From an alpha proteobacterium BAL199 (GTDB lineage: Bacteria > Pseudomonadota > Alphaproteobacteria > Thalassobaculales > Thalassobaculaceae), in contig ABHC01000003.1 of NCBI GenBank assembly GCA_000171835.1, positions 1 through 64,000 on the forward strand: DNA of 64,000 bases. The letters run 5' to 3'. How positions within the stretch are numbered: the stretch's first letter is position 1; each line of letters opens with the position of its first letter. The notes under the pieces are model-generated. The model searched no databases, was not told the origin of the DNA, and saw only the letters and a list, made by a program, of their open reading frames with translations. Position numbers and translations under genes: made by a program. Below, one piece after another: positions 1 through 64,000 of the stretch.

Positions 1-7
1 CAGCCTG

Positions 8-832
8 TTAACCGAACAGACCCAACAGGCTCTGCGGCCGCTGGTTGGCAATTCCCAGCGTCTGCACGGACAGCTGCTGAGAGACCTGAGCAGCCGTCAG
101 CTTGGCGGACTCGCGAGCCAGATCGGCATCGACGATGTTGCCCAAGCCTTCTTCCGTGGCATCCGAGATCTGCTCCAGGAACGTGGTCTGCAGCTCGAGG
201 GCACGGACTTCCGCGCCGAGCGAACCCAGAGCCGAGTTCACGGTCGACTCCAGGGCCGAGTACTCGGTCGAGAGCACGGCCTGGGCCAAAGTCGCACTAC
301 CGAACGACGAGCCCGCGAGCCCGAGCACGGTGGTGCGCAGATCCTGGAAGGTCAGCGACAGAGTGCCGCCCGACAGGTTCGACAAGGTGTTGACGTTTGA
401 CGAAGAACTGTCGAGCAGGTTCACGCCGTTGAACACGGCGTTGTCGATGAAGTTAGCCGCCTGAGAGAGCAGCTGGTTGAAGTCTTCCTCCAGAATGGTC
501 CGCTGCGCTGTGGTGATGCCCTCGTTGGAGAGCTCGGTCAGCTTCTGGCGGACAGTCTGCAGCAGATCGGAAATCGCCGTTGTGCCGGCGATCGCGACCT
601 TACCAATGCCTTTGGCGTTATTCAGACCCTGCGTGACGGCGCCGATCGCCTTCAACTCGCCGCGGATACCCTGGGCGATGGAGAAGTTCGAGGCATCGTC
701 GAGCGCGCCCGAGATCTTCAATCCGGTCGAGACGCGGTTCTGGCTGACGTCCAGACGCTTGTTGACCTGGTTGAGGTTACGGAGAGCCACGAATGCACCG
801 ACGTTGGTGTTGATGGAGTTTTGAACGGCCAT
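8..832 (-). CDS. Flagellin
   Basis: This is the structural subunit of the flagellar filament, secreted through the flagellar export channel. The N-terminus (AVQNSINTNVGAFVALRNL) and the next 110 residues are the conserved flagellin N domain, and the C-terminal ~80 residues are the matching helical D0/D1 domain ending in QSLLGLFG. At 274 aa the variable outer domain is very short, as in many alphaproteobacterial flagellins. The start at 832 is preferred over the ATG at 841: a GAGG Shine-Dalgarno lies 9 nt before 832, but it directly abuts 841. The gene stands alone, divergent from the hook genes, with its own promoter upstream. Identification is secure; the paralogue type (FljK, FlaA and so on) cannot be assigned. 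Confidence 0.96.
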   Translation of the reverse strand: MAVQNSINTNVGAFVALRNLNQVNKRLDVSQNRVSTGLKISGALDDASNFSIAQGIRGELKAIGAVTQGLNNAKGIGKVAIAGTTAISDLLQTVRQKLTELSNEGITTAQRTILEEDFNQLLSQAANFIDNAVFNGVNLLDSSSSNVNTLSNLSGGTLSLTFQDLRTTVLGLAGSSFGSATLAQAVLSTEYSALESTVNSALGSLGAEVRALELQTTFLEQISDATEEGLGNIVDADLARESAKLTAAQVSQQLSVQTLGIANQRPQSLLGLFG

Positions 833-904
833 TGTCTTCATCCTCGTTCTAAGGGTGACATCGGCGTTTTGCCGACCTGAACGGATCTAGCCCGTCCTAC
901 CCTC

Positions 905-933
905 ACTAAATACGAGCCGAAGCATATTGTCAA
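905..933 (-). promoter_or_regulatory. Candidate flagellin promoter (sigma-70-like)
   Basis: Read on the minus strand, a perfect TTGACA at 928-933 is followed by a 17-nt spacer and TTTAGT at 905-910. This would start transcription near 898, about 65 nt before the flagellin start codon. The surrounding 940-985 region is AT-rich, which suits a strong upstream element. A small hairpin (TCGGC/GCCGA, 861-875) lies in the predicted leader. The call rests on sequence match only; a flagellar sigma factor or an activator could also be involved. Confidence 0.5.
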
Positions 934-1205
934 GTATTTTAGTAAAATTTATCACAAATTAATTTCGTTATAGAATCTATACGCGTTGACCGTTTGCACG
1001 GTCCGTACCGAATGGCAGAAAGCCGACGCCATCGACCGATTCCGATAGGTACGAGGCCAGTTGGCCGGCCAGTTCGGGCTCCAGCTCGGCAACCTCGGGC
1101 AAACAAACCGGCAGAAATTACCGAGCCCGGCAGATCCTGCCGGTTCCATACCGACTCATCTCACCTAAGCCATTGATATTTCGCCATAGATGCATCGATT
1201 GAAAA

Positions 1206-1221
1206 TGGCCCGCTTGTTGCG
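1206..1221 (+). promoter_or_regulatory. Sigma-54 promoter of fliK
   Basis: TGGCCCG-CTTG-TTGCG closely matches the sigma-54 consensus TGGCACG-N4-TTGCW. The invariant GG is at 1207-1208 and GC at 1219-1220, with the required 10-nt separation between them. Transcription would begin near 1232, which leaves a ~25-nt leader carrying the AGGTGA ribosome site before the ATG at 1257. Hook-stage flagellar genes in alphaproteobacteria are classically sigma-54 dependent, so position and sequence agree. Confidence 0.75.
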
Positions 1222-1256
1222 TGATCTGGATCGGACACGACCAATCAGGTGACGCC

Positions 1257-3113
1257 ATGGATCTCAATCCGCTGGACATCAAAGCCTCCCAAACCTCGAA
1301 CGGGAGCCCGCGATACCGCGTAAGCGGAGATGTCGGTTTCCAGAGCGTCATGGACCTGGCGGCGCGTCGCAACCCGACCGAACCGGCACGCCCCGAGCCG
1401 TCCCGGCGCTCCGAGGCGCCCCGCGACCTGCCCTCTAGGGTCGATGATCATCACCAGGACGATGCTCCCGACGTCGTGCGAGTCGAGGACGACGACCGCA
1501 TCACAGGCTCGGAGAAGTCCGACAATCGACACTCTGAGCCACAGGTCGATGAGACGAGCGTGATAGCGGCAATCGCTGTCGAGATCGCGAAGCCGTCAGC
1601 GCCCTCAGGTCCGACGATCACCACCGAGGAGGCACCGACGGTTGCCGTTGACGGCGCCCAGCTCGCTCCGGCGATTCCGCAGTCGACTCCGACACCTACT
1701 CCTGTAGGAGCGCCTTCCGCAGAACAAACAACCGCTCCGGCGCAGCCAGCGGTCCCGACGCCTTCCTCCGCGACACCGACGTCCCCCTTGCCCGCAATCG
1801 TCGCGCCGCCGGCAGCCGTTACGGCGCAGGCAGGTGCAGGACAAGGTGCCGGGCAACAGGTGCCGCAGCAGGCGCCCACTGTCGTCGCACCAGCCACTGC
1901 AGCCGCTGAACTGCCGTCCGGCATGACACCGCCTGCGACGGCCACACAAACGGCCGAACGCGCACCGGGTGGTCCCGCCGCCGCGCAGCAAAGCGACACG
2001 GCATCGGCACAACGCACGGCAGCGCCGGCGACAACCGCCGCGTCAACGCCGGTGACGCCGGCCGCGACAGCCTCCCAGAACACGCAGGATAATAAAGCGT
2101 TGCGCGGCGCGGCGATCACCGTCGAGCCGGCTACGGTCGTGGCCCGCACCCAGGGAGTGTCGTCGGCCGTCCTCGTTCAGGCTCATCTGGCGGCCGCCGG
2201 CGACGCAGGCTCAAAGGCCGCCATCCAACCCGGTCAGAGCGCCGCGGCAGGTCAGGCAGGCACCACGCTGCATGTCGGCGGCGGACAGCCGCTGTTTGTC
2301 GGCGCTGACGCCGGCGCAGCGCAGTCCGGCGGCCAGGGCGGCAATGGAACCGGCGGACAGTCCGGCAACAACTCGCAGAATGGCGGTCAGGCGAACGGTG
2401 GTCAGGCTCAGGCCAACGGCGGGTTTACGTTCGGCACGGCGACCATCGGCCAGCGCGGCTTCGGCGGCGACGCCGCCCGATCGCAGTTCCAGCAGATCCT
2501 CGAAACCCGGACGGCCCGCGCGCCGCTCCCGGGTCCCGGCGGCACCGGATCGATGCCGGCCGGCGCCACCTCAACTCTTGCGACCAGTTCTATGACGGCC
2601 GGGCCAGGCGGACTCCAGAGCACACTACCCGCCGCTATGGCCTCACGGGCGGAGGCGACCGCCCATGGACGACCCGGTGCCCTTCCAGGCACCGCGGTCG
2701 GCCAGGTCGCCGTGAAGCTGGTGAGTTCGGCTGCTGACGGCGGCGGTCGTATGACGGTCCGACTCAATCCCGAGGAACTCGGCAAGGTCGACGTGAAGCT
2801 TGAATTCGGCCGGGACGGCATGGTGCGCGCAATGATCAGCGCAGAGCGGCCAGAAACCCTGGACATGCTGCAGCGCGACGCCCGCGCTCTTGAAAAAGCA
2901 CTGCAGGAAGCCGGGTTGAAAACCGACCAGAACTCGCTCGAATTCGATCTGCGCGGTGGTCACGGCCAACCGACAGAGCGCGATGAACGCAGCGTCGCAT
3001 CCCGGTCTCCCTCGACATCGACACAGCAGAGCGTCGAGGCCGATCCCCAACCCGACACCCAGACCGGCTCCGGTAGCGCCCGTGAAGACGGCAGCTACGA
3101 CCTAGTGGCCTGA
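1257..3113 (+). CDS. fliK: Flagellar hook-length control protein FliK
   Basis: This is the secreted molecular ruler that sets hook length and triggers the switch of export specificity from hook to filament subunits. The C-terminal ~120 residues form the Flg_hook domain, with the typical core (RLNPEELGKVDVKLEFGRDG). The ~450 residues before it are low-complexity Ala/Pro/Thr/Gln/Gly-rich sequence, as expected of a ruler. The ATG at 1257 is chosen over a GTG at 1221 because 1221 lies inside the sigma-54 promoter and 1257 has an AGGTGA ribosome site. That gives 618 aa. It is followed after 11 nt by flgD, indicating an operon. Confidence 0.93.
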   Translation: MDLNPLDIKASQTSNGSPRYRVSGDVGFQSVMDLAARRNPTEPARPEPSRRSEAPRDLPSRVDDHHQDDAPDVVRVEDDDRITGSEKSDNRHSEPQVDETSVIAAIAVEIAKPSAPSGPTITTEEAPTVAVDGAQLAPAIPQSTPTPTPVGAPSAEQTTAPAQPAVPTPSSATPTSPLPAIVAPPAAVTAQAGAGQGAGQQVPQQAPTVVAPATAAAELPSGMTPPATATQTAERAPGGPAAAQQSDTASAQRTAAPATTAASTPVTPAATASQNTQDNKALRGAAITVEPATVVARTQGVSSAVLVQAHLAAAGDAGSKAAIQPGQSAAAGQAGTTLHVGGGQPLFVGADAGAAQSGGQGGNGTGGQSGNNSQNGGQANGGQAQANGGFTFGTATIGQRGFGGDAARSQFQQILETRTARAPLPGPGGTGSMPAGATSTLATSSMTAGPGGLQSTLPAAMASRAEATAHGRPGALPGTAVGQVAVKLVSSAADGGGRMTVRLNPEELGKVDVKLEFGRDGMVRAMISAERPETLDMLQRDARALEKALQEAGLKTDQNSLEFDLRGGHGQPTERDERSVASRSPSTSTQQSVEADPQPDTQTGSGSAREDGSYDLVA

Positions 3114-3124
3114 GGAGAAGCAGC

Positions 3125-3793
3125 ATGGATTCCGTCAGCCCGATCAGCACCAGCGGCACGAAATCGTCCACCTCGGCCGACAAGCTGAGCAAGGACTTCG
3201 ACATGTTCCTGACTCTGCTGACCACTCAGCTGAAGAACCAGGACCCGCTCGATCCGATGGACAACTCCGAGATGGTCAACCAGCTCGTGCAGTTCTCCAA
3301 CGTTGAGCAGCAGATCGCCCAGAACAAGAATCTGGAGCAGATGATCCTGTTGCTGAACTCTCAGTCGGCTGCTTCGTCGGTTTCCTACATCGGCCGCGAC
3401 GTCCAGTTCACCGACAGCACGACAGTGTACGACGGCACGAAGCCGGTCACTTTCGGCTACACGCCGACAAAAACCGCTGAGTCTGTAAAGATCGACATCG
3501 CCGACGCGGATGGCAAGATCATCCGGACCGTCGATGGCGAACGCTCGGCGAGCCGCCACACCTTCGTCTGGGACGGCCTGGACAAGGACGGCGCCGCCGC
3601 TCCGGCAGGCCAGTACACCTTCCTGGTGAAGGCGAAGGACGCGTCCGACAAGAACATCACGGTCGACAAGGACATCACCGGCCACGTCACCGGCGCCGCA
3701 AGCGATGCGACGGGCAACTACCTGCTCATCGGCGACCTCGCGGTGGACGTGACCAAGGTCGTCGCAGTCAGAGAAACCGCCGCGTCGTCATAA
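3125..3793 (+). CDS. flgD: Flagellar hook assembly scaffold FlgD
   Basis: This is the hook cap protein that sits at the tip of the growing hook and promotes FlgE polymerisation. The N-terminal domain carries the FlgD signature (FLTLLTTQLKNQDPLDPMDN, residues ~30-50, followed by the FSNVEQQ segment). The C-terminal half has the FlgD Ig/tudor-like portion (RHTFVWDGLDKDGAAAPAG). Length (222 aa) is normal. A GAGGAGA ribosome site lies upstream, and the gene follows fliK by 11 nt. Confidence 0.96.
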   Translation: MDSVSPISTSGTKSSTSADKLSKDFDMFLTLLTTQLKNQDPLDPMDNSEMVNQLVQFSNVEQQIAQNKNLEQMILLLNSQSAASSVSYIGRDVQFTDSTTVYDGTKPVTFGYTPTKTAESVKIDIADADGKIIRTVDGERSASRHTFVWDGLDKDGAAAPAGQYTFLVKAKDASDKNITVDKDITGHVTGAASDATGNYLLIGDLAVDVTKVVAVRETAASS

Positions 3794-3880
3794 CGACACC
3801 GGCAACCAATCGGCAGAACGCCACGGAGCAACCCTCTCAGTCACCCGCCGAAACCGGGTGCGCAATCGGAGGCAAAAACA

Positions 3881-5182
3881 ATGAGTATCTATGGCGGTAT
3901 GTTTTCGGGGGTGTCGGCGCTTGCCGCGCAGTCCCAGGCGTTTGGAATCATCTCCGACAACATCGCGAACGTGAACACGATCGGCTACAAGGATACGACA
4001 GCTCGGTTCCAGACCCTGGTCACCGAATCGTCATCGAGCAGCCGATACTCGCCCGGTGGCGTGTTGGCCCGGCCGTTCGTCAACCCTGAGAAGCAGGGCC
4101 TGCTGCAGGGCACCACGTCGAATACCGACATCTCTCTGGTCGGTGACGGATTCTTCATCGTGAACGAGAACGACGATCCGCTGACCAGTGGCGGCGAATA
4201 CCTGTTGACCCGCGCCGGGTCGTTCACCGAGGACGAAGAAGGCAACCTGGTGAACGCGGCCGGATTCTTCCTGCAGGGTTGGCGAACCGACTCTACCGGG
4301 ACCATCGTGAACTCCAACACCAAGGACCAGCTCTCCAGCCTGGAGACGGTGAACCTCGCCGGCTTCACCTCGGTGTCGAACCCGTCGTCGACCGCCAATC
4401 TCGCGGTCAACCTGCCGGCCAACGCCACCACCGCATCGACCCAGACCACCAACCTGACGATCTTCGACTCGCTGGGTGTCGAACACCTGATGACGATCAA
4501 CTGGACCAAGAACGCCCAGGCCAACGAATGGGCCTACTCGCTCGACGTGACCAACCAGGCCGGCACCACGACCGCCGCGATCGTCGCCGGTACCATCGAC
4601 TTCGATCCGGCCGACGGCACCATCGAAGACATCGACAACGGCGGTACCCTGGTCGATGGGGATACAGCCCAGACTACGTTGCCAATCACCGCTCTGGCCT
4701 TCGGCAGCGGTGCGGCGGCATCCAGCATCGTCATCAACTGGGGAACGGTCGGCCAGACCAACGGCATGAGCCAGTTGAGCGGGTCCTATGAGGCGACCTT
4801 GCTGAACCAGAACGGCTCCTCGCCCTCGGCCCTGACCGCCGTCGAGATCGACAACGAAGGCGTCGTGACGGCACGTTTCAAGAACGGCGACACCCGACCG
4901 ATCTACAAGATCGCCATCGGCACCGTCCCGGCCGCCACCGAATTGCGCAGCGAGAACGGGAACGCCTACAAGCTGTCGAGCCGGTCCGGCGACCTGCTGC
5001 TGACGGAAGCCGGCCTGCAGGGTGCAGGGGCGATCGAATCATCGGCGCTCGAACAATCGACGGTCGATCTGTCGGACGAGTTCACCGATCTCATCATCAC
5101 CCAGCGCGCCTACTCGGCGGCAACCAAGCTGATCACCACCGGCGACGAGTTGCTCGACGAGATCATCCGCGTGAAGCGGTAA
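3881..5182 (+). CDS. flgE: Flagellar hook protein FlgE
   Basis: This is the structural subunit of the hook, the universal joint between rod and filament. Residues ~1-40 are the basal-body rod motif (SDNIANVNTIGYK). Then come the FlgE/F/G beta domains (TDISLVGDGFFIVNE), a middle variable domain, and the C-terminal helix with the conserved ITQRAYSAATKLITTGDELL segment. The length of 433 aa is typical. A GGAGG ribosome site precedes the ATG, and an 87-nt gap separates it from flgD. The gene ends at a double hairpin with a strong terminator. Confidence 0.96.
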   Translation: MSIYGGMFSGVSALAAQSQAFGIISDNIANVNTIGYKDTTARFQTLVTESSSSSRYSPGGVLARPFVNPEKQGLLQGTTSNTDISLVGDGFFIVNENDDPLTSGGEYLLTRAGSFTEDEEGNLVNAAGFFLQGWRTDSTGTIVNSNTKDQLSSLETVNLAGFTSVSNPSSTANLAVNLPANATTASTQTTNLTIFDSLGVEHLMTINWTKNAQANEWAYSLDVTNQAGTTTAAIVAGTIDFDPADGTIEDIDNGGTLVDGDTAQTTLPITALAFGSGAAASSIVINWGTVGQTNGMSQLSGSYEATLLNQNGSSPSALTAVEIDNEGVVTARFKNGDTRPIYKIAIGTVPAATELRSENGNAYKLSSRSGDLLLTEAGLQGAGAIESSALEQSTVDLSDEFTDLIITQRAYSAATKLITTGDELLDEIIRVKR

Positions 5183-5209
5183 CGTACGCCCCCCGCAAGC
5201 GTTACCGCT
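5175..5209 (+). repeat. Inverted repeat across the flgE stop codon
   Basis: Perfect 10-bp arms AGCGGTAACG (5175-5184) and CGTTACCGCT (5200-5209) are separated by 15 nt. The TAA stop codon of flgE lies inside the left arm. The hairpin immediately precedes the rho-independent terminator and may protect the mRNA 3' end or act as a first stem of the terminator. Confidence 0.7.
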
Positions 5210-5216
5210 CAGCCTC

Positions 5217-5246
5217 GCCCCGGCCATCTGGCCGGGGCTTTTTTTT
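5217..5246 (+). terminator. Rho-independent terminator after flgE
   Basis: A 9-bp perfect GC stem (GCCCCGGCC / GGCCGGGGC) with an ATCT loop is followed directly by eight T residues. It lies 35 nt after the flgE stop codon and closes the fliK-flgD-flgE unit before sciP. Confidence 0.95.
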
Positions 5247-5338
5247 ATGGCTGGAACGAATTCAACACGAACTGCTCGACATTAGGCGTTTGTTAAGAGG
5301 CCGTTGGCACACTGTCCCCAGGAACAAAACAGCTCTTG

Positions 5339-5668
5339 ATGGTCATGGGCGGACAAGCGGCTACCAAAAACACATCACTGCGACCCGAGCACGTCACCGG
5401 CCCCGATGGCACGGCGATTGGCATCGACGACCTGCCACCCCCGGAAACCACCCGTTGGGTGATGCGTCGCAAGGCCGAGGTCGTGTCTGCCGTCCGCGGT
5501 GGGTTACTGTCCCCGGAGGAAGCGTGCGGACGCTGGAACCTCTCGCTCGAAGAGCTCGAGTCCTGGCAACGGCTAATCGACCGCTACGGCGTGCGCGGCC
5601 TGCGCGCCACCAGGCTCCAGCAATACCGCGGATCCGGACGTCGCTCGGTTGCGGCAGGTCACCGATAG
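5339..5668 (+). CDS. sciP: SciP-like CtrA inhibitor (DUF1153)
   Basis: This is a small helix-turn-helix protein of the DUF1153 family. In Caulobacter, SciP binds the master regulator CtrA and blocks its activation of flagellar and division genes. The family core is clear: LPPPETTRWVMRRKAEVV, then AVRGGLLSPEEACGRW, then LEELESWQRLIDRYGVRGL and RATRLQQYR. The start may be ATG 5339 or ATG 5345; an AGGA lies at 5320-5323. The C-terminal ~12 residues are non-conserved. Its place beside hook genes fits a role in timing flagellar transcription. Confidence 0.88.
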   Translation: MVMGGQAATKNTSLRPEHVTGPDGTAIGIDDLPPPETTRWVMRRKAEVVSAVRGGLLSPEEACGRWNLSLEELESWQRLIDRYGVRGLRATRLQQYRGSGRRSVAAGHR

Positions 5669-5674
5669 TCTGGC

Positions 5675-6550
5675 TTAGTCGCCCGACTGGTTCTGCACCC
5701 ATCCCCTGACGATTTCAGAAACCCGATGCATTGTCCGGTCCCAGGGATCGGCAATGCGCTTTCCAATCGGAAGAATGGATGAAAACCAGGGGTCTCTGCC
5801 TCCGATCAGGTAGGCGGCCGGAACCGGACGACCGTGGAACTCGATGCAGGGCACGCCAAGGCCGCCGGCGATCGTTGCCACCGAAGTGTTGGCGCTGACC
5901 ACACCATCGAGCGCAGCGGTCAGGGCGGCCGACCCGTCCAAGTCATCGAACAGGTCAATATCGTCGAACGGGTGCACCAACACCCCGAACCGTTCGTTGA
6001 TTTCGGCCAACTCATCGCGGCAGTCGTCGTACTGAAGGTTGACGAACACCGCACCGCGGACCTTCAGGATCGGTTCAAGATCGGAAACCGCGGCGTAGAA
6101 TTGGTTGCGCAAGCGGCCCTGCACCCCGCTGCGCCAGGACAGTCCGATCTTCGGTCCGGCCCCGAGGGCATCGAGCCGACGGCGCATATCGGCAACCCGC
6201 TGTGCGTCCGGCCTGAACAGCGTGCGGTCACGCGGAAACCGATCGGCCGATCCCCGAACGTGCTGGCCAAGGCTGCCGGTCGGCATCGCGATATCGAACC
6301 GCTCTTCGCCTCGCTCCGCCGGGAGGAACGGCGATGCGACCACCCGCACCGATGGAAGTGACCGCGCGAGCAACGTCAAAAGCTTCGGCGACGCCTCAAG
6401 AGTGATGTCCCCGCCCCGCTCGACCACATCCTGAACCATCGTGGCAAATCGGATTTCATCGCCAATGCCCTGCTCTCGATAGAGAAACACACGCTGACCG
6501 GTGAGCGTGTACGGACCGTGCGTTTCTGGTTGTGGTCGATCATGGGACAT
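5675..6550 (-). CDS. Glycosyltransferase domain protein, FlmG-like without TPRs
   Basis: The 291-aa protein is the GT-B-like domain usually found at the C-terminus of TPR-glycosyltransferases. These include the FlmG family, which adds nonulosonic sugars to flagellin in Caulobacter. Supporting motifs are EQGIGDEIRFATMV near residue 30, GLSWRSGVQG near 160 (sugar-nucleotide region), and the C-terminal segment LDGVVSANTSVATIAGGLGV. No TPR repeats precede it: the ORF starts cleanly at 6550, so it is either a domain-only enzyme or has lost its N-terminal part. Proximity to flagellin suggests filament modification, but that is inference. Confidence 0.65.
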   Translation of the reverse strand: MSHDRPQPETHGPYTLTGQRVFLYREQGIGDEIRFATMVQDVVERGGDITLEASPKLLTLLARSLPSVRVVASPFLPAERGEERFDIAMPTGSLGQHVRGSADRFPRDRTLFRPDAQRVADMRRRLDALGAGPKIGLSWRSGVQGRLRNQFYAAVSDLEPILKVRGAVFVNLQYDDCRDELAEINERFGVLVHPFDDIDLFDDLDGSAALTAALDGVVSANTSVATIAGGLGVPCIEFHGRPVPAAYLIGGRDPWFSSILPIGKRIADPWDRTMHRVSEIVRGWVQNQSGD

Positions 6551-6613
6551 TTGGGCGATAGGTTTTCGATCCGACAGCGGCTCGAATCACGATATCGCCT
6601 TTTGGAGGAAGCG

Positions 6614-6862
6614 ATGACGGGAACCCGAACCGTCGACCCGGACGACCTGGGGCGCTGGAACATTGTGCCCGGCCAGATGGTGCGGGTCGCCACCCGGCGC
6701 GGCGCCATCGAACTGGCGGCGCGTAGCGACTCCTCCGTGCCGGCCGGCGTGGTCTTCGTCCCGACCTGCTACAGCAAGTCGGCGGCCAGCTTCCTGATCA
6801 ACTCGGCGGTCGACCCGTTCGGCAAGATCCCCGAACTCAAGTCCGCAGCCGCACGGCTCTAA
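6614..6862 (+). CDS. Free-standing molybdopterin-dinucleotide-binding domain
   Basis: The 82-aa product matches only the C-terminal cofactor-binding domain of formate-dehydrogenase alpha subunits. It has the sequence PGQMVRVATRRGAIELAA, then VPAGVVFVPTCYSKSAA, and ends in the family-like DPFGKIPELKS motif. A full enzyme would need about 700-900 more residues upstream, but that space is occupied by the glycosyltransferase on the other strand. A strong GGAGG site at 6604-6608 sits 5 nt before the ATG, so this looks like an expressed small protein rather than a random remnant. It precedes the DUF364 gene by 58 nt. It may be an accessory cofactor-handling protein or the relic of a lost fdhA. Confidence 0.7.
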   Translation: MTGTRTVDPDDLGRWNIVPGQMVRVATRRGAIELAARSDSSVPAGVVFVPTCYSKSAASFLINSAVDPFGKIPELKSAAARL

Positions 6863-6920
6863 GCCGCAAACGCCGCGACAGCCACCGCTGCCCAGTAACC
6901 GGAGAGCCGCCACGGAACCG

Positions 6921-7619
6921 CTGATCGATGTCCTGATCAATGGCGTACCGGACACGCCGTCCGGCCGCATCGTCGTCGGCTTCAACTGGACTGCGGTCGA
7001 GGGGCCGGACTCGGTCGGCTTCGCCGCAACGCCAAGCCGGGTCGATGGAGCCGCAACCACGCCGCAAACCGGGAGCTATGGCGGTCGGGCGCTGTCCGAA
7101 CTGGCCGCACTGGCACGCTCGACCAACCCCTACGAGCGGGCGATCGGCATTGCGGCGGCCAACGCCCACTGGAACGCCGACGCCGTTGACCTCGCTGACG
7201 GCGACGGACTGACCAATGCATCGGGCGACGGGCGCACCGTTGTCGTCGGCCGCTTCCCCGGGTTGGACGTCAAGCTGCCGGGAGCCCAGGTGCTGGAACG
7301 CCATCCCGGACCGGACGACCTGCCAGCCGAACGGGCGCCGGATGTCATCCCAGGGTGTGCCCGGCTGGTCGTCACCGCCTCCACCCTGGTCAACGGCACC
7401 GTTGACAGCCTGTTGGCACTCGCCGGTCCCGGAACCGAGATTACCCTGGTCGGTCCTGGAACCCCACTGTGCCCCAGCCTGTTCCGGATCGGCATCAGCC
7501 GGCTTGCCGGATTCGTCGCCGTCGATCGAGAAGGCTGCATCAAGGCAGTCATGGAAGGCGCCGGCGCCCGGACATTCCGCCGACACGGCCGGGCTGTCGT
7601 GCGTCAGCCGACGTCGTAG
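6921..7619 (+). CDS. DUF4213/DUF364 protein with non-standard start
   Basis: The frame encodes an N-terminal DUF4213-like region (GRIVVGFNWTAVEGPDSVGF, then RALSELAALA and ERAIGIAAANAHWN). A DUF364 Rossmann-like half follows (TASTLVNGTVDSLLALAG, then ITLVGPGTPLCP). Such proteins are annotated as putative heavy-metal chelation proteins; their reaction is unknown. No ATG, GTG or TTG occurs in frame between the upstream stop at 6795 and a TTG at 7263, yet conserved residues extend well before 7263. The CTG at 6921 is proposed as start, with weak ribosome-site support (GGAG at 6901). Its 3' end overlaps the convergent sulfotransferase gene by 16 nt. Confidence 0.6.
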   Translation: MIDVLINGVPDTPSGRIVVGFNWTAVEGPDSVGFAATPSRVDGAATTPQTGSYGGRALSELAALARSTNPYERAIGIAAANAHWNADAVDLADGDGLTNASGDGRTVVVGRFPGLDVKLPGAQVLERHPGPDDLPAERAPDVIPGCARLVVTASTLVNGTVDSLLALAGPGTEITLVGPGTPLCPSLFRIGISRLAGFVAVDREGCIKAVMEGAGARTFRRHGRAVVRQPTS

Positions 7620-9454
7620 CCGAAGCGCTTCACCCACGGCTCGATGTGAGGCCAGGCAGGCGCCAGATAGTCGCGGTAACGCATCCAGCGGGCGACCGCG
7701 TCCCGGTTGATCGGGCGAGCCACCTGACGATAGTTCGGAGTGGCGGTGTAGCGCCCGATCGAGCGTCGGTGGTCCAGCACGCCCGGATCCCAGCCCAGGC
7801 CGAGAAAGCCGGTAAGACGCTTCATCTCGGACTCGGGATCTTCGACCAGGGCTTCATACCGGACCGTGTGGATCGGCAGCGGCACCGTCGCGGTAGCCTC
7901 TGTCCAGAACGACATCACCCGGTTGTACAAATCACCGGTCTCCTGAACCGACGTGAAGCTGGCCAGCGCGTCGGTCGGTGCGAATTCCTGCATGAGGCAA
8001 CTCAGGCAGACATCAGCCGGGTGCCGCAGCACCAGCACGACCCGCGCTCGCGGAAACAGTCGCGCGACAAGGCCGATATACACCAGACCCAGCGGGCTCT
8101 TGTCGACCTTGACCGGCCGGTCCGGGTGCTTCTCATGACGTTTGAGCAGGCTGTGGAACGTCTCCCGCATGGTCTCGGCATCGCGCGGCTCAAATGGCTG
8201 CGGACGGGCAAGCAGACCCGCCAGACCATTCCGGTCGCCAGCTGCGCGCCGACGCGCGTTCTCGATCCCCACCAGATCGGGCAACGGATCAACTTCGTCA
8301 AACGTCTCGACCTGCGGATGGCGGTGCAGCATTTCGCCGATCAGGGTCGTGCCGGATCGCGGAATGCCGAACAGGAACACCGGCGAAACATCTAAGGCGG
8401 CGGCGGTCTTCGGATCGATCGGATGCACCGTATTGACCGCGAGCCGGTCCAGCACAGTCAGGAACCGTCGACGATCCACGCCGTACTCCGCCGACCGCGC
8501 CGCCGCCAGCCTGTTCGCAGCCGTCAACGCGGCAACGGCGCCCACGGCGTCGGCTTCCTCGTCCAGCATGGATGCAAGATCGAACAACAGACCCACGGTG
8601 TCCGGATCGTCGGTGCCCGTCGCAACCACGTCCTGCAGATAACCGATCGCCGCCTTTCGCTGGCCGGCGTCGCGCAACAGCTTGGCGCGCAACGCAGCAT
8701 GCGCGGTGGATCCTGGCCACAGTACCTCGGCCCGTGCCGCCAGACGGCCGGCCGTCTTCGGATCGCGGACCCGCAAGGCGACGTCGGCAACGGCAATCGT
8801 TGCCTGGTACGCTCCCGACGCGCCCGGCGCACCAAGCATCAACTGTTTGCCGACACGCAACACCGCAGCGCTGTCACGGGCCTCCCGATACGCGATCAAT
8901 GCCGCCTCCAGGGTCGCCGATCCATTCGGGTCGACTGCCAGCGCACGATCGGCTTGGGCGATCCAGTTCACCCGGGCCCCGCCCCGCCGCTCGGCCAGAA
9001 TCAACAATGGCAGCGTTGCACGATCGCCAGGCGACAGGAGAGCGGCGCGGCGCAACGCCGGCCAGGCGACCGAGCGCCGTCCAGCCGACAGCGCCGATAG
9101 GCCCAGTGCTCGCCAGCCTAGCGACTGTCCCGGGGATTCCCGGGCCCGCGCGAGCAGCGCCTGGTCATCATGGGCACGGGACGGTTGACCGGAATCGGGG
9201 CCAAGTTCAGCAAGGCCACCTCGCGCATAGGGATCCCCGGGGCGCATTGCCAACACCCGCCGGAACAGACGCACAGCCGCGAGAGCGTCACCCGACGCGC
9301 GCAACCCCATGGCCGCCAGGATGGTGGCGTCGGCGTGACCTGGGTCCAGAACAATCGCCGGCCGGATCCGCCGGACAGCCTCACTACTGGCACCCCGGCG
9401 AAGGGCCGCGGCCGCCGTCCTGAGATAGGTCGCCCCCGACGGCTCTACGGTCAT
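7604..9454 (-). CDS. TPR-repeat sulfotransferase
   Basis: The 616-aa protein has an N-terminal half of degenerate Ala/Arg-rich tetratricopeptide repeats. A C-terminal sulfotransferase domain begins near residue 345. The 5'-phosphosulfate loop FGIPRSGTTLIGEML is intact, as are the downstream HPADVCLSC and VRYEALVEDPESEM segments. It would transfer sulfate from PAPS to a protein or glycan acceptor. The PAPS could come from the cysD-cysNC operon 8 kb away. The start overlaps the upstream lipoprotein stop as ATGA, so the two are co-translated. The acceptor is unknown. Confidence 0.85.
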   Translation of the reverse strand: MTVEPSGATYLRTAAAALRRGASSEAVRRIRPAIVLDPGHADATILAAMGLRASGDALAAVRLFRRVLAMRPGDPYARGGLAELGPDSGQPSRAHDDQALLARARESPGQSLGWRALGLSALSAGRRSVAWPALRRAALLSPGDRATLPLLILAERRGGARVNWIAQADRALAVDPNGSATLEAALIAYREARDSAAVLRVGKQLMLGAPGASGAYQATIAVADVALRVRDPKTAGRLAARAEVLWPGSTAHAALRAKLLRDAGQRKAAIGYLQDVVATGTDDPDTVGLLFDLASMLDEEADAVGAVAALTAANRLAAARSAEYGVDRRRFLTVLDRLAVNTVHPIDPKTAAALDVSPVFLFGIPRSGTTLIGEMLHRHPQVETFDEVDPLPDLVGIENARRRAAGDRNGLAGLLARPQPFEPRDAETMRETFHSLLKRHEKHPDRPVKVDKSPLGLVYIGLVARLFPRARVVLVLRHPADVCLSCLMQEFAPTDALASFTSVQETGDLYNRVMSFWTEATATVPLPIHTVRYEALVEDPESEMKRLTGFLGLGWDPGVLDHRRSIGRYTATPNYRQVARPINRDAVARWMRYRDYLAPAWPHIEPWVKRFGYDVG

Positions 9455-9789
9455 TCGGCCCGGCAGCCGATCCGCTCGGTCGCATCGAACACCACAAGGG
9501 TCTGGCCGACGTTCATGGTTACCCAGCAGTCATCCCACTGCTTGCGCGACTTGGCCTCGACCTGGACCGCGTTGGCTTTCTCGGTGTTCACGAACTTGAC
9601 GGTCGCCTTGTCGCCGGACGTGACCCGCACATAGTCCTTTGTCCAGAACTTGACCCGGACATTGGCCTCGGTCGAGCTCTCGTTGCGCACGTAGATCTCG
9701 GACGTGGGTGGCCCTTTCGGCTCCTCCTCGCCACAGGCGGTCAGGGCGGCAGATAGGGCGAGGGCGAGAACTACAGGTGCGCGCGTCAT
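9451..9789 (-). CDS. Small predicted lipoprotein
   Basis: This is an exported 112-aa protein with a signal peptide and lipobox (ALSAALTAC, lipidated Cys at residue 19). The mature domain is hydrophilic and beta-rich (EIYVRNESSTEANVRVKFW) and has two further cysteines that could form a disulfide. No family was recognised. The start at 9789 is set by the signal peptide; no convincing ribosome site is seen. The stop overlaps the start of the TPR-sulfotransferase gene (ATGA), pointing to a two-gene unit. Confidence 0.72.
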   Translation of the reverse strand: MTRAPVVLALALSAALTACGEEEPKGPPTSEIYVRNESSTEANVRVKFWTKDYVRVTSGDKATVKFVNTEKANAVQVEAKSRKQWDDCWVTMNVGQTLVVFDATERIGCRAE

Positions 9790-9847
9790 GATGGCAGCGT
9801 GATCGAACACCCGTGTACGCGCAAGAGTCATCATATGATCGGTGTTT

Positions 9848-10489
9848 TCAGATCGCGGCGAGCAGCCGTTCCGCAGAGGCGAGTTCGTCCGGTCGATTGA
9901 CGTTGAGAAACGGATCGACCGGATCGATCGGCCAGTCGGCAACCGCCAATTGGTAGTCAGCGGTGAACACGTCGACCTTGCGCACGTCCCGGCCAATCAA
10001 CGCGTCGCGCAGGGCGTACCGTAGACTGACTGGCCAGAGCCCGAATACCGGATGGTGTCGCCCGCCCGACGACGCGCACGCCAATTCAGCACCGTCGCGC
10101 TGCAGCGAATCGGCAAGGCGGGACACCAGATCAGTCGGGAATGCCGGGGCATCGGTCGGTACGGTCACGATCCACTCCGCACCCGGCGTTCGCGCCGCCG
10201 CCCAGTCCAGCCCGGCCAGCACTCCGGCAAGCGGACCAGCGAATCCCTCGACCGGGTCGGCGACCACCGGCAGGCAATAATCCGCGAATCGCGCTGGATC
10301 GCCATTGGCGTTCAGCATCAACGCTCCGACCTGACTGCGCAGCCGCCCGATCGCGCGGGCCAGCAGCGTCTCGCCGCCCAAAGACCGCAGGCACTTGTCG
10401 CCGCCGCCCATCCGACGCGCCTGACCGCCGGCCAGCAGCACGCCCACGATGCGATCCGTCGACAGCGGTCTGGAACTTGCTGTCGCCAT
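9848..10489 (-). CDS. mobA: Molybdenum cofactor guanylyltransferase MobA
   Basis: The enzyme joins GMP from GTP to molybdopterin to make the MGD cofactor used by DMSO-reductase-family enzymes. The nucleotide-binding signature LLAGGQARRMGGGDK lies near residues 15-30. PTDAPAFP, the metal-binding region, is near residue 110, and NVNRPDELASAE is near the C-terminus. Length (213 aa) is normal. The ATG at 10489 starts 1 nt after the fdhD stop, so the pair is an operon; an open frame extends further upstream but lies inside fdhD. Confidence 0.93.
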   Translation of the reverse strand: MATASSRPLSTDRIVGVLLAGGQARRMGGGDKCLRSLGGETLLARAIGRLRSQVGALMLNANGDPARFADYCLPVVADPVEGFAGPLAGVLAGLDWAAARTPGAEWIVTVPTDAPAFPTDLVSRLADSLQRDGAELACASSGGRHHPVFGLWPVSLRYALRDALIGRDVRKVDVFTADYQLAVADWPIDPVDPFLNVNRPDELASAERLLAAI

Positions 10490-10490
10490 A

Positions 10491-11378
10491 TCAGGAATCG
10501 TCCATCGCGCCGGCCTTGCGGCGGCTGCGGGAGTCCTCGTCATCGACCCTTGCCATATCGGCGTCCCAGACCAGGCGATGCTCGCCGGCCAGCACGATGA
10601 AGCGCTTGCCCTTCATACGGCCGATCAGGGTAAGGCCGGTCTGCCGCGCCAGATCCACTCCCCAGGCGGTGAAGCCGGAGCGCGAAACCAGTCCTGGGAT
10701 GCCCATCTGCACGGTCTTGATGACCATCTCGGAGGTCAGGCGCCCGGTCGTGTAGAACAGCTTGTCGTGGGACGGCACGCCGTTCAGGAACATCCAACCA
10801 GCGATTTTGTCGACGGCGTTGTGACGGCCGACATCCTCCATATAGACCAGCGGCCGGTCACCCTGGCACAGCACGCAGCCGTGAATGGCGCCGGCTTCAA
10901 GATACAGGCTCGGTGTCGTGTTGATCCGCTTCGACAGGGCGTACAGCCAGGATGTCCGAACCTCGGTCTCCGGCAGAGTGATACCCTCGATCTTCTCCAT
11001 CAGGTCGCCGAACACCGTGCCGACGGCGCAGCCTGACGTGCGGATTTTCTTCTTGAGCTTCGCCTCGTAGTTGGTCGCCCGCTCGGTGCGGACCACCACC
11101 ACCTCAAGATCCTCGTCGAACTCGATGCCGGTCAATCGGTCATCCGAGCGCAGCATGTTCTGGTTCAGCAGGTAGCCGACCGCGAGTTCGTCCGGCCGAT
11201 CGCCAATCGTCATGACCGTCACGATCTCCTGACGATTCAGATAGATCGTTAGCGGCCGCTCGTTCACCACCGCCAGTTCGACCGGACGACCCTCCTGATC
11301 CCGCCCCGACACGCGGGTGGTGAGCCGCGTGTCCGCAGGCTCGGGTGCAACGAGGTAGGGGGAGGTTTCGACGTTCAT
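10491..11378 (-). CDS. fdhD: Formate dehydrogenase sulfurtransferase FdhD
   Basis: FdhD transfers sulfur from the cysteine desulfurase IscS to the Mo-bisMGD cofactor of formate dehydrogenase. The family core is clear: NERPLTIYLNRQEIVTVM, PDELAVGYLLNQNML, MEDVGRHNAVDKIAGWMF and FYTTGRLTSEMVIKTVQMGI. The usual TGCGVCG cysteine loop reads SGCAVGT here, with one Cys only. A CxxC (CVLC) occurs instead just before the EDVGRH motif. The start at 11378 (MNVETSPYL) is chosen by homology, because the longer open frame runs into the AraC gene. It is coupled to mobA downstream. Confidence 0.92.
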   Translation of the reverse strand: MNVETSPYLVAPEPADTRLTTRVSGRDQEGRPVELAVVNERPLTIYLNRQEIVTVMTIGDRPDELAVGYLLNQNMLRSDDRLTGIEFDEDLEVVVVRTERATNYEAKLKKKIRTSGCAVGTVFGDLMEKIEGITLPETEVRTSWLYALSKRINTTPSLYLEAGAIHGCVLCQGDRPLVYMEDVGRHNAVDKIAGWMFLNGVPSHDKLFYTTGRLTSEMVIKTVQMGIPGLVSRSGFTAWGVDLARQTGLTLIGRMKGKRFIVLAGEHRLVWDADMARVDDEDSRSRRKAGAMDDS

Positions 11379-11478
11379 CGGTAAAACATGGCCTGCCGGC
11401 AGGTCGATGGCAATGAGATGGGAACCGACCACGCCAAGCGCCCTGCCCTGGACACCCAGGGCATTCGGCAGACTCGAT

Positions 11479-12507
11479 TCACGACCGGCATCTGACCGTT
11501 CGTCTCCATTCCGCCGGTGGCATGCCAAAGGTCCTTGAGAACGCACGGCTGAATGCCGCTTCGGTGCCGTACCCCGCATCGTGGGCAATCACAGCAATCG
11601 GTTCGTTCGATGACCTCAGAGCAGCGCTCGCCAAGCAGAGGCGCCAGTCACGAACGTAGCGCATCGGCGAGGTGCCGAGCATGGTCTCGAACCGCTGCGA
11701 CAGCGAGCTCCGCGACAGGCCGGAAGCGGTTGCGAGGTCGCGCAGCGACCATGCACGACGCGGCTGGGAATGGATCAGGGCCAGGCACCTGCCCAGCGAA
11801 CGGTCAGCCAGCGCGGAAAGCCATCCCAAAGATCCCGCGCTCGCCGAGACGATCTGGTGTCGCAGCAGTTCGATGAAGATGATCTCGACCAGTCGCTCCA
11901 GCATCGACAAGCCGCCGGCCCTGGGCCGCCCGATCTCCGCCTCAACCTGCCGGATCGTAGCACGCAGCCAGTCTGCATCAGGTACGCCCCTGGTCCTGAC
12001 CAACATCAGCGCGGGAAGAGCGCTCCGGAGATGCCGAAAACTCATGGCATCGCACTGCAAGTAACCGCACAGCAGTCGGACCGGCGCCTGCCCGTCGCCA
12101 TATCGCAGGATCGGTATTTCGCGCCACGGTTTCGATGGCAGATCGTCCATTGGCGAGATCGCGCGGCCACCGTTGCCAACACCCAGTTGATGCGCGGATC
12201 CGAACGGAAACGCGAGAACGTCTCCGGCTTCGACGAACTCCTGCCGGCCTTCTACCGTCAGCCAGCACGACCCCTTGACGACAATATGGAACGGTATGGC
12301 GTTGCCCGGCTGTTGCGCGAGTTGTGCAACCGCAGGCGTCGCGTCGATCTGCCACTCCCCCGTCGGAATGACGCAGAACTGCAGGGAGCCGGACAGCCGA
12401 ATCGCTCCAAGCACATCCGACAGCACGTCATCACCGGTCGATCGATCGACACGATCGTGACCCGGACTTTCGATCAATTGTCCCGGAAAGCCAGCCAAAG
12501 ACGGCAT
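11479..12507 (-). CDS. AraC-family regulator with cupin sensor
   Basis: This is a 342-aa transcription factor. Residues ~25-190 form an AraC cupin-type ligand domain (GDVLAFPFGSAHQLG, near residue 110). Residues ~235-335 form the double helix-turn-helix domain, with the family end signature GYGTEAAFSRAFSRTFGMPPAEWRR. It is divergent from the DsrE-like gene, with 61 nt between start codons, so it probably controls that gene. The inducer is unknown. It lies 100 nt upstream of fdhD on the same strand. Confidence 0.9.
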   Translation of the reverse strand: MPSLAGFPGQLIESPGHDRVDRSTGDDVLSDVLGAIRLSGSLQFCVIPTGEWQIDATPAVAQLAQQPGNAIPFHIVVKGSCWLTVEGRQEFVEAGDVLAFPFGSAHQLGVGNGGRAISPMDDLPSKPWREIPILRYGDGQAPVRLLCGYLQCDAMSFRHLRSALPALMLVRTRGVPDADWLRATIRQVEAEIGRPRAGGLSMLERLVEIIFIELLRHQIVSASAGSLGWLSALADRSLGRCLALIHSQPRRAWSLRDLATASGLSRSSLSQRFETMLGTSPMRYVRDWRLCLASAALRSSNEPIAVIAHDAGYGTEAAFSRAFSRTFGMPPAEWRRTVRCRS

Positions 12508-12568
12508 TCATCCACAACCGTACAAGCACCGGACCCGCAACCTGACGATGGGATTGAAGGATACTCCG

Positions 12569-12937
12569 ATGCAAGCAAGAACCGACAAGTTGGTCGTTCT
12601 GATCACCAAAGGAATTGAGTCTGAGCTGTCTTCCGTTGCCTTCACGATCGGCAATGGCGGACTGACGGCCGGTCTGAAAGTGTCGGTGTTTCTGACCAGC
12701 ACCGCGATCGACCTGGTCCGGCGCGGCGGCCAGCGGCTCACACAAGTTGCTCCGTTGACGGCCCTGGCCGACCTGATCGCCGACTTCCAGAAACGCGGCG
12801 GGGTTGTCTGGGCATGTCCTCCCTGCGTCCAGTCGCGAGGGTATGAACAGTCTGACCTGCTCGATGGGGTGATCGTTGTCGGCGCCAGCGCCATGCACGC
12901 CGAAATCAAGGATGGAGCGGCAACACTGTCATTCTGA
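12569..12937 (+). CDS. DsrE/DsrF-like small protein
   Basis: The 122-aa protein has the DsrE fold: a [18 protein letters not shown] first strand-helix, then [16 protein letters not shown], and C-terminal [20 protein letters not shown] motif (residues ~83-86) could carry sulfur or form a redox disulfide, as in sulfur-relay proteins. The ATG at 12569 is preferred over 12548 because GAAGGA lies 7 nt before it. The divergent AraC-type gene is its likely regulator. A sulfur-trafficking role fits the nearby fdhD and moaA genes but is not proven. Confidence 0.8.
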
Positions 12938-13080
12938 CCATCACGAAACGGCAATCTCGTGCCGCTGCCGGGTTGACGGCATCGACACGGGACCCGACGA
13001 TGGCTCCGAGAGCGTCACCGTCAACAATTGTGAACGATGCCACCCTTTCGCCGCGTTATCTTCCATCGTATATAACGGTC

Positions 13081-14121
13081 ATGACCGATACGACGATCCT
13101 CAACCGTCCGGCTTCCGGCCCCGCGCCACTGATCGACCCGTTCCAGAGGGCGATCAACTACCTGCGGATTTCAGTCACCGACCGCTGCGATTTCCGCTGT
13201 GTGTATTGCATGGCGGAGAACATGACGTTCCTGCCGAAGGCCGACGTGCTGTCGCTCGAGGAACTGGCGCGTCTGTGCAATGTGTTCGTCGACCTGGGCG
13301 TCAAGAAGCTGCGGCTTACCGGTGGTGAGCCGCTGGTCCGACGGAACATCATGTGGCTGTTCCGAGAGCTCGGTAAGCGCCTGGACGGCGGCGGGCTGGA
13401 GGAACTGACGGTCACCACTAACGGCTCACAGCTTGCCAAGTACGCCGGGGAGTTGGTCGACGCCGGTGTGCGGCGGATCAACGTGTCGATCGACACGTTG
13501 GATGCCGCAAAGTTCCAAGCGATTACCCGCTGGGGCAAGCTCGACAAGGTTCTTGAGGGCCTGGACGCTGCCGACCGCGCGGGACTGGCCGTCAAGATCA
13601 ACGCGGTCGCGCTGAAGGGCGTCAACGACGGCGAGTTGGCCGGCATGCTGCAGTGGTGCGGCGACCGCGGCTATGACATGACGGTCATCGAAGTGATGCC
13701 GATGGGCGACATCGGGGGCGAGAACCGGGTCGACCAGTATCTGCCCCTGTCGATGGTCAGGGCCAAGCTGGCCGAACGGTTCACGCTGACCGACATCCCC
13801 TACCAGACCGGCGGACCGGCGCGCTACGTGCGGGTCGAGGAGACCGGCGGCCGGCTCGGGTTCATCACGCCTCTGACCCACAATTTCTGCGAGAGCTGCA
13901 ACCGGGTCCGGTTGACCTGCACCGGCACGCTGTACATGTGCCTGGGCCAGGACGACGCCGCGGACCTGCGCGGACCGATGCGCTCGTCAGACGACGACGC
14001 GGTTTTGGAAGCGGCGGTGCGCGAGGCGATCAGCCGCAAGCCGAAAGGCCACGACTTCATCATCGATCGCCGCCACCAGGGTCCGGCCGTAGCCCGCCAC
14101 ATGAGCGTCACCGGCGGCTGA
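13081..14121 (+). CDS. moaA: GTP 3',8-cyclase MoaA
   Basis: This radical-SAM enzyme catalyses the first step of molybdopterin synthesis, converting GTP to 3',8-cyclo-GTP. The SAM cluster motif CDFRCVYC is at residues ~36-43, and the LTGGEP SAM-binding motif follows. The C-terminal second 4Fe-4S motif is [12 protein letters not shown]...C. The protein (346 aa) ends in Gly-Gly (TGG), the catalytic tail. The start at 13081 is chosen by family length; the open frame continues upstream without homology. Confidence 0.96.
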
Positions 14122-14150
14122 ATTCCAACCCGACGGCGACCGGCAGCTAC

Positions 14151-14666
14151 TTACTGTATTTCGATCTGATGGGCCCAGGTCCGGCCGTCGCTGACGGTGA
14201 TCTGCGTGAACCCCAGCAGCTTCAGAAGATCGAGGAAGGTGTAGTGCGCCTGCGGGTCGAGATCGCGGAACACGGCGGTCGTACGCGCGGTCGCCGTCAG
14301 CATGGCCAGCACCGCTCGGGCTCGGAACAGCGTGTCGAGCGGCCCATTCTGCAGGCCGATCAGGATCAACTTCTCGGCCTCGGTACCTTTTGCGTACATC
14401 GCTGTAATCGGAGCGTAGGGTCGTTCGGTCTGTCCGGCCGTCACACCGGTCACGAAGCCGACCCGGCGGTTGCGATCGGAGTCGCGAAGCGTCTCGGCTC
14501 TCGAATGGTAGATCTCGCTCGATGACACCGCCGGATAGTAGTACCCGGCATGGCGATCCTCAGTGCTGACCGCATCGCTCGCAGTGCCGAGAATTGCGAC
14601 AAGCGCGCACCCGGCCAGCCACGCACTGGCCAGCCGATACCCCCTCGACCTGCACTGTCCACGCAT
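14151..14666 (-). CDS. Conserved exported protein next to moaA
   Basis: The 171-aa protein has an N-terminal signal sequence ([21 protein letters not shown]). The conserved body includes [43 protein letters not shown] and [19 protein letters not shown] recall homologues in alphaproteobacteria being labelled as molybdopterin-guanine dinucleotide synthesis protein A, apparently from gene neighbourhood; nothing in the sequence supports that activity. The AGGGAGA ribosome site 8 nt upstream fixes the start. It converges on moaA, 29 nt apart, and is divergent from nadK. Confidence 0.78.
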
Positions 14667-14770
14667 CGCGTTGTCTCCCTTCCGCATCCGGCGCTTTGGT
14701 CCGGAGCGCATCATCGCCTATCTTGCCCGCCGGCGCGATCCGGCGCCGCGCCCTGGTTGGAGGAAGACGC

Positions 14771-15538
14771 GTGTCCGAGATGAAACTGGCCTTCGTATCG
14801 GCCTCCAACGACGAAGCGACCGAGGCGTGCCAGGCGCTGTCGGCGCGCTACGGCAACGTCCCCGCCGAGCGGGCTGATGTCGTGATCGCCCTGGGGGGCG
14901 ACGGCCACATGCTGGAAACGCTACGCGCGTCAATCGGCGGCGGCCGGCCGATCTACGGCATGAACCGGGGAACCGTCGGCTTCCTGATGAACGAGTACCG
15001 GCCGGAGGGACTGCCGGAGCGGATCCGCGACGCCCAGCCGGTCACGCTGTACCCGTTGCGGATGCGTGCGGTCTGCCGCGATGGCGCGATCACCGAAGGC
15101 CTCGCGATCAACGAGGTGTCGCTGTTCCGGGCGTCAGCGCAGGCTGCCAAGATCAGCATTACGGTCGACGGCGTCGTGCGCATGGACGAGTTGGTATGCG
15201 ACGGCGTGCTGGTCGCCACCCCCGCCGGATCGACGGCCTACAATCTCTCCGCCCACGGCCCGATCATCCCGCTCGGCGCCGACATCCTGGCGATGACGCC
15301 GATCAGCGCATTCCGCCCCCGGCGCTGGCGCGGAGCCCTGCTGCCGCATGCCGCCCGCATCCTGTTCGAAACCATTCGCCCGGAGAAGCGGCCGGTGAAC
15401 GCGGTTGCCGATGTGATGGAGGTCAAGGACGTGGTCTCGGTGGAAGTCTGGGAGGACCGATCGGTCCGCCTGACCGTGTTGTACGACCCTGAGCAGAACC
15501 TGGAGGAACGGGTCCTCAAGGAACAGTTCGCACCCTGA
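14771..15538 (+). CDS. nadK: NAD kinase
   Basis: NadK phosphorylates NAD to NADP in the cytosol. The [11 protein letters not shown] motif (residues ~40-50) is the catalytic and ATP site. [20 protein letters not shown] and [23 protein letters not shown]-like segments match the family. The product is 255 aa. GTG at 14771 is selected because GGAGGAAG sits 7 nt before it; ATG 14780 is the alternative. The FAD oxidoreductase follows after 13 nt, so the two are probably co-transcribed. Confidence 0.94.
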
Positions 15539-15551
15539 ACGGAGAGCCCAC

Positions 15552-16697
15552 GTGACGACCACCACCAGCGACGTGCTGATCATCGGCGGCGGCATGGCCG
15601 GCGCCTCCTGCGGCTATTTCCTGGCCGACAGTGCGAGCGTGATCCTGTTGGAACGCGAGGAGCAGCCCGGCTACCACACCACCGGACGGTCGGCGGCGCT
15701 GTTCTACGAGAGTTACGGCAACGCGGTGATCCGTCGGATCACCAAGGCAACCCGCGGCTTCCTGCAGACCCCGCCGGACGGGTTCGCGTCCGGCCCCCTG
15801 CTGACCCCGCGCGGCATGCTGACGGTGGCGACCGCTGAACTGGTCGACCGTCTGGATGCCATGACGGGACAGGAAGCCGGTCCGGCAACCGAGACAATAG
15901 CCGGTGACGACTTGTTCACGCTGGCGCCGTTCCTGCGCCGCGACCGGATCGTGAAGGCCCTCTACGAGCCCGACGCCATGGACATCGACGTCAACGCGGT
16001 GCTCCAGGGCTTCCTGCGCGGCATGCGGGCCAAGGGCGGGCGCACCGTGACCGACGCCGAGGTCCAGTCGCTCACCCGGACCGGTTCGATCTGGCGGCTG
16101 CAGACCCGCGCCGGGACGTTCGAGGCGCCTGTGGTCATCAACGCCGCCGGCGCATGGTGCGACGTGATCGCCGGGATGGCCGGTGTGCCGACAGTCGGTC
16201 TGGTGCCCAAGCGGCGCACCGCCTTCACCTTCGAGCCACCGGCCGGTGCCGACGTTGCCAAATGGCCGGGTGTGGATCTGTGCGACGAGAGTTGGTACGT
16301 GATCCCGAACGCTGGGCGCATCCTCGGCAGCCCGGCCGATGAGATCCCGTCGGAACCGTGCGACGCCCAACCCGACGAATACGATGTCGCGGTCGCCGTC
16401 GACCGCATCATGACCGACACCACCTTCGACATCCGCCGCCTGGCGTCGCGCTGGGCCGGCCTGCGCAGCTTTGTCGCCGACAAGACCCCGGTGGTCGGCT
16501 TCGACCCGGCATCGGAAGGCTTCTTCTGGCTGGCCGGCCAGGGCGGCTATGGCATCCAGACCTCGGCCGGCATGGGCCGGCTGTCGACAGCCTTGGCTCT
16601 TGGGCAGCCGGTGCCGGCCGACATGGCTGCACTGGGTCTCACCGCGACCCACGTGGCGCCGGACCGGACCGGGCTCGACCGGCGGCAGCCCGGCTGA
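15552..16697 (+). CDS. FAD-dependent amino-acid-type oxidoreductase (DAO family)
   Basis: The 381-aa protein has an N-terminal Rossmann FAD motif (VLIIGGGMAGASCGYFLA). A DAO substrate domain follows, with INAAGAWCD (near residue 198) and the C-terminal FWLAGQGGYGIQTSAGMG flavin-binding segment. Members oxidise D-amino acids, sarcosine, glycine or 2-hydroxyglutarate; the substrate cannot be told from sequence. The GTG start has GGAGAG 5 nt upstream. It forms an operon with nadK. Confidence 0.88.
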   Translation: MTTTTSDVLIIGGGMAGASCGYFLADSASVILLEREEQPGYHTTGRSAALFYESYGNAVIRRITKATRGFLQTPPDGFASGPLLTPRGMLTVATAELVDRLDAMTGQEAGPATETIAGDDLFTLAPFLRRDRIVKALYEPDAMDIDVNAVLQGFLRGMRAKGGRTVTDAEVQSLTRTGSIWRLQTRAGTFEAPVVINAAGAWCDVIAGMAGVPTVGLVPKRRTAFTFEPPAGADVAKWPGVDLCDESWYVIPNAGRILGSPADEIPSEPCDAQPDEYDVAVAVDRIMTDTTFDIRRLASRWAGLRSFVADKTPVVGFDPASEGFFWLAGQGGYGIQTSAGMGRLSTALALGQPVPADMAALGLTATHVAPDRTGLDRRQPG

Positions 16698-16756
16698 GGC
16701 GATTGCCCGCAACGCTCACGCCAAGCCGCCTCGCCTCCCATCCCTGCAGCACCCTG

Positions 16757-16790
16757 GTTCCCGCTGTGATCATTTCGTCACAGCGGGAAC
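16757..16790. repeat. Perfect 13-bp inverted repeat upstream of cysD
   Basis: Arms GTTCCCGCTGTGA (16757-16769) and TCACAGCGGGAAC (16778-16790) are separated by 8 nt (TCATTTCG). There is no T tract after it, so it is a poor rho-independent terminator for the upstream gene. It lies about 100 nt before the cysD start, in the position of an operator or leader hairpin. Confidence 0.7.
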
Positions 16791-16891
16791 GTCACCCTGA
16801 AAAATTCGTTGCTCCAACCAATGTCCAAACCGCAACACGGTTCGGGCATGCAGCAGTCACGTTCAGGGCAATAACAGAGTTGAGGCAGGCA

Positions 16892-17791
16892 ATGGCCGGC
16901 AACACGGTTGAAATCACGGCGCATCCGCGCTTTGACAGCAGGTCCGGGCGCGCCTATCTACCGGCGCACCGCAACCACTCGGGCATGGACGCTACGATGA
17001 ACCATCTCGACGCCTTGGAGGCGCAGAGCGTCTACATCCTGCGCGAAGCGTTCAACAAGTTCGAACGCCTCGGCATGCTGTGGTCATTGGGCAAGGACTC
17101 CAACGTCATGCTCTGGCTGGCCCGCAAGGCCTTCCTTGGGCATGTGCCGTTTCCCGCCCTGTTCTGCGACACCGGCAAGAAGTTCCCGGAGATGTACGCG
17201 TTCCAGGATCGCTACTCGGTCGAGTGGAAGCTGAACTTCATCAGGCGCGACTGCCCGCCGATCGAGGAAATCGACCCGACGCTGCCGCCGGCCGCCCGGT
17301 CGGCCGCGCGCAAGACCGAGGCACTGAAGCGGCTGATCGCCGAACTCGACCTGCAGGCCGTCATCGCCGGTATCCGCCGCGACGAGGAAGCCACCCGAGC
17401 CAAGGAGCGGGTGTTCAGCCCACGCGGCGAGAACGCTGAGTGGGACTTCCGCGACCAGCCGCCGGAGTTCTGGGACCAGTTCAAGACTGATTTCGCGCCG
17501 GGCACGCATTTGCGGATCCACCCGCTGCTGCATTGGACCGAACTCGACATCTGGCTGTACATCCAGCGTGAGGGTATTCCTCTGGTGCCGCTGTACTTCG
17601 CCAAGAACGGCAAACGTTACCGCTCGCTCGGCGACATGGACATCACCAACCCGATCGACAGCGACGCCGACACCGTCGAGAAGATCATCGCGGAGTTGCG
17701 CACCACCCGGGTGGCCGAGCGCAGCGGCCGTGCGATGGATCACGAGAGCGAGGACGCCTTCGAGCGTCTGCGTTCCGCCGGCTACATGTAA
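16892..17791 (+). CDS. cysD: Sulfate adenylyltransferase subunit 2 CysD
   Basis: This PP-loop ATP pyrophosphatase subunit of ATP sulfurylase makes APS from sulfate and ATP together with CysN. The PP-loop is [17 protein letters not shown], followed by [32 protein letters not shown] and [10 protein letters not shown]. The C-terminus ends in the family-like GYM. Start 16892 gives 299 aa and has a GAGG site; an ATG at 16985 fits E. coli CysD homology better but has no ribosome site. The gene lies 13 nt before cysNC. Confidence 0.93.
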
Positions 17792-17804
17792 GGGAGGACG
17801 CACC

Positions 17805-19712
17805 ATGAACATCGCCGCCTCCCCCGCCACCACCCCGCGCCGCGACGACGAACTGTCCCCGATGAAGCTCGTCATCGTCGGCCATGTCGACCACGGCAAG
17901 TCGACCCTGATCGGCCGGCTGCTGCACGACACCGGCTCGCTGCCCGACGGCAAGATGGAAGCGGTCCGCGCCATGTCGGAACGCCGCGGCATGCCTATGG
18001 AGTGGGCGTTCGTGCTGGATGCCCTGCAGGCCGAGCGCGACCAGGGCATCACCATCGACACCACCCAGATCTTCTTCAAGACCCCTCGCCGGCCGTACGT
18101 CATCATCGACGCGCCCGGCCACAAGGAGTTCCTGAAGAACATGGTCTCGGGGGCCGCGTCCGCCGACGCCGCCATCCTGGTGGTCGACGGCAAGGACGGT
18201 GTCCAGGAGCAGACCCGTCGTCACGGCTATATCCTGCATCTGCTCGGCCTCGACCGGGTGGTCGTCGCCGTGAACAAAATGGATCTGGTCGACCACGCCG
18301 AGGCGCGGTTCCGCGAGGTCGCCGACGAGGTGCGCAAGTACCTCGGCAGCATGGGCATCACACCGGCGCATATCCTGCCGGTGTCGGCGCGCCATGGCGA
18401 CGGACTGGCCAGCAAATCTGACAACATGCCGTGGTTCGACGGCCCGACCCTGATCGCCGCCCTCGACGAACTGCAGGCCAAGCCTCTGCCGGTGGAACTG
18501 CCGCTGCGGTTCCCGGTGCAGGACGTCTACAAATTCGACGAGCGTCGGATCATCGCCGGGCGGGTCGAGAGCGGCCGGCTCAGCGTCGGCGACGAGTTGT
18601 TTTTCAGCCCGACCAACGCAGCCGCCCGGGTCAAGTCGATCGAGGCCTGGTCCGTCGACGGACCGGTCATGTCGGCCTCGGCCGGCCAGTCGATCGGCAT
18701 CACCTTGGACGACCAGTTGTTCCTGGAGCGCGGCCATGTGGCCTCGCACCGATCCGACCCACCGGTTGAGACCAATGTGTTCCGTGCCCGTATCTTCTGG
18801 CTCGGCCGTTCGCCCCTAGAGGTCGGCCGCCGCTACAAGATGAAGCTGGCAACCATGGAGCACACGGTCGAGGTCCAGGCGATCGAGCAGGTGATCGATG
18901 TGTCCGACCTGTCGCAGCGTCCCGCCGAACGGATCGAGCGCAACGAGGTCGGCGAGATCATCCTGCGCGCCCGTGCCAAGCTGGCACTGGACTCGTTCGT
19001 CGACAATCCGCGTCTGGGCCGGTTCGTGCTGATCGACGGCTACGACATGGCCGGCGGCGGCCTGGTCTCGATGGAAGGCTTCCCCGACCAGCGGGTCCGT
19101 AACGAGCCGACGTCGCAGAACATCACGGCGGTCGAGCATCGAGTTACCGCCGATGCCCGTTGGCAAGCCAACGGCCACAAGAGCGGCGTGCTGTGGCTGA
19201 CCGGGCTGTCCGGTGCCGGCAAATCGACCCTGGCGGTCGAGCTTGAGCAGGCGTTGTTCCGCAAGGGTTGGCAGGCCTATGTGCTGGACGGCGACAACAT
19301 CCGCTTCGGCTTGTCTGCCGATCTGGGATTTGCGCCAGAGGACCGGGCCGAGAACATCCGGCGGGTCGGCGAAGTGGCAGCGCTGTTCGCGCGGGCCGGC
19401 GTTCTGGTGATCACCGCCTTCATCTCGCCCTACCGCGAGGACCGGGACCGTGCCCGATCGGTTGCGCCGGAACTGTTCCACGAGGTCCACGTCAAGGCCG
19501 ACCTCTCGGTGTGCGAGGGCCGCGATCCCAAGGGCCTGTACAAGAAGGCCCGCAAGGGGGAAATTTCCGAGTTCACGGGTGTGTCTGCCCCCTACGAGGC
19601 ACCGTCCGCGCCCGAGTTGGAGGTCGACACAGGGACCCTGTCGCTGAACGAATCGATCGAGCAGCTTTTGAGTTATGTGGAAGCGAACTTCGGACTGAAT
19701 GGCCGGGACTGA
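17805..19712 (+). CDS. cysNC: Bifunctional ATP sulfurylase GTPase / APS kinase CysNC
   Basis: This 635-aa fusion makes PAPS from sulfate with CysD. Residues ~20-440 are the CysN GTPase: G1 [10 protein letters not shown]2 [11 protein letters not shown]3 [13 protein letters not shown]4 NKMD. Residues ~450-635 are APS kinase, with P-loop GLSGAGKST near 466 and the [10 protein letters not shown] and [13 protein letters not shown] segments. The ribosome site AGGGAGG directly follows the cysD stop. PAPS can feed both cysteine synthesis and the TPR-sulfotransferase in this window. No PAPS reductase gene is present here. Confidence 0.96.
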
Positions 19713-19722
19713 TGGTGCGTGA

Positions 19723-20157
19723 ATGACTGAGACCATCCTGGTCTCCACCATTGCTGACGATGCCGATCCAGCGTTTGCCGACGCCAAGTCGCAGGTGCTG
19801 GATTGGCTCGATCAGCACGCCGTTGCCGTTGGGGTGGTGTTCGATTCCAAGCCCTTCGCGCTGACGGCGACGCGCGCCGGTAACACGCTGGGCGGATTGA
19901 TCGGCTCGACCAACCTGGGCTGGCTGCACGTGCAACTGCTGGCGGTGGCACCCGAAGCCCGCAACCAGGGCGTCGGCCGCGCGCTGCTGACGGCCGCCGA
20001 GAACCTGGCCCGCAATCGCGGTTGCCACGCCGCGTGGCTCGACACCTACGACCACCAGGGCCCCGACTACTACCCGCGCCTAGGCTGGGCCAAGTTCGGC
20101 GAGCTTGAGGACTTTCCCATGGGCGGGGTCCGGTGGTTCTACCGGAAAGCGCTGTAG
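19723..20157 (+). CDS. GNAT-family N-acetyltransferase
   Basis: The 144-aa protein has a GNAT fold with the acetyl-CoA loop VAPEARNQGVGRALLTAAE (residues ~75-95), and a C-terminal YDHQGPDYYPRLGWAKFGEL segment. It lies 10 nt downstream of cysNC and may be co-transcribed. Its substrate is not evident; the family includes small-molecule and protein acetylators. Confidence 0.85.
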   Translation: MTETILVSTIADDADPAFADAKSQVLDWLDQHAVAVGVVFDSKPFALTATRAGNTLGGLIGSTNLGWLHVQLLAVAPEARNQGVGRALLTAAENLARNRGCHAAWLDTYDHQGPDYYPRLGWAKFGELEDFPMGGVRWFYRKAL

Positions 20158-20173
20158 TACGAGCGACCCGACG

Positions 20174-20332
20174 TCAGATGCGGCCCGTCAAGAGCAGCAC
20201 GATCACGACGATCAGCAGCACGCCGACGATTCCACCGGGCCGATATCCCCAGCCGCGGCTGTGCGGCCAGGCGGGAAACGCGCCCACTAGAACCAGAATC
20301 AGAACGATCAGCAGAATTGTACCAACGGTCAT
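20174..20332 (-). CDS. DUF3309 small membrane protein
   Basis: This 52-aa protein is shorter than most ORF cut-offs. It is almost entirely two hydrophobic helices, LLIVLILVLVGAFPAWPH and IVGVLLIVVIVLLLTG, joined by a SRGWGYRPGG turn. That is the standard DUF3309 architecture of proteobacterial inner-membrane proteins of unknown function. An AAAGGG ribosome site lies 7 nt before the ATG. It is convergent with the acetyltransferase gene, with a 16-nt gap. Confidence 0.88.
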   Translation of the reverse strand: MTVGTILLIVLILVLVGAFPAWPHSRGWGYRPGGIVGVLLIVVIVLLLTGRI

Positions 20333-20525
20333 GATGCGCCCTTTCGGTGCAAGATCTCCAAAGCGTCACGCCGGCATGCGGAGCGCTCTCGGGTGTGTCA
20401 GGTGAACAGAAACGTCGCACGAACACCTTCAGTTCCGATGTTCACGAGATACCGGTCCCACTGAACGGCCACTGCTGCATCAATCTCGATATTCTGCGGT
20501 TGGTCCCCAATCGCTATGCTTTCGC

Positions 20526-20972
20526 ATGAGCGACCACCGGCACCTGCCCCTCGAACCCACGCTGTCGGTTCTGGACGACCCGTCGCCCTCCGATCTCGCG
20601 GAACTCGATTCTGCGATCTACGCGTACAACACCCGCCGGACAGGGATCCACGACGGCCGACGGCTGGCGATCGTGCTTCGGGACGACGACGCGATCTATG
20701 CGGGTTTGCACGGCTATACCTGGGGCCGTTGCTGCGAGATCAAGACGCTCTGGGTTTCGGAGAGCCGTCGGGGCCGCGGCCTGGGCACGAAACTGTTGCT
20801 CGCAGCAGAACGTGAGGCGTTGCGGCGCGACTGCACGCAAATCGTCCTGTCCTCCCACAGCTTTCAGGCGCCGGAGTTCTACGAGAAACGCGGCTATCGA
20901 CGTTTGGCCACCATCCAGGACTATCCGGCAGGCCACTCCAGCGTGGTCTTGGTCAAGACGCTCTCCGGTTGA
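20526..20972 (+). CDS. GNAT-family N-acetyltransferase
   Basis: The 148-aa GNAT protein has the acetyl-CoA binding loop SRRGRGLGTKLLLAAE (residues ~78-94) and the C-terminal FYEKRGYRRLATI strand typical of the family. It resembles proteins annotated as histone acetyltransferase HPA2-like. It stands alone between the DUF3309 gene and the oxidoreductase on the opposite strand. The substrate is unknown. Confidence 0.87.
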   Translation: MSDHRHLPLEPTLSVLDDPSPSDLAELDSAIYAYNTRRTGIHDGRRLAIVLRDDDAIYAGLHGYTWGRCCEIKTLWVSESRRGRGLGTKLLLAAEREALRRDCTQIVLSSHSFQAPEFYEKRGYRRLATIQDYPAGHSSVVLVKTLSG

Positions 20973-21004
20973 CTGCTGCGTGTTTGAGAACAGTGCACCG
21001 GGTC

Positions 21005-21979
21005 TCACACGGTCAAGACAATCTTGCCTTTCACCTTGCGGCCAGCAAGCACCGCCAGCGCGTCCCGCGCCTGGGCCAGCGGAAAGGTCTGGCTGATCAC
21101 CGGCTTGATCCGGTCCTCGGCATGCAGTTCGAACAGGCGTCGGAAATTTTCGGCCTCAACCTGCGGCTCGTTGCGACGGAACTGGCCCCAGAACACGCCG
21201 ACCACCGCACACCCCTTCAGCAGGGTCAGGTTGGCCGGGATCTTCGGGATCTCGCCGCTGGCGAAGCCGACCACGAGATAGCGGCCGTTCCACGCCATGG
21301 AGCGCAGCGATGGGTCCATGAGGTCGCCGCCGACCGGATCATAGATCACGTCGACGCCGCGCCCGCCGGTCAGTTCCTTCAGCCGGTCGCGGTAGCCGTC
21401 CTCGGTGTAGTTCACCACCTCGTCGGCGCCCTGCTCGCGGGCGAAGGCCAGCTTGTCGGCGCTGCCGGCCGCTGCGATCACCCGCGCGCCCAAGGCCTTG
21501 GCAATCTGGATGGCAGCCACCCCGACACCGCCGGCCGCACCCAGCACCAGCAGCGTCTCGCCCGGCTGGATCGCCGCCCGCTGAACAAGCGCGTGGTAGG
21601 ACGTGCCATAGGTCAGGGCGAAGCCGGCGGCGGTCGTCTCGTCCATGGTCGGCGGGCGGCGCAGCAGACGGTCCGGCGTGGTCACCACTTCCTCGGCGAA
21701 ACCGCCCCACAGGGTGGTCGCCATCACCGCGTCACCGACCTTGAAACCCGTGACGTCGGCGCCAACCTCGGCGACAGTGCCCGACACCTCGCCGCCCGGC
21801 GCGAACGGCCGGTCCGGCTTGAACTGGTACTTGCCTTCGACGATCAGCACGTCGGGGAAGTTGACGCCGCAGGCCGCGACCTTGATGCGGACCTCGCCGG
21901 CGGCCAGTGCCGCGCTCGGCATCTCCTCCAGCGCAAGATCGTCAATTGGCCCGAAGGCCTTGCACAGCATCGCCCGCAT
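21005..21979 (-). CDS. NADPH:quinone oxidoreductase family protein
   Basis: This is a zinc-free medium-chain dehydrogenase of 324 aa. An N-terminal GroES-like domain includes GVNFPDVLIVEGKYQFKP and PFAPGGEVSGTVAEVG. A Rossmann domain follows with GAAGGVGVAAIQIAKALGA (near residue 150). It reduces quinones or enones with NADPH. The start at 21979 is supported by AGGGGAC. It lies 17 nt downstream of the SufR-like regulator on the same strand, so the two are probably one transcript and the regulator likely senses redox or Fe-S state. Confidence 0.92.
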   Translation of the reverse strand: MRAMLCKAFGPIDDLALEEMPSAALAAGEVRIKVAACGVNFPDVLIVEGKYQFKPDRPFAPGGEVSGTVAEVGADVTGFKVGDAVMATTLWGGFAEEVVTTPDRLLRRPPTMDETTAAGFALTYGTSYHALVQRAAIQPGETLLVLGAAGGVGVAAIQIAKALGARVIAAAGSADKLAFAREQGADEVVNYTEDGYRDRLKELTGGRGVDVIYDPVGGDLMDPSLRSMAWNGRYLVVGFASGEIPKIPANLTLLKGCAVVGVFWGQFRRNEPQVEAENFRRLFELHAEDRIKPVISQTFPLAQARDALAVLAGRKVKGKIVLTV

Positions 21980-21996
21980 GGAAGTCCCCTTGGTCG

Positions 21997-22629
21997 TCAG
22001 GTGCGTGTTGGGGTCACACGATAGGCGCAACGCCGCGCACCGGCCAGAACGTGATCGGTCCGCTCAACCTCGGCGGCCTCGCCCAGAACATCGCGGAAGA
22101 TCGCCAGTTCGGATCGGCAAAGATTCTGGCACCTGGCGGCCGCCGCGCAGATCGGGCAGTGGTTCTCGATCAACACCAGGGTGCCGTCATCGTCGCGCCG
22201 CCACTCGGCCATGTAGCCTTCGCGGTCGCGCATCTCGGCGAGCGCCTTGACCTTGCCCTCAAGCGTGCGGGCACGGGCAGCGGCGGCACGGTACAACTCG
22301 CGCTGCTCGGTCTCGCGCCGGGCGATCAGCCGGTCCAGCCCCTCGGTGCCGAACTCGGCCCGCACGGCATCCAGCAGACCGACCGTCAGGTCGGCGTGCC
22401 GATCGGGAAACCGGGCGTGCCCGGTCTCGGTCAGGCGCCACAGCCGCTTCGGCCTGCCACGGCCTTCGCGCCGATCCTCGTAGCTGACAAGGCTCTCGGC
22501 TTCGGACTTCACCAGAAGCTGGCGAACCGCCTCGGAGGTGATGCCGAACGCAGCCCCCAGATCGGCGATGGTCTGCGGCCCTCGGGTCTTGAGGCGAAAC
22601 AGAATCCGGTCGCTGGTCGTGTCGGCCAT
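21997..22629 (-). CDS. SufR-like Fe-S helix-turn-helix regulator
   Basis: The 210-aa regulator has an N-terminal winged helix (TIADLGAAFGITSEAVRQLL). The C-terminal cysteine cluster ENHCPICAAAARCQNLC, with a later Cys in GARRCAYRV, matches SufR-type repressors that bind a 4Fe-4S cluster. Start 22629 has a near-perfect AGGGAGGGA site. It is divergent from an MFS transporter gene. A palindrome lies inside its own promoter, which suggests autoregulation. In other bacteria such proteins repress suf genes; here the linked target is a quinone oxidoreductase. Confidence 0.85.
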   Translation of the reverse strand: MADTTSDRILFRLKTRGPQTIADLGAAFGITSEAVRQLLVKSEAESLVSYEDRREGRGRPKRLWRLTETGHARFPDRHADLTVGLLDAVRAEFGTEGLDRLIARRETEQRELYRAAAARARTLEGKVKALAEMRDREGYMAEWRRDDDGTLVLIENHCPICAAAARCQNLCRSELAIFRDVLGEAAEVERTDHVLAGARRCAYRVTPTRT

Positions 22630-22651
22630 TGTCCCTCCCTGACAAGCCTCA

Positions 22652-22680
22652 TTTATACCAAGAATTCCCTTGTTCAACTA
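22652..22680 (-). promoter_or_regulatory. Promoter and candidate operator of the SufR-like gene
   Basis: On the minus strand, TATAAA (22652-22657) is preceded by a 17-nt spacer and TAGTTG (22675-22680). A palindrome CAAG-N6-CTTG (22659-22672) fills the spacer, a classic repressor position. Its layout resembles the CAAC-N6-GTTG site known for cyanobacterial SufR, but the half-sites differ. Confidence 0.5.
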
Positions 22681-22740
22681 CCCCATCACAATCACGATGC
22701 GACAAAATAGGACGATCGATCCTCCGGGAGGGGCGCTGGA

Positions 22741-24135
22741 ATGAGCGACGCGGACAGCCGGGTGCTGAGCTGGGGCGAACTGTTCGGGCCCGAATATCTG
22801 CTGTCGATCACCACCCTATGCCTCGGCATCACCCTGCACGCCGTGAACTTCTTCATCTTTGCCACACTCGCACCGTCGGTGGTCGCCGATCTCGGCGAGC
22901 TTGAATGGCTGCACTGGGCGACCACCCTGTACGTCGTGGCCTCGATCGTCAGTTCGGCCGCCGGCGGCATGATCCGAGCACGGCTAGGTCCCCGGCGCGC
23001 GCTCGGCTTCGCCATCCTCGGCTTCGCCATCGGCTCGGCCGGGGTCGGCCTAGCGCCTGATATGACAACCGTCCTGGTCATGCGGGCGATCCAGGGCCTT
23101 GGCGCCGGGCTGCTGCTAGCCTCCTCCCACGGCCTGGTGCGCGACCTGTTTCCGGCGTCCAGTTGGGCGCGGGTGTTCGCCGCGATCTCCGGCGTGTGGG
23201 GCATCGCCGCCCTCACCGGCCCGCTGATCGGTGGGATCTTCGCCGAACTCGACGAATGGCGGTTGGGGTTCATCGTGATGCTGCCGCTGTGCCTGATCCT
23301 GTATCTCGCCGTCCTGCGGTCGGTGCCGGCGGGCGGACGCAGGCCGCAGTCAGGCGGCTTGACCCCGATCCTGCGACTGGCGCTGATCGGCGCCGCCGCG
23401 CTGGCGATCGGCGGGACCGGTGGCGCCGGCCCCGTCCGGACAACGGCCCTGGTCGCGCTGGCCGGCGTGCTGCTGCTGACAGCCATTCTCTGGGAACGCC
23501 GGTCGGCTGAGCCGCTGTTCCCGCACGCCATGTTCCGGCCCGGCACCGTGCTCGGCGGCAGCGTGATGTACGTGTTCTTCATGTCGTTCGGATCGGCGTC
23601 CACGGCGATCTACGCGCCGTATTTCCTGAGCGCCCTGCACGCCGTGCCGCCGCTGGCGACTGGCTACGTGGTAACCGCGCAGTCGATGTGCTGGACCATC
23701 GCCTCCCTGGCGGTGTCGGGGGCGCTCGGCGCCCGAGCCAGCCTGTGGATCGCGGTCGGCCCGGCAATTGCCGGAATCGGTTGCCTTGGAGCAGCGCTAT
23801 ACGTTCCGCACGGGCCGCTTTGGGCCGCCATCGCCGCCTTCATGGTGCTCGGCACCGGGATCGGGCTGGCGTGGAGCCACGTCGCCAAGCGGATCTTCGA
23901 CGCTGCCGGTGAGGCCGACCGCGACCGGGTGACCAGCGTCATTCCGACCACCCAGGCGCTCGGCGTCGCCTTCGGCTCGGCGGCGGCCGGGATCGTCGCC
24001 GACCGCGCCGGGCTGGTCGGCACCCCGCCGCTGCCGGTGATCGCAGATGCCGCCCATCTGGTGTTCCTGTTCCTGCTCCCGGCGATCGCCCTGGCCCTGA
24101 CCGGAGCGCTGCGCAGTGCGTACGGAAGGACGTGA
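22741..24135 (+). CDS. MFS transporter (drug:H+ antiporter type)
   Basis: This is a 464-aa integral membrane protein with about 14 hydrophobic segments. After the second helix comes the motif-A-like region GGMIRARLGPRRALGFAILG, and a long drug-transporter-like motif C follows (FAAISGVWGIAALTGPLIGG). A GGGAGGGG site precedes the ATG. It is transcribed divergently from the SufR-like regulator, 111 nt apart, and may share its control. Substrate unknown. Confidence 0.9.
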   Translation: MSDADSRVLSWGELFGPEYLLSITTLCLGITLHAVNFFIFATLAPSVVADLGELEWLHWATTLYVVASIVSSAAGGMIRARLGPRRALGFAILGFAIGSAGVGLAPDMTTVLVMRAIQGLGAGLLLASSHGLVRDLFPASSWARVFAAISGVWGIAALTGPLIGGIFAELDEWRLGFIVMLPLCLILYLAVLRSVPAGGRRPQSGGLTPILRLALIGAAALAIGGTGGAGPVRTTALVALAGVLLLTAILWERRSAEPLFPHAMFRPGTVLGGSVMYVFFMSFGSASTAIYAPYFLSALHAVPPLATGYVVTAQSMCWTIASLAVSGALGARASLWIAVGPAIAGIGCLGAALYVPHGPLWAAIAAFMVLGTGIGLAWSHVAKRIFDAAGEADRDRVTSVIPTTQALGVAFGSAAAGIVADRAGLVGTPPLPVIADAAHLVFLFLLPAIALALTGALRSAYGRT

Positions 24136-24155
24136 CGCAACACCCTCGTGGCTAG

Positions 24156-25739
24156 TCACTCGATCAGCTTCTCCAAGGTCTCCAACCGGTCGGCTTCGGC
24201 CGCCGGCTTGTCCCAGCGAATCCGGGCGATCCGAGGAAAGCGCATGGCGACTCCGGATTTGTGCCGGGGCGAGCGGTTGACGCTGTCGAACGCCACCTCG
24301 AACACCAGGGCGTGTTCGACCTCGCGGACCGGGCCGAACCGGTTGACGGTGTGGTCGCGCACCCATTTGTCGAGCAGCTTCAACTCGTCGTCGGTGAAGC
24401 CGAAATACGCCTTGCCGACCGGCACCAGTTCGGCCGCCCCGGTCTCCGGGTTCTCGCGCCACGCGCCGAAGGTGTAGTCGGAGTAGAACGAACTGCGCTT
24501 GCCGTGGCCGCGCTGGGCGTACATCAGCACCGCATCGACGGTCAGCGGCCCGCGCTTCCATTTGTACCAGAGCCCTTTCGGCCGACCAGCCACATAAGGC
24601 GCGTCCCTGCGCTTCAGCATCAGGCCTTCGGTCGACGTACCGCGGGCGCCCGCCCGCATCCGTTCCAACTCGTCGGAACTTGAAAAGTCCACGACCTCCG
24701 ACAGGTCCATGCGCTGCGGCGCGTGGCGCTCGACGAACGCCTCCAGCCGGGCCCGGCGCTGCATGGTCGGCAACGCCCGCAGATCCTCGCGCCCGTCGAA
24801 CAGGATGTCGTACAGCCGCACGAACGCCGGATGTTTGCGCAGCATGGCCGCGGTGACGGATTTGCGGTTGAGGCGCTGCTGCAACTCGTTGAACGGCCGC
24901 ACATCGCCATCGATACCGACCAGCAACTCGCCGTCCAGCACGCCTTCGAAGCTGACCGCATCCAGCACGTCGGGAAACCCGGCCCCGATGTCGTCTCCGG
25001 TGCGCGAATACAGCCGCTTCTGCCCGGCCCGCGAGACCACCTGGACCCGGATGCCGTCCCACTTCCACTCGGCGAGGAACGCATCGAAGTCCAGGCCCGC
25101 GACCTCGGCGTCCTCCAGCGGGTGCGCCAGCATCGGCGGCCGGAACACCGGCTTGTCCTCCAGATCCGGGCGTGGGGCCGCACCGTCGAGCCAGGCGAAC
25201 AACTCGCCATAGGGCGGTGTCAGGCCGTGCCAGACCTCCTCGATCTCGGTCGCGTCGACCTTGCCGTACTCGGCGAGCGCCACCTTGGCGAGCCGGGCCG
25301 AGACCCCGACCCGCAGCCCGCCGGTGATCAGCTTCAGCAGCGCCCAACGCCCGGTGGCGTCGAGCGGGTCCAACCATTCCTCGATCACGTCGGGCGCGTC
25401 GGCCCGGGCGGTGGTCTGCAGCCCGTGAACCACCTCGCCCAAGGTCGGCCAGGCCCGGTTGGTCCGCCGCTCCGGCCAGATCAGTGCTGTGGTCTCGGCA
25501 AGGTCGCCGACATAGTCGTAGGACCACTGGAACAGCACCGGATCGACCCGGCGCATCGCCAGATCGCGGATCGCGCCGGCCTTCACGCCGGGAAACGACA
25601 GCCCGCCGGTCAGCGCCGCCAGCGCCCAGCCGCGATCCGGATCCGGCGCGTGGCGGAAGTAGTCGACGATCAACGCCAGCTTGGTGTTGCGCGCCGGGGT
25701 GTAGATCAGCCGATCCAGCAGATTGGCGAACGGCGTCAC
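24156..25739 (-). CDS. ATP-dependent DNA ligase
   Basis: The 527-aa protein has an N-terminal DNA-binding domain. The adenylation domain carries the catalytic lysine motif EWKWDGIRVQ (near residue 220). The DGELLVG, EGLMLKRRDAPYVAG and YKWKRGPLTVD motifs follow, then a C-terminal OB fold. It seals nicks using ATP and belongs to the bacterial ligase group paired with a beta-CASP exonuclease. The GTG start overlaps the exonuclease stop (GTGA), so the genes are translationally coupled. Confidence 0.93.
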   Translation of the reverse strand: MTPFANLLDRLIYTPARNTKLALIVDYFRHAPDPDRGWALAALTGGLSFPGVKAGAIRDLAMRRVDPVLFQWSYDYVGDLAETTALIWPERRTNRAWPTLGEVVHGLQTTARADAPDVIEEWLDPLDATGRWALLKLITGGLRVGVSARLAKVALAEYGKVDATEIEEVWHGLTPPYGELFAWLDGAAPRPDLEDKPVFRPPMLAHPLEDAEVAGLDFDAFLAEWKWDGIRVQVVSRAGQKRLYSRTGDDIGAGFPDVLDAVSFEGVLDGELLVGIDGDVRPFNELQQRLNRKSVTAAMLRKHPAFVRLYDILFDGREDLRALPTMQRRARLEAFVERHAPQRMDLSEVVDFSSSDELERMRAGARGTSTEGLMLKRRDAPYVAGRPKGLWYKWKRGPLTVDAVLMYAQRGHGKRSSFYSDYTFGAWRENPETGAAELVPVGKAYFGFTDDELKLLDKWVRDHTVNRFGPVREVEHALVFEVAFDSVNRSPRHKSGVAMRFPRIARIRWDKPAAEADRLETLEKLIE

Positions 25740-26764
25740 GACCCGCCCTCGTCCTCGTAGCCGACCAGCGCCAGGGCCCGCGCCCGGTAGCCCCGCGCCG
25801 ACGCGGCGTGCATCAGCGCCTCTTCGCGGCCATGGGTGATCCAGATTTCCGGCGCGCCGACGTCGTCGAAGGTCTGCAGCAACTCGTCCCAGTCGGCGTG
25901 GTCGGAGATGATCAGCGGCAGTTCCACGCCGCCCTGCCGGGCTCGTTGGCGCACCCGCATCCAGCCTGACGCCATGCAGACCACCGGGTCCGGCAGACGT
26001 CGCGCCCAGCGGTCGATGATGGCGGAGGGCGGTGCCAGCACGATGGCTCCCTTGAACTCGTCCTTCGGCGAACCCTTGGCGCCGGCCGTGGCGGGACGCA
26101 GATCGCCGAGCGGCACGCCGTGCGCCTCGTACAGCGCGCACATCGGCTGCAGGGCACCGTGGACAAAGATCGGCCGGTGCCAACCGGCCTCGCGCAGCAG
26201 GCCGATCACGCGCTGAGCCTTGCCGAGCGAATAGACCCCGACCACGTGGCAGCGCTCCGGGAACAGCCGCACGCTGTCCAGGAGTTTGGCGATCTCGGCT
26301 CGGTCGTCGGGATGGCGGAACACCGGCAGGCCGAAGGTCGCCTCGGTGACGAACACGTCGCACTTCACCGGCACGAACGCGGCGCAGGTCGGATCCGCCC
26401 GCCGCTTGTAGTCGCCCGACACCGCGATCCGCGATCCCTGGTACTCGACCAGTACCTGGGCACTGCCGAGCACATGGCCGGCCGGATGCAGCGAGACCTC
26501 GGTCTCACCGACCCGCATCACCTCGCCATAGGCCAGGGCACGCTTGTCCTGCTCCGGCTGGGCGCCGAGCCGGTGCGCCATGATCGCCAATGTCTCCACC
26601 GTCGCCATGACCGAGCGGTGCCCGGCCCGGGCGTGGTCGGAATGGCCGTGGGTGATCACCGCCCGATCGACGGCGCGCAGCGGGTCGACATAGAAGTCGC
26701 CCGGCACGACGTACAGGCCCTGCGGCCGAACCTCGACCCAGGTTTCGGGGTGGGGGGATGCCAT
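25736..26764 (-). CDS. Ligase-associated DNA exonuclease (metallo-beta-lactamase/beta-CASP)
   Basis: This 342-aa nuclease has the metal-binding motif HGHSDHARAGH (residues ~38-48), a second metal region (HPAGHVLGSAQVL) and CASP-type C-terminal histidines (SDHADWDEL, WITHGREEAL). The family is found next to ATP-dependent DNA ligases and is thought to trim DNA or RNA ends before sealing. It is coupled to the ligase by a 4-nt overlap. Confidence 0.92.
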   Translation of the reverse strand: MASPHPETWVEVRPQGLYVVPGDFYVDPLRAVDRAVITHGHSDHARAGHRSVMATVETLAIMAHRLGAQPEQDKRALAYGEVMRVGETEVSLHPAGHVLGSAQVLVEYQGSRIAVSGDYKRRADPTCAAFVPVKCDVFVTEATFGLPVFRHPDDRAEIAKLLDSVRLFPERCHVVGVYSLGKAQRVIGLLREAGWHRPIFVHGALQPMCALYEAHGVPLGDLRPATAGAKGSPKDEFKGAIVLAPPSAIIDRWARRLPDPVVCMASGWMRVRQRARQGGVELPLIISDHADWDELLQTFDDVGAPEIWITHGREEALMHAASARGYRARALALVGYEDEGGS

Positions 26765-26830
26765 GACCGGAAGGTTAGGTGGCAGCGTCAGGACGTCAAC
26801 TCGACGGACTCCGCACGCTCAGTTCAAACT

Positions 26831-27208
26831 TTAGTAAGCGTAGGCCCAACAAGCAAAAAGTGCTGCGGCAGCAACCCAGGTGGACACCACAAACACCGCC
26901 GCCATTCGGCTCACAGGTCGGTTCATCGACTGTTCTGCAGCGACGCGGCACTCGGCCATGACGTGCGGCGGGATCAGCTTGATAACGATCAGAATGCCAG
27001 CCGGCACGATGATCAGGTCATCGAGATAGCCAAAGACGGGAATGAAGTCGGGAATCAGATCAATTGGCGAGACTGCGTACGCCCCAACACATACAGCAAT
27101 CGCTTTGGCGTACCAGGGCACGCGTGGATCCCTGGCGGCCAGAAATATCGCGTGGGAATCTCGCCGAAGAGCGCCCGCCCAACGCTGCATACGTGCACGC
27201 AAGTTCAT
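26831..27208 (-). CDS. YkvA/DUF1232 membrane protein
   Basis: The 125-aa protein has the DUF1232 core WYAKAIAVCVGAYAVSPIDL followed by IPDFIPVFGYLDDLIIVP and a second C-terminal membrane helix (AAVFVVSTWVAAAALFACWA). Function is unknown; members are small inner-membrane proteins. It stands on the same strand as the SIS-domain gene, 39 nt downstream of it. Confidence 0.9.
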   Translation of the reverse strand: MNLRARMQRWAGALRRDSHAIFLAARDPRVPWYAKAIAVCVGAYAVSPIDLIPDFIPVFGYLDDLIIVPAGILIVIKLIPPHVMAECRVAAEQSMNRPVSRMAAVFVVSTWVAAAALFACWAYAY

Positions 27209-27247
27209 TGTTCACGACCTCGGATCCGAGTCTGACGGATCGCCGTC

Positions 27248-27844
27248 CTAGACGTTATCCAGCCTTGCCTTACGCCCCAGATAGCCGCCGTGGTGGCGAA
27301 CGCCGTACTGGTCGCGGGTGACGCCCTTGCGCTCCATCAAGGTGAGAGTGAGCGCGTCGGCGATCGCGCTCATGGCGGCGATGCTGGCCGACGGCGTCAG
27401 GCCGAGCGGGCACGGCTCCTCGATCACGCCCATGTCGAGCACCACGTCGGCAAGATCGCGCAGGCCCGAGTCGGGGTGCGAGGTGATGCCGATCACCGTG
27501 CCGTGCTGGTTGAGGTGCCGGGACAGCTCGATGCACTCCAGCACCTCCCGGGTCTTGCCGGAGGTCGAGAACGCAATCATGCAGTCGCCGTCCTCGATGT
27601 GGCCGAGGTCGCCGTGCGCCGCCTCGCTGGGGTGGATGTAGAACGCCGGCGTGGCGGTCGAGGCCAGGGTGGCCGCGAACCGCCGGGCGACGAACCCGGC
27701 CTTGCCCATTCCCAGAGTGATGATCTTGCCGGGGCAGTTCGCCATGGCATCGAGCGCTCGCTCGAAGGTGGCATCGACCCTGATCGAACGGATCGCCTCG
27801 GCTTCGGCATCCAGAATGGCCCGGATTCGGGCGGCGGTGTCCAT
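27248..27844 (-). CDS. SIS-domain sugar isomerase (KdsD-like, no CBS domains)
   Basis: The 198-aa protein is a single SIS domain with the KdsD/KpsF signature ITLGMGKAGFVARRFAATLA, the catalytic region HPSEAAHGDLGHI and the closing HHGGYLGRKAR. KdsD converts ribulose-5-phosphate to arabinose-5-phosphate for Kdo synthesis. Full-length KdsD has two further CBS domains that are absent here, so this is a short form of the kind also found outside the Kdo pathway. The stop falls right after the SIS domain, with no sign of frameshift. Confidence 0.85.
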   Translation of the reverse strand: MDTAARIRAILDAEAEAIRSIRVDATFERALDAMANCPGKIITLGMGKAGFVARRFAATLASTATPAFYIHPSEAAHGDLGHIEDGDCMIAFSTSGKTREVLECIELSRHLNQHGTVIGITSHPDSGLRDLADVVLDMGVIEEPCPLGLTPSASIAAMSAIADALTLTLMERKGVTRDQYGVRHHGGYLGRKARLDNV

Positions 27845-27937
27845 GATTCAGGCTCCGGCGGGTTGCCGGTTGGCTTTAGGCGGATCGCACGGGCGAGGCA
27901 AGGGGTGAGGCAACGGCGAATTCCTTCCTCAACGCCG

Positions 27938-28735
27938 TCACACAAAGGTGACCGACGCCTCGCCCAAGCCCGCGAACCGGATGCCGACCTTGGCCGGCGC
28001 TTCGATCCACACGGTCTTGACCACGCTGCCCAGCATCACGAACTCGCCGGCCCGCAGCGGCATGCCGAGCGCCGCCCGGTGATCGGCCAGCCAAGCGAGC
28101 GCTGCCAGCGGATGCCCCAGAATGTCAGCGCCGAAACCCCGGCCGACCTCGGTGCCGTCGACCGTCATCACACCCTCGATCGCCGACAGGTCGAGCGACC
28201 GCCAATCCGGAACCGCCGTCCCGAGCACGACCCCAGCGTTGAAGAAATCGTCGGCGACCAGCACCGGCGGCGGCAAGGCGCTGTAGTCGGCGTACCGGTC
28301 GTCGACCAGTTCGATCCCGGCCATCAGGCTGTCGACCGCCTCGGACACGCTCTCCCGGGAGTGACCACCCGACCGGACCGGCAGGTCCCGGCCAAGCCGG
28401 GCGGCGATCTCGCACTCGACACCGACCCGTTGATACCGCGACAGCGGCAACTCGACCGCCCGATCGAACACCGTGGTCTCGAAAACCTCGCCGGCACAGG
28501 GATGGTCGATGCCGAGATAGGCCTGCATCACCGGCGTGGTGCAGCCGATCTTATGGCCGACCCGAGGACCGAACCCGGCCGATTCCAACACCGCGTGCAG
28601 CGCACTCTGGACCGCATAGCCTTCCGCGATGGTACCCGGCGCCGTCAGGTTGTCCGGCAGGCTTGGCGTCGGTGGTCCGGACAGTCGGGCTTGCGCCAGG
28701 AAGATCGCCGCCTCGCCGATCTGCTGCGGGGTCAC
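27938..28735 (-). CDS. 2-keto-4-pentenoate hydratase-like protein (FAH superfamily)
   Basis: The 265-aa protein has the hydratase core GHKIGCTTPVMQAYLGID, the acidic metal ligands in GVECEIAARLGRDL, and GIELVDDRYADY. It also has the C-terminal GDFV-type segment LRAGEFVMLGSVVKTVW. Such enzymes hydrate 2-oxo-4-enoates in aromatic or amino-acid catabolism. GTG 28735 overlaps the stop of the upstream amidase gene (GTGA), so the two are co-translated and likely act in the same pathway. Confidence 0.88.
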   Translation of the reverse strand: MTPQQIGEAAIFLAQARLSGPPTPSLPDNLTAPGTIAEGYAVQSALHAVLESAGFGPRVGHKIGCTTPVMQAYLGIDHPCAGEVFETTVFDRAVELPLSRYQRVGVECEIAARLGRDLPVRSGGHSRESVSEAVDSLMAGIELVDDRYADYSALPPPVLVADDFFNAGVVLGTAVPDWRSLDLSAIEGVMTVDGTEVGRGFGADILGHPLAALAWLADHRAALGMPLRAGEFVMLGSVVKTVWIEAPAKVGIRFAGLGEASVTFV

Positions 28736-29970
28736 GCGTTCCTCCGCTCCTGCAGGATCGACGCGGCGGCGTCGGCCAGCACCCGGCAGCCGAGCACGAT
28801 GTCCTTCTCGTGACTGTTCTCGGCGAAGTCGTGGCTGATCCCGCCGATCGACGGGATGAACAGCATGGCGCAAGGCAGCTTCTCGCTGATCACCATCGGA
28901 TCGTGACCGGCGGCACTCGGCATGCTTAGCCACTTGCCCGGCACCGTCGCCTCGGCGGCACCGGTGATGTGCTTCTGGAAGCCTTCGTCCATCCACGACG
29001 GCCTGACCGGAGTGCGGGTGCGCTCGACCTCAATCCGGACCTTGCCACCGGCACCGACCTCTTTGGCGATTTTCGAGGCGATCTCCTCGAAGCGGTCGAG
29101 GATGCCCTCATCCAGGTCGCGGAACTGCAGGTCGAGTTCGGCGTAGCCCGGCACGATCGACGGCGCTCCCGGCTGCACCGACACCCGGCCCATGGTCCAT
29201 ACGGTGCGGTCACCCGCGACCTTCGGGAATTCCTGGTTCACCCGGTGCGCCACCTCGAACAGCGCGGTGGCGGCGTCCTTGCGGCGGCGCATGGTGGTGG
29301 TACCGGCGTGGTTCTGCTCACCGTGGAACCGGAATCGCATGGCCCGGATCGCGACAATCCCGGTGACGACGCCGATATGAAGGTCGCCCTCTTCCAGATA
29401 CGCGCCCTGCTCGATGTGCGCTTCCAGGTAACCGAGGTAGCGATCCTTTTCGATGGTGGCGCGCGGCACGTTGGTCAGGCCCGCCTCGGCGATCGCCTCG
29501 GTCAGCGACATCCCGGCCGACCCTTTGCGCGCCGCCTTCTCGACCTCAGGATCAAGGGTGCCGCACCATGACCGGCTGCCGAGGCAGGACATGTAAGTAC
29601 CCTCCTCGTCCTGCCAGGACACCACGTCGACCGCGAGGTTGGCGGTCGACGGGTCCTCGGCCAGCGCGCGCGCGATTTCCAGCCCGTAGATGACACCGAG
29701 CGCACCGTCGAGCCAGCCGCCGCGCGGCTGGGTGTCGGAGTGCGAACCGATCAGCAGGGCCGGGCCGGGCTTGGAGGACCGGCCGAGCACGTTGCCGACC
29801 CCATCGATCGTGGTGGTCAGGCCGGCGTCCTCGAACTTCCGCTTCAGCCAGCGCCGCGCCTCCATGTCCTTCTCGCTGAGTGCGGGACGGACCACGCCGG
29901 TCTCGACCGCGCCGATCGAGCGCAGTTCCTTGAGATCAGCCATCATGCGGTCGGCGTTGATGTTCGGCAT
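28732..29970 (-). CDS. M20-family hydantoinase/carbamoylase amidase
   Basis: This 412-aa Zn hydrolase has the carbamoylase signature GSHSDTQPRGGWLDGALGVI (residues ~75-95), the metal ligands DEEGTYM and HIEQG, and FHGEQNHAGTTTM in the dimer domain. It cleaves N-carbamoyl or ureido bonds, for example N-carbamoyl amino acids or ureidoglycolate-type substrates. It is coupled to the hydratase gene and faces the TRAP binding-protein gene across a 165-nt divergent spacer. Confidence 0.92.
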   Translation of the reverse strand: MPNINADRMMADLKELRSIGAVETGVVRPALSEKDMEARRWLKRKFEDAGLTTTIDGVGNVLGRSSKPGPALLIGSHSDTQPRGGWLDGALGVIYGLEIARALAEDPSTANLAVDVVSWQDEEGTYMSCLGSRSWCGTLDPEVEKAARKGSAGMSLTEAIAEAGLTNVPRATIEKDRYLGYLEAHIEQGAYLEEGDLHIGVVTGIVAIRAMRFRFHGEQNHAGTTTMRRRKDAATALFEVAHRVNQEFPKVAGDRTVWTMGRVSVQPGAPSIVPGYAELDLQFRDLDEGILDRFEEIASKIAKEVGAGGKVRIEVERTRTPVRPSWMDEGFQKHITGAAEATVPGKWLSMPSAAGHDPMVISEKLPCAMLFIPSIGGISHDFAENSHEKDIVLGCRVLADAAASILQERRNA

Positions 29971-30135
29971 GTCGATTCTCCAGTGTCGGATTTCCCGCGA
30001 GCCTAGTGTGCCAAACCGCCGCCGTCACCCTCCCTCCGAACACACTCATCGCGTTTGAAATCTGGTGAAACCGTGGGCATGCTACCGGCCGGCCGGGCCG
30101 ACACGGGCCAATGGCACGCAATAAAGGGGAGCTTC

Positions 30136-31110
30136 ATGAAGCGCATCATCACGACGGCGGCAGCCGGCGTCCTGGCTCTCGGCTGGGCGACCGCGTCGAT
30201 GGCCGAACAATGGGATATGCCACTCGCCTATCCCGCGACCAACTTCCATTCCGAGACCGCAGCGGCGTTCGCCGCGGCCGTCAAGGCCGGCACCAACGGC
30301 AAGCTTGAGATCATCACCCACCCCGGCGGTTCGCTGTTCAAGGGTGGCGAGATCTTCCGTGCCATCCGCACCGGCCAGGCCCCGATCGGCGAGCGGCTGA
30401 TTTCGGCACTCGGCAACGAAGACCCGCTGTTCGAGCTCGACGGCCTGCCGTTCCTGGCAACTTCCTATGCCGAGGCGTTCAAGCTGTACGAAGCCAGCAA
30501 GCCCGAGCTTAGCGCGCTGCTCGAGTCAAAAGGTGTGAAGCTGCTGTATGCCGTGTCCTGGCCGCCGCAGGGACTGTACACCAAGAAGCCGATCAACTCC
30601 GCTGCCGACATGAAGGGCGTGAAGTTCCGCGCCTACAATCAGGCGACGGCACGGCTGGCCGAACTGATGGGCGCCATCCCGACCAAGATCGAAGCGGCCG
30701 AGATCAGTCAGGCGTTCTCGACCGGCGTTGCCGAGTCGATGATCTCGTCCGGCTCCACGGGTTACGACAGCAAGCTCTGGGAGTTCACCAAGTACTGGTA
30801 CGACACCAACGCCTGGCTGCCGAAGAACATGATCATCGTGAACATGGCGGCTTGGGACGGTCTCGACAAGGCGACCCAGGACGTCGTGATGAAGGCCGCT
30901 GCCGACGCCGAGAAGGCCGGCTGGGCGAAGTCCGAGGAACTCGCCAACTGGTACAAGGACCAGCTCAAGGCCAACGGCATGACCGTCGAGCCGCCGAGCG
31001 CGCCGCTGGCCGCCGACTTCAAGCGGATCGGCGAGACCATGACCGAAGAGTGGCTCGGCAAGGCCGGTGACGCCGGCAAGGCCGTGGTGGCCCGCTACAA
31101 GAAGATGTGA
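30136..31110 (+). CDS. TRAP transporter substrate-binding protein DctP-like
   Basis: This is a periplasmic solute receptor of 324 aa with a signal peptide (residues 1-22, ending ATASMA). Family segments include RAIRTGQAPIGERLISALG, VLYAVSWPPQGLYTKKPI-like and GVKFRAYNQATARLAELMGA. The binding residue region KFRAYNQ hints at a carboxylate ligand. An AAGGGGAG site precedes ATG 30136. No permease genes adjoin it; it has its own terminator. The nearest QM permease pair is 8-10 kb away on the other strand. Confidence 0.93.
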   Translation: MKRIITTAAAGVLALGWATASMAEQWDMPLAYPATNFHSETAAAFAAAVKAGTNGKLEIITHPGGSLFKGGEIFRAIRTGQAPIGERLISALGNEDPLFELDGLPFLATSYAEAFKLYEASKPELSALLESKGVKLLYAVSWPPQGLYTKKPINSAADMKGVKFRAYNQATARLAELMGAIPTKIEAAEISQAFSTGVAESMISSGSTGYDSKLWEFTKYWYDTNAWLPKNMIIVNMAAWDGLDKATQDVVMKAAADAEKAGWAKSEELANWYKDQLKANGMTVEPPSAPLAADFKRIGETMTEEWLGKAGDAGKAVVARYKKM

Positions 31111-31137
31111 CGTTTCCGACATCTGGACTACGCTCCG

Positions 31138-31170
31138 ACGGGCCGGCCTTCGGGCCGGCCCGTTGCTTTC
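31138..31170 (+). terminator. Hairpin terminator after dctP-like gene
   Basis: A perfect 11-bp stem ACGGGCCGGCC / GGCCGGCCCGT closes on a UUCG tetraloop and is followed by TGCTTTC. It lies 28 nt after the stop codon. The T tract is short, but the stem is exceptionally stable. Confidence 0.8.
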
Positions 31171-31204
31171 ACCCCGCCCCTGTTTCCACGATCCGGCTCT
31201 CCCC

Positions 31205-32764
31205 ATGCCCGCCCGCCCCGATGTCCTTTTGATCACGCTCGACCAGTTCCGCGGCGACAGCCTGTCGTCCATCGGCCATCCCTGCGTGCGCACGCCGCAT
31301 CTGGACGCGCTGGCCGGCGACGGCGTGCTGTTCCGCAACCACTACGCCACCTGCGCGCCGTGCTCGCCGGCGCGGGCCAGCCTGCTCACCGGGCTGTATC
31401 AGATGAACCACCGGGTGTGCCGCAACGGCACGCCGCTCGACGCCCGTCACGCCACCGTGGCGACGGTCGCCCGCGCCGCTGGATACGATCCACTGCTGTT
31501 CGGCTACACTGACCAGTCGGTTGATCCACGCGGCTTGGCCCCGAACGACCCGCGCCTGCGCACCTACGAAGGAATCGCGCCCGGCTTTGCGGTCCACACC
31601 GACATGGCGGAGCCGAGCCCACTGTGGCGACAGTGGCTGAAGCAGCGCGGCGTCGACCTGGGGACCCAGGAGCGCGACGTGTTCCGGCCGCGTAGCTCTG
31701 GCAAACCGCCCGGCGGTCCGCACCGCGAGCCGCCGGCCTTCGGTGCCGACGATACCGAGACGGCGTTCCTCACCGACCGAATGATCGAGCATCTGTCATC
31801 GCTCGATCCGGCGGCGGAACCCAGCTTCCTGCACGTCAGCCAGCTTCGCCCGCACCCGCCGTTCGTGGTGCCGGAGCCATACAACACGCTGATCGACCCC
31901 AAGGATACCCCGGTCCCGGTACGCGCCGCCGACCGGGCGACCGAAGCGGCACAGCACCCCTATCTGGCATACGAGCTGAACCGCATCCCGCTGGCGAGCT
32001 TCGTCTACGAAGCGCCCGGATTGGCCGTCGACATGACCGACGACGCGATCGCAACCATGCGCGCGACGTACTACGGCATGATCGCCGAGGTCGACGCCCA
32101 AGTCGGGCGGACCATCGCGTTCCTGAAGGAGACCGGCCGCTACGACCGGACGCTGATCATCGTGACCAGCGATCACGGCGAAATGCTCGGCGATCACCGT
32201 TTGCTCGGAAAGCTCGGGTACTTCGACGCCGCCTATCACATCCCGCTGATCATCAAGCCGGCAGGCGGCACGTCGGCGGCGGGCCGCGTGGTTGAAGAGT
32301 TCACCGAGGCGGTGGATGTCTCGCCGACCATTCTGGAGTTGGTCGGCGCCAACGTGCCGCCGACGATGGACGGCCGTTCGCTGTCGCCGTTCATTGAAGG
32401 CCGCACGCCGAAGCAATGGCGTGACGCGGTGCACTGGGAATACGACTTCCGCGAGATCGGCAAGCCCGACGTCCAGGACAAGCTCGGCCTGCCAGTCGAC
32501 ACCGCCCAGTTGGCCGTTCTGCGCGACAAGGCGTTCAAGTACGTGCATTTCACGGGCTTGCCACCGCTGTTGTTCGACCTGATCCGCGATCCCGCGGAAC
32601 TGGAGAATCGCGCCGAGGATCCCGACTACGCCTCGATCCGCGCCGACTATGCTGGACGGATGCTGTCGTGGCGCATGGCGCACGCCGATCGAACCCTGTC
32701 CGGCTGGAACCTGGTGGCCCCCGGTGGCCCCACCCATGTTGCTCCGGACCGTGGGCGGTGGTGA
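31205..32764 (+). CDS. Phosphonate monoester hydrolase / arylsulfatase family enzyme
   Basis: This cytosolic alkaline-phosphatase-superfamily hydrolase has 519 aa. The sulfatase signature CSPARASLLTG has the formylglycine-forming Cys at residue 53. Metal and active-site motifs include TLDQFRGD and TSDHGEMLGDHRLLGKLGY. Overall spacing, the MNHRVCRNGTPLD segment and the C-terminal YVHFTGLPPLLFDLIRDP closely resemble the Rhizobium phosphonate monoester hydrolase, which also cleaves phosphodiesters and sulfates. No signal peptide. Maturation needs a formylglycine-generating enzyme not found in this window. Confidence 0.88.
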   Translation: MPARPDVLLITLDQFRGDSLSSIGHPCVRTPHLDALAGDGVLFRNHYATCAPCSPARASLLTGLYQMNHRVCRNGTPLDARHATVATVARAAGYDPLLFGYTDQSVDPRGLAPNDPRLRTYEGIAPGFAVHTDMAEPSPLWRQWLKQRGVDLGTQERDVFRPRSSGKPPGGPHREPPAFGADDTETAFLTDRMIEHLSSLDPAAEPSFLHVSQLRPHPPFVVPEPYNTLIDPKDTPVPVRAADRATEAAQHPYLAYELNRIPLASFVYEAPGLAVDMTDDAIATMRATYYGMIAEVDAQVGRTIAFLKETGRYDRTLIIVTSDHGEMLGDHRLLGKLGYFDAAYHIPLIIKPAGGTSAAGRVVEEFTEAVDVSPTILELVGANVPPTMDGRSLSPFIEGRTPKQWRDAVHWEYDFREIGKPDVQDKLGLPVDTAQLAVLRDKAFKYVHFTGLPPLLFDLIRDPAELENRAEDPDYASIRADYAGRMLSWRMAHADRTLSGWNLVAPGGPTHVAPDRGRW

Positions 32765-32857
32765 GAGCGACCGCCGGGCCACAGTTGTCGCAGGCACTTA
32801 ACGATTTTTTACGATCGCGTCGTGTATCGTTCGGACGTGCAACAACTGGACTCTCCG

Positions 32858-33274
32858 ATGGCGATCTCACGTGCAGCCTGCATCTCTCCCGCTCCGGGGT
32901 TCCTCATCCGGCATGTCTCGTTCCTGGAGCTTGATCTGCCGTTGAAGAACGCCACACTCGAATGGCTGGAACAGTCTAAGGCCGGGTCGGTGCAGGTGCT
33001 GAGCAACCCAGTGGTTTGCGACTCCAAATCGTTCATCTTCTCCGAGGCGACCGGCGATCTGATCAATGAATCGGCGCTGGTGAGCGCCTTCGGCAATACG
33101 CACCACCATATCGAGATCGCCAAGAAGATTTATGGAACCCTGGGTGAAATCGAGAGCCCTATGGCGTTGAACTTCTCGACAACCGACGAGACCGACGGTG
33201 GCCTGCAGTTCATCGTGCTGCCGGTCGACACCCGCAGCGAACGGCTGCACCTGCTGCGCGTCGCTGGCTGGTGA
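32858..33274 (+). CDS. Hypothetical protein, possible divergent PAS-like
   Basis: This 138-aa protein belongs to no family I recognise. It has a mixed alpha/beta pattern, and a C-terminal strand pair (GLQFIVLPVDTRSERLHLLRV) that parallels the PAS-type protein encoded next to it. The GTG of the downstream gene overlaps its stop (GTGA), so they are translationally coupled. The start is uncertain: ATG 32858 or GTG 32822, neither with a clear ribosome site. Confidence 0.6.
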   Translation: MAISRAACISPAPGFLIRHVSFLELDLPLKNATLEWLEQSKAGSVQVLSNPVVCDSKSFIFSEATGDLINESALVSAFGNTHHHIEIAKKIYGTLGEIESPMALNFSTTDETDGGLQFIVLPVDTRSERLHLLRVAGW

Positions 33275-33819
33275 TTCCGATGTGGGGAATTTCAAAGATC
33301 AGCAGTGTGGATGCCGAAGGGCATGTCCTGGCCAGGTTCGGGTCCGCACAGGATTTCATCGTCGGTGTCGACAATTCCTTCGTTCACCTGTCGCGCGGAC
33401 TGCAACTGACCGCCCGGCGGAAGCCGCCGACGGTCGCGGACGTCGATGCCAACGCGTTGATCAACCTCGGGCTGCTCGGCACCACCCACCTGATTGACTG
33501 CTCATCGGAGGATCCGTCGCAGTACCGCTTTCTGCAGTACGGCAACCGGATCGCCATTCATGACGGCAAGGAGTACTCCGGGCGAACGCTGCGGGACGCC
33601 GAATGGCCGATGATGCGGGTCCTGGCCGAGCGTGACTACGCCTACGCCAAGAAGAATGGCGCAGCCACGCTGTCCCAGGTCGAGGTGCTACGGCACGACC
33701 GTCAGATTGTGTACCGCCGGTTCATCATTCCGCTTGCGGGCAATCGGGGCGAAATCACGCATCTTCTTGTCGCCACCCGCCCGAATCTTCTCAAGATCGT
33801 CCCAAGTTCGTTTGATTAG
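33271..33819 (+). CDS. PAS_5-like sensor domain protein
   Basis: The 182-aa protein has the PAS_5-type core found in alphaproteobacterial stand-alone sensors: LIDCSSEDPSQYRFLQYGN, then YSGRTLRDAEWPMMRVLAERDY and YRRFIIPLAGNRGEITHLLV. The N-terminal 70 residues are unique. No output domain is present. The gene is coupled to the upstream hypothetical gene. Its last 132 nt overlap the 3' end of the convergent gene on the other strand. Alternative start ATG 33280. Confidence 0.65.
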   Translation: MIPMWGISKISSVDAEGHVLARFGSAQDFIVGVDNSFVHLSRGLQLTARRKPPTVADVDANALINLGLLGTTHLIDCSSEDPSQYRFLQYGNRIAIHDGKEYSGRTLRDAEWPMMRVLAERDYAYAKKNGAATLSQVEVLRHDRQIVYRRFIIPLAGNRGEITHLLVATRPNLLKIVPSSFD

Positions 33820-34500
33820 GAAGTCGGCCGGCGTGAAGGTCTGGAACACGCGTTCCTGGCGCCCGGTGGGCCAGAACCAGCCATCCACACACAAGCGAAC
33901 GTCCGGCACCCCGTAATTGGCCGTTGGCACGCCCTTGGCCAGCAGGCGATCGAACACCACCCCGACAATCCCGTCGACGCCCCAGCGATGCGCGGCGACT
34001 GCGTGGTTCAGACGCGGGATCAGCCACGACAGGCCGATGCCGCGATGCGCCGGATCGACCCACAGGCCACCGCAATGGCTGAGAACCCCCGCCGGTCCCG
34101 GTCCACTAAGCATCGTGTCAACCGGCTGAGGGGCTTCCGGCGGAGACCACAATAAGCCGCGCCGGACATAGTCGTGATAGTCGTCGGTTTCGATGTAACG
34201 TCCGGCCATGACCGCGGCGGTCCGCCCGCTGCGTCCAACAATATGCAGCCAGTATGCGTCGGGCGGTTCGCCGCTTTTGTCCGGATCGAAAGTCGGGTTG
34301 ATCCCATCCGTCCCGGACGCCTGCTCCATGACAGAGCGCCAAGATCTGAGATCACCTTCAATCCGCAGATCGAACCCGTCACGGTCGAGCAGTTCCGAGA
34401 CCGAGGCGATGTACGCGCGCAGGATCCCTTGCACTAGTCTTCCATAGTCCGGGAGGTTGTTGCCGAGACCGGAAGGTTGAAGCTGAGTGAGATTTGCCAT
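33688..34500 (-). CDS. GNAT-like hypothetical protein
   Basis: The 270-aa protein contains a region resembling the acetyl-CoA motif of GNAT enzymes (GGLWVDPAHRGIGLSWLIPR, residues ~145-165). It is otherwise unrecognised. The sequence around it (DAYWLHIVGRSGRTAAVMAG) fits the beta-strand pair of a GNAT fold. A GAGG site lies 9 nt before the ATG. The C-terminal 44 codons overlap the PAS-type gene on the opposite strand. Confidence 0.6.
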   Translation of the reverse strand: MANLTQLQPSGLGNNLPDYGRLVQGILRAYIASVSELLDRDGFDLRIEGDLRSWRSVMEQASGTDGINPTFDPDKSGEPPDAYWLHIVGRSGRTAAVMAGRYIETDDYHDYVRRGLLWSPPEAPQPVDTMLSGPGPAGVLSHCGGLWVDPAHRGIGLSWLIPRLNHAVAAHRWGVDGIVGVVFDRLLAKGVPTANYGVPDVRLCVDGWFWPTGRQERVFQTFTPADFLIKRTWDDLEKIRAGGDKKMRDFAPIARKRNDEPAVHNLTVVP

Positions 34501-34505
34501 TGCTT

Positions 34506-34548
34506 GAGCCTCTGCAGGTGGAGAGGCTCGGAATCATAGCGATATGAT
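34506..34548. repeat. Two inverted repeats upstream of the GNAT-like gene
   Basis: GAGCCTC (34506-34512) and GAGGCTC (34523-34529) form a 7-bp hairpin just before the start codon of the minus-strand gene, sequestering its GAGG ribosome site in one arm. A second palindrome, ATCATA-gcga-TATGAT (34533-34548), lies next to it and could be an operator. Regulation is inferred only. Confidence 0.5.
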
Positions 34549-34724
34549 CAGTGAGTCACCCGTCATACGCGCATGTCGTTGAATTTCCCGGAAGGTCTTC
34601 ACCGGCAGCCGTGCCGAGCGCGAACGAAAGCGCTGCGCCTTCCGGTTCGGTACAGGGCTTGTGGAATGACCGCGAAACGACCGACCATGCCCGTCGCGGC
34701 GCACCGATGTCCGAAGGATCCCCG

Positions 34725-35696
34725 ATGACTACCGACAATGAGACCTGGGTCGACCCCGACATGCAGTTGGCCTTCGCGCGCATGACCGAGATCGCGCGGG
34801 AGCACGACCTGCCCGCTGACCGGTCGCAACTGACACCGGAACAGGCCCGCCGCCGCATGGAGATCGATCGTGCCTGGTGGAACCAGGAGCGTCCGGAACT
34901 GGCCCGGATCTCGGACATCACCGTCCCGGGCTCAACCCAGCCGATCCCGGTGAGGTTACTGTACCCATCGACCGACACGCCGCTGCCGGTGATCGTCTAC
35001 CTGCACGGCGGCGGATGGGTGGTCGGGTCTTTGGAAACCCATGCCCGCGGCATGCACGCCCTGGCGATCGCCGCGAATTGCGTTGTGGCAGCGGTCGACT
35101 ATTCGCTGGCGCCCGAACGCAAGTTCCCCAGCGCCATTACGGAGGTCGTCGAGGTCGTCGACCACATCACAGCAAATCCGGACGACCTAGGGATCGATGC
35201 GCGCCGCATTGCACTTGCGGGAGACAGCGCGGGAGCGAACATTGCCCTGGGCACCGAGTTGCATCTGCAGGACCGCGGCGCCTCGCCCGTCGGTGCGCTC
35301 GGCCTGATCTATCCCGTCACCGGCTGCGACTTCGAGACCGAGTCCTACAGGCGCTTCGGCAGCGGTAAGTGGGGACTGTCGAAAGCCGAGATGCAGGCGT
35401 TCTTCGAGCATTACCTCCGCGGCCCTGAGGACTATGACGATCCACGCGCGGTGCCGATCAAGGGCGACCTGTCACGCCTCCCGCCGACCTTCGTGGCGGC
35501 CGCCGGTCTCGACGTGTTGCGCGACGACTCGATCCAACTCGATGCCAAGCTCCGAGCCGCCGGCGTGCCCTCCACGCTCACCGTCTACGAGGGCGTTACG
35601 CACGGCTTCATGACCCTGACCCGAATGGTTCCAAAGGCCCAGACCATGATCGATGATCTTGCCGGTAAACTGTCAACCACGCTGCGGGGGCTTTGA
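34725..35696 (+). CDS. Alpha/beta hydrolase (HSL/acetyl-esterase family)
   Basis: This is a 323-aa esterase-type enzyme with the HSL oxyanion motif HGGGWVVGS (near residue 90), nucleophile elbow GDSAG (near residue 168) and C-terminal catalytic His in EGVTHGF. ATG 34725 is supported by GAAGGA 7 nt upstream; the open frame extends further without homology. An enoyl-CoA hydratase gene follows 2 nt after its stop, so the two form an operon. Confidence 0.9.
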   Translation: MTTDNETWVDPDMQLAFARMTEIAREHDLPADRSQLTPEQARRRMEIDRAWWNQERPELARISDITVPGSTQPIPVRLLYPSTDTPLPVIVYLHGGGWVVGSLETHARGMHALAIAANCVVAAVDYSLAPERKFPSAITEVVEVVDHITANPDDLGIDARRIALAGDSAGANIALGTELHLQDRGASPVGALGLIYPVTGCDFETESYRRFGSGKWGLSKAEMQAFFEHYLRGPEDYDDPRAVPIKGDLSRLPPTFVAAAGLDVLRDDSIQLDAKLRAAGVPSTLTVYEGVTHGFMTLTRMVPKAQTMIDDLAGKLSTTLRGL

Positions 35697-35698
35697 GG

Positions 35699-36508
35699 AT
35701 GAGCCAAGCCTATGGAAACGGGACAGTTCTCTGCGCGGTTGACGGCCGGGGTGTTGCCACGGTCACGTTGAACCGGCCGGAGCGCAACAATGCCTACAAC
35801 AGCGACGTCATCGGCGGGCTGCTCGACGCGTTCGGCCGACTCGTTGCCGACGCCGCCGTCCGGATCGTGGTGATCCGCGGCAACGGCAAGCATTTCCAGG
35901 CCGGCGCCGACCTCGGCTGGCTGAAGGAGATCGGAGCGCTCTCCCCCGAGGAGAATATCGTTGTCTCACGGCGCACCGCCTCGGCCATTCGCGGATTGAC
36001 CGAGTTTCCGAAGCCGACGGTTGCGCTGATCCACGGGGGCTGCTTCGGCGGCGGCACCGGGATTGCCGCCGCGGCCGACGTGGTGATCGCCAGCCAGGAT
36101 GCGATCTTCTCGATCACCGAAGCGCGCTGGGGCGTGATGGCGGGAATCATCGTCCCGCACCTGAACGCCGCCATCGGGGTCCGCAACGTCCGGCGGTTCG
36201 CGCTGACCTGTGAGCGGTTCGGCGCGGTCGAGGCAAAGGAGTTGGGTCTGGTGCATATGGTTTGCCCGGAGGGCGGGCTGGACGCCGCCGCCGCACCGGT
36301 CATCGACGCACTGCTGATGTCGGCCCCGGAGGCGACCGCTCAGACGAAACGCCGAACGCTTATCGAAGCCGGTCTGATGATGACCGACGCGCACTTCGAG
36401 GAGCTCGTCGTGGAGCATTCGGCCAAGCGTCAGACCGCCGAAGCGGTCGAAGGCCTGGCCAGTTTCCTGGAGAAGCGGCCCCCGAACTGGTATCCGGGGC
36501 CGGCCTGA
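35699..36508 (+). CDS. Enoyl-CoA hydratase/isomerase family protein
   Basis: The 269-aa crotonase-fold enzyme has FQAGADLGWLKEIGA (oxyanion region 1, near residue 65) and HGGCFGGGTGIAAAADVVIA (oxyanion region 2, near residue 110), then the ITEARWGVMAGII segment. It resembles methylglutaconyl-CoA or geranoyl-type hydratases, but the substrate is not assigned. ATG 35699 follows the hydrolase stop by 2 nt, with GGGGG upstream. It converges on pdxJ. Confidence 0.88.
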   Translation: MSQAYGNGTVLCAVDGRGVATVTLNRPERNNAYNSDVIGGLLDAFGRLVADAAVRIVVIRGNGKHFQAGADLGWLKEIGALSPEENIVVSRRTASAIRGLTEFPKPTVALIHGGCFGGGTGIAAAADVVIASQDAIFSITEARWGVMAGIIVPHLNAAIGVRNVRRFALTCERFGAVEAKELGLVHMVCPEGGLDAAAAPVIDALLMSAPEATAQTKRRTLIEAGLMMTDAHFEELVVEHSAKRQTAEAVEGLASFLEKRPPNWYPGPA

Positions 36509-36509
36509 T

Positions 36510-37286
36510 CTACCGGGCAGCTGTTTTCAGGGACGCGCGCAGCGACTGCCCGGCCTCGAGGCACTTCTGATAGGCCTTCACCGACGCAGCCAAGCCCATC
36601 CACAGCGCATCGCCGATCAGGTGGTGGCCGATCGACACCTCATCGATCCACGGGATCGCGCTCGACAGCGTCGGCAGGTTATCCAAGGTGAGGTCATGCC
36701 CGGCGTTCAGGCCGAGACCGAGGTCCCGTGCCCGCTGCGCTGCCCCGACGAACACTGCGAGCACCTCTGCCTGCTTCGGCCCGCCAAACGCGTCGTAGTA
36801 CGGGCCGGTGTAGAGTTCGACCCGGTCAGCGCCGACCGCCTTCGCGCCCTCGATCACCGAAACATCGGGGTCGGCGAACAGCGACACCCGGCAGCCTATC
36901 TTCTTCAGCCGCGCCACGATCGGCGCCAAGATCCCCGCATCGGCCGGCAAGTCCCAGCCGTGGTCCGACGTCGATTGCTCCGGTGCGTCGGGGACCAGCG
37001 TCACCTGGTCGGGCCGTACCCGCTCGATGAGGTCGAGGAACCGGTCGTCGGGGTACCCCTCGACGTTGAACTCCCGGTCCGCCCATTCCGGGGCCTTCAA
37101 CAGTTCCGCCAGATCGAATACGTCGCGCTCCCGGATGTGCCGGGCGTCCGGCCGCGGGTGCACCGTCACGCCTGCGGCCCCGGCCTCCAGCACGATCCGA
37201 GCCGCCTTGAGCACGCTCGGCGCGTCATGATGCCGGGTGTTCCGCAGGGTAGCCACTTTGTTGAGATTGACGCTGAGCGCGGTCAT
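36510..37286 (-). CDS. pdxJ: Pyridoxine 5'-phosphate synthase PdxJ
   Basis: PdxJ condenses 1-deoxyxylulose-5-phosphate with 3-amino-2-oxopropyl phosphate to form pyridoxine 5'-phosphate, the last ring-closing step of vitamin B6 synthesis. The TIM-barrel motifs are intact: SVNLNKVATLRNTR, GVTVHPRPDARHI, VTLVPDAPEQSTSDHGWDL, GLNAGHDLTLDNL and DEVSIGHHLIGDAL. Length of 258 aa is typical. The start at 37286 is chosen by homology. Confidence 0.96.
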   Translation of the reverse strand: MTALSVNLNKVATLRNTRHHDAPSVLKAARIVLEAGAAGVTVHPRPDARHIRERDVFDLAELLKAPEWADREFNVEGYPDDRFLDLIERVRPDQVTLVPDAPEQSTSDHGWDLPADAGILAPIVARLKKIGCRVSLFADPDVSVIEGAKAVGADRVELYTGPYYDAFGGPKQAEVLAVFVGAAQRARDLGLGLNAGHDLTLDNLPTLSSAIPWIDEVSIGHHLIGDALWMGLAASVKAYQKCLEAGQSLRASLKTAAR

Positions 37287-37611
37287 GCAGGTTTGTCCCG
37301 TCGTGAAAGCCTGATCACCGAATACGATCATCGATCATGGCTCCGTATTCAAACCCGAATTCATCCGCTGTGTGGAGCCAATGGATCGCTCGATCTTCGG
37401 ACCAACGAGCCTGCAGGCACTCTCACTGCGATTTGTTCGTAATTCCGCATCATATCCGTTATTACGAACAAATCGCTTGGCATCGATGCGCTGAGTTCGT
37501 ATTTAGAGGCCGGCAGCGACGTCGAAACGTCTCTTGAATTTCATATGTACACGAACGATTATCTTGTTCGACTGACCGTGAACGATCACTGCGGAATGGG
37601 ATATCTGCACG
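37287..37611. other. Divergent pdxJ/fpr intergenic region
   Basis: This 325-nt gene-free spacer is more AT-rich than its surroundings. It contains a perfect 16-bp inverted repeat (listed separately) and further TTCGTA-like half-sites at 37496-37501, 37551-37556 and 37566-37570. No protein of note is encoded. It must hold the promoters of both pdxJ and the ferredoxin-NADP reductase gene. Confidence 0.7.
37428..37476. repeat. Perfect 16-bp inverted repeat upstream of fpr
   Basis: Arms GCGATTTGTTCGTAAT (37428-37443) and ATTACGAACAAATCGC (37461-37476) are separated by 17 nt. There is no T tract, and it lies about 135 nt before the fpr start. It could form a cruciform or, more likely, bind a dimeric regulator. 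Confidence 0.75.
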
Positions 37612-38385
37612 ATGAGCAATCTGAACACCGAGACCGTTCTCAGCGTCCATCACTGGACCGACACGCTGTTCAGCTTCACCACCACGCGGGATCCTGGGTT
37701 CCGGTTCGCTAACGGCCAGTTCACGATGATCGGCCTCGAGGTCGAGGGCAAGCCGCTGCTGCGCGCCTATTCGATGGCGAGCGCCAATCACGAGGACCGG
37801 CTGGAGTTCCTGAGCATCAAGGTGCAGGACGGCCCGCTGACCTCCCGCCTCCAGCATCTCAAGGAGGGTGACCGCATCCTGGTCGGCCGCAAGCCAACCG
37901 GTACGTTGGTGCAGGACAACCTGCTGCCCGGCCGCAACCTCTATCTGATCGGCACCGGCACCGGGCTCGCGCCGTTTCTCAGCCTGATCAAGGATCCGGA
38001 AAGCTACGAGCGCTACGAGAACGTCGTACTGGTCCATGGCTGCCGGAAAGTGGCCGAACTGGCCTATGGTGAATGGATCTCCAGCGAGTTCCCAAAGGAC
38101 GAACTGCTCGGTGATTACGTTCGCGAGAAGCTGCGCTACTACCCGACGGTCACCCGCGAGCCGTTCCGCCATCGCGGTCGGATCACCGACCTGATGCTGT
38201 CGAACAAGCTGACCGACGACCTCGGCCTACCGATGCTCGATCCCGAACACGACCGGGCAATGCTGTGCGGCAGCCCGGCGATGCTCAAGGACCTGAAGGT
38301 AATCCTCGAGGAACTTGGCTTCACCGAAGGCAGCAACAACCATCCCGGCTCCTACGTCATCGAGCGGGCGTTCGTCGAACGCTGA
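37612..38385 (+). CDS. fpr: Ferredoxin-NADP reductase
   Basis: This FAD enzyme moves electrons between NADPH and ferredoxin or flavodoxin, often in oxidative-stress defence and Fe-S assembly. The 257-aa protein has the FAD motif RAYSMAS (residues ~52-58), the NADP-binding GTGTGLAPFLSLIKD, the LVHGCRKVAELAY segment and the C-terminal VIERAFVER typical of bacterial Fpr. It is preceded by the inverted-repeat-rich spacer. Confidence 0.94.
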   Translation: MSNLNTETVLSVHHWTDTLFSFTTTRDPGFRFANGQFTMIGLEVEGKPLLRAYSMASANHEDRLEFLSIKVQDGPLTSRLQHLKEGDRILVGRKPTGTLVQDNLLPGRNLYLIGTGTGLAPFLSLIKDPESYERYENVVLVHGCRKVAELAYGEWISSEFPKDELLGDYVREKLRYYPTVTREPFRHRGRITDLMLSNKLTDDLGLPMLDPEHDRAMLCGSPAMLKDLKVILEELGFTEGSNNHPGSYVIERAFVER

Positions 38386-38504
38386 CCGTCCGGTCATCCG
38401 ACGTCGCATAGGTACACGCGCCCAATTGATCCATGGCAGTATCGGCGTCGATGAAATCGGCGTTGGATGGGGCAATTGGACACGGATCTGGGATCGTGAC
38501 CGGC

Positions 38505-39062
38505 ATGGACGAGACGGTCACCGGCGCCGAGGCAATCGTGCTGATTGCGATGCTGGTCCTTGGCATCACAATCCTCGCCTACACCATTCGCACCGGCGTG
38601 CCCCCGATGCCGACCAGTCCCGGTACGCGAGCCGTCATGCTGCGCCTGCTGCCCCAGCAGATCGACGGGGTGATCTACGATCTGGGGTCCGGTTGGGGAG
38701 GCTTGGCCTTGGCCATCGCCAAGCGCTACCAGCACAATCAGGTGGTGGGCATCGAGTTGTCGCCGATTCCCTGGCTGTTCGCGCGTGCACGCCTGGCCAT
38801 GTGGCCGCGGCCGAACCTGACCTACCGGCGCGCCGATCTGTTGGGCGAACGGTTGTACAATGCCGGGGCAATCGTCTGCTACCTGATGCCCAGGGTCATG
38901 CAGAAGCTGGCCCCGAAGCTGGACGACGAATTGCGCCCGGGCACGGTAGTCGTCGCCTACAGTTTTGCGGTGAACCACTGGCGACCGGACACCGTGGCCG
39001 TTGAAGCGGAGTCCGGTCCGGCGCCGATTTACCGCTACACGGTCGGCAGCCCCGGCCGCTAG
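38505..39062 (+). CDS. Membrane-anchored SAM-dependent methyltransferase
   Basis: The 185-aa protein has one N-terminal membrane helix (AIVLIAMLVLGITILAYTI). A short methyltransferase domain follows with SAM motif I VIYDLGSGWGGLALAIAK and acidic loop VVGIELSP. The acceptor is unknown. The start is uncertain (GTG 38496 and ATG 38451 are alternatives). Its stop overlaps the convergent dctM gene by 4 nt. Confidence 0.75.
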   Translation: MDETVTGAEAIVLIAMLVLGITILAYTIRTGVPPMPTSPGTRAVMLRLLPQQIDGVIYDLGSGWGGLALAIAKRYQHNQVVGIELSPIPWLFARARLAMWPRPNLTYRRADLLGERLYNAGAIVCYLMPRVMQKLAPKLDDELRPGTVVVAYSFAVNHWRPDTVAVEAESGPAPIYRYTVGSPGR

Positions 39063-40369
39063 CCGGGTCCCTGCCGCATGGTTTCCGGCAGGAACAGCAC
39101 GATTTCCGGGAACGCGACGATCAGCCCGACCGCCACCACCATCACTAGGAACATCGGGATCGCCGCACGCGCGATGTAGCCCATATCGTGGTCGGTCATG
39201 CCCTGCAGGACGAACAGGTTGAACCCCACCGGTGGCGTGATCTGCGCCATCTCCACCACGATCACCAGGAAGATGCCGAACCAGACGATGTCGATGCCGG
39301 CCTGACGGATCATCGGCTCGACCACCGCCATCGTCAGCACCACCGATGAGATACCGTCGAGGAAACATCCCAGCACGATGTAGAAGATCGTCAGCGCGAA
39401 GATCAGCATCAACGGCGAGAGCTGCAGCGAGCCGATGAACTCGGCCACATGCCGGGGCAGGCCAGTGAACCCCATCGCCAGCGTCAGGAAGTGCGCACCC
39501 GCCAGGATGAGCGCGATCATGCAGGAGGTCTTGGTAGCGCCCAGCAGGCTCTCGACGAAATTTTCCCAAGTCAGCGAGCCCTGGACCAGCGACAGCAACA
39601 GCGCGCCGATCACCCCGAGCACCGCCGCCTCGGTCGCAGTCGCGATGCCGAAATAGATCGACCCCAACACGGTCAAAATCAGACCGACCACCGGCAGCAG
39701 GTAGATCGAGCGCTTGACCTTGCCGATGAAGTTCATCGGTTCGCCCTGGTCTGGCATCAGGTCCGGCTGCAACAGGGCGCGGATGCCGATATAGCCCATG
39801 AACAGCCCGGCCAGCATGATGCCCGGCAGGATTCCCGCCATGAACAGTTGCGCGATGCTCTCGTTCACGGTCACGCCGTACACGATCATGATGATCGACG
39901 GCGGGATCAGTAGGCCGAGCGTGCCGGCGCCGGCCAGCGTGCCGATGATCATGCTTTCCGGGTATTTCCGGCGACGCAATTCGGGGATCGACATCTTGCC
40001 AACGGTCGCCAGGGTCGCCGCCGACGATCCCGAGACCGCAGCGAACACCGCGCAGCCGACGATGTTGGTGTGCAACAGGCGGCCCGGCAGCGCCGTCATC
40101 CACGGCGCCAATCCACGGAACAGATCCTCCGACAGGCGGGTTCGGAACAGAATGTCACCCATCCAGATGAACAGCGGCAGCGCCGTCAGCGTCCAAGACG
40201 AGGTCGCCGACCAGATCGTCGTCGCCATCGCGTCGCCAACCGGCCGTGAGGTGAACAGCTCCATTCCGATCAAGGCCACGCCGACCAGCGACAGCCCGAC
40301 CCACAGGCCGGAGCCCAGCAGGAAGAACAGGGTGATCAGGAATATGCCTGTAAGCAGTGCGTCTTCCAT
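39059..40369 (-). CDS. dctM: TRAP transporter large permease DctM
   Basis: The 436-aa inner-membrane protein has about 12 hydrophobic segments and DctM signatures: GCAVFAAVSGSSAATLATVG, GTLGLLIPPSIIMIVYG and AQITPPVGFNLFVLQGM. It forms the Na+-driven channel with DctQ. It lies 12 nt downstream of dctQ. No binding-protein gene adjoins it. Confidence 0.94.
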   Translation of the reverse strand: MEDALLTGIFLITLFFLLGSGLWVGLSLVGVALIGMELFTSRPVGDAMATTIWSATSSWTLTALPLFIWMGDILFRTRLSEDLFRGLAPWMTALPGRLLHTNIVGCAVFAAVSGSSAATLATVGKMSIPELRRRKYPESMIIGTLAGAGTLGLLIPPSIIMIVYGVTVNESIAQLFMAGILPGIMLAGLFMGYIGIRALLQPDLMPDQGEPMNFIGKVKRSIYLLPVVGLILTVLGSIYFGIATATEAAVLGVIGALLLSLVQGSLTWENFVESLLGATKTSCMIALILAGAHFLTLAMGFTGLPRHVAEFIGSLQLSPLMLIFALTIFYIVLGCFLDGISSVVLTMAVVEPMIRQAGIDIVWFGIFLVIVVEMAQITPPVGFNLFVLQGMTDHDMGYIARAAIPMFLVMVVAVGLIVAFPEIVLFLPETMRQGPG

Positions 40370-40381
40370 GGCTCGCCCTCC

Positions 40382-40897
40382 CTACTCGACCGCAGCGGGT
40401 TCGCCGCCGATCTTCTCGATCGGCGCACCGCGCGCCACGGCGACCAATCGGTCGAGCAACGCGATCGCGTAGATCGTCGAGCCGATCGCCATGCCGAGTT
40501 GCGGGATCCAGAGCGGGGTCACATCCGATCCCTCGCTGACTTCGCCAAACGCATACGAAACCTGCACCATCTTGATCGAGAACCGGGCAACGTAGGCGGC
40601 CAGGAAGGTGCCCACCCCAAGGCACCACAACTCGGCCAGCCAGCGGGCGCGGCCTTCCAGTCGGGACAGCACGAGAGCAACCCGGATATGCCCACCAGCC
40701 TTGAAGGTGTAGGCGAGCGCCAGGAACGACGAGGCGGCCATGGCATAGCCGGCATATGCGTTGAGGCCGGGCAGGTAAGTGCCAAACAGCCGCGCGATCA
40801 CCGAGGTGACGATCAGCACGCCGATCGACATCATGAACAATGCAGCCAGCATCCCGGCTCCGAGATAGAGCCCGTCCAGACAACGTCGAATCATCAT
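40382..40897 (-). CDS. dctQ: TRAP transporter small permease DctQ
   Basis: This four-helix membrane protein of 171 aa has the family segment FLALAYTFKAGGHIRVALVLSR-like in its middle and a conserved second half (WLAELWCLGVGTFLAAY). It partners DctM encoded just downstream. Tandem ATGs at 40897 and 40894 follow a GGGGGA ribosome site. An exported sulfatase gene lies 157 nt upstream on the same strand and may supply the substrate. Confidence 0.88.
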   Translation of the reverse strand: MMIRRCLDGLYLGAGMLAALFMMSIGVLIVTSVIARLFGTYLPGLNAYAGYAMAASSFLALAYTFKAGGHIRVALVLSRLEGRARWLAELWCLGVGTFLAAYVARFSIKMVQVSYAFGEVSEGSDVTPLWIPQLGMAIGSTIYAIALLDRLVAVARGAPIEKIGGEPAAVE

Positions 40898-41054
40898 TCC
40901 CCCGCAGCGCGCTAGGCCGGCTCTCCGGCAGTGCCAGCATGACGGGGTTTTCGCAGTCGCGAAAGAGGCGGAGTCGGTGGCCGAGCGAATGCTCCGCTTA
41001 GCGAAAATCGTCCCCGGCGACGACTGCCGCCGCCGGGAACGCCGTCGATGCACA

Positions 41055-42521
41055 CTACTTACTGGCAGCCACCTTCAATGACGCCCCCACCGGCGCGTCC
41101 TCGATCTCCCGGCAGTTCTTCCCCGCGCAATTGGACAATTCGGCAGCCCGCTGAGCGAGTTCCTTGAGGAACGCCGGGTCCGCCGTGGCCGCCATGTTGG
41201 CGAGTTGATGGGGATCCGCCGTCAGGTCGTACAACTCGCACTCGCCAGTCGCGTACTCGACATAGGTCCAGCCCTCGGTGCGAACGGCGTGGAAGGTTGC
41301 GGCACCGACTAAACCATCGGTCTCGGTCTGCCGCCGCTCGATCCCGAAGCTTTGGCGCCAAGGTTGGGTCGGATCCTGCAGCAACGGCAGGAATGAGCGC
41401 CCATCCGCGAAGCTCGGCGGCGTGACGCCGGCGACCGCCGCGAAGGTCGGGGCCAGGTCATTGTTGAGGACCATCTGGGTCACACGGCCGCCCTTGGGCA
41501 CGCCGGGTCCACGCATCACGAATGGAACCCGGATGTCCTCCTCGTAGGCCGTGGTCTTGCCGTACTGCTGGCGGTGTTCACCCATGTGCCAACCGTTATC
41601 GCTGGTATAGATGAGGTAGGTGTTTTCGAGCTGTCCGACCGCCTCCAGGGTGTTGACGATGGATTCGACCATATCGTCCATCGCCTGCAGCGACCGTAGT
41701 CGACGCCGGTACATGTCCTCGATCCAGGCGATCTGGTCGGCGCTGAGCGGCGGCAGGTCGCGAATGTAGGCCGGCTTGTCGCTGACATCGGCTTCGTCGA
41801 ACGAAGCCGGTCGGGGATAGGGCGTGTCGGCAAACAGATCGGCATGCCGGGGCGCCGCGGTCGCCGGACCGTGCGGAGCATACGGCGTCACAAAGAAGAA
41901 GAACGGCTTGCCGGTGTCGGCGGCCCGGCGGATCGCCGAGACCGTGTGGCCGGCGATCACGTCCGTCAGGTAGTCCTCAGGCTTGCTGCCATAGGAGACA
42001 TGCCGGCCGTTCTCGTTGAGCACGTAGTTGTAATAGTCGTGGCCGGCCGCGTACCACTCGTCCCAACCCGGCGGAACATAGGTCTGCTCGTTCGGCTCGT
42101 ACTGGTTCATGTATTTGCCGATGAGGCCTGTGTAATAGCCGGCATCGTGCAGCCAGGTCGCAACCGTCGACTGATCGTGACCGAGGGTTCGGAACTTGTG
42201 CCCGCCGCCGCTTGGCAGGACGTTTCCCTGGATCCGGTGGTTGTGGGAATACTGGCCGCGCAGGGTGGTGGCCCGCGATGGACAGCACAGTGAGTACGTC
42301 ACGAAATAATTGTCGAAGCTGACCCCCTGATCCTCGATCAATGCCCTGGTCTTCGGCATGTAGCTGTGGATCGCGACATCCTCGTCGTCGGACAGAATCA
42401 GGATCACATTCGGACGCGGCTTGGCCGGGTCGGCAATCGCCGGCCGCACCGGGGCGACCGCCCATGCGGCACAGACCGCAAGCAGGCCGATCAGGCCTGC
42501 TCCACACCTTAACGCTCTCAT
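41055..42521 (-). CDS. Exported sulfatase (N-acetylglucosamine-6-sulfatase-like)
   Basis: This 488-aa protein has a signal peptide (residues 1-30). It has the DNA-sequence-encoded signature SLCCPSRATTLRG, with the formylglycine Cys at residue 79. Metal motifs NVILILSDDEDV and IYTSDNGWHMGEH, and the layout (FDNYFVTYSLCCPSR, GLIGKYMNQY) resemble the GNS/heparan-type sulfatases. It probably desulfates a polysaccharide or glycan in the periplasm. AAAGGA precedes the ATG. It is upstream of the TRAP QM pair on the same strand. Confidence 0.88.
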   Translation of the reverse strand: MRALRCGAGLIGLLAVCAAWAVAPVRPAIADPAKPRPNVILILSDDEDVAIHSYMPKTRALIEDQGVSFDNYFVTYSLCCPSRATTLRGQYSHNHRIQGNVLPSGGGHKFRTLGHDQSTVATWLHDAGYYTGLIGKYMNQYEPNEQTYVPPGWDEWYAAGHDYYNYVLNENGRHVSYGSKPEDYLTDVIAGHTVSAIRRAADTGKPFFFFVTPYAPHGPATAAPRHADLFADTPYPRPASFDEADVSDKPAYIRDLPPLSADQIAWIEDMYRRRLRSLQAMDDMVESIVNTLEAVGQLENTYLIYTSDNGWHMGEHRQQYGKTTAYEEDIRVPFVMRGPGVPKGGRVTQMVLNNDLAPTFAAVAGVTPPSFADGRSFLPLLQDPTQPWRQSFGIERRQTETDGLVGAATFHAVRTEGWTYVEYATGECELYDLTADPHQLANMAATADPAFLKELAQRAAELSNCAGKNCREIEDAPVGASLKVAASK

Positions 42522-42767
42522 CAACGTTCCTTTCAAAATCGCCGGCAGGCAAACCGCACGGCTGTGAGCGTTCCGGCAAAACGCCGGTATCAAGGCTGAT
42601 CATCCCGCCGCCAACATCGTGCGCGGATACTGGTTAATTTTTCGTTTCACAGACAGGCACAGTCGCGCCCGGTTGTGGATTTGGTGCTTGCCCTCATGCC
42701 GCCGCCAACAGACCCGTTCCACCGCGACCGCTTGCCGCCCATCCCGCCCGGTGATACCGCCAGACAC

Positions 42768-43874
42768 ATGGATGTTCTCACCTCACTCAGATCGAGTTTC
42801 GCCGACGAATACGGCGATGCCCGACGCCTGTTCCTCGACGCTGCGACTGCCGCCGGGGCCAGCCTCACCGCCTGGGAAAACCCGAGCAGCGGCCCGCGCG
42901 GCGAGCCGCTGACCACTGATGTCGCCTGGCTCGGGCCACAGGATGCCCAGCGGGTGATGGTGGTGATCAGCGCTACCCACGGCGTCGAAGGCTTCTGCGG
43001 CTCCGGTGTCCAGGTTGACTGGCTGACCAACGGCAGCGCGGCGCGGTTGCCGGACGACACTGCGGTACTGCTGATCCACGCCCTGAACTGCCACGGCTTT
43101 GCCTGGTGGCGGCGGGTCACCGAGGAGGGTTGCGACCTCAACCGCAACTTCGTCGACTTCAGCCAGCCGCTGCCGGAGAACCCGGGGCACGACGAACTGG
43201 TCGACAGCTTTGTGCCAGAATCGCTTGACGGCGCGACCCTGGCAGCCACTGAAGCCAAGATCGCCACGTGGCGTGCACAGCATGGCGAGGCCGCGTTCCA
43301 GGCCGCCCGCAAGGCCGGGCAGTACAAGCACCCTCATTCCATGTTCTTCGGCGGCTTCGCTCCGACCCGGGCGCGGCAAACCCTGGCGGACGTGGTGGCA
43401 ACCTATGGCTTGACGGAACGCCGAACCGTCTCGGTGATCGACGTCCACACTGGCCTCGGTCCATTCGGCTATGGCGAGCCAATCTGCGGACACAAGCGCG
43501 GCAGCGTCGCGCTGGACCGGGTCCTGTCGATGTACGAGGATTCCACGGGCCTGCCGGCCGAGGGTGCGTCGTTCTCGATCCCCTTGAACGGGACCCAAGG
43601 CAAGTTCTGGCAGCCCCTGATGGGCGAGCGCTACACCTACGTCGCGCTGGAATACGGCACCTACAATCAGGAACGCAGCCGCCGCGCACTGCGCGCCGAT
43701 CACTGGCTGCACAATCAGGGCGATTTCAACTGGGATTCCGAAGACGCCCAGGCGATCAAGCAGGCGATCAAATGGCACTACTACCCGGCGACCGACGCCT
43801 GGAAGGAGATGGTGCTGTTCCGCTCCCGCCAAGTGATCCGCCAGACCCTGGAGGGACTGGAGCGTTTCGGATGA
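42768..43874 (+). CDS. DUF2817 zinc-carboxypeptidase-like protein
   Basis: The 368-aa protein belongs to DUF2817, related to M14 carboxypeptidases. Candidate zinc ligands are His and Glu in ISATHGVEGFCGS (near residue 70) and the later His in VIDVHTGLGPFGYGE. The ALEYGTYNQE segment, near residue 290, holds a likely catalytic Glu. Substrates of the family are unknown. ATG 42768 fits the family N-terminus; ATG 42696 is an alternative. It is coupled to the DinB gene by an ATGA overlap. Confidence 0.88.
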   Translation: MDVLTSLRSSFADEYGDARRLFLDAATAAGASLTAWENPSSGPRGEPLTTDVAWLGPQDAQRVMVVISATHGVEGFCGSGVQVDWLTNGSAARLPDDTAVLLIHALNCHGFAWWRRVTEEGCDLNRNFVDFSQPLPENPGHDELVDSFVPESLDGATLAATEAKIATWRAQHGEAAFQAARKAGQYKHPHSMFFGGFAPTRARQTLADVVATYGLTERRTVSVIDVHTGLGPFGYGEPICGHKRGSVALDRVLSMYEDSTGLPAEGASFSIPLNGTQGKFWQPLMGERYTYVALEYGTYNQERSRRALRADHWLHNQGDFNWDSEDAQAIKQAIKWHYYPATDAWKEMVLFRSRQVIRQTLEGLERFG

Positions 43875-44374
43875 GCGCTTCGACTGATCACTGGCAGCAG
43901 ATGGCGCGGTACAACACACGCGCCAACCATCTCCTGTACGACGCGGTCGCCAAGCTGTCCGACTCGGAGTACCGCAAGCCGCGCGCCGCGTTCTTCGACT
44001 CGATCCACGGCACGCTGAATCATATTTTGCTCGGCGACCGAATATGGATGACCCGGTTCGAAGGTGCCACCCACCCGTCGACCAACCTGGACGCTGAGTT
44101 GCACACTGACTTCGCCGAGCTTCGGGCCGCCCGGGAACAGATGGATGCCCGCATCGAGGCGTTCATGGACCGGCGGATCGACGACGCCTTCCTCGCCTCG
44201 TCGATCCGTTACGTAAACAACGCCGGGCTCGACAGTGACGACCCGGTCGCAACTCTGTTGCCGCATTTCTTCAACCACCAGACCCACCACCGCGGCCAGG
44301 TCCACGGACTGCTGAGCCAGACCGAAGTGCCGCCGCCATCACTCGACCTGCACCGGGTGCTGCGTCCGATGTAA
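43871..44374 (+). CDS. DinB-family metal-binding protein
   Basis: The 167-aa four-helix protein has three His ligands typical of DinB/YfiT proteins: one in SIHGTLNHILLGDRIW (near residue 48) and two in HFFNHQTHHRGQVHGLL (near residue 140). Family members include thiol-dependent S-transferases; the exact role is unknown. The start overlaps the DUF2817 stop (ATGA), which indicates joint translation. Confidence 0.9.
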   Translation: MSASTDHWQQMARYNTRANHLLYDAVAKLSDSEYRKPRAAFFDSIHGTLNHILLGDRIWMTRFEGATHPSTNLDAELHTDFAELRAAREQMDARIEAFMDRRIDDAFLASSIRYVNNAGLDSDDPVATLLPHFFNHQTHHRGQVHGLLSQTEVPPPSLDLHRVLRPM

Positions 44375-44429
44375 GGCGAGCGCGCGCCACTCGCGTCACG
44401 CTGGCCTGCACGGCTGAATCCGATAGTCG

Positions 44430-45929
44430 TTATGCCACCGGGTCGAGCGGCCAGATCGGACGGCGCAGCTTCTTGAACGGACGCTTGCGGACGTCCGGCG
44501 AGCACAAAGCACCGGTGTCGCAGACCAGGACCTCGTTGGCCAGCGGCTGATAGGCGGCGCGAAAGTGCTGCATCGACTTCAGGCCGATGGTCGCCATCGC
44601 CGTCGGGTCGATGCCGGCGTGCCGGAATTGCTGGACGTCGGTGATCTGCATGCCGTTCGTGACGATCAGGATTCGAACACCGTCGACCCTGAGCACCCCG
44701 GTCGGCCCGAACGACTTGGCGATGCCGCGCCACATCGGGCCGTCACACACGAATTTGCCGTCGGTCAACCGTTCAACCACGCCGCTAAGGGTCAGCGGAT
44801 GGCCACCGAACCGCGGGTCGACCTTACCGCCGACCGCCAGGGTCACGGCGGCGCCCTCGCCCGCCGCGTGCAACGCCGCCGCCGCCTCACCATCGACCAT
44901 CGCCCCGAAGCAGGCGTTCTGCAGTCCAGCGCCGAGCATCGCCCGCAGCAGTTCGGTGGCGTCGCCATAGGCACCGCCACCGGGATTATCGGCGTAATCG
45001 GCGATCACCAGCGGATGGCCCCTGTCGGTTTCGTGGGCCTTGGCTCGGGACGCTGCCTGATCCGGCGTCAGATAGACGTTGCCTTCGTGCTCGCGTGTCG
45101 CCCAGCAGAAGTCCATCAGGTCTTCGGCAACCGCACGGGCGGTCGCCTCCGCACCGTCCGCCGCCGCATCGTAGGAAACCGCCACACTTGGCCCCATGAA
45201 GGCGATGTCGGAGCTGGAGAAACCGGCGCAGACCGATGTCGTCAGGATGCCCGGCTTGGCCTCGGCCGCCTGCGCGCGGGCCAACGCCTCCAGCATTGGC
45301 CCGGCGTCGGTGCGGCCCTGGTCGAAGCCCTCGGCCAGCGCGCGGCGGGCGATCACGGTTCGCGGCCGGGTCCGGCCAGCCATCGCGTCGCCGATCAGCG
45401 TCGCACAGCGTTCGCCAACCTCGGCCATGTCGACATGCGGGTAGGTCCGGTACGGGCAGATCACATTGGCCAGCGCCGCCATCCGGTCCGAGACATTGGC
45501 GTGCAGGTCGAGGGTCATGCCGATGGGTACGTCCGGGCCGACCGCGGCGCGCACGGCCTCCAGCAACGCACCTTCGGCGTCGTCGTCGAGTTCGGTCACC
45601 ATGGCCCCGTGAAGGGCCAGCAGCACACCATCGAACGGTCCGTCCTCAGCGGCGGTTCGGGCGATGGCGAGGCCCAGCCGCTCCCACGCGTCCGCGGTCA
45701 CCGGGCCTGCCGGAGTGGCGATCGCGGCCAGCGACGGGACGACGTCCCAGCCCTGTGCCTCGGCAACGGCCAGGAATCCGGCGGTTTCGCTGTTGGTGCC
45801 GCGCAACACCGCGACCATGGCCGGACCTTCGTGCAGCAGCACCCGCGCAAACGCACCGTAACCAGTGGGCTGGCTGCTGAAGGTGTTGGTTTCGTGCATG
45901 AACTGGCCGATCAGGACGCGCGGAGCCAT
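44430..45929 (-). CDS. M81-family metallopeptidase (MlrC-like)
   Basis: This 499-aa enzyme has the family opening VLIGQFMHETNTFSSQPTGY and the conserved LALHGAMVTELDDDAEGALL, GMTLDLHANVSDRM, YRTYPHVDMAEVG, and DYADNPGGGAYGD segments. MlrC was defined in microcystin breakdown, but most homologues have unknown peptide or amide substrates. It is divergent from the N-formylglutamate amidohydrolase gene (163-nt spacer). Confidence 0.92.
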   Translation of the reverse strand: MAPRVLIGQFMHETNTFSSQPTGYGAFARVLLHEGPAMVAVLRGTNSETAGFLAVAEAQGWDVVPSLAAIATPAGPVTADAWERLGLAIARTAAEDGPFDGVLLALHGAMVTELDDDAEGALLEAVRAAVGPDVPIGMTLDLHANVSDRMAALANVICPYRTYPHVDMAEVGERCATLIGDAMAGRTRPRTVIARRALAEGFDQGRTDAGPMLEALARAQAAEAKPGILTTSVCAGFSSSDIAFMGPSVAVSYDAAADGAEATARAVAEDLMDFCWATREHEGNVYLTPDQAASRAKAHETDRGHPLVIADYADNPGGGAYGDATELLRAMLGAGLQNACFGAMVDGEAAAALHAAGEGAAVTLAVGGKVDPRFGGHPLTLSGVVERLTDGKFVCDGPMWRGIAKSFGPTGVLRVDGVRILIVTNGMQITDVQQFRHAGIDPTAMATIGLKSMQHFRAAYQPLANEVLVCDTGALCSPDVRKRPFKKLRRPIWPLDPVA

Positions 45930-46092
45930 GACACACTCTCAATCGTGGGATGCCCCGCATTCAGACCGCCGAACCCAGCGCGCGTCAACGGTCCTGGAGC
46001 GCCGACTGTTTCGATGGCGAGCCAGCCGTCGGTTGCCGGGTGCCACATGGGACGATAGAACCAGCGCGGTCCACCCTCCGGAGTGATCGCGT

Positions 46093-46953
46093 ATGGCTCC
46101 CGTCGAAGTGCCCAACGTCCTGCGGCGGACCGACCCCTCCAAATCGCCCGCCCCGATGGTGTTCGATAGCCCGCACACCGGCCTGCTGTTCCCGGCGGAT
46201 TTCCGGCCTGCGATCCCGCTGGAGCACTGCGAACGGGTCGCCGACTGGTTCGTCGAGGAGTTGTTCAGGGCCGCACCGGATCATGGCGCCATCCTGGTCG
46301 AGGCGTTGTTCCGGCGCGCCTATATCGACCCCAACCGCAGCGAGCGCGATCTGGACCTGTCGATGATTGAGCCCGGCTGGCCCGATCCGGTCGACCTGAC
46401 GGAGAAAACCGCCCGCGGCGCCTCGCTGATCTGGAAGATGATCGACGGGCAGATCCCGATCTACGACCGCACGCTGTCCGTCGCCGAGGTGCGCAACCGC
46501 ATCGAGACCTATTGGCAGCCCTACCACACGGCGCTCAAGGCAGCCCTCGACGAGACCTACGCCCGCTTCGGCACAGTGTTTCACGTCGACTGCCACTCCA
46601 TGCCCGAGTTTGGCGACCCGCGCTGGGGTGACCAGGGCAAGCGGCGCGCCGACTTCATCGTCGGCACCCGCGACGGCACGACCGCCTCGCCGGCGTTCAC
46701 CGAGGTAGTGGTCGAGACGCTGCGAGCCTCCGGCTACTCGGTCTCGCTCAACGGCAAGTTCAAGGGTGTGGAGTTGATCCGGCGCTACGCCCACCCGGCA
46801 ACGCGGCGCGAAGCCCTGCAGATCGAGGTGAATCGCGGCGTCTACATGGACGAAACCACCCTGACCCGTTCCGAACGCTTCGGTGCCACCCAGGCGGCGA
46901 TCACCCGGATGATCGCCGCCCTGGAGCGCTTCACGCGCGACGCCGCAGGATGA
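46093..46953 (+). CDS. N-formylglutamate amidohydrolase family protein
   Basis: The 286-aa protein has the FGase signature FDSPHTGLLFPADF, YIDPNRSERDLDLSM, VFHVDCHSMPEFG and the C-terminal ALQIEVNRGVYMDE. In histidine degradation the enzyme yields glutamate and formate. No hut genes adjoin it, so it may act on another N-acylated substrate. It is 21 nt upstream of the ECF41 sigma gene. Confidence 0.9.
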   Translation: MAPVEVPNVLRRTDPSKSPAPMVFDSPHTGLLFPADFRPAIPLEHCERVADWFVEELFRAAPDHGAILVEALFRRAYIDPNRSERDLDLSMIEPGWPDPVDLTEKTARGASLIWKMIDGQIPIYDRTLSVAEVRNRIETYWQPYHTALKAALDETYARFGTVFHVDCHSMPEFGDPRWGDQGKRRADFIVGTRDGTTASPAFTEVVVETLRASGYSVSLNGKFKGVELIRRYAHPATRREALQIEVNRGVYMDETTLTRSERFGATQAAITRMIAALERFTRDAAG

Positions 46954-46974
46954 ACTGATCGACGGAGGATCGAC

Positions 46975-47877
46975 ATGACAGGTTCGGTCGGCGAATTCGA
47001 ACGCCACCGGCCTCGGCTGCGCGGCCTTGCCTATCGCATGCTTGGATCGGTCGCGGATGCCGATGACGTCCTGCAGGATGCCTATCTGCGATGGCACGGG
47101 GCCGACGACACAGTCATCCGTGAGCCTTTAGCCTGGCTGACCACCATCGTCTCTCGCCTCTGCATTGACCGGCTCCGCGCCGTCAAGACGGAACGCGAAG
47201 CGTATGTCGGTCCCTGGTTGCCCGAGCCCTGGCTTGACCACCCGGCGCCATCAAAGACCCGCCCGGACGCCCGGCAGGACCAGGCTGACGACCTGTCGGT
47301 CGCCTTCCTGCTGCTCCTTGAGCGGCTGTCACCGGACGAGCGCGCGGCGTTCCTGCTGCACGACGTGTTCGAGATCGGCTATCCGGAAATCGCCGGAACC
47401 TTGAACCGGTCGGAAGCCGCCTGTCGGCAAATGGTCCATCGCGCCCGGCAACGGGTGCGGGCGAGCACGCTACGCGTCACATCATCCGACGACGAACGCC
47501 GGGCGCTGTTGGCCCGCTTCATGGAGGCCGTTTCAACCGGGGACGAACAGCGCATTCTCACCCTGCTTGCCCCGGATGCGACGTTGATCTCGGATGGCGG
47601 CGGCAAGGCCTGGGCAGCGCTGAATCCGATCCGCGGCGCATCCAAGATCGCCCGGTTGTTCGCCCGCGTTGCACGCAAGTTCGTCGATACACCGTCCCAG
47701 CAGATACTCATGATCAACGGGGCAGCCGCTCTGGTCACGTGGGTCGGCGAGGAGACGTACGCCACCACGTCAATCGACGTCGTCGATGGCCGGATCGTTG
47801 CGCTGTACCAGATGATGAACCCCGACAAGCTTGTCGGTATCGCCGCCGCGAACTCATCCGATTCAAAAAATTTCTGA
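46975..47877 (+). CDS. ECF41-type sigma factor with SnoaL-like C-terminal domain
   Basis: This is a 300-aa RNA polymerase sigma factor. Sigma-2 spans residues ~5-70 (RGLAYRMLGSVADADDVLQD), sigma-4 spans ~105-160, and a SnoaL-like domain spans ~175-300. All three ECF41 hallmarks are present: WLPEP in the linker (residues ~81-85), DGGGK (near 207) and NPDKL near the end. The fused domain regulates activity in place of an anti-sigma factor. GGAGG precedes the ATG. A matching promoter and decarboxylase gene follow directly. Confidence 0.95.
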   Translation: MTGSVGEFERHRPRLRGLAYRMLGSVADADDVLQDAYLRWHGADDTVIREPLAWLTTIVSRLCIDRLRAVKTEREAYVGPWLPEPWLDHPAPSKTRPDARQDQADDLSVAFLLLLERLSPDERAAFLLHDVFEIGYPEIAGTLNRSEAACRQMVHRARQRVRASTLRVTSSDDERRALLARFMEAVSTGDEQRILTLLAPDATLISDGGGKAWAALNPIRGASKIARLFARVARKFVDTPSQQILMINGAAALVTWVGEETYATTSIDVVDGRIVALYQMMNPDKLVGIAAANSSDSKNF

Positions 47878-47882
47878 TCGGC

Positions 47883-47909
47883 TGTCACAGATGGGGGCGT
47901 CGCCCCGTC
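47883..47909 (+). promoter_or_regulatory. ECF41 target promoter
   Basis: TGTCACA (47883-47889) is followed by exactly 16 nt and CGTC (47906-47909). This matches the ECF41 promoter motif as I recall it from published work (TGTCACA-N16-CGTC). It starts 6 nt after the sigma gene and would drive the carboxymuconolactone decarboxylase gene. Confidence 0.85.
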
Positions 47910-47970
47910 ATGGGATCGAGCCGCTCGCTTGTGCGGTCTCGTTACTCCCACCTGACGACAGGACGACACC

Positions 47971-48414
47971 ATGCATCCCCGCTTGAACCTGCACGAAGTC
48001 GACCAGGACGCCTACAAGGCCGTGCTCAACCTCGCCACCTATGTGAACCGGTGCGGTCTCGAGCATTCGCTTCTTGAACTGGTGAAACTCCGCGCTTCAC
48101 AAATCAATGGCTGCGCCTACTGCATCGACATGCATGTCAAGGATGCCCGCAAGGCCGGCGAAAGCGACCAGCGTATGCACCTGCTCGCCGCCTGGCGGGA
48201 ATCGCCTTTGTTCACCGACCGGGAACGTGCGGCTCTCGCCTGGACCGAATCCCTGACCCGCATCGCCGACACCCACGCTCCGGACGAGGACTACGACACG
48301 CTTCAGGCCCAGTTCTCACCAGGCGAGATGATGAAGCTTTCGGTTGCCATCGGCCTGATCAACGTCTGGAACCGGCTGTGCGTCGGTTTCCGGTCCGTGC
48401 ATTCGGTCGACTGA
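47971..48414 (+). CDS. Carboxymuconolactone decarboxylase/AhpD-like protein
   Basis: The 147-aa protein has the AhpD-type redox motif CAYCIDMH (residues ~47-54) inside LVKLRASQINGCAYC. Members act as alkylhydroperoxidases or peroxide-linked reductases. Genes of this family are the usual partner and target of ECF41 sigma factors. An AGGA site precedes the ATG, and the ECF41 promoter lies 62 nt upstream. It converges closely on the DadA-like gene. Confidence 0.93.
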   Translation: MHPRLNLHEVDQDAYKAVLNLATYVNRCGLEHSLLELVKLRASQINGCAYCIDMHVKDARKAGESDQRMHLLAAWRESPLFTDRERAALAWTESLTRIADTHAPDEDYDTLQAQFSPGEMMKLSVAIGLINVWNRLCVGFRSVHSVD

Positions 48415-48417
48415 CCC

Positions 48418-49674
48418 TCAATAGCGCTCCGCCCGGTACGGTGTCATGTCGATGTCCGGCGTGCGGTCGGCGACGAGGTCGGTGATCAACTCGCCGGTCC
48501 GTGCCGCCAGGGTCAGCCCGATGTGACCGTGTCCGAAGCCGAAATAGACGTTGGAATGGTCCGGCGACCGGCCGATGACCGGCACGCTGTCCGGGGTCGA
48601 CGGCCGAAAGCCGAGCCACTCCCGCGTCACGTCGGCTTTCAGGCCCGGCAGCGCCTCCTTCGCCAGTTCCAGCATCCGGTAGATCCGGCGGAAGTCCGGC
48701 GGCGCATCCACTCCGGCGAACTCCGCACCGCTGGTCAGCCGCAGCCCGTCCTGCATCGGCGCCAGCACGAAGCCATGGTCGCCAATGACGACTGGCCGCC
48801 TCAGTTCCGGCCCCTCCTGCACGTCCAGGTTCAGGTGATAGCCGCGCTCGGTGTCCAGCGGGAACCGGCGGCCCAGCATGGCCACGATGTCGTGACTGCG
48901 CGCGCCGGCACAAATCGCCACCGCGTCGCAGGCGTGCATGCCGAGGTCGGTGACCACCTTCTCCACCCCGTTCGGCCCGACCGCAAAGCGCCGGACCTTC
49001 TCCGCCACCCAGCGTCCGCCCAGCTCCTGGAACTTGGCGAAGTACGCCTCCGTCAGCTTCACCGGCTGGCTCACGAAGCCGTTCTCCGGCTGGTGATAGC
49101 CGTGGGTGAACTTCGGCGACAATCCCGGTTCCAACTGGCGCAGCTCGTCGGCGTTCAGCACGTCGAACGTGACGCCGCGCCGCGCCATGACCTCGCGCTC
49201 GTGCTTGGTCTTGTCGAGACTCTGCTGGCTCGAATAGACCTTCAGCCAGCCGACCGGCCGCACGATGTCATGGGCCTTGGCGACCTCGATCAGGCGCCGG
49301 TGCGAGTTCATCGCGTCCTTCGACAACGCCCACAGATGCTTGGAGATCTCCTCGACCCGGCTGGTCCGGCTGGCCTCCAGGAACCGCAGGAACCAGGGCG
49401 CCGCCTTCGGCAGGTAGGACCATTTGATCTTCAGCGGTGACATCGGATCGGTCAGCATCTTCGGGACCTGTTTCCAGTTCCCCGGCGACCCGGTCGGATA
49501 CACGCTGCCGACGGCGATCGAGCCGGCATTGCCGAACGAGGTGCCGCGGCCGGGCGGGGTCGGGTCGATCAGTGTGACCGAATGACCCTCTCGCTGGAGG
49601 TGCAGGCCGGTGGCGACGCCGACAATGCCGGCACCAATGACAACGATGTTCTTGGGTTGAACGCGGGGATCCAT
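48418..49674 (-). CDS. D-amino-acid dehydrogenase-like FAD protein
   Basis: The 418-aa DAO-family protein has the FAD motif IVVIGAGIVGVATGLHLQRE and the DadA-like organisation: PTPPGRGTSFGNAGSI, SRRFPLDTERGYH-type and C-terminal YFGFGHGHIGLTLAARTGEL. It would pass electrons from a D-amino acid or N-methyl amino acid to the quinone pool. The start overlaps the stop of the upstream dehydrogenase gene by one base (TGATG), so the pair is coupled. Confidence 0.9.
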   Translation of the reverse strand: MDPRVQPKNIVVIGAGIVGVATGLHLQREGHSVTLIDPTPPGRGTSFGNAGSIAVGSVYPTGSPGNWKQVPKMLTDPMSPLKIKWSYLPKAAPWFLRFLEASRTSRVEEISKHLWALSKDAMNSHRRLIEVAKAHDIVRPVGWLKVYSSQQSLDKTKHEREVMARRGVTFDVLNADELRQLEPGLSPKFTHGYHQPENGFVSQPVKLTEAYFAKFQELGGRWVAEKVRRFAVGPNGVEKVVTDLGMHACDAVAICAGARSHDIVAMLGRRFPLDTERGYHLNLDVQEGPELRRPVVIGDHGFVLAPMQDGLRLTSGAEFAGVDAPPDFRRIYRMLELAKEALPGLKADVTREWLGFRPSTPDSVPVIGRSPDHSNVYFGFGHGHIGLTLAARTGELITDLVADRTPDIDMTPYRAERY

Positions 49675-50627
49675 CAGGTGCCTTTCGTGTCACGCAGCAT
49701 CTTCAGAAGCAGGATCAGGCGGGTGTCACGCTCGTTTTCCAGATCGCTGATGGTGCGCTCGCCCATCTCGTCCTCGATCCCGGCGATCAGCTTGGACTTC
49801 AAATTGTCATCGAAGCTGGGCGTAGCCTGCATCGTCGTCCACCAGGACTCCATGGCCGGGCCGAACTGTTCCAGCGAGGCGCGGATGCCGCCCTTGCCGC
49901 CAGTCAGGTTGAAAATCATGTGCGGCCCCATCAGCGCGTAGCGCAGGCCGGGGCCCTGGGAAATCGCGGCGTTGATGTCCTCGACGCTCGCCAGGTCGTC
50001 GATGACGGCGTTGAACGCCTCGCGCCACAGAGCCGCTTGCAAGCGGTTGGCCAGATGCCCCGGAACTTCCTTCTTCACCACGATCGGATGCTTGCCGATA
50101 TGGGCGTAGAAGCCGTAGGCCCACTCCGCTGCCGCCGGGTCGGTGACCTTGCTGGACACGATCTCGACCAGCGGGATCAGGTGCGGCGGGTTGAACGGGT
50201 GGCCGACCACGAAGCGCGGGGCCGAAGCGATGCCCTCGACCAGATCGGACAGAATCAGCCCCGACGTCGATGTCGCCAGGATGGCGTCGGCACCGAGAGC
50301 CGCGTCGATCCGCCGGTACAGATCGGCCTTGATTCCTGACCGCTCGGTCGCGTTCTCCTGCACGAAGTCCGCTCCCGCGACCGCCGCCTCCGGCGTGTCG
50401 AGCATCTCCAGCTTTCCCTCGCGGCCGATCGCAGTGCCGACCGCCTGTAGCTGCGGCCGGGCGTTGTCGATAAAGGCGCGCAGCCGATCCTGCCAGCCCG
50501 CTGCCGGATCCCAGGCCGCCACGTCGTAGCCGCGCGCCAGAAAATAGGCGGCCCAGCCCGCGCCGATGGTCCCGCACCCCAGAACCGCTATACGCCTCAC
50601 CGCGTCATAGGCCTTGTAGGTCGCCAT
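49674..50627 (-). CDS. 3-hydroxyacyl-CoA/carnitine dehydrogenase-like protein
   Basis: The 317-aa NAD enzyme has VLGCGTIGAGWAAYFLARG (NAD loop, residues ~14-32), DFVQENATERSGIKADLYR, LATSTSGLILSDLV and VGHPFNPPHLIPLVEIV, the last being diagnostic of the HCDH family. Length and sequence fit L-carnitine 3-dehydrogenase or L-gulonate dehydrogenase better than fatty-acid enzymes. Pairing with a DadA-like oxidase suggests catabolism of a quaternary-amine or hydroxy-amino acid, which is inference. GGGGAAG precedes the ATG. Confidence 0.88.
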   Translation of the reverse strand: MATYKAYDAVRRIAVLGCGTIGAGWAAYFLARGYDVAAWDPAAGWQDRLRAFIDNARPQLQAVGTAIGREGKLEMLDTPEAAVAGADFVQENATERSGIKADLYRRIDAALGADAILATSTSGLILSDLVEGIASAPRFVVGHPFNPPHLIPLVEIVSSKVTDPAAAEWAYGFYAHIGKHPIVVKKEVPGHLANRLQAALWREAFNAVIDDLASVEDINAAISQGPGLRYALMGPHMIFNLTGGKGGIRASLEQFGPAMESWWTTMQATPSFDDNLKSKLIAGIEDEMGERTISDLENERDTRLILLLKMLRDTKGT

Positions 50628-50754
50628 GCGTCTTCCCCCGTGTGCCCGTTGCGAACCATATCAGCACCGCCGACGCCGCAAGGGAATGCCATTCGGGCAA
50701 ACCGACACCGCGACCGCCTGCGGACATGACGACGCCAGACGCGCCACCAGAGAT

Positions 50755-50800
50755 GCGCACGCAGTGCGTCATTTCATCATGATACGCGCACATAGTGCGC
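50755..50800. promoter_or_regulatory. Tandem palindromic operator-like sites
   Basis: GCGCAC-gca-GTGCGT (50755-50769) and GCGCAC-ata-GTGCGC (50786-50800) are near-identical palindromes. Their centres are 31 bp apart, or three helical turns. They lie in the divergent spacer between the dehydrogenase pair (minus) and the hypothetical/CHAD/ParA genes (plus), and probably bind a dimeric repressor cooperatively. Confidence 0.65.
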
Positions 50801-50835
50801 ATAGCTCTCCATCACCATCTGGAAAAAGCCCGGAC

Positions 50836-51195
50836 ATGGGCAGACCCACCACGAAGCCAACCGCCCCCTCCCTGCTGCTGGTGATCGACAACGTCACCGC
50901 ACGGCGCAGCTTGATGCCGATTCTGGAGCTTGAGCGGTGGCTCAACGCCGTCGAGCACGCTCTGCGCCGGCCCGGGCAGCGCGGGATCAGAACGTCGGCG
51001 TTGCTGGAGATGCGGGCTTTGCTGCACTGCGAGTTGGAGGCCAGACCGTTCAATCCATGCCTTGCCCGGCGCCGCGAACAGCGACTGAGGTGGATCGAGC
51101 GGCAGATTCCCGGTATTTCCTCGCGCTTGAGGCTGCTGGATCGAGCGCGTCGGGTATGGTCCGCCATTTTGCTGGAGCGGACGGCTCGGGCCTGA
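50836..51195 (+). CDS. Hypothetical protein
   Basis: The 119-aa frame is Arg- and Leu-rich (LELERWLNAVEHALRR, RALLHCELEARP), predicted mainly helical, and matches no family I recognise. A GGAAA lies 10 nt before ATG 50836. The frame on the opposite strand is less protein-like. The palindrome pair sits 36 nt upstream. It precedes the CHAD gene by 50 nt and could be the first gene of that operon. Existence is only moderately supported. Confidence 0.4.
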   Translation: MGRPTTKPTAPSLLLVIDNVTARRSLMPILELERWLNAVEHALRRPGQRGIRTSALLEMRALLHCELEARPFNPCLARRREQRLRWIERQIPGISSRLRLLDRARRVWSAILLERTARA

Positions 51196-51245
51196 TGCAA
51201 GATCGGAGACTCCAAACCGACGCCATCAGGACGTGATCAAGCACC

Positions 51246-52787
51246 TTGGAACCAACCGTCATCACCCCCCTTACCGCCATTGCCGACGCGGTGCGCGGAA
51301 CGCTTGACGCTGACGCCTTCGAGCCGGCGAACCGGCGGCTGCGGTTGCTTGATACGGTCGACCGGCGCCTTGCCGCGCGTGGATGGCGGTTGGAAGTCGA
51401 GCCGATCGCCGGTGCGCCGGTCGAGAACTGGCGCCTGATCAACGGAGCCGGAAAGCTGCGGGCACAAGCCCGGATCCCGCACCCGGCGCCGCGGCTCGCC
51501 GATGATCTGCCCGACGGACCGCTGCGCCGCGCGCTGGAACCGGCGGTCTGGATCCGCAGTATGATACTGAGCCCCTGGATCACGGTGACGGAAGACGGAG
51601 CAGTGCTGCGGGACCAGGACGGCAAGGTCAGATGCCGGTTGGTCGCCCAGACCGCCGTTGCCGAAGGAGCCGGCGAGCAGCGCAGCGGTGTCCAGGTCGA
51701 GGCGCTTAAAGGCTACCGCCGCGACAGCGAGAAGATCGCCAAGCGGATTGCGACGCGTTTCGGATGGTCGCCATCGGGGCCAGATGCACTGACAGCGCTC
51801 GCCGAAGCCCTGCACGCACGGCCTGAAGAAAGCGACGAACCGTCGGTGGCCGACGCCCGCGAACCGGCGGGGCCAGCATTGCGTGTCGTACTGCTCGCGC
51901 TGCTCGACACCGTTGAGCGCCGGCGCGCCGGCGTGATCGCCGACATCGACTGCGAGGAGTTGCACGAACTGCGGGTCGCCATTCGGCGCATCCGCTCGAT
52001 CCTGTCCCTGCTGCGTACGCCGGAACCCGACGCGCGCCTCGACCACGCCCGAGAAACCTTCGCCTGGCTGGGCCGCGTCACCGGTCCGACCCGCGACCTC
52101 GACGTGCACATCCTGGCCTGGCGCGCCCACCGGCGGCAGGCGTCGCCCGACGATGCAGCGGCGCTTGAACCGCTCGGTCGGTTCCTGATGGACGAGCGCG
52201 CCAAAGCCCATGCGGCCCTGGCCCGGACACTGAGCACCCGTCGGCTGGACACGGCCTTGGCCCGATGGCGCCGTGCCCTCTCCGGTAACGGTGCCACCTG
52301 GACCCGTTATGAGGTCCTGCGGCAACCGGTCGGCGACCTGGCTGGCCGTCGAATCCTGAAGCTGTACCGCCGCGCGCTGCGGGAAGGCACAGGCATCACC
52401 CCCGCGACGCCGGCCGAGTCTCTGCATGCGCTGCGCAAGACCATGAAGAAGCTGCGCTACGTGATCGAGATCGTGCGTGAGGTCTACCCAACTCGGCGTG
52501 TCCGCGCCGTGCTGCAGACACTGCGACAACTCCAACAGGTGCTCGGCGACGTCCAGGACATGGAGGTCCAGGCCGCAGCACTGCGCAAGTTCGGCCAGGT
52601 CATGGGCGATTCCGGGACAGCCGGCCCGGCGACACTGATGGCGATCGGCGCACAGGCCGAGGACCTGGAAATCCACCGGGCCGAGGCACGGGCTCGCTTC
52701 GCCGAGGTCTTTGCTCCGATCGCAAGGCCACGCTTCGGCAAACGGCTGAGCGCACTTACCCGATCCGGTACCGGAGCCCCCGAATGA
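51246..52787 (+). CDS. CYTH-like/CHAD domain protein
   Basis: The 513-aa protein has a degenerate CYTH-like first third (LLDTVDRRLAARGWRLEVE near residue 37, then RCRLVAQTAV). A CHAD domain runs from ~215 to 505, with the conserved His/Arg helices ELHELRVAIRRIRSILSLLR and LHALRKTMKKLRYVIEIVRE. CHAD domains bind polyphosphate and are found on polyphosphate granules. No ATG is near: TTG 51246 is the first available start and no strong ribosome site is seen. The stop overlaps the parA start (ATGA). Confidence 0.88.
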   Translation: MEPTVITPLTAIADAVRGTLDADAFEPANRRLRLLDTVDRRLAARGWRLEVEPIAGAPVENWRLINGAGKLRAQARIPHPAPRLADDLPDGPLRRALEPAVWIRSMILSPWITVTEDGAVLRDQDGKVRCRLVAQTAVAEGAGEQRSGVQVEALKGYRRDSEKIAKRIATRFGWSPSGPDALTALAEALHARPEESDEPSVADAREPAGPALRVVLLALLDTVERRRAGVIADIDCEELHELRVAIRRIRSILSLLRTPEPDARLDHARETFAWLGRVTGPTRDLDVHILAWRAHRRQASPDDAAALEPLGRFLMDERAKAHAALARTLSTRRLDTALARWRRALSGNGATWTRYEVLRQPVGDLAGRRILKLYRRALREGTGITPATPAESLHALRKTMKKLRYVIEIVREVYPTRRVRAVLQTLRQLQQVLGDVQDMEVQAAALRKFGQVMGDSGTAGPATLMAIGAQAEDLEIHRAEARARFAEVFAPIARPRFGKRLSALTRSGTGAPE

Positions 52788-53527
52788 ACGTACTGGCGAG
52801 CTACAACATCAAGGGTGGGGTCGGAAAGACCGCATCGGCCGTCAACCTCGCCTTCGTCGCGGCCCGGACCGGCGCCCGGGTGCTGGTCGTCGATCTCGAC
52901 CCGCAGGGGGCCGCAACCTTCTATTTCCGGATCAAGCCGAAGGTGAAGGGCGGCGGCAAGGGCCTGGTATCGGGCAAGCGCGATCTCGGCGACCTGATCA
53001 AGGGCACCGACTACGACGGAGTCGACCTCGTGCCGGCCGACTTCTCGTTCCGGAACCTCGACCTGCTGCTCGACGCCGAGAAGAAGTCCAAGAAAAAACT
53101 CGCCAAGCTGCTGAAGCCACTCGCGAACGAGTACGATTTCATCCTGCTGGATTGCCCGCCCAGCATGTCACTGGTCTCCGAAGCGGTGTTCCACGCCGCA
53201 GACGCACTGATCGTGCCGCTGATCCCAACCACGCTATCGCTGCGCACCTATGAACAGCTCCAGGCGTTCCGGGCCGAAGAGAAACTGGCCAACCTGACGC
53301 TCCTGCCGTTCTTCTCGATGGTCGACCGGCGCAAGACCATGCACCGCGACATCATCGACCGGTTCCCCGACGATCACGCCGAGGCCCTGACCACTCACAT
53401 CCCCTATGCCAGCGTTGTTGAGCGCATGGGTACCGAGCGGGCGCCGCTCGGTGCGTTCGCGCCGCGGACCGCCGCCGCGGCAGCCTACGAGACCCTGTGG
53501 GCGGAGATCGTCAGCCGCCTCGGCTGA
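52784..53527 (+). CDS. ParA-family ATPase
   Basis: The 247-aa deviant-Walker ATPase has KGGVGKT (residues ~10-16), the VVDLDPQGA motif (near 40) and the LLDCPPSMSLVSEAV motif (near 120). A Lys-rich loop (FRIKPKVKGGGKGLVSGKRD) sits where ParA proteins often bind DNA non-specifically. ParA/MinD proteins position plasmids, chromosomes or protein bodies. No parB or parS is next to it. The 4-nt overlap with the CHAD gene ties its job to that partner. Confidence 0.93.
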   Translation: MNVLASYNIKGGVGKTASAVNLAFVAARTGARVLVVDLDPQGAATFYFRIKPKVKGGGKGLVSGKRDLGDLIKGTDYDGVDLVPADFSFRNLDLLLDAEKKSKKKLAKLLKPLANEYDFILLDCPPSMSLVSEAVFHAADALIVPLIPTTLSLRTYEQLQAFRAEEKLANLTLLPFFSMVDRRKTMHRDIIDRFPDDHAEALTTHIPYASVVERMGTERAPLGAFAPRTAAAAAYETLWAEIVSRLG

Positions 53528-53530
53528 GCA

Positions 53531-54925
53531 TCATCCGCGGGGTTCGGTCGGTCCGTGCTCGCAGAGCACTCGCTCGTTCGCTCCATCGACCTCGACCAGC
53601 GACACCGGATAGCCCCACAGATCCGCCACGTGCTGCAGCACGGCCGCCGCATCCTTCTTTTCCAGCAGGTTGCCGTCGACCACCTCGTGCCGAAGCGTCA
53701 AGGCCCGGTCACCCTCCAGATTGGCCTCGACCACCTGGATGTTCGGATCCTGCAGCGCGACGTCGTAGCGGCGGGCCACCGCCTTGCGGATCTTCTGATA
53801 GCCACGTTCGTTGTGGATCGCGTCGACCAGATAATCCGGATCATCCTGCCCGCCTGACAGTTTGAACAATCTAAGTTGCCGTATCACGTTGGGGCTCAGA
53901 AACTGCAGCACGAAGCTCTCGTCGCGGTAATTCGCCCAGGCAGCCCGGAGGGTTCCCATCGCGTCGTCGTTTCCGGCGATCTCCGGAAACCACTCGCAAT
54001 CCTCCTCGGTCGGTCGCTCGCAGATCCGCTGGATGTCGATCATCATCGCGAAACCCAGGGCGTACGGGTTGATTCCGGAATAGCGCTTGTCGTCGAAGTC
54101 CGGCTGGAAGATCACCGAAGTGTGCGAGTGCAGGAACTCCAGCAATCCGCCGTCGGACAAGAGGCCCTTCTCATGCAGCCGGTGCATGATCCGGTAGTGC
54201 ACGTAGGTGGCACACCCCTCGTTCATCACCTTGGTCTGCTTCTGCGGATAGAAGTACTGCGCCATCTGGCGAACGATCCGCAGCACCTCGCGTTGCCAGG
54301 GCGCCAGCTTCGGGGCCATTTTCTCCAGAAAATACAGTATGTTCTCTTCCGGCAGCGGCAGAGCATCATGTAACGGCGGGTTGTCCGGATCGACCTCGGC
54401 GTCCGGCGCCTGCCGCGGGTCACCCGGCATCGTGCGCTGCCAGACGTCGTCGTAGGTCTCCTCCTCGTGACGCAGCCGGTCGCTGGCGCGCTTCTTGGCT
54501 GATTTCGGACTGACCCGGCGCTTGCGCTGATAGCGGTTCACCCCGTGGTCCATCAGCGCGTGAGCGGCATCGAGCACCCGTTCGACCGCGCGCGCGCCAT
54601 AACGCTCCTCGCACTTCGCGATGTACGATTTGGCGAACTGCATGTAGTCGAGGATCGCGTCGGCGTCGGTCCATTGCCGGAACAGATTGTTGTTCTTGAA
54701 GAAGTGGTTGTGACCGAAGGCGGCGTGCGCGATGACCAGCGTCTGCATCGCCATGGAGTTATCCTCCATGATGTAGCTGATGCAGGGGTTGGAGTTGATG
54801 ACGATCTCATAGGCAAGGCCCCGGGCGCCCTTGCGGTACAGCAGTTCATTGAAGGCGAACTGCTTTCCGAAAGACCAGTGATTGTACATAAGCGGCATGC
54901 CGATCGAGGCGTAGGCGTCGAGCAT
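53531..54925 (-). pseudogene. SpoVR/YcgB family protein, 5'-truncated
   Basis: The 464-residue frame aligns with E. coli YcgB (510 aa) from the QMMDAYSSVGMP region to the end. MLDAYASIGMP, LAYEIVINSNPCISYIMEDN, HNHFFKNNNLFRQWTDADA, YFYPQKQTKVMNEGCATYVH and SGINPYALGFAMMIDIQRIC are all intact. About 55 N-terminal residues are missing: immediately upstream the frame meets a stop, and the bases belong instead to a yeaH remnant. The ATG at 54925 is an internal Met with no ribosome site. The body is under no visible decay, so the deletion is recent or is an assembly artefact. Confidence 0.85.
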
Positions 54926-54926
54926 C

Positions 54927-55121
54927 GTGCCGGAACCGCGGCTCGTTCAGCCCGTCGGTCGGAATGACGATCTGCTCGCCGTCTGCAACGTCACGGATCC
55001 GCCGTTCGGCCGACGCCTGTCGCACTGCCTCCGTCACCTGGCGTTTTGCCCGTCTCAGGAAGCGCTGCCGGTTCGCCAGGCTTTTGCCCTGGGAGTTCCG
55101 GCGCCGGTCGATGATCTGCAT
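54927..55121 (-). pseudogene. YeaH (DUF444) N-terminal remnant
   Basis: After a GGGAGG ribosome site, ATG 55121 opens about 65 residues that match the start of YeaH: IIDRRRNSQGKSLANRQRFL, then RDVADGEQIVIPTDGLNEP. The homology ends at residue ~65 (EPRFRH), where the sequence switches directly to spoVR out of frame. About 350 residues of YeaH are absent. YeaH and PrkA act together in sustained nitrogen-starvation and stress responses in enterobacteria. Confidence 0.82.
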
Positions 55122-55143
55122 CGCTCGGTCCGCCCTCCCTGGC

Positions 55144-55802
55144 TTAGCCGGCCTGCTTGACGCGCATGTACCACTCCACCAGCCGCCGAACCTGACCTTC
55201 GCCACCGTGAACTTCGTCAGGTCGCCGTCGAACTCGTCGAGCCGCTTCACCGCCCACGGTGATATCAGCCCATTCAGCTTGCGAAGCGGAATACCGAACC
55301 GGTCCTGCAGCTTCTGACCCATGCGCTGTGGGTCGAACAGACCGAGCGGACTCTCGAACACCGGGCTGATCTGATCGCCGGCCTTCAGGACGTAGATCGG
55401 ATGCTGCTCCATCAGGGTCTTGAGGCGTTCGGCCAACGACGACTTGCCGCCGCCGACCGGCCCGAGCAGGTAGAGGACCTGCTTGCGCTCCTCCAACCCC
55501 TGCGCGGCGTACCGGAAATAGCCGACCAACCGCTCGACGGTGTCTTCCATCCCGAAGAAGTCATGAAAAGCCGGATAAATCTTGATCGTCCGGTTCATGA
55601 AGATCCGACCGAGGCGCGCATCCCGCGACGTGTCGACCACTTCCGGGTCCCCGATCGCCGCGACCATCCGTTCCGCCGCGGACGCAAACGCCATCGGGTC
55701 ACTGCCGCAGAGTTCCAGATACTCCATCAGACTCATCTCGGACTCTTTGCGGGTCTGATAGGTCTCGGTGTACTCGGAAAACACGTCCTTCATGACGCTC
55801 AT
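55144..55802 (-). pseudogene. prkA: PrkA (YeaG) serine kinase with large internal deletion
   Basis: Residues 1-203 match the N-terminus of PrkA, including the P-loop LLGPVGGGKSSLAERLKTLM and PLGLFDPQRMGQKL. At about 55194 the frame jumps to the extreme C-terminus. The -1 frame reads QVRRLVEWYMRVKQAG and then TAA at 55144-55146, which is the normal PrkA tail. Some 430 residues with the kinase core are missing. The deletion puts the N-terminus in frame with yeaH, so a 318-aa chimera could be made. The start codon at 55802 has GGAGTGAGG upstream. Confidence 0.85.
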
Positions 55803-56541
55803 GCCTCACTCCACGGTGGCAGATACGCGGCCGATGGCCGCGACATGGCAAGGAAGCTGAACTGGACCGTACTGGCGGCGCACAGCCGCTCGGGCGTCCG
55901 GTCGGCGGGACGCCGGCATGTGCTTTATGATCTTCAATGCGACACCGGCTGGCCTAGTGCCTCGGCCGTTCACTCTGTCGCTGTCAGTCTCTGGTCCAGG
56001 CATTCGGAACCCGCCTCTTCAGTCGGCGTTCCCCCCGTCGCGCGTGAAGCATCTTCAACACTTCACGACCAGTACACTTGGCGTGCTTTTATTCTCTACG
56101 ATAACGACTCAAACACTGCGTAGTTTCTTGGATCTTGGAAGTTAACTCTTAAAAATTATTTAATCACTGCTACAGCTTGAACAAGGTATTTCCATGGCCT
56201 GAGTATGGCAGATTCGCCTTCGTGCCGCGAGAGCCGAGCCGTCCGTCACCGAGAACACTCTTGCTACAGATAGTGCCGATCCGCTGCCATGTCAGCAGCC
56301 GTTCACGGAATTGCGTTCTGACGTCCCTCCATAAAATCAGCGGGTTGGCCGTCACATTGTTCTTCTGACTCCCGACAGGCTGCAAACCTGAAACAACCTG
56401 TCGCGACCGGTGGTTCCAAGCGCCGCATCGGGGTACCCTGCCCCTCAACCGGAGGCGACGGAATGCCGACTCGGGCCGCATCATTCGAACGAGCATCGCC
56501 TCTCTCGGCACCGACGATCACCGCCAGGGAACCAGGACACA
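55803..56541. other. Long gene-free region upstream of prkA
   Basis: This stretch of about 740 nt holds the prkA promoter (minus) and the aldo/keto reductase promoter (plus). Between about 56040 and 56200 it is clearly more AT-rich than the window, with runs such as TCTTAAAAATTATTTAATC. Short open frames across it have no ribosome sites, no homology and no codon bias. No tRNA, repeat family or transposase remnant was recognised. Confidence 0.6.
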
Positions 56542-57555
56542 ATGTCTTTCAAGACCGTCACCCATCCCCGTTCCGGATTGCGTCTTTCCCGGTTGGGCTT
56601 CGGCAGCGCGCCGCTGGGCGACCTTTACCACCGGCTCGATGATGAAACGGCTGTGGCAACGGTTATGGCAGCCGTGGGATCTGGCATCAATCTCGTGGAT
56701 ACCGCGCCGCACTACGGCAACGGCCTCGCCGAAGCCCGTATCGCCACCGCGCTGCGCCGTCTCGACCGCGACAAGGTCGTACTGTCCACCAAGGTTGGCC
56801 GACTTATGTCACCGGCCCGTGGCCCCGTGGTCAGCAAGCGCTTCGTCGGTGGTCTGCCGTTCCGATCGGAGTATGACTACTCATACGATGGGGTGCTGCG
56901 CTCGCTCGAGCACTCAATGCTGCGGCTCGGCACCGACCGGATCGAGATCGCGCTGATCCATGACGTCGACGGTTGGACCCATGGCGTCGAGGCCGTGGAC
57001 GAACGCTTCGCCGAGACGATGAACGGTGCCTACCGGGCGCTTGACCGGCTGCGCTCCGAGGGCATGCTGCGGGCAATCGGCATCGGCGTCAACGAAGCGG
57101 CGATGTGTGCCCGGTTCGCCCGCGCCGGCGACTTCGACACCATGCTGCTGGCCGGTCGCTACACGCTCCTGGAACAAGGAGCCCTCGACGATTTCCTGCC
57201 GCTCGCCGCCGACAAGGGCATCGCGGTGTTGATGGGCGGTGTGTTCAACACCGGAATCCTGGCGACCGGACCGGTTGAGGGCGCGATGTACAACTATGTT
57301 CCAGCGACGCCGGAGGTGCGCGAGCGCGCGCGGCGCATCGAAGCGGTGTGCAAGGCCCACGGCATCGCGCTGGCAGTCGCCTCCGCCCGGTTTCCGCTCG
57401 GCCATCCTGCGGTCGCGTCCGTCGTGCTGGGCGGCGTCACTCCCGAAGAGGTGGCCCGCAACGTCGCTGCCTTCGACGTCCGGATCCCGGCTGCGCTGTG
57501 GAGCGACCTGATCGCCGAGGGCCTGTTGCGGCCGGACGCGCCGGCACCGACCTGA
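56542..57555 (+). CDS. Aldo/keto reductase (AKR15-like)
   Basis: The 337-aa NAD(P)-dependent TIM-barrel enzyme has LGFGSAPLGDLYHRL (residues ~17-31), the catalytic VDTAPHYGNGLAE (Asp and Tyr), STKVGRLM (Lys) and a His in IALIHDVDGWTHG. It is closest to the D-threo-aldose/L-fucose or pyridoxal dehydrogenase branch. An AGGA site lies close before the ATG. It converges on the cysteine-hydrolase gene. Confidence 0.9.
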   Translation: MSFKTVTHPRSGLRLSRLGFGSAPLGDLYHRLDDETAVATVMAAVGSGINLVDTAPHYGNGLAEARIATALRRLDRDKVVLSTKVGRLMSPARGPVVSKRFVGGLPFRSEYDYSYDGVLRSLEHSMLRLGTDRIEIALIHDVDGWTHGVEAVDERFAETMNGAYRALDRLRSEGMLRAIGIGVNEAAMCARFARAGDFDTMLLAGRYTLLEQGALDDFLPLAADKGIAVLMGGVFNTGILATGPVEGAMYNYVPATPEVRERARRIEAVCKAHGIALAVASARFPLGHPAVASVVLGGVTPEEVARNVAAFDVRIPAALWSDLIAEGLLRPDAPAPT

Positions 57556-57559
57556 GAGA

Positions 57560-58204
57560 TCAATGAGCTGTCGCAGCGATCTCCGCCAGCATCGCGTCGA
57601 GAGTGACCGTCCGGCAGTAGCCGCCGAACGCCCGCAGGGCCGCCTCGTGGCGTTCGCGGGTATGGGTGCTGCAGCAGTCGACGACGCACACCGTGTAGTA
57701 ACCGCGATCGGCAGCGTCACGGATCGCCATGTCGACACACTGGTCGGTCAGCAATCCCACAACGATCAGATGCCGAACGCCCAGGTTCCGCAACAGATAG
57801 TCGATGTTGGTCGAGTTGAAGACGCCTGACGAGGTCTTCGGCAACACGATGTCATCTGCCGTCGGTGCAACCGCGTCGATCACCCTGCCTTCCCACGCCC
57901 CCTTGGGCACGAGGATGCCGGACAGCTTGTGGTCAAGACTGCGATCGCGTCCGTCACGGGTCAGACTCTCGATCACCGTGTAGACCACCTCGATGTCCGC
58001 GCGGCGACACGCGTCGACCAATCGTGCGATGTTTGGCACCACCCGCGCCTCCAGATCGGCGACAAACTCCGGGTGGGCACGCCGTTCTGGCTCGGCGATC
58101 TCCAGGTTCTGGACATCGACCAGCAGCAGCGCGGTTTCGCCGGGCGACCATGGAATATCGCGGCGCAGGGCAGCATCGGCGGGACGTTCGGGACCGCGGT
58201 TCAT
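57560..58204 (-). CDS. Isochorismatase-family cysteine hydrolase
   Basis: The 214-aa hydrolase has the full catalytic triad of the family: Asp in LLLVDVQNLEI (near residue 29), Lys in VLPKTSSGVFNSTN (near 123) and Cys in VVGLLTDQCVDMAIRDA (near 156). Substrates include ureido, nicotinamide-type or biuret amides. ATG 58204 has GGAG 8 nt upstream; 58246 is an alternative. It is divergent from the MAPEG-family gene with an 87-nt spacer. Confidence 0.9.
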   Translation of the reverse strand: MNRGPERPADAALRRDIPWSPGETALLLVDVQNLEIAEPERRAHPEFVADLEARVVPNIARLVDACRRADIEVVYTVIESLTRDGRDRSLDHKLSGILVPKGAWEGRVIDAVAPTADDIVLPKTSSGVFNSTNIDYLLRNLGVRHLIVVGLLTDQCVDMAIRDAADRGYYTVCVVDCCSTHTRERHEAALRAFGGYCRTVTLDAMLAEIAATAH

Positions 58205-58291
58205 GGCAATGCTCCGACAGGACTGCGGGTTATGGGCAACCGACATCCGCAATGGTACGACCACGGCCGTCCATCTCAAGGAGCGCCGCCG

Positions 58292-58696
58292 GTGATCGTC
58301 ACGCCACTCTACGCGGGTCTTCTGGCCCTGGTCTTCCTGGTCGTCAGCCTGCGGGTGATCGGCCACCGCCGCGCCACTCGGATCGACCTGGGCGACGGCG
58401 GCGACAGGACGCTACTGCGACACCAGAGGATCCACGCCAACTTCGCCGAGTACGTTCCGATCACCCTCATCCTGATGACCCTGGCCGAGCTTCAAGGTTT
58501 GCCGGCCTGGATGCTTCACGCGACCGGCCTTGCACTGATCATCGGTCGCCTCACCCACACCCACGCCGTCGGGCGGGAGCCCGAACCGGCAGGGGCAAGG
58601 GTCGTCGCAATGACCCTGACGTTCGCCGCTCTTGCGTTCGCAGCGCTTGCCGTGATCGCACTGTCGGCAACTGCGATGCTCGCAGCGCTGCGCTGA
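58292..58696 (+). CDS. MAPEG-family membrane protein
   Basis: The 134-aa four-helix membrane protein has the MAPEG signature RHQRIHANFAEYVPITLILM (residues ~43-62) and GLALIIGRLTHTHAVG. It resembles YecN-type bacterial relatives of microsomal glutathione transferase. GTG 58292 follows AAGGAG by 7 nt, a convincing ribosome site. No close partner gene. Confidence 0.9.
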   Translation: MIVTPLYAGLLALVFLVVSLRVIGHRRATRIDLGDGGDRTLLRHQRIHANFAEYVPITLILMTLAELQGLPAWMLHATGLALIIGRLTHTHAVGREPEPAGARVVAMTLTFAALAFAALAVIALSATAMLAALR

Positions 58697-58810
58697 CCGT
58701 CCGACCTGGGCGCGAAGCCTGGTCGGGCCCCTCCAGGACTCTTGCCAGCCACCCAGCGAGTGTCATCCTGTCGGCGCAGATGCCGTCCAGATCGTCAGTC
58801 AGGGTTACCC

Positions 58811-60370
58811 ATGCAATCGGATTACGACTACATCATCGTCGGAGGCGGTTCCGCCGGCGCGGTCTTGGCGACTCGACTGAGCGAGGACCCGGCCACGCGA
58901 GTTCTGCTGCTGGAAGCCGGGCGCGATTTCCGCACCGCCGACACACCCGAGCACATCCGGATCCCCAACCCGTTGCGCGCGATCGGCGACGACGGCTACC
59001 GCTGGCCGAAGCTGCTGGCCCGCCGCACCGAGCGGCAGGAGCCCAAGCTGCTGTGGCGCGGCCGGGCGATCGGCGGCAGTTCGACCATCAACGGCCAGAT
59101 CGCGATCCGCGGCATCCCGGACGATTTTCAGCGCTGGGCCGGTCTCGGCTGCGACGGCTGGGGGTGGGACGAGGTGCTGCCCTATTTCCGCAAGCTGGAG
59201 GACGATGTCGACTTTGGCGATGCCCCGTACCACGGCCGAGGCGGCCCGATCCCGGTGTATCGCGCGCCGGTCGAGGATTGGGGGTACGTCGACCGGGCGC
59301 TCAAGGCGTCGGCCGAAAGCCTCGGCTATCCCTGGTGCGAGGACCACAACGCACCGGACAGCACCGGCGCCTCGCCCTACGCGATCAACAGCCGTGACGG
59401 CTATCGAATCTCGACCAACGATGGCTACCTGGAATCGGCACGCGACCGCGGCAACCTGACGATCGTCGGCAACGCCCTGGTCGACACGCTGACGATCGAA
59501 GGCAACCGCCCGCACATCAGCGGGGTCTCGGTTTGGATCGACGGTGAGCGCCGGTCGGTCCGGGCGACCCGCGAAGTGATCCTGTCGGCGGGCGCGATCC
59601 ATTCGCCGGCGATCCTGCAGCGCTCCGGCATCGGTCCGGCAGCGCTCCTGCAGGACCTGGGTGTTCCCGTGGCGGTCGACCGGCCCGTCGGCGCCAACCT
59701 GCTGGACCACCCGATCCTCGGCATCCTGCTGCACCTGAGGTCGGAAGCGCAGGTCGGCACGCGCATGCACCGCCACACCAATTGCTGCCTGCGCTATTCC
59801 TCGGGCCTGCCCGGTGCCGGCGAGAACGACATGATCATGATCGCCGGCAACCTGCGCTCCGAGGCGGAGGGCGATCTGGCCCGTGGTCGCATTGCCGTCT
59901 CGGTCTACCAGGCGTTCAGCCAGGGAACCGTGCGCATCGCGTCGTCCGATCCACACTTGGACCCAGTCGTCGAGGAGCGAATGCTATCGGACGAGCGCGA
60001 TCTGCTGCGGATGCGCGACGGGGTGCGGCGGCTGTGCGCCGTCGGTCGGCAGGATGGGGTCCACAGCATCGCCACTCGGGTCGAATACGGGATCAGCGGC
60101 CGTTCGATCGAAGATGAACTGACCGGCATCGACCTCGACGACTGGATGATGGCGGAATGCTCCGATGCCCAGCACGCCAGCGGCACCTGCCGGATGGGAC
60201 CAGTGTCCGATCCGCGCTCGGTCGTCGATCCGGCCTGCCGGGTCATCGGCTGCACCGGCCTACGGGTGATCGATGCCTCGGTCATGCCGGAGGTGGTCCG
60301 CGCCAACACCCACCTGACGACCGTGATGATCGCCGAGAAGATGGCCGATACGCTGAAGCGCCGGGAGTGA
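58811..60370 (+). CDS. GMC-family FAD oxidoreductase
   Basis: This 519-aa glucose-methanol-choline family enzyme has the FAD motif YIIVGGGSAGAVLATRLSED (residues ~6-25), the GMC signature WRGRAIGGSSTINGQIAIRG (near 80), EVILSAGAIHSPAILQRSGI and the C-terminal CRVIGCTGLRVIDASVMPE. It oxidises an alcohol such as choline or an alkanol; the substrate is not defined. Its TGA stop is also part of the candidate promoter for the next genes. Confidence 0.94.
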   Translation: MQSDYDYIIVGGGSAGAVLATRLSEDPATRVLLLEAGRDFRTADTPEHIRIPNPLRAIGDDGYRWPKLLARRTERQEPKLLWRGRAIGGSSTINGQIAIRGIPDDFQRWAGLGCDGWGWDEVLPYFRKLEDDVDFGDAPYHGRGGPIPVYRAPVEDWGYVDRALKASAESLGYPWCEDHNAPDSTGASPYAINSRDGYRISTNDGYLESARDRGNLTIVGNALVDTLTIEGNRPHISGVSVWIDGERRSVRATREVILSAGAIHSPAILQRSGIGPAALLQDLGVPVAVDRPVGANLLDHPILGILLHLRSEAQVGTRMHRHTNCCLRYSSGLPGAGENDMIMIAGNLRSEAEGDLARGRIAVSVYQAFSQGTVRIASSDPHLDPVVEERMLSDERDLLRMRDGVRRLCAVGRQDGVHSIATRVEYGISGRSIEDELTGIDLDDWMMAECSDAQHASGTCRMGPVSDPRSVVDPACRVIGCTGLRVIDASVMPEVVRANTHLTTVMIAEKMADTLKRRE

Positions 60371-60397
60371 TCCGTCCAGCAACCGGGCTCGTATCGA
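60368..60397 (+). promoter_or_regulatory. Candidate ECF (RpoE-ChrR-type) promoter
   Basis: TGATCC (60368-60373) is followed by an 18-nt spacer and TATCGA (60392-60397). The -35 and spacing match the RpoE-ChrR promoters of Rhodobacter as I recall them; the -10 matches only in part. It lies 63 nt before the DUF6134 gene, the first of three tightly spaced genes. Confidence 0.4.
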
Positions 60398-60459
60398 AGC
60401 AGGCAGTGAGAAGCCCAGCCAGAACGGCCAGGGCCTCCCGGGATCGAGGCAGAAATACG

Positions 60460-61224
60460 ATGCAGCAGATTGATCGACGCCGGCTCCTCGAAGGCCTCGC
60501 GACCACCGGCCTATTCGCGTTGAGTGGTTTGCCGTTGGCAATAGCCTCGCATCGTGCCGACGCTGCAGGCACTGGGCTCGCCCGCGCCTATCCCGAGATC
60601 CTGAAGTTCGCCGTCACCCGCGAGGGCTCACCGCTCGGCGTGGTGATGGAGCGGTTCGGCAGCGACGCCGCCGACAGGATCACCGAGGTGTACATCGCCT
60701 TCAAGGTCGATCTGGCGTTCATCACTGTATACCGCTACGAGCATCGCTCCCGCGAGCGATGGCGCGACGGACGCCTGGTCGCACTCGACACCATCACCAA
60801 TGACGACGGCGAGGCGCAGAAGGTCGCCGCCCGCACCAGTTCGAGCGGACTTCAGGTGGACGGCAAGGAAGGCCGGATCGTCGCACCGTCGGACATCCTG
60901 CCTTCCAGCTACTGGCATCCGCGGTTCGTCGAACAGAGCCGGATGCTGGACAGCCAGCTCGGCCGCGTCCTGGATTTCACCGTCACCGAGGTGGGCTCCG
61001 AGACCATCCAGGCGCTTGGGCGGCCGACGTTGTGCACCCGCTATGCCATGCGCGGCGATATCGACCTGGACTTTTGGTACGACGCCGACCGGGTCTGGCA
61101 GAAGATGACCTTCACCATCGGCGGCGGATTCATCGAATACACCCGCATCGCCCCCGATCCGGCTGACGCAGCGCTGTTCGCTATGCCATTGCGGGACGGC
61201 CGTACCTTGCCCAAGGCCGGATAA
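60460..61224 (+). CDS. DUF6134-like Tat-exported protein
   Basis: The 254-aa protein has a twin-arginine-type signal (DRRRLLEGLATTGLFALSG) and a beta-rich body: VYRYEHRSRERWRDGRLVAL, SYWHPRFVEQSRMLDSQLG and DLDFWYDADRVWQKMTFTI. This pattern is typical of DUF6134 periplasmic proteins. Function is unknown. It is 6 nt upstream of the SDR gene, so they are one operon. Confidence 0.78.
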   Translation: MQQIDRRRLLEGLATTGLFALSGLPLAIASHRADAAGTGLARAYPEILKFAVTREGSPLGVVMERFGSDAADRITEVYIAFKVDLAFITVYRYEHRSRERWRDGRLVALDTITNDDGEAQKVAARTSSSGLQVDGKEGRIVAPSDILPSSYWHPRFVEQSRMLDSQLGRVLDFTVTEVGSETIQALGRPTLCTRYAMRGDIDLDFWYDADRVWQKMTFTIGGGFIEYTRIAPDPADAALFAMPLRDGRTLPKAG

Positions 61225-61230
61225 CCGACC

Positions 61231-61983
61231 ATGGGCAAGCGGATCGTCTGGATCACCGGGGCCAGCAGTGGAATCGGCCAAGCGCTGGCCAGGCGGATGG
61301 CGGCCGACGGCTGGACGGTGGCCGCCAGCGCGCGCAGCGTCGACGCCTTGAACGCGCTTGCGGCCGAGCCGACAGCCGGCTCGATCCACCCCTATGCGCT
61401 GGATGTCACCGACCACGCCGCCTGCCGGACGACGGCAACCGCCATCGAACACGACCTGGGCGCCATCGATACCGTCGTACTGGCGGCCGGCCTGCACATC
61501 CCGACCGACGCCAAGGCGTTTGACGTCTCGGAGATCCGCACCCTCGTCGAGATCAACCTGATGGGCGTGGTGCATTGCGTCGACGCGGTGTTGCCGGCGT
61601 TGATCGACCGCCGCGCCGGGCGCCTCGCGATCGTGGCCAGCGTCGCCGGTTATCGCGGCCTGCCTACCGCCGCCGGTTACGGCGCCACCAAGGCGGCGCT
61701 GATCAACTTTGCCGAGGCACTGAAGTTCGATCTCGACCACCAGGGCATCATCACCCAGGTGGTGTGCCCGGGTTTCGTGCGCACGCCGCTGACCGACCGC
61801 AACCCGTTCCCGATGCCGTTCCTGATGGACGTCGAGGACGCCGCCGAACGGCTGTACCGCGGGCTACAGGGGACCGGCTTCGAGATCACCTTCCCGCGGC
61901 GGTTCGCGTTGATCCTGAAGTTCCTGGGCATCCTGCCGGACCGGCTGTATTTCTGGCTGATGCACAAGGGAACCGGGATGTGA
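61231..61983 (+). CDS. Short-chain dehydrogenase/reductase
   Basis: This 250-aa SDR has the cofactor motif TGASSGIGQALARRM (residues ~9-23), VLAAGLH in place of NNAG, and the catalytic Ser...YxxxK (VASVAGYRGLPTAAGYGATK). The C-terminal ILPDRLYFWLMHKGTG suggests membrane association. Close relatives accompany the cyclopropane-synthase/DUF1365 lipid cluster in proteobacteria. The next gene starts inside its stop (GTGA). Confidence 0.92.
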   Translation: MGKRIVWITGASSGIGQALARRMAADGWTVAASARSVDALNALAAEPTAGSIHPYALDVTDHAACRTTATAIEHDLGAIDTVVLAAGLHIPTDAKAFDVSEIRTLVEINLMGVVHCVDAVLPALIDRRAGRLAIVASVAGYRGLPTAAGYGATKAALINFAEALKFDLDHQGIITQVVCPGFVRTPLTDRNPFPMPFLMDVEDAAERLYRGLQGTGFEITFPRRFALILKFLGILPDRLYFWLMHKGTGM

Positions 61984-62420
61984 GCGACCCACGCCGCGCT
62001 GCCATGCTCGAGGCGTACTGCCGGCTGTTCGAGACCCTGACACCGGATCGGCTCGAAGAATTCAGGGCGCTGTGCACGGACGACGTACGGTTCGCCGACC
62101 CGTTCAACGACATTGCGGGAATCGAGCGCTTCATTGCGCTGTACCGCCACATGTACAAGGCCGTGTCGGAGCCCCGCTTTCTCGTGCTCGACCGGGTGTT
62201 GTCGCCACAGGCCGGCTATGTCCGTTGGCAATTCACCGCCGTAGCGCGCGGTCGTTCCGTCGTCATCGACGGGATGAGTGAGATCCGCTTCGACACGACC
62301 ACCGGCCGGGTTCGCGAACACATCGACCATTGGGACGCGGCCGGCCAACTCTATGAGCGGCTGCCCGTCGTTGGTTCATTGATCCGATGGCTGCGTCGCC
62401 TGTTTGCCGCGCGCATTTGA
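61980..62420 (+). CDS. SnoaL/NTF2-like protein
   Basis: The 146-aa protein has the NTF2-like fold pattern LTPDRLEEFRALCTDDVRFA, FNDIAGIERFIALYRHMY and SEIRFDTTTGRVREHIDHWD. It has no catalytic assignment. GTG 61980 overlaps the SDR stop codon, so the two proteins are made together. It converges on the MFS gene, leaving 34 nt. Confidence 0.88.
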   Translation: MSDPRRAAMLEAYCRLFETLTPDRLEEFRALCTDDVRFADPFNDIAGIERFIALYRHMYKAVSEPRFLVLDRVLSPQAGYVRWQFTAVARGRSVVIDGMSEIRFDTTTGRVREHIDHWDAAGQLYERLPVVGSLIRWLRRLFAARI

Positions 62421-62454
62421 GGACGGCTTGCGAAAACAGGGTGGGGAGCACGGA

Positions 62455-63798
62455 TCACATCCTGACGGCGGCTTCTCCCTCGATAAGCTGGATGCGCTGC
62501 CTTAGATCGCTCTGCGCCGCTTGGTCGAGCGGGAACCGCCACATCAGGGTGATCGCGAACACCTTGAAGACCACCGGCACGGCACTGTAGAGCAGCGCCA
62601 GCGTCAGCAGGGCCGAGGGCTGGTTCAGGCCATCGGCCGTGAACCCGGCCAGTTCCAGCAGCGGGAACGCCACACCGACCGCCAGTGCCAGCGCGAGCTT
62701 GGTCGCCATCCCCCAGAACGCGAAATACACCCCGGTGCGCCGCCCGCCACCGGCCGCGGTGTCGACATCGATCACATCGGCCTGGATCGCGCTCGGCAGC
62801 ACCAGGTCCGCACCCAGGCACAGTCCGGACAGAACGCAGATCACCAGGAACGGCCAGACGTCGCCGGCGCCCAGAAACGGCGCCCAGACAAACACGGCGC
62901 AGTTCGCCGCCATGGCAAAGCACCAGGTTCGGTGCTTGCCGATCCGCCGGGCGAGGGCGAGCCAACCCGGCACCCCGACGATGCCGCAGAAGAAATACGC
63001 AAACAACAGGGGCCCCTGCATTTCGGGCTCGGCCAGGACGTGGGCGACGAACAGCAGGAACAGGGTGGCCGGCAGGCCGTTGGCGGTGCCGTTGACCAGA
63101 TAGGCCACGATCAGCCTGCAGAACGGTCGGTTGGCCGCCAGTAGCGCACCAGCCTGTCGCCATGGCACCGACTGCGCGCGCGCCACCGGCCGGTCCGGAA
63201 CGATGGTGACCGCGATCAGCACCGCCACCGGCAGTCCGATAACCAGCACCGGCGCCAACACCGCCAGGACCGCGCCAGGACGACTGTCCCCGTCGATCTG
63301 AAGAGCTGCCGGCAGGCCGGCCGCGATCAAGGTGCCCAGCACGACCGCGATCTCACGCGCGGCGGTGATCCGGGAGCGCTCGTGGTAGTCGTCCGAGAGT
63401 TCCGCACCCCACGCTCCATGCGGCAGTGACAGCATGGTCCAGCCGAGATAGAGCGCGAGGCTCCACAGCGTGAGGTATCCGACGCCGGCACCCTCGACCG
63501 GCCGGAACAACATCCACACCGACACCATCAGCAGCGGCAGCGATGCAACCAGCCAAGGCCGGCGGCGGCCGAACCGGCTGTGGGTGCGATCCGACAGCGC
63601 TCCGACCAGCGGGTCGGTCACCACGTCCCACAGGCGCGCCACCAGCAGGGCCGTTCCAACCGCCGCCAGAGGCAGGCCGAGCCCGGCGGTGTAGAACGTC
63701 GGCAGGAAGATGTAGAGCGGCACGCCCAGCGCGGCGGCCGGCAGGCCGGGAATCCCGTAGGCCATCAGCACCGGGAGCGGGGTCCGCCGGTCCGACAT
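62455..63798 (-). CDS. MFS transporter, GPH (melibiose-carrier-like) family
   Basis: The 447-aa protein has 12 hydrophobic segments and the GPH signatures RLWDVVTDPLVGALSDRTHS and RFGRRRPWLVASLPLLM, then YLGWTMLSLPHGAWGAELSD. GGAGGA precedes ATG 63798; the longer frame begins with TTG and lacks a site. It follows the cyclopropane synthase gene by 36 nt on the same strand and belongs to that lipid cluster, where its cargo is unknown. Confidence 0.9.
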   Translation of the reverse strand: MSDRRTPLPVLMAYGIPGLPAAALGVPLYIFLPTFYTAGLGLPLAAVGTALLVARLWDVVTDPLVGALSDRTHSRFGRRRPWLVASLPLLMVSVWMLFRPVEGAGVGYLTLWSLALYLGWTMLSLPHGAWGAELSDDYHERSRITAAREIAVVLGTLIAAGLPAALQIDGDSRPGAVLAVLAPVLVIGLPVAVLIAVTIVPDRPVARAQSVPWRQAGALLAANRPFCRLIVAYLVNGTANGLPATLFLLFVAHVLAEPEMQGPLLFAYFFCGIVGVPGWLALARRIGKHRTWCFAMAANCAVFVWAPFLGAGDVWPFLVICVLSGLCLGADLVLPSAIQADVIDVDTAAGGGRRTGVYFAFWGMATKLALALAVGVAFPLLELAGFTADGLNQPSALLTLALLYSAVPVVFKVFAITLMWRFPLDQAAQSDLRQRIQLIEGEAAVRM

Positions 63799-63834
63799 CG
63801 AGGCATCCTCCTGAAGCTGGACCGCGGTCAACCG

Positions 63835-64000
63835 CTATGGACGAACGTAGGCGATCTGGCAGACGTCGATGTGGCCGCCGCGGAACCCGCCTTCGCAGTA
63901 GGCAAGGTAGTAGTCCCACATCCGGCGAAACCGCGCGTCGAAACCCAGGGGCTCGATCTCCGGCCATTGCGCCAGGAACCGGGTCCGCCATCCCGCCAAA
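63835..64000 (-). CDS. Cyclopropane-fatty-acyl-phospholipid synthase, C-terminal end (partial)
   Basis: Only the last 54 codons lie in the window; the gene continues beyond position 64000. The frame reads WRTRFLAQWPEIEPLGFDAR and then RRMWDYYLAYCEGGF before TAG at 63837-63835, the characteristic end of the CFA synthase family. The enzyme adds a methylene from SAM across lipid double bonds. It is the first visible gene of a minus-strand operon with the MFS gene. Confidence 0.85.
   Translation of the reverse strand, partial: LAGWRTRFLAQWPEIEPLGFDARFRRMWDYYLAYCEGGFRGGHIDVCQIAYVRP

Follow-up and report, generated by a model that had tools for sequence, protein, structure and literature searches.

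A conserved CHAD-ParA gene pair as a candidate system for placing polyphosphate granules

The two overlapping genes described here, which encode a CHAD protein and a ParA-type ATPase, very likely form a ParA device linked to polyphosphate (polyP). Granule positioning is the best putative function of the pair, and the two proteins may well make up a machine, not described so far, for spacing polyP granules or sharing them out. The relevant features of the window, i.e., the whole stretch of 64,000 nucleotides of BAL199 DNA that was analysed, are as follows.

51246..52787, + strand: CHAD protein, the proposed polyP-granule adaptor (ORF with TTG start, 513 aa; PF05235 at 158 bits; AF2 pLDDT 92.7)
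51246..51818, + strand: N-terminal triphosphate-tunnel (CYTH/TTM) domain, degenerate, without ExExK (fold comparison; motif count)
51891..52586, + strand: CHAD domain, with polyP contacts H240, R243, R247, R283, R404 and Y405 mapped from CtCHAD
52784..52787, + strand: ATGA, the stop/start codon overlap of the CHAD and ATPase genes (ORF coordinates)
52784..53527, + strand: ParA-type ATPase without neighbouring ParB (ORF with ATG start, 247 aa; AF2 pLDDT 89.2; Soj/ParA/McdA fold)
52811..52831, + strand: deviant Walker A motif KGGVGKT, K10 to T16 (alignment of 77 members)
52913..53008, + strand: basic flexible loop, residues 44-75, consensus FYFRxKPKxKGG (charge count; pLDDT 64-70 over residues 51-70)

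The gene pair and its conservation

An earlier note on this DNA held that the CHAD gene overlaps the ParA gene by 4 nt and that neither parB nor parS lies nearby, and both observations are borne out. Namely, the ORFs at 51246-52787 and 52784-53527 share the letters ATGA, none of the 13 ParB_N matches in the genome falls on the window's contig (C67), and the parS consensus has no match in the 64-kb window with up to 3 mismatches allowed. Inverted repeats were not found at the CHAD-ParA locus either. The chromosomal ParA of this genome is encoded at a separate locus, with its own ParB adjoining, and the CHAD gene of the window is the sole one found in the genome.

By itself, a 4-nt overlap means little; it is the retention of the pair in unrelated genomes that puts CHAD-ParA adjacency beyond chance. 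In a scan of species genomes, a CHAD gene lies directly upstream in 58 of the 80 best ATPase relatives, with the 4-nt overlap in 32 of these 58, as judged, like all such distances among the relatives, from alignment starts and not from curated start codons. According to the record titles, the adjacent pairs span four phyla (Pseudomonadota, Actinomycetota, Dormiibacterota and Myxococcota), so that the adjacency, which the earlier note had proposed to survey and whose confinement to one genome it would have taken as a refutation, is widespread and not peculiar to the BAL199 genome. Once contig edges are set aside, 18 of 19 non-adjacent relatives carry a CHAD gene elsewhere in the genome. Among 274 Gammaproteobacteria, CHAD is present in 34 of 37 ATPase carriers, compared with 55 of the 237 others (Fisher p about 5e-16, kinship ignored), and it adjoins the ATPase gene in 30 of the 37; among 385 Alphaproteobacteria, it is adjacent in 4 of 4 ATPase matches at E<=1e-60. 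On the counts of 58/80 and 30/37, chance adjacency was rejected. What is more, our own CHAD HMM misses some CHADs that Pfam detects (in G577, for example, the gene is adjacent by coordinates and the HMM finds none), and for this reason its CHAD count of 25/30 is low and that of 58/80 may be too.

CHAD is absent from some relatives, namely those in three genomes (42-43% identity) that belong to a single family of Alphaproteobacteria, and the gammaproteobacterial carriers G464, G610 and G711, and the ATPase can therefore serve without it; plasmid ATPases of Marinobacter, Pontibacter and Sphingomonas have no CHAD beside them. The ATPase, in turn, is absent from 89 of 93 CHAD carriers among the Alphaproteobacteria and from 55 of 89 among the Gammaproteobacteria.

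Domains and motifs of the two proteins

In the first protein, Pfam places CHAD (PF05235) at residues 216-447 with 158 bits, far above the cut-off of 25.6. Its top PDB matches are the CtCHAD entries 6qv7 and 6qva, the latter being a polyP complex, to which the structure comparison gives a Z of 31.9. The six mapped polyP contacts are invariant in all 56 linked CHADs of the alignment, which comprises the window and 55 of the 58 adjacent loci (L088, L115 and L126 were too short and were left out). In other words, the window protein has the CHAD fold together with the polyP-contact His, Arg and Tyr residues by which CHAD domains and phosins are recognised. In a sampled tree, an SH-aLRT of 99 supports the separation of the linked CHADs from 25 that are unlinked; this tree takes in 26 of the 55 linked loci, the window, one Paracoccus sequence and L025-L050 (26 of the 93 CHAD-bearing alphaproteobacterial genomes), and includes a single distal CHAD, L133. 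Of the 25 counted as unlinked, L040 is flanked by an ORF with weak similarity to ParA (E 3.5e-7).

The CHAD protein had also been called CYTH-like, a description that holds for the fold. Namely, its N-terminal 190 residues adopt a triphosphate tunnel fold in the AF2 model by structure comparison (Z 10.8 to 2gfg and 9.0 to Vtc4 3g3q, with several TTM entries between), and Pfam has no CYTH family match in the protein. G-protein-coupled receptors match the protein at the same level, Z 9-10, which we take for helix-bundle noise. Consequently, the TTM assignment rests not on Z alone but on many concordant TTM entries over residues 2-195, along with Foldseek probabilities near 1 (E 0.006 and weaker). 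The TTM catalytic motif, ExExK, occurs in 0 of 56 linked CHAD proteins as against 19 of 25 unlinked ones, on which count an active CYTH enzyme was rejected for the linked CHADs. With this motif lost, the domain is probably an extra phosphate-binding or docking part.

The second protein matches AAA_31/ParA in Pfam with 122 bits. Among the NCBIfam matches listed (25 of 33), it reaches the curated cut-off of none, its two best partition models giving 82 bits against cut-offs of 348 and 180. Foldseek ranks Soj/ParA and McdA as the closest solved folds, with BcsQ behind them. Residues K10, G11, G12, G14, K15, D39 and D123 are invariant in all 77 members of the alignment (the window sequence plus 76 of the 80 loci, with L057, L066, L071 and L074 missing), and the ATPase carries the ParA/MinD signature with its catalytic lysine and the Walker A' and B aspartates. 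The basic loop has a mean net charge of +5.8 (range 2 to 10; 77 members), compared with -1, 0, +1 and +1 in the four ParAs that come from plasmids or are linked to ParB. The stretches differ slightly, in that residues 44-75 of the alignment are set against a stretch of 32 residues that follows the motif in the other ParAs, and rows L019 and L020 fell outside the charge comparison. It is weak in two CHAD-adjacent ATPases, those of Paracoccus (+2) and G530 (+1). MinD membrane ATPases carry a C-terminal helix for membrane targeting beyond the last helix of the ATPase fold; the model of the window protein ends in a helix at residues 230-246 of 247, which could be of either kind. In the search for a DNA-binding surface, the sequence aligns with 8jmj, a Soj-DNA entry, only up to residue 154.

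In the final ATPase tree of 56 rows, a branch of 52 rows stands apart from the outgroup, i.e., the genome's ParB-linked chromosomal ParA and three plasmid ParAs, with support of 100/100, at a point where long branches meet and with a small sample of partition ParAs. A first tree of 60 rows, which also contained MinD, MipZ and a pair of ParF-like sequences, all on long branches and left out of the final one, gave the branch a weak support of 82; the trees take in 36 of the 80 loci. Grouping with any of these four ParAs, which the earlier note would have counted against its proposal, is not found in the tree.

Proposed granule positioning and its alternatives

We consider it rather probable that the pair is a dedicated ParA-type cargo system, with polyP as the cargo, CHAD as the partner and a nucleoid-coating ATPase, by which granules are spaced and shared. 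In particular, judging from solved homologues and from the conserved residues, the CHAD protein would coat polyP granules via its polyP-binding pore, and the overlapping genes, their co-occurrence and the matched subfamilies suggest that it is the partner of the ATPase. The latter, given its ParA fold and invariant KGGVGKT, would bind ATP, dimerise and coat the nucleoid. CHAD-coated granules would then trigger local hydrolysis or release and climb the ATPase gradient, and they may thereby be spaced and split between daughter cells, as carboxysomes are by McdAB. We found no experiment on the CHAD-ParA pair. Also counting against this reading are the ATPase relatives that lack CHAD, the many CHAD carriers that lack the ATPase, the N-terminus of the linked CHADs, which is not basic, and the weak loop of the two CHAD-adjacent ATPases named above.

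The link of the pair to polyP is strong. Besides the invariant contact residues, some pairs are flanked by PPK1, PstS-like, SixA-like, CYTH or NUDIX genes. As raw counts without a baseline, PPK1 lies within 5, SixA-like within 11 and PstS-like genes within 6 of the 80 loci, and PPK1 is present in 37 of 40 ATPase-carrier genomes, including that of BAL199. These neighbours, along with MgtE and glycogen phosphorylase, also suit a possible, if not a likely, alternative, in which the ATPase is a regulator similar to BcsQ and, jointly with CHAD, acts on the metabolism of polyP (nucleation of granules, access of PPK/PPX, or mobilisation with glycogen or Mg) and not on position. In 11 Methylococcales loci, which count against positioning, glycogen phosphorylase or MgtE comes directly after the ATPase gene, with CHAD elsewhere beside SixA-like or PstS-like genes. 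In favour of the regulator, every one of the 77 members is matched by the BcsQ model TIGR03371 at E<=1e-10. That said, the window protein scores 62 bits with this model, below the cut-off of 158, and the Soj/ParA and McdA folds are closer to the ATPase than BcsQ. Metabolic neighbours, moreover, are no argument against positioning, since ParA/MinD cargo ATPase genes often lie near their cargo loci (PMC10241942, available part).

Quite improbable, in our view, is a polyP-gated ratchet, in which the basic loop would bind polyP, or DNA with displacement by polyP; the granule surface would clear the ATPase off the nucleoid, and CHAD would be the retaining factor. If true, polyP would be cargo and trigger at once, in a ParA system with a polyanion replacing the protein activator. 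Still less should be expected of a coupling to the chromosome, by which the pair would tie polyP to the nucleoid or tune chromosome segregation to the phosphate state, with granules as anchor and not as cargo. Caulobacter polyP granules do follow chromosome segregation, implying nucleoid association (PMC13052382, in the text available), but a chromosomal ParAB is already encoded elsewhere in the genome, and the window lacks parS. We give very little credence to a CHAD protein that is an adenylyl cyclase or tripolyphosphatase beside an incidental parA, as put forward for Acidithiobacillus in the accessible part of PMC6416229: the N-terminal TTM fold would suit it, but ExExK is missing from the linked proteins and present in most unlinked ones, and the parA linkage is conserved across phyla. 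Least credible of all, and rejected, is a ParA of the usual kind for partition of a plasmid or chromosome, which would have its ParB at a distance and lie beside CHAD by chance, since its Pfam and NCBIfam matches are ParA/RepA-like but its tree branch is separate, it falls under the cut-off of every partition model among the matches listed, its CHAD partner is conserved, and there is no ParB on C67 and no parS in the window.

Relation to known systems

Granule positioning by the CHAD-ParA pair would resemble the McdAB arrangement, with a ParA-fold ATPase gene next to that of a proposed cargo-bound partner and without ParB or parS; the ATPase matches Cyanothece McdA with a TM of about 0.8 (Foldseek) at about 21% identity. 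The partner gene is encoded with the ATPase in the 58/80 and 30/37 cases given above, and residues and linkage suggest that its product binds cargo and ATPase. The partner, however, is by prediction a CHAD polyP binder and not McdB, and the basic stretch is a loop of the ATPase. Known ParA adaptors have a basic N-terminus (PMC12204374, as far as available), whereas in 44 of 54 linked CHADs the N-terminal net charge is zero or below, with start codons uncertain and other contact sites possible. The interpretation in the earlier note is partly supported: its polyP side is strong, nucleoid binding by the ATPase, stimulation by CHAD and the positioning itself are predictions, and this adaptor trait is not seen.

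With ParABS (Soj/Spo0J) the ATPase shares the fold, as its best Foldseek group (TM about 0.9), and the Walker motifs; it differs in that ParB is missing from its contig and parS from the window, and in that its branch stands apart from the four outgroup ParAs of the tree. The CHAD phosins (CtCHAD, the R. eutropha CHAD proteins and Streptomyces PptA, whose operon contains ppk and a NUDIX gene according to the accessible part of PMC8003754) have the same fold and polyP-contact residues, but the window CHAD belongs to its own subfamily in the sampled tree, has a TTM domain without ExExK and has a ParA partner gene. The AlgP, PhaF, PhaM and PhaH tethers, like the proposed device, place storage granules on the nucleoid, but there a single protein binds granule and DNA (PMC13052382; for AlgP, PMC9239181), and their ATP dependence is described as unsettled (PMC13052382; both papers in the parts available). 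The earlier note was not aware of any published system that pairs exactly these two genes, a remark that calls for correction. In fact, a folD-ppk-parA-CHAD cluster of Acidithiobacillus is in print, with the same adjacency by printed gene order; the available parts of these papers (PMC10892726, PMC6416229) treat parA as plasmid or chromosome partition, tie CHAD to copper or cAMP, and contain no granule-positioning reading.

On polyP granule placement, a 2025 review (PMC13052382, in its accessible text) lists only AlgP, asks whether energy is spent, and has the proteins behind the Caulobacter granule pattern still to be identified. The conserved ATPase and its predicted polyP-binding partner offer a named two-gene candidate for granule placement and inheritance. 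If this is true, polyP would join the cargos of ParA/MinD ATPases, and the CHAD domain would gain a mechanical role. The question is directly testable, since the pair stands side by side in the named isolates Methylotuvimicrobium buryatense (L065), Methylomonas lenta (L064) and Nitrosomonas marina (L092), and on two Paracoccus plasmids (L205, L206), where the order is CHAD-ParA-CYTH-NUDIX.

Gene pair and its surroundings

The pair and the features on either side of it are as follows.

50626-51195, +, putative 189-aa ORF 5' of the CHAD gene, without a Pfam match at E ≤ 1
51246-52787, +, CHAD gene, TTG start; 513 aa, of which residues 216-447 match CHAD (158 bits)
52784-53527, +, ParA-superfamily ATPase gene; 247 aa, AAA_31 (122 bits)
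53531-55802, -, shortened prkA-DUF444-spoVR cluster

The earlier note had described a 4-nt overlap of the two genes, and they do share ATGA; an in-frame stop lies four codons 5' of the TTG start. The absence of parB and parS nearby also holds. Namely, none of the 13 ParB_N matches in the BAL199 genome falls on the contig of the pair, and no parS-like site with up to three mismatches was found in the 64-kb window; the chromosomal ParA, on another contig, adjoins ParB. No second CHAD gene was found in the genome, and PPK1, a polyphosphate-related gene, lies on a third contig. The neighbours of the pair seem unrelated to it (FAD oxidoreductase, 3-hydroxyacyl-CoA dehydrogenase, SpoVR/PrkA, aldo-keto reductase, isochorismatase). 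In the shortened cluster, some 200 aa of PrkA fuse into the first 67 DUF444 profile positions, followed by a SpoVR ORF whose match begins at profile position 38, while the corresponding region of the relatives G001 and G002 measures about 4.8 kb, against 2.3 kb here, and includes a PrkA frame 649 codons long. No DUF444 was found elsewhere in the BAL199 genome, and the shortening is either a true deletion or an assembly collapse.

Conservation and co-occurrence

The pair is real and conserved far beyond BAL199. Among 41 genomes (BAL199 and 40 relatives), six carry the ATPase at E ≤ 1e-30, and a CHAD gene stands directly upstream in five of them (BAL199, G001, G002, G006 and G015, not G036). The ATPase frame of G002 (L014:1446-2187) is broken at about residues 21-33, appearing as two tblastn pieces in different frames, which is either a sequencing error or a true frameshift. 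Across Alphaproteobacteria the ATPase is rare (7 of 385 genomes at E ≤ 1e-40); in four of the seven, from three families, the coordinates put CHAD directly upstream, and the survey's four best CHAD matches come from this same quartet. The other three, all of one family and at 42-43% identity, gave no CHAD at E ≤ 1e-10. CHAD itself occurs in 93 of the 385, so that 89 of these 93 are without such a partner.

Seven CHAD-linked ATPases were then used as queries against one genome per species (84,980 species), and the best 80 ATPase loci of a longer list (at least 80) were analysed. CHAD lies upstream on the same strand in 58 of these best 80 loci, with the 4-nt overlap in 32 of the 58. By record labels, the 58, many of them from metagenome bins, comprise 34 from Gammaproteobacteria, 10 from Actinomycetota, 6 from Alphaproteobacteria, 2 from Betaproteobacteria, 1 from Dormiibacterota, 3 without assignment and 2 from Myxococcota, the last placement being unsure because both are labelled Deltaproteobacteria. 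The earlier note had proposed an adjacency survey across alphaproteobacteria; by record labels the pairing occurs in several phyla and not in BAL199 alone. Among the 22 loci without an adjacent CHAD, 19 begin farther than 130 bases from the end of their contig and the remaining three closer to it.

What is more, the two genes keep company even where they are apart. A CHAD gene was found somewhere in 39 of 40 carriers of the ATPase searched and, with contig-edge loci set aside, elsewhere in the genome in 18 of the 19 carriers without an adjacent one; the one exception has a genome of 1.9 Mb that is probably incomplete. Distal CHADs from 15 of these 18 carriers were compared, and all 15 match linked CHADs at 42-62% identity; 13 have a SixA-like or PstS-like gene no more than 1.5 kb away. 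In Methylococcales loci without an adjacent CHAD, the next gene after the ATPase is glycogen phosphorylase in seven (L054-L057, L059, L068, L116) and MgtE in four (L067, L078, L083, L103). In this group, then, the pair has been split while both members were kept in the genome; a link between polyphosphate and glycogen storage is conceivable there. Among 274 Gammaproteobacteria (ATPase E ≤ 1e-60, CHAD E ≤ 0.001), 37 have the ATPase and 89 have CHAD, the latter in 34 of the 37 ATPase carriers versus 55 of the 237 others (Fisher p 5e-16, kinship ignored). Dropping three weak CHAD matches gives 33 of 37 versus 53 of 237 (p 4e-15, kinship again ignored), and in 30 of the 37 carriers the genes are adjacent.

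The earlier note knew of no described system with this exact pairing. No CHAD-ParA or polyphosphate-ParA positioning system was found among the listed titles and consulted passages of open-access papers, subscription papers and bioRxiv being mostly outside that scope, but the adjacency itself is in print for Acidithiobacillus. Namely, PMC10892726 calls a folD, ppk, parA and CHAD group highly conserved and describes its ParA by plasmid partition, and PMC6416229, in a legend on the surroundings of a CYTH-CHAD gene, names ppk and parA and suggests that polyphosphate is connected to the synthesis of cAMP. According to PMC13052382, a review of 2025, AlgP alone is listed for polyphosphate granules, and whether energy is spent is posed as a question; PMC10241942, which treats many ParA/MinD cargos, uses neither the word polyphosphate nor CHAD in its main text.

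Polyphosphate site and protein families

The closest solved structures of the CHAD protein are Chlorobium CHAD domains, including 6qva in complex with polyphosphate. Mutants with lowered polyphosphate binding, as given in PMC6537752, affect H253, R256, R260, R296 and R418 with Y419; the corresponding H240, R243, R247, R283, R404 and Y405 are invariant in all 56 linked CHAD proteins. The outer patch is variable, and at two of its six positions the window's protein has a residue that is not basic (L371, Q424). PPK1 was found in 37 of 40 carriers (missed in G410, G423 and G425), only carriers being counted. Of the best 80 loci, 5 contain PPK1, 11 a SixA-like gene and 6 a PstS-like gene, again counted in these loci only, and CHAD is adjacent in every such locus. 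Two Paracoccus plasmids carry the order CHAD-ParA-CYTH-NUDIX (L205:2484-5651, L206:2473-5653), so plasmids can also carry the device.

In the CHAD tree, 28 linked proteins, one distal one and that of locus L025 are separated from 25 unlinked CHADs of Alphaproteobacteria (SH-aLRT 99). At L040, one of the loci counted as unlinked, a weak ParA-like ORF (E 3.5e-7) flanks the CYTH-CHAD gene. The catalytic TTM motif ExExK is present in 19 of the 25 unlinked proteins and in none of 56 linked ones; the N-terminus of the window's protein still has the TTM fold (Z 10.8 to 2gfg and 9.0 to the yeast polyphosphate polymerase Vtc4, 3g3q). From this we infer that the linked CHAD is a binder and not a TTM enzyme.

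As for the ATPase, the earlier note had raised the possibility of clustering with a partition ParA. In a tree of 56 sequences, 52 rows separate from the chromosomal ParA and three plasmid ParAs with support 100/100, at a split where, by program warning, long branches meet; in an earlier tree including MinD, MipZ and ParF-like rows the branch had support 82. Some CHAD-less ATPases fall within the 52-row branch, namely those of three f13 family genomes, of G711 and of plasmids from Marinobacter, Sphingomonas and Pontibacter, so loss, or gain, of the linkage has happened more than once. A CHAD-less branch of the ATPase adjoins aat, as annotated at L209:2492-3205 and as read by eye from a translation at L015:1501-2217. 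All 77 ATPases compared have K10, K15, D39 and D123. Walker A' is followed by a loop (residues 44-75) that is basic in members, with a mean net charge of +5.8 (2 to 10), versus -1, +1, +1 and 0 in four ParB-linked or plasmid ParAs. That said, a basic loop is no strict mark of the CHAD link: it carries +2 in Paracoccus, +1 in G530 and +7 in G577, all CHAD-adjacent, and among CHAD-less ATPases +6 in G711 and 0 to +3 in the relatives from Marinobacter, Pontibacter, Sphingomonas and L015. Badly ordered in the ATPase model, this loop is a candidate contact to polyphosphate, DNA or CHAD.

Possible role of the pair

A functional link of both proteins with polyphosphate, that is, a ParA device linked to polyphosphate, is in our view very probable, and positioning as its function is somewhat favoured. 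By kind, this would be a variant of ParA cargo systems: a nucleoid ratchet with polyphosphate granules as cargo and CHAD as adaptor, in which the ATPase would bind the nucleoid and contact CHAD, and stimulation and movement would take place. The predicted fold of the ATPase (pLDDT 89.2) is nearest to Soj/ParA, then to McdA, MinD and BcsQ, and the main rival to positioning is a BcsQ-like role of the ATPase in polyphosphate metabolism. Known partners, according to PMC12204374, contact their ATPase via a basic N-terminus, whereas that of CHAD has a net charge of 0 or less in 44 of 54 proteins, which counts against the textbook form of the ratchet; its C-terminal tail is weakly basic, 37 of 56 proteins having a net charge of at least +1 there.

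The ATPase of the Marinobacter plasmid pMAQU02 (L207:4001-4747, 42% identical) lies near pyruvate kinase and the PHB-synthesis gene phbB; the stretch examined contains no CHAD, and the cargo of this ATPase is perhaps another storage granule.
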